From Actinomycetota bacterium (lineage in GTDB: Bacteria; Actinomycetota; Humimicrobiia; Humimicrobiales; Humimicrobiaceae): 9,508 nt of DNA. The notes under the pieces are model-generated. The model was given only the letters and a program-made list of their open reading frames with translations, was not told the DNA's origin and ran no database searches. Below, piece by piece: positions 1-9,508 of the stretch. How positions within the stretch are numbered: position 1 is the first letter of the stretch; every line of letters starts with the position of its first letter. Location of the stretch: NCBI GenBank assembly GCA_023380915.1, contig JAMCSM010000117.1, positions 7,371-16,878 on the forward strand. The letters run 5' to 3'. The translations under genes and the position numbers were made by a program.

Positions 1-102
1 TCCATATCAGGGGTATATGGATTTGGTCCAATTGGCAATATCGATAAAACTAGAGTTGCCTGTGATTTATGTCCAAGAGAAAACTGTATAGGACGAAGGT
101 GA
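1..102 (+). CDS. C-terminal fragment of a probable vitamin B12-dependent methionine synthase activation domain protein
   Basis: The first frame is open from the left window edge to a TGA at 100-102, giving the last 33 residues of a protein that begins outside the window. The tail carries a closely spaced cysteine motif, CDLCPRENC (C-x2-C-x4-C), followed at once by a basic end, GRR. Short stand-alone proteins related to the reactivation domain of cobalamin-dependent methionine synthase often end in this kind of C-x2-C-x4-C-x-x-R tail, so that family is my best guess. Only the tail is visible, so the family is inferred from one motif. Another small cysteine-cluster (metal or Fe-S) protein is possible. 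A strong hairpin at 361-399 would end its transcript. Confidence 0.4.
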   Translation, partial: SISGVYGFGPIGNIDKTRVACDLCPRENCIGRR

Positions 103-107
103 AAACT

Positions 108-272
108 TTGAAAATTACAGACTCAGAGTCAAAGCCTTATGTTGCTAGAACTACTTGCCCGGTTTTTAATGAAGATCCCAAAAACACCGATTTTGAACAC
201 AAAAATGTGATTCTTGATACAATTCATATGGCTTGGCTGGGGAGAGGTGTGAAAAATCGAACCAATTTTTGA
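108..272 (+). CDS. possible small hypothetical protein, TTG start (54 aa)
   Basis: An open frame follows the upstream gene after 5 bases. An ATG at 69 in this frame would overlap the upstream gene by 34 bases and has no ribosome site. The TTG at 108 is preceded by GAAGGTG (95-101), six bases away, which would couple it to the upstream gene. The product is hydrophilic, with one cysteine and no recognisable domain, signal peptide or membrane segment. I recognise no family. It could be a chance ORF in the 3' region of the upstream transcript. Confidence 0.25.
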   Translation: MKITDSESKPYVARTTCPVFNEDPKNTDFEHKNVILDTIHMAWLGRGVKNRTNF

Positions 273-360
273 GAGAATTAAATTATCTAAAAGATCATTT
301 CTTTTATTATAATATATGAACGAAAAATTTAAAAAATTTGTTGATATTAGAACAAATTAG

Positions 361-399
361 AAATAATAAAGCCCACAATAGATTAGGGCTTTATTATTT
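361..399. terminator. bidirectional hairpin terminator between convergent genes
   Basis: A perfect 14-bp inverted repeat (AAATAATAAAGCCC at 361-374, GGGCTTTATTATTT at 386-399) encloses an 11-base loop. The stem has a GC core at the loop side, flanked by A-rich sequence on the left and T-rich sequence on the right, so it reads as an intrinsic terminator from both strands. It lies between the plus-strand genes ending at or before 272 and the minus-strand protease gene ending at 419, as expected for a shared terminator. Confidence 0.8.
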
Positions 400-418
400 A
401 AATAAAATGTTCTGTTTT

Positions 419-1042
419 TTAGCTATAAGAAACGGGGATAGGTGATAAATTAGGTATACCGAAACCATCAGAATAATATATGTAAAGCAAGGCATTAATA
501 TCAAGACTGGAAGGAAGTATATCGTATCCAATAGTAGCATAATCATATGTTGGATACATTAGATCACCTGGTTCATTAGAATGACCAAGACCAAATGCAT
601 GGCCCAGCTCATGCCTTAAAATGTTTCTAAAATCTGCTAAGTCAAGTGGTTGCCCCATGGCATTTTGTGAAGCTATGGTTATACTTGCACTAATTAGTGT
701 ACCTGAAGAAGCAGAAATTTTTGTAGAACCCAAGACAGCCCCTGTATTCTTTTTTATATTAATAGTTATGTCAGCAGGAATCTTCTTACTTTGCGGGCTT
801 GTCACGATTGTATAATGAAAATTTGAACCTAATGCTCCCATCCAATCATTAAGTGCCGTTACTGCCTCATTTTTATAACTCGTATCAACACCTTTTTGAA
901 GTGTAATGTAAACAGTAAGAGGGCTATGATCCCATGATGCGCCTAAATAATCAACAGTAGGTGTTTGTGCAAATAAATAGGTGGCCGGTAATAGTATGGC
1001 TAAAAAAATAACAAAGAATAATAAGATTTTTCTAATTTTCAT
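419..1042 (-). CDS. secreted matrixin-like zinc metalloprotease (metzincin)
   Basis: This is a 207-residue secreted peptidase. The sequence shows HELGHAFGLGH (His144 to His154, the three zinc-binding histidines and Glu145 as general base), followed by the short Met-turn segment DLMYP (Met162). This is the arrangement of the matrixin (M10A-like) group of metzincins. The N-terminus, MKIRKILLFFVIFLAILL, is a basic then hydrophobic signal peptide with probable cleavage after YLFAQ, so the enzyme is exported. I chose the ATG at 1042 because AAGAGGTC lies six bases upstream and the signal peptide begins there. A GTG at 1117 extends the frame by 25 charged residues but has no ribosome site and would bury the signal. 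No propeptide with a cysteine switch is visible, and the protein is about the size of a lone catalytic domain. Substrate unknown; the gene stands alone. Confidence 0.88.
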   Translation of the reverse strand: MKIRKILLFFVIFLAILLPATYLFAQTPTVDYLGASWDHSPLTVYITLQKGVDTSYKNEAVTALNDWMGALGSNFHYTIVTSPQSKKIPADITINIKKNTGAVLGSTKISASSGTLISASITIASQNAMGQPLDLADFRNILRHELGHAFGLGHSNEPGDLMYPTYDYATIGYDILPSSLDINALLYIYYSDGFGIPNLSPIPVSYS

Positions 1043-1125
1043 TTTTGACCTCTTTTCTCTAAATGATTTATGAAATTTAACCATTAAATCTTTTTTATTC
1101 TTAGCTAATCTTTTCACTTGTTGTT

Positions 1126-1131
1126 ATTATA
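1126..1131 (-). promoter_or_regulatory. possible -10 box for the matrixin gene
   Basis: Read on the minus strand, a perfect TATAAT lies about 85 bases upstream of the chosen protease start at 1042. No good -35 hexamer is seen at 16-18 bases (the sequence there is AT-only), so the call rests on the -10 box alone. It also sits just upstream of the alternative GTG at 1117. The rest of the gap up to 1324 shows no gene that I can support. Confidence 0.35.
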
Positions 1132-1324
1132 CTTTATAGAGATGAATAATATATGAAAATTGGCTGGCCATAGCGAACGAAGTTAGAACTGCAACTGTAA
1201 GTTCTGATAAGATTATTTTTATACCAGAACTGAGCTATTAAGAATATTATATTTCCATTAACCTTATTTATTTTTGATTGATTTATAGAATCTTGAACTC
1301 TGTGGTAATGAAAACTATCTGCTA

Positions 1325-1352
1325 TTGATTTGTTTCATAATTAATATACAAT
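1325..1352 (+). promoter_or_regulatory. probable promoter of the AbiE operon, near-leaderless
   Basis: TTGATT (1325-1330) and TACAAT (1347-1352) are separated by 16 bases and match sigma-70-type -35 and -10 boxes at four and five of six positions. Transcription would start around 1359-1361, only a few bases before the ATG at 1364. No Shine-Dalgarno sequence precedes that ATG, so the antitoxin mRNA may be leaderless or nearly so. The -10 box lies inside the large inverted repeat at 1330-1372. Confidence 0.5.
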
Positions 1353-1372
1353 ACATATTAATTATGAAACAA
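1330..1372. repeat. perfect 18-bp inverted repeat, probable AbiEi autoregulatory operator
   Basis: The arms TTGTTTCATAATTAATAT (1330-1347) and ATATTAATTATGAAACAA (1355-1372) are exact reverse complements around a 7-base spacer (ACAATAC). The structure covers the -10 box, the expected transcription start and the first codons of the antitoxin gene. AbiEi-family antitoxins are known to bind inverted repeats in their own promoter and repress the operon, so this is the natural operator candidate. An RNA starting near 1359 would contain only the right arm, so this is more likely a DNA-binding site than an RNA hairpin. Confidence 0.6.
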
Positions 1373-1999
1373 GTAAATAAGCTAAAAAACCTTGAAAACC
1401 TGAGTTACTTTGGAAAAAGCGCTATTTCTCAGTATGTCGACATCAAAGCTGAAAGTCTCTCAGCTGATATTAACAGGTGGATTAAAGAGGGCATTTTAAT
1501 ACAATTAAAAAAGGGTTTATATACAACCTCAAATTATTTTGAAAGAGTCAATAACAAGCCACCTTACTTAGAATTTATTGCAAATAAATTAAGAATACCG
1601 TCTTATTTGAGCTTGGAATATATGTTGCAGAAATATAGCATTCTATCTGAAGCAGTATATTCCGTAACATCCATTACAACCAAGGCTGGCAGATCTTACA
1701 ATAATACCTTAGGCCTATTTTTATACAGGAACATTAAAGAAAGCCTTTTTACCGGATTTAATATTATAGACTGCAATGATTTTGAAATAGCACAGGCTAC
1801 AAAAGCTAAAGCACTTTTTGACTGGTTGTATCTAAAATTATTCAGAACACAGAATGTAAATCTGGAGACGCTTGAATCGCTAAGATTAAATATTGATGCT
1901 TTTAAATCCAAAGACTTTAAAGAATTTAAATCATACTGCGAGATGGTTGAGGTTAAAAAATACAGGCTTCTTTGGCAAATTATAATAAAATTAAAATAA
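1364..1999 (+). CDS. abiEi: type IV toxin-antitoxin system antitoxin, AbiEi family
   Basis: This 211-residue protein is the antitoxin and self-repressor of an AbiE system. It has an N-terminal winged-helix region (about 10-55, with the wing-like tract LKKGLYT) followed by the AbiEi C-terminal region. Typical sequence signs are IPSYLSLEYML (78-88), VTSITTK (101-107) and ATKAKALFDWL (145-155). In characterised AbiE pairs the antitoxin represses its promoter and counters the toxin without forming a stable complex with it. I chose the ATG at 1364. A TTG at 1325 in frame would add 13 residues but is itself the probable -35 box. The AbiEii gene follows after six bases, indicating one transcript. 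Confidence 0.88.
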   Translation: MKQVNKLKNLENLSYFGKSAISQYVDIKAESLSADINRWIKEGILIQLKKGLYTTSNYFERVNNKPPYLEFIANKLRIPSYLSLEYMLQKYSILSEAVYSVTSITTKAGRSYNNTLGLFLYRNIKESLFTGFNIIDCNDFEIAQATKAKALFDWLYLKLFRTQNVNLETLESLRLNIDAFKSKDFKEFKSYCEMVEVKKYRLLWQIIIKLK

Positions 2000-2005
2000 G
2001 TACAG

Positions 2006-2860
2006 ATGATAAATAAAGAACTTGAAAAAATAATAAATGAAGAAAAAGCAAAAGGCTATTCCGGCAGCTATATACGTAATAAGCTTAAAGAACTTTTACA
2101 GGTTTATGTACTTAATTATATTTATACTGATTTACGATATAACAAAAATCTTATTTTCACTGGTGGAACATGCCTGAAAATTTTTTATGATTTGCCACGA
2201 CTTTCAGAAGATTTGGATTTTGATTATTTAAATGATGTTAATACTACGCAATTAATTAATGATATAGAGGCATATTTTAAAAAACAATTCCAGTATAAAA
2301 GAATTATCATGTCTTTGAAGCAAAGAGACAGCCAGATTATTTTAAAATTTCCTATTCTTCATAAACTTGGCCTTGCAAGGGTAAATGAGAGTGATTTACT
2401 TTATGTTAAACTGGATTTTTCAAGAAACCCCTCAAAATTTTATGATTTGATCATAACTTCAAAATCCATTTATGGATTTAATTTTGTTGCAAAACATTAT
2501 GATCTTTCTTCTTTGATGTCAGGCAAACTGCATGCCATATTATCAAGGGAAAAATTAACTGGGACCAGCAATAGAGAAACTGTAAAAGGCAGGGATTATT
2601 TTGATCTTTTATGGTTTTTGAAAAAATCCATTAAGCCAAATATAAAAAGACTTTCCGAAATGCTTGGAAAAGAAATAGACATGGCATCACTTCAAAATCA
2701 ACTTGATTTAAAAGTAAAAGAAGTCATTTTAAAATACAAAAGTGACTTCAAATCTAATTTACTGCCTTTAATAATTAATCCCGCATTCCTTAATGAGTAT
2801 ATAAGCAATTATTATGATGAATATATGAGATATAAAAATCAGGTCTTCGGTAATGAATAA
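2006..2860 (+). CDS. abiEii: type IV toxin-antitoxin system toxin, AbiEii nucleotidyltransferase
   Basis: A 284-residue nucleotidyltransferase-fold toxin (DUF1814 / AbiEii-AbiGii family). Visible motifs are GGTCLK (53-58), then RLSEDLDFD (65-73), giving the GG[T/S]...SxDxD active site with Asp69 and Asp71; a third acidic residue, Asp137, in VKLDFSR; Lys174 in SGKLHAI; and KGRDYFDLLWF (194-204), which matches the conserved K-x-RD-x-x-D motif. Family members transfer nucleotides to cellular targets, for example tRNA 3' ends in MenT enzymes, causing growth arrest. The length is normal and every key residue is intact, so it should be active. It starts six bases after the antitoxin stop with only a weak ribosome site, so translation is probably coupled. 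AbiE systems act in phage abortive infection and element maintenance. No cargo or phage gene is visible nearby. Confidence 0.9.
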   Translation: MINKELEKIINEEKAKGYSGSYIRNKLKELLQVYVLNYIYTDLRYNKNLIFTGGTCLKIFYDLPRLSEDLDFDYLNDVNTTQLINDIEAYFKKQFQYKRIIMSLKQRDSQIILKFPILHKLGLARVNESDLLYVKLDFSRNPSKFYDLIITSKSIYGFNFVAKHYDLSSLMSGKLHAILSREKLTGTSNRETVKGRDYFDLLWFLKKSIKPNIKRLSEMLGKEIDMASLQNQLDLKVKEVILKYKSDFKSNLLPLIINPAFLNEYISNYYDEYMRYKNQVFGNE

Positions 2861-3254
2861 TTAAAAAATCATCTTCAAAGCCGTTTAATTTATAAATACT
2901 TGCAAAAAAATTTTTTGAACACTTTGCGCCTGTTTTTATTGAAACATTGACATACATACCGGAATGGCTGAGCAGTATGGTCAAGATTAAAATGAGCCCT
3001 AGAATGGAATGTCAAGTATTTTCACGCTCTATCAAGATTAGATTAAATTACTTAATATCTCATTTAGGATTTAAAATTTTCTTTTTTCCATAAAAGTTGC
3101 ATACCAGTTGTGATAACAAACCTGCCTAGTAAATCCATTTAAACTAAACATACCAATATCAGTCCTATCATTATCAACAACATAAGTAGTATAATTACTT
3201 AGTGGGTTCACATAATTTCGTACAATATTTAAGTTTAATCTATAAATAATAGGA
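2861..3254. other. gene-poor gap with short repeats, possible mobile-element remnant
   Basis: No gene is convincing on either strand. Position 2981-2989 and 3032-3040 share TCAAGATTA, and GTCAAG recurs at 3011-3016 after a second GAATGG (first at 2962, second at 3002). Read on the minus strand this gives spaced copies of CTTGAC...GCTCA, loosely like the multiple terminal repeats of IS21-family elements, but no transposase or paired end is present. A TACAAT (3221-3226) could serve as -10 for the gene starting at 3267, although no good -35 is seen. No GC-rich hairpin terminator is visible behind the toxin gene. Confidence 0.3.
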
Positions 3255-3266
3255 GTGAGCATAAAC

Positions 3267-4193
3267 TTGATAAAATTTGAAGAAAAATACAATTATTATG
3301 GATGGCCGAATTGTTTAAGAATAACAAATAAAGTTATTGAGATAATAGTTACTACAGATGTCGGACCAAGAATTATAAGTTTTGGATTCATAGGAGATAA
3401 AAATCTATTTGGAGAAATTAAAGAAGAAGTGGGAAGGATGGGGGGACTTGAATATAGTGTATATGGAGGAGCTAGACTTTGGCATGCTCCAGAGGAAAAT
3501 CCAAGATGTTATTATCCTGATAATATACCTGTTAAATATATATGGGATGGTAAGACTTTAAAACTCATCCAAGAAACAGAAATTACAACCGGGATTAAAA
3601 AGGAAATATGTTTAACTTTTTTCTCAAATAAAAACTATATTAGAGTTGCACATAGAATTTATAACAAAAATTTATGGGATATTGAATTTGCACCATGGGC
3701 TATTAATATAATGAATTTAGGAGGAATAGCAATAATACCTCAAGAGCCTTATCATACCTGTGAAGAAAAATTAAATCCTGTAAGGCCATTAGTTTTATGG
3801 TCCTATACAGATATGAGTGATCCAAGATGGATTTGGGGGGAAAAATATATTCAAATTAAACAAGATCCTAAAGCCGTTACAAGACAGAAAATTGGTATTC
3901 TTAATACTGCTGGTTGGGCTGCATATTATTTAGATGGATATGTTTTTATTAAAAAGTATAAATATAATCCCAAAGCTATATATCCAGATTTTAATGTTAA
4001 TACTGAAATATATACCGATTCCGAATTATTGGAATTAGAAACTCTTGGTCCTCTTGAAAAAGTAAAACCTGATAACTATGTAGAACATTCTGAGAACTGG
4101 TATTTATTTAAGATAAAATTAAATAGAAGCGAAAAATCAATTGATAAATATTTACTTCCATTAATCGATGAAATAAATAAAAATAAAGTTTAA
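3267..4193 (+). CDS. galactose mutarotase-like (DUF4380-type) carbohydrate-binding protein
   Basis: About 308 residues, with no signal peptide or membrane segment, so cytoplasmic. The beta-rich sequence and landmarks match a conserved family with the aldose-1-epimerase-like sandwich fold: GWPNC near residue 12, VTTDVGPRI (28-36), YGGARLWHAPE (66-76), YYPDN (82-86), then HRIYN, FAPWA and an IPQEP tract. Members are usually annotated only as hypothetical or DUF4380 proteins; a role in binding or interconverting sugar anomers is inferred from the fold. I chose TTG 3267 because AGGAG (3251-3255) lies 11 bases before it. The GTG at 3255, four codons earlier, overlaps that ribosome site. It diverges in strand from the sugar transporter cluster but plausibly serves the same metabolism. 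Confidence 0.65.
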   Translation: MIKFEEKYNYYGWPNCLRITNKVIEIIVTTDVGPRIISFGFIGDKNLFGEIKEEVGRMGGLEYSVYGGARLWHAPEENPRCYYPDNIPVKYIWDGKTLKLIQETEITTGIKKEICLTFFSNKNYIRVAHRIYNKNLWDIEFAPWAINIMNLGGIAIIPQEPYHTCEEKLNPVRPLVLWSYTDMSDPRWIWGEKYIQIKQDPKAVTRQKIGILNTAGWAAYYLDGYVFIKKYKYNPKAIYPDFNVNTEIYTDSELLELETLGPLEKVKPDNYVEHSENWYLFKIKLNRSEKSIDKYLLPLIDEINKNKV

Positions 4194-4387
4194 TACTATA
4201 TTACTTTTTTAATTTCTCATTTTTAAATAAAATAAATGTTTTATTAAAAAAACCTTGACTTATACTTACTACTATCAATCAATAATTATTTTATATTGAA
4301 TAGGAAGTTTACACAAAATTAGTTAAGTCTCTGGAATGCTGATATTCATAAATAAGAATAGCCACAGGATTTGTATACCTTGCAGCT

Positions 4388-4595
4388 CTAATTGATGGCT
4401 TTAGCAATTTTTAAAAATTCTTTTTCCGATATTTTTTCAGTTGCAGCTTTATCTCCCATAAAAATATTGCACATAAACTTTACTGCCCGTTTTAGAATAT
4501 TTTGCCAGTGTGCCTGAACAGCTTATTTCAATATCATCAGGATGCGCTCCGACTGCCAGAATAACCTTATTTTTTTCATTCAATAACCCCGCCAC
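4388..4595 (-). pseudogene. decayed 5' part of a PIG-L (LmbE-like) deacetylase gene
   Basis: Starting at most nine bases after the M24 gene, the minus strand encodes KVILAVGAHPDDIEIS, the N-terminal beta strand and AHPDD zinc-binding motif of PIG-L family N-acetyl-sugar deacetylases, followed by SGTLAKYSKTGSKVYV. The frame then stops at 4449-4451, while a frame shifted by one base continues plausibly as MGDKAATEKISEKEFLKI from 4459 to a TAG at 4388-4390. The rest of a normal 220-250 residue enzyme is missing, so this is a truncated, frameshifted remnant. Start codons could be TTG 4583 (after GGCGGGG) or GTG 4595. It was once the last gene of the sugar cluster. Positions 4194-4387 otherwise hold only AT-rich DNA and a short frame that I cannot assign. 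Confidence 0.75.
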
Positions 4596-4603
4596 TCAAT
4601 GAA

Positions 4604-5779
4604 TTATTTAATGACTGATGAAAAAATTCCTTCTGCTCTTTCTGACATTGGTATCAATTTACCGTTTTTTACATTGTAAGCTGTCTCTATCCTGACACCT
4701 CCATGTTTTTCCAGTTTAAAAAGTCCTATATCAAGACATATTATCATTCCATTTTCTAGAGTATCGGTTTTATTATTTGGACCAAAATATGGAATTTCAT
4801 ATTCACTTAAACCATTGGAATGTACAAAAGTAGATGTTATATTATTTTCATAACCTTTTCTTATAAAGAAATTTCTTGGAATTGAATTGATTTCTTTCCC
4901 GTTCATTCCTACTCTTAAATTGTCTCTTGTATGAAACAGACCTTCCAAGGCAACACTAAAATACCTTTTTTGAAGTTCATCATATATACCATCAACTGCA
5001 AGTGAGCAGCCTATTGCTGAAGTATAGCCATTATATCTTGGACTCATTCCATTCATAACAGACTCACCGCTAACAAGCTTCCTCTCATTTGCTCTTACTA
5101 CATACATACCGGCCCTTTCCTTGCCAGAACCTACAATAGTACTATAACCAAAACCATCAGCCCCCAGCGCTCTTGCCCTTCCCTCCGCAGCTCCTGCAGC
5201 CATCAGTTCTGTATTTCCTTCGACAAGGGTATCTTTAAATGTAAGAAATGCTTCATCTGCAATTGTGTAAGCCTTTTTGGATATTTCAATTTCCCAGTCC
5301 GATTTGATTGCTCGAAGTCTTTCAAATTCTGTTGTAATATCTATCACTTCTGTTGTATTATTGAGACTTTTCATCATCTCTGAATAAATCAATTGTGTAA
5401 TTACAGATCCTCCAACAATACCTACTTTTTTTATTTTTGAAACCTCAATAAACTCACTGAATAGTTCCTTAAATGTGATTATTTTTGAGCTGGGATATTC
5501 TATCTCCGGAATTTTAAAAGCATCAACATTTCTATAATTTTTTATATAAGCATCTTTTGCGAAATCTTCACTCTCAGGTCCACCTATTAAAATAGGATCT
5601 TTACCTTTTGGAATAATAACTGCACTCTTGTCAAAAAACGGAGTCCAGCCTGTAAGATATCTTCCATTCATGTTGTTGTATTCATCAAAATACACTAATG
5701 CCAGGTCAATTTTTTTTTCTTCCAAAATATTCTGCACTTTTACCATTCTGCTTTTATACTCTTTATCTGGTATGCTCAT
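4604..5779 (-). CDS. M24-family (Xaa-Pro peptidase/creatinase-like) protein lacking two metal-ligand aspartates
   Basis: 391 residues in two parts: a creatinase/prolidase N-terminal domain (about 10-150, with NGRYLTGW at 38-45) and a pita-bread C-terminal domain (about 160-390). The C-terminal half follows the M24 pattern (SPRYNGY, 246-252; LENGMIICLDIGLF, 341-354; GGVRIE, 360-365). The two Asp metal ligands of active M24 peptidases, expected in D-x-G and G-Y-x-x-D contexts, fall on Gly244 and Ala255, while His320, Asp350 (normally Glu) and Glu365 remain. It probably cannot bind the usual dinuclear metal centre. Creatinase itself is a metal-free member, so a hydrolase of a small amidino or amide compound, or a non-catalytic role, is plausible. 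The ATG at 5779 has AAAGGA six bases upstream. It sits in the minus-strand sugar cluster. Confidence 0.8.
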   Translation of the reverse strand: MSIPDKEYKSRMVKVQNILEEKKIDLALVYFDEYNNMNGRYLTGWTPFFDKSAVIIPKGKDPILIGGPESEDFAKDAYIKNYRNVDAFKIPEIEYPSSKIITFKELFSEFIEVSKIKKVGIVGGSVITQLIYSEMMKSLNNTTEVIDITTEFERLRAIKSDWEIEISKKAYTIADEAFLTFKDTLVEGNTELMAAGAAEGRARALGADGFGYSTIVGSGKERAGMYVVRANERKLVSGESVMNGMSPRYNGYTSAIGCSLAVDGIYDELQKRYFSVALEGLFHTRDNLRVGMNGKEINSIPRNFFIRKGYENNITSTFVHSNGLSEYEIPYFGPNNKTDTLENGMIICLDIGLFKLEKHGGVRIETAYNVKNGKLIPMSERAEGIFSSVIK

Positions 5780-5867
5780 TTTAGTTTCCTTTCTTCCTTA
5801 TTAATGTTCTAAATTTAATATTAATTATATTTTTTATATAAACTGCTTAGAAATTTATATTTAAAGC

Positions 5868-6020
5868 TTATAATATCATTTGCTTACTTTTGGCCTTGAT
5901 CATTTGGTAAAAAGCCCCTCATGTGGAATAGGCATTATTGATCTCATAACCCTTTGCCAAGTGCATTTGATAAAGTTTTTGCTGTCTCAACTGTTTCGAG
6001 AAAATTAAACCTTTTATTTA
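5868..6020 (-). pseudogene. decayed gene fragment between permease and M24 gene, family unknown
   Basis: On the minus strand two adjacent frames have protein-like composition and join at one frameshift. The first runs as FNFLETVETAKTLSNALGKG and then meets TGA. The frame shifted by one base continues GYEINNAYST, a TGA that could derive from a CGA Arg codon, then GAFYQMIKAKSKQMIL and TAA at 5868-5870. No start codon or ribosome site is intact. I do not recognise the family. The position suggests a lost gene of the sugar cluster. It is possible that this is chance coding-like sequence. Confidence 0.4.
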
Positions 6021-6031
6021 CTTGATTTTGG

Positions 6032-6045
6032 AAGTATATATACTT
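6032..6045. promoter_or_regulatory. 14-bp perfect palindrome, possible operator
   Basis: AAGTATATATACTT is its own reverse complement. It lies between the transporter genes and the decayed gene upstream of the M24 gene, a place where a regulator could act. In DNA this AT-rich such palindromes also occur by chance, and no regulator gene is visible. Confidence 0.2.
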
Positions 6046-6172
6046 TTAGATCTTTTCATATATTATGTTATTATGAACAAAATAGATTAATAACTAAAGG
6101 TAAATTGAATTAAAAAACTTTAACCTATATGAATTCTTATCAAATTCTACAATTTGAATGTTTGTTTCTATT

Positions 6173-6286
6173 TTGAAGATCCTACATTCCAGGTAGCTGG
6201 ATTAATGATAAGCACAATCCCGGCTATACTGGTTTATTTAATTTTCCAGAAGTATATTATTAAGGGCATAATGGCAGGATCTTCAA
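6173..6286. repeat. 11-bp inverted repeat bounding a probable inverted/invertible segment in the permease gene
   Basis: TTGAAGATCCT (6173-6183) and AGGATCTTCAA (6276-6286) are exact reverse complements around 92 bases. The plus strand between them encodes the missing C-terminus of the minus-strand MalG-type permease: TFQVAGLMISTIPAIL, a hydrophobic helix, then QKYIIKGIMAG, the usual end of this family. Both arms encode Glu-Asp-Pro in the correct frame, on the minus strand at 6276-6284 and on the plus strand at 6175-6183. Flipping the segment joins ARFIEDP to TFQVAG and ends the protein with MAGSSK and TAG, using bases just outside the left arm. The remaining 6184-6275 contains no independent gene. 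An ATG-started plus-strand frame at 6154-6393 is only this displaced tail plus antisense of the permease. Confidence 0.85.
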
Positions 6287-7004
6287 TAAAACGTGCCATT
6301 AGAGTTGCAAGACCTACCATAACCGTACGGGTTTTCATATCTGTAAGCAGTATCAATGGGGTAAAAAGATCATTCCATGTCACTATAAAGTAAAATATTA
6401 TAACAAGTATTATGGCTGTTCTTCCCATTGGTATTATAATATATCGTACTATATCAAAATATCCGGCCCCATCAAGCTCGGCAGCCTCAATCATTTCATC
6501 CGGTATGCCCCTGAATGTTGCCACCATTAACAGAAGTGCTTCGGGTAAAAACATCCCAAGATAAGTAATTATAACTGACCAATGAGTATTTACCAGATGA
6601 ACTTTGGAATATAACAAATATATTGGTATTATAGTCACCTGAACAGGAATAAACATTGTAGAAACAATTATGAAATATATGACATTGGATCCTTTAAATC
6701 TGAGTTTTGCAAAAGCAAAACTTGCAAATATTCCAAAAAGTAAAATAAAGACAATCGTACCTATTGATATGATCATTGAATTTTTTAATAAATTAAAAAT
6801 TTTAAACTGGCTTACCATGGTTATATAATTATTGAGTTCAAGTTTTGTCGGCAAACTAAAAGGACTTTTAAGATAATCAGGACGAGACTTAAGTGAGTTT
6901 ATAAGCATAAAAATTAATGGATATAAAAATGACACTGCAATCATAAGCAGAACAATAAATATTATAATTCTTACGATCCTGTTTCCTTCTTTATTTATTC
7001 TCAT
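6234..7004 (-). CDS. sugar ABC transporter permease, MalG/CUT1 type, C-terminus replaced by inversion
   Basis: Second inner-membrane permease of the transporter. Helices are visible at about 11-33, 75-99, 107-133, 143-163 and 196-221; the cytoplasmic EAA loop EAAELDGAG (173-181) followed by IIIPMG is the ATPase contact site. In the present orientation the product is 256 residues and diverges from the family after Pro243, ending AIMPLIIYFWKIK. The expected sixth helix and KGIMAG end lie on the opposite strand inside the inverted segment at 6173-6286; restoring it gives 278 residues, the normal family length. The encoded form therefore lacks the last helix and is probably non-functional, unless the segment flips in the population. 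The ATG at 7004 follows the MalF-type stop by seven bases, with GGGAA upstream, so translation is coupled. Confidence 0.9.
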   Translation of the reverse strand: MRINKEGNRIVRIIIFIVLLMIAVSFLYPLIFMLINSLKSRPDYLKSPFSLPTKLELNNYITMVSQFKIFNLLKNSMIISIGTIVFILLFGIFASFAFAKLRFKGSNVIYFIIVSTMFIPVQVTIIPIYLLYSKVHLVNTHWSVIITYLGMFLPEALLLMVATFRGIPDEMIEAAELDGAGYFDIVRYIIIPMGRTAIILVIIFYFIVTWNDLFTPLILLTDMKTRTVMVGLATLMARFIEDPAIMPLIIYFWKIK

Positions 7005-7011
7005 TATCTAT

Positions 7012-7914
7012 TCATTCCCAAACACTAACTCTATTTGAAAAGCGCATTTCCAAAATAGTAAGTATTGAAATTATTATTAATAAAATTACAGCTAATCCGC
7101 TGGCAAAACCAAAATTTGAGCTTGACTGGTAAAACTTCAGATATATCATATAATCAATTGTTGAAGTTTCGTAACCAGGTCCTCCATTTGTAATTACATA
7201 TATAAACGCAAAAACACTTGTAAATGTCCAGACCATTGACATTATTACACTATACTCTATAGTCCGTGAAATCATCGGAACCACTATTTTAAAAGTTCTC
7301 TGCCAGAAATTTGCACCATCAAGCTTTGCTGCTTCAAAAACAGATGGCGGTATCTTTGACATGCCTCCAAGTATTACAATAGCCTGCCAGCCGATTGAGC
7401 ACCATGTCAGAACAAATACCAAAACAAATAATGCGGAAGCACTGTTCCCAAACCATTCAATTGCCAAAAAGTTTAAGCCTATTTTTCGAAGTACCAGATT
7501 GAGAGGGCCATCAAGACCAAATGCAATACGAAATAAAAACCCAATTGTCACAGCGGAAATTACCTGCGGAATATAAACAATTACCCTGAAAAACCGCCAG
7601 CCTAAAACCTCCTCGTATAATAGCACAGCTACTAATAACCCTATTATGATTTGAAGAGGCACACTTATTAGAAGTGCCATATTATTCCTGAGAAGCAGCC
7701 AAAAGGGGCTGTTGGTAAAAATATTTATGTAGTTTGTTAATCCAACCCAATCACTTCGGTATAATCCGTCCCAGTTAGTGAAACTCCTGTAAATAGCTGT
7801 GAGTGTCGGGTATATACGTATAAACAATAAAATTAAAACTACTGGTAAAATTGATAGAATACCTTGAAGTGCTTTAGTCCTTCTAATATTATTATTTTTT
7901 AATGTTTTTTTCAT
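7012..7914 (-). CDS. sugar ABC transporter permease, MalF/CUT1 type
   Basis: First inner-membrane permease, 300 residues, full length. A basic cytoplasmic N-terminus (KKTLKNNNIRRTK) precedes helix 1 (about 17-40). Further helices lie at about 74-100, 108-132, 160-183, 222-242 and 270-290. The EAA loop EAAKLDGANFWQ (194-205) followed by IVVPM is intact, as is TNGGPGYETST (242-252), a recurrent MalF-family feature before the last helix. It should pair with the MalG-type subunit encoded seven bases downstream and with an ATPase not encoded here. The ribosome site before the ATG at 7914 is weak, and a 127-base gap with a stable hairpin separates it from the binding-protein gene upstream in the same transcript. 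Confidence 0.92.
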   Translation of the reverse strand: MKKTLKNNNIRRTKALQGILSILPVVLILLFIRIYPTLTAIYRSFTNWDGLYRSDWVGLTNYINIFTNSPFWLLLRNNMALLISVPLQIIIGLLVAVLLYEEVLGWRFFRVIVYIPQVISAVTIGFLFRIAFGLDGPLNLVLRKIGLNFLAIEWFGNSASALFVLVFVLTWCSIGWQAIVILGGMSKIPPSVFEAAKLDGANFWQRTFKIVVPMISRTIEYSVIMSMVWTFTSVFAFIYVITNGGPGYETSTIDYMIYLKFYQSSSNFGFASGLAVILLIIISILTILEMRFSNRVSVWE

Positions 7915-7988
7915 GGATTAATAACCAGAAATAACCAGACCTATACAAATTATAACAATAATTTTATAAAACGATAAAGAAATTTGCT

Positions 7989-8026
7989 AAATATGGGGTG
8001 CTTTTAATCAACGGCACCCCATATTT
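7989..8026 (-). terminator. hairpin between binding-protein and permease genes (attenuating terminator or mRNA stabiliser)
   Basis: A perfect 13-bp inverted repeat (AAATATGGGGTGC at 7989-8001, GCACCCCATATTT at 8014-8026) with a 12-base loop lies 15 bases after the binding-protein stop. The stem has a GGGG/CCCC core, but no long uridine run follows it on the minus strand, so it probably ends only part of the transcripts or protects the 3' end of the upstream message. Similar placement between binding-protein and permease genes of sugar transporters is a known way to make much more binding protein than permease. Confidence 0.7.
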
Positions 8027-8041
8027 CCTATTTGCTAATTC

Positions 8042-9427
8042 TTATTGCTGTCCTTTGTCCTTATCAATCTGATTTGCCAGATCGGCAGGAGTCATTTTTC
8101 CTGTAAGTAAAAGAGGAAGAAGTTTATTGAAAGCTTCTACTGCCTTTACTGATAGTACACCATCTACCCAGAAAGTAGGTGGATTAGTAGTAGCCCAATT
8201 AAGTAACTTTAAACCAACTGAACCAGGCTTAAGATTAAGATCACTTCCCGTTATGTCCTTTCGGGTTGGTATTTTTACCCCATTAATTTTATAAAATTCC
8301 AATACTTCAGGTTTTGAATTCACAAAAGACAAAAACTTGACAGCCATTTCAATATTTTTAGAATCTTTAGAAACTACAAGAACTTGGCCAGCTCCACCCA
8401 TTTCACCATCTTTAGTAATTGTGGTATCAGATATATTAGGTGGTAATATAACTCCAACATTTTCTTCTCCCAGAGCTTTTTGAGCATCAGCTACATAAGA
8501 TGCAATACTGGGAATCATGGCAGCTTTACCTTGAAGAAATTTATTCAATGAATCTGATGATGTTGCACAATCTTGATTCAAATAACCCTTTGCATAAGTT
8601 TGTTGATATAGATCAATTGCACTCATCAAACCCTTGTCATCAGCAAAATTACTCTTACTCTGATCGCTGGCCATGATTGGGCCTACTCCATCTTGCTGTA
8701 TCCACCAGTAAGCTGCAATCCAAAAGAAATAATATGGATGGCCAAAACCTTCATCCACAACCATTGGAGTATATCCCTTATTCTTAATTATTTTCATATC
8801 ATCTAAATAAGCATCTCTGGTTCTGGGTGGATTATTTTCAAAATCTAATCCACAATCTTGAATAATCTTTTTATTATACATTAAAAAAGCTATTTGATTG
8901 TCTGGTACTGTATATCCTAATATCGGACCATCCTTTTGAAAATCTAGAGTAACATTTTCCCAGCCACTTATATTTGTCAGATCCTCCTTTGGAATATAAT
9001 TATTGAGAGGGGCGATCACATCTTTAGCACCAAATAGAAATTGACCTATCCAAAGATTTGCAATATCAGGAGCGTTTCCTGCGAGGCTTGCAGTTTTAAA
9101 AGCTTGATGTGCCAACCCGGCATCTGCATTTACAGTTAATTCAATAGTAACACCGGGATTCTGAGTTTCAAAACGCTTGATAGCTTGTGAAATATACCAT
9201 TGGTCCTGTGCTTTCTTCTGTTCTTCCGGACCTAAAAAACTATCTGCTCCATTTATCCATAGAGTTAAATTTACAGGTTTTATCTCAGAGCTGCTACTGG
9301 CAGAAGTAGCAGCTGTTGTTTCTCCGGAAGCTGCAGCTGCTGTTGTTTCTCCGGAAACTGCTGTTGTTCCGGCAGTAGCCCCTTTACAACCTGCCCCTGT
9401 AAAAATCAGAGACATTGCAAAAACCAT
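8042..9427 (-). CDS. sugar ABC transporter substrate-binding lipoprotein (family 1), 5' end uncertain
   Basis: Extracytoplasmic sugar-binding protein, 461 residues from the first ATG (9427). It has a hydrophobic signal segment ending TGAGC, with Cys14 as probable lipid-anchor site, an Ala/Thr/Ser/Glu-rich flexible linker (about 15-47), then a family 1 solute-binding fold: LTLWING near 52, a helix with RFETQNPGVTIEL, GNAPDIANLW, YNKKIIQDCGL, FLQGKAAMIP and a C-terminal KAVEAFNKLL region. Many aromatic residues around YYFFWIAAYWW suit a carbohydrate site. From 9427 the signal peptide lacks the usual basic start and no ribosome site is seen. The same frame stays open, hydrophobic and without ATG to the right window edge, so the true start may lie beyond the window or be damaged. 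It heads the transporter operon. Confidence 0.88.
   Translation of the reverse strand: MVFAMSLIFTGAGCKGATAGTTAVSGETTAAAASGETTAATSASSSSEIKPVNLTLWINGADSFLGPEEQKKAQDQWYISQAIKRFETQNPGVTIELTVNADAGLAHQAFKTASLAGNAPDIANLWIGQFLFGAKDVIAPLNNYIPKEDLTNISGWENVTLDFQKDGPILGYTVPDNQIAFLMYNKKIIQDCGLDFENNPPRTRDAYLDDMKIIKNKGYTPMVVDEGFGHPYYFFWIAAYWWIQQDGVGPIMASDQSKSNFADDKGLMSAIDLYQQTYAKGYLNQDCATSSDSLNKFLQGKAAMIPSIASYVADAQKALGEENVGVILPPNISDTTITKDGEMGGAGQVLVVSKDSKNIEMAVKFLSFVNSKPEVLEFYKINGVKIPTRKDITGSDLNLKPGSVGLKLLNWATTNPPTFWVDGVLSVKAVEAFNKLLPLLLTGKMTPADLANQIDKDKGQQ
9312..9372 (-). repeat. 27-bp tandem repeat in the lipoprotein linker
   Basis: GCTGTTGTTTCTCCGGAA occurs at 9312-9329 and again at 9339-9356, and a partial copy (GCTGTTGTTCCGG) begins at 9360; full copies are 27 bases, nine codons, apart. 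On the coding strand each encodes SGETTAA within the spacer behind the lipid-anchor cysteine. Copy-number changes would keep the reading frame and alter only tether length. Confidence 0.7.
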
Positions 9428-9508
9428 TACTAATAACCAGATAAAGAGTATAAAAGCAGAATAGTAAAAGTGCAGAATATTTTGGAAGAAAAAAAAATTG
9501 ACCTGGCA

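Follow-up and report, generated by a model that had tools for sequence, protein, structure and literature searches.

The second permease gene of a sugar ABC operon carries a 114-base segment (6173-6286) that lies backwards relative to the relatives examined, and this segment is bounded by an exact short inverted repeat. The explanation that we prefer, with moderate confidence, is a recent micro-inversion at this repeat, by template switching or fold-back repair. The window, i.e. the whole stretch of 9,508 nucleotides that was analysed, contains the operon on its minus strand, with genes for a binding protein, a first permease and a second, MalG-type permease. The features concerned are as follows.

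6168..6170, minus strand: stop codon TAG that, with the segment flipped, would end a protein of 278 aa (in silico flip)
6173..6183, plus strand: distal arm of the 11-bp inverted repeat, TTGAAGATCCT
6184..6275, plus strand: inverted spacer, backwards with respect to the gene; encodes TFQVAG..., the sixth helix and ...KGIM
6276..6286, minus strand: gene-side arm of the repeat, reading TTGAAGATCCT on this strand
6234..7004, minus strand: truncated MalG-type (BPD_transp_1) permease, 256 aa (ORF, Pfam)
7012..7914, minus strand: partner (first) permease, 300 aa, apparently intact (Pfam, homologues)
8042..9427, minus strand: extracellular solute-binding protein (SBP_bac_8 / SBP_bac_1) (Pfam)

The arms at 6173-6183 and 6276-6286 (TTGAAGATCCT / AGGATCTTCAA) match exactly over 11 bp, as had been claimed from the sequence alone, and are separated by a 92-bp spacer, so that an inverted repeat sits at both breakpoints of the reversed segment. 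The gene-side arm covers codons 241-243 (E-D-P) of the permease together with the final two bases of codon 240, and in the flipped state the complement of the distal arm would supply the codons for the terminal GSSK. As printed, the 256-aa permease ends in ARFIEDPAIMPLIIYFWKIK, and its last 13 residues (AIMPLIIYFWKIK), which follow ARFIEDP, are unlike the family; the early stop and odd tail described in the sequence-only reading are therefore real features of this sequence. Directly downstream of the permease, the plus strand (6175-6285) reads EDPTFQVAGLMISTIPAILVYLIFQKYIIKGIMAGSS, which is the family-type permease end that had been recognised there. When the segment 6173-6286 was flipped by script, the same frame was kept and a protein of 278 aa was obtained, ending in ARFIEDPTFQVAGLMISTIPAILVYLIFQKYIIKGIMAGSSK (KGIMAGSSK) and followed by the stop at 6168-6170, in agreement with the join previously worked out by hand. 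The flip of the repeat-bounded segment thus yields an in-frame alternative coding segment. In the hydropathy profile, residues 244-269 of the flipped form make up a hydrophobic stretch that the printed form does not have, and the C-terminal helix is absent from the permease in the printed orientation. The permease matches Pfam BPD_transp_1 with 51.8 bits (cut-off 26.4). Its substrate is not named here, because the NCBIfam models GlcU, UgpE and MalG match it below their cut-offs; no NCBIfam model reached its cut-off for any of the three operon proteins.

A protein search with the 256-aa permease gave 964 matches, the best 120 of which comprised the protein itself and 119 others. Alignment to MalG homologues, a check proposed with the sequence-only reading, showed that the tail of the flipped form is the family tail, present in 119/119 non-self homologues (best 120 of 964). 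A selected, functional variant of the permease, 256 aa long and with a tail of its own, was considered as well. Its frame is open and its tail is short and hydrophobic, but it does not have the last hydrophobic stretch of the flipped form, which is present as sequence in the same 119 homologues (best 120 of 964), and its tail is no more than the displaced segment read in antisense. The few named sources among the protein matches listed (P0054, P0103 and P0221) point to Anaerolineales or Chloroflexi. We regard such a functional short form as very improbable.

The orientation in related genomes, a further check proposed at the outset, could be answered in part. The ordinary orientation was found in 4/4 close genome relatives (L001/L014, L002/L013, L003/L015 and L021), which are 62-71% identical over the upstream part; none was of the same species. 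The pattern used on these genomes finds canonical tails only and therefore says nothing on other, more distant loci. In the four close relatives the corresponding zones share an inverted match of at most 5-6 bp, versus 11 bp in the window, and L021 reads TATTCTGGAGATCC at the site where the window has TTTATTGAAGATCC.

The window contains one exact inverted repeat of at least 11 bp with a spacer of 30-300 bp. Since 100 dinucleotide shuffles gave a mean of 2.08 such repeats per window (maximum 6), the notion that the repeat itself is remarkable was rejected. At one given pair of breakpoints, an 11-bp match has a chance of about 9e-7 from base composition. This coincidence counts because protein homology fixes both breakpoints independently, and the coincidence of the repeat with both breakpoints is not due to chance. 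As single-stranded DNA, the region folds at -16.2 kcal/mol versus a shuffle mean of -10.04 (sd 2.34, z -2.63), with 1/200 shuffles as good. Inversion at a short inverted repeat is a known kind of event, of which the window offers a further example.

The gene-side arm also differs from the family. Near-invariant positions were defined as those identical in at least 118/119 homologues, which gave 110 permease positions, and 8/110 are broken in the flipped form: 4/87 in residues 1-230, 4/10 in residues 231-243 and none of the 13 in residues 244-278, the inverted segment. The excess in residues 231-243 (4/10 versus 4/100 elsewhere, Fisher p 0.002) concerns an interval that was chosen after seeing the data. 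Glu241, in the gene-side arm, replaces a Gly found in 119/119 homologues, and Ile240, at the same arm, stands where 112/119 have Ser or Thr (both best 120 of 964). Both changes make the gene-side arm match the distal arm; an ending in GSSK, as encoded by the latter, is nothing unusual in the family (e.g. P0002, P0080 and P0095). Gly231, Ala237 and Phe239 are also unusual and lie outside the arm, so that among the four broken positions in 231-243 only Glu241 falls within it. On the minus strand at 6282-6296, permease residues 237-241 read A-R-F-I-E versus a nearly invariant S-R-Y-S/T-G in the family; this divergence adjoins the breakpoint, extends past the 11-bp arm and is accounted for only in part.

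The preferred micro-inversion could have arisen during replication or repair, through a template switch of the polymerase or through annealing of a broken end. The site would be a short, probably imperfect inverted repeat, made up of the EDP codons on one side and, on the other, the end of the permease gene with GSSK and the stop. The 92-bp spacer would then have been copied from the opposite strand, and the gene-side arm would have been made to match the distal arm before the switch back. The product would be a permease of 256 aa that lost its last membrane helix and is presumably inactive, in a sugar ABC operon that otherwise appears intact. The same repeat would permit rare back-flips by the same route. 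We infer this mechanism, and likewise the imperfect ancestral repeat, the recent date of the event and the loss of function. As to the ancestral repeat, this amounts to a guess, because the zones of the relatives hold only an inverted match of 5-6 bp.

The event looks young, judging from the unbroken near-invariant positions of the inverted segment and from the partner permease, which breaks 3/106 such positions. An intact segment beside a near-intact partner implies that the inversion is either young or often reversed. Decay of the whole operon was considered and rejected, as the partner permease looks intact; it aligns along its full length (100%) with its best homologue, at 82% identity (best 120 of 845).

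In yeast, inversion of spacers by template switching at short inverted repeats has been described for perfect arms of 10-16 bp and spacers of 2-5 bp, with short spacers favoured (PMC8604942, in part). The cases presented there resemble the present one in that a spacer is inverted, coding sequence is hit, one case shows repeat-perfecting arm changes and recurrence is occasional; they differ in that they concern yeast genes and spacers of 2-5 bp, whereas here a bacterium, a 92-bp spacer and a truncated protein are involved. Because the arm changes in the window resemble the homogenisation reported with template switching in that study, they are counted in favour of a micro-inversion, even though arm conversion accompanied only 1/10 of the yeast spacer inversions in the part of PMC8604942 consulted. 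Homogenisation of the arms would here be judged against a nearest non-self homologue that is 73% identical at the protein level (best 120 of 964). Micro-inversions between human and chimpanzee are likewise pure inversions bounded by short inverted repeats, but measure 17-33 nt and belong to eukaryotic nuclear genomes; for many of them, microhomology-mediated break-induced replication was proposed over template switching (PMC8755829, in part). Small inversions of chloroplast genomes, attributed to hairpins, also involve short inverted repeats, with both orientations among relatives (PMC12371153, PMC6342102, both in part). They differ in size, being typically 4-50 bp in the part consulted of PMC12371153, and the examples in that of PMC6342102 are inversions of 5 and 9 bp with arms of 18-19 bp, in introns.

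Size is thus an argument against the micro-inversion. A spacer of 92 bp is long for a hairpin route, and the published spacers or inversions are shorter (2-5 bp in PMC8604942 and 17-33 nt in PMC8755829, as far as these sources were available). Moreover, a library artefact could equally make the arms agree.

The sequence-only reading had proposed a reversible intragenic inverton, in which the segment flips in the population and gives a complete or a truncated permease, with an invertase encoded elsewhere or none at all. In its favour, the arms are exact, the flip stays in frame and gives a complete product, and both the inverted segment and the partner permease are conserved. We nevertheless consider it rather unlikely. 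The second orientation was not found, which is weak evidence because nothing from the same species turned up in the searches. Neither the permease matches listed (best 120 of 964) nor those of the partner permease (best 120 of 845, best non-self match 82%) include a same-species sequence with the segment the other way round. A search of genome contigs gave 12 loci with a best identity of 67%, and 389 out of 400 genomes of one order had a match, the best being 71% identical; none of the same species was present in either set. One 24-base pattern from the segment had 0 matches in viral contigs, and a plasmid search in near mode with window positions 5800-7100 found none. With the neighbouring peptidase as query, 349 out of 396 genomes of the class had a match, the best-scoring one being 39% identical. 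The window's own protein cluster, P0001, has 2 member sequences on 1 contig, and the second of these may conceivably carry the other orientation. Three further points speak against an inverton: the arm 11-mer has no additional copy in the window, four close genome relatives do not have the repeat, and even the flipped-in protein departs from the family at the arm Gly (119/119 homologues, best 120 of 964). The micro-inversion, which the sequence-only reading had named as an alternative, fits the observations at least as well as a switch does, and accounts better for this Gly-to-Glu change.

A recombinase was searched for in the window. The scan against Pfam covered 8/10 window ORFs of at least 80 aa, the other two being the binding-protein ORF read with an open end and, antisense to that ORF, one of 95 aa (9177-9464). 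None of the 8 scanned ORFs is a recombinase (7 have a Pfam match, and PADLOC finds the remaining one AbiEi-like), so that the earlier statement that no recombinase gene is visible holds for 8 ORFs out of 10. With at most one mismatch allowed, the arm 11-mer is present in the window at the two arms only. This negative result does not exclude an inverton, because PMC12548429, in the part consulted, cites a study (Chanin et al. 2024) with 372 inversion events in Bacteroides thetaiotaomicron, often intragenic and without known recombinases. Such recombinase-free inversions are to be counted in favour of an inverton, and intragenic invertons resemble the present case in that the inversion lies within coding sequence and a known recombinase is not necessary (PMC12548429, same part). 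On balance, a natural inverton in which the C-terminus of one permease would act as the on/off switch of a sugar ABC importer, with no dedicated recombinase, seems to us a doubtful proposition, slightly more so than an inverton in general. The intragenic invertons of Chanin et al. (2024, Nature 634:234) were reportedly called from reads in both orientations, and differ from the present case, for which one orientation only is known. In the literature searched on phase-variable DNA inversion with ABC transporters, Chloroflexi were not named among the matches listed (8 of 12 papers).

The plus strand at 1325-2860 carries adjoining AbiEi-like (224 aa) and AbiEii-like (284 aa) genes. The pair is a type IV toxin-antitoxin system according to PADLOC (both genes) and Pfam (the second gene).

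A library or assembly artefact is another explanation, in which fold-back chimeras at the inverted repeat were assembled instead of a true 278-aa orientation; an assembly problem was also among the alternatives of the sequence-only reading. Chimeras from whole-genome amplification are an alternative source of such an artefact. The other orientation in all 119 homologues (best 120 of 964) counts in favour of an artefact, as does the single contig (16,878 bp) that represents the locus in the protein collection, and homogenised arms would be explained as well. The artefact is a real rival because chimeric reads due to sonication look alike: they invert the sequence between inverted repeats and carry mutations where the arms mismatch, and the corresponding filter takes repeats of at least 8 bp in total (PMC10908179, in part). 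On the other hand, the same part of PMC10908179 describes such reads as low-frequency variant calls, whereas here the chimeras would have to dominate both junctions in order to win the assembly. The operon showed no further damage. An artefact appears to be an improbable source of the printed orientation.

If the micro-inversion is real and fixed, the locus would be a clean bacterial inversion of the 100-bp class, bounded by 11-bp repeat arms that may bear a mark of homogenisation, while the comparison cases are much shorter (PMC8604942, PMC8755829 and the chloroplast examples, as far as covered by the parts consulted). If it is reversible, a nutrient importer of an environmental lineage would join intragenic phase variation. 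Gene callers may log such flips simply as short proteins.

Two other genes of the window deserve mention. Near the sugar ABC operon, the plus strand at 3255-4193 encodes a relative of the TTE1925 mutarotase family, with 316 bits for NCBIfam TTE1925 (below the cut-off of 550) and 31 bits for DUF4380 (cut-off 29.4). On the minus strand at 419-1117, a Matrixin-like metalloprotease with a HELGHAFGLGHS motif is encoded (Pfam Peptidase_M10).
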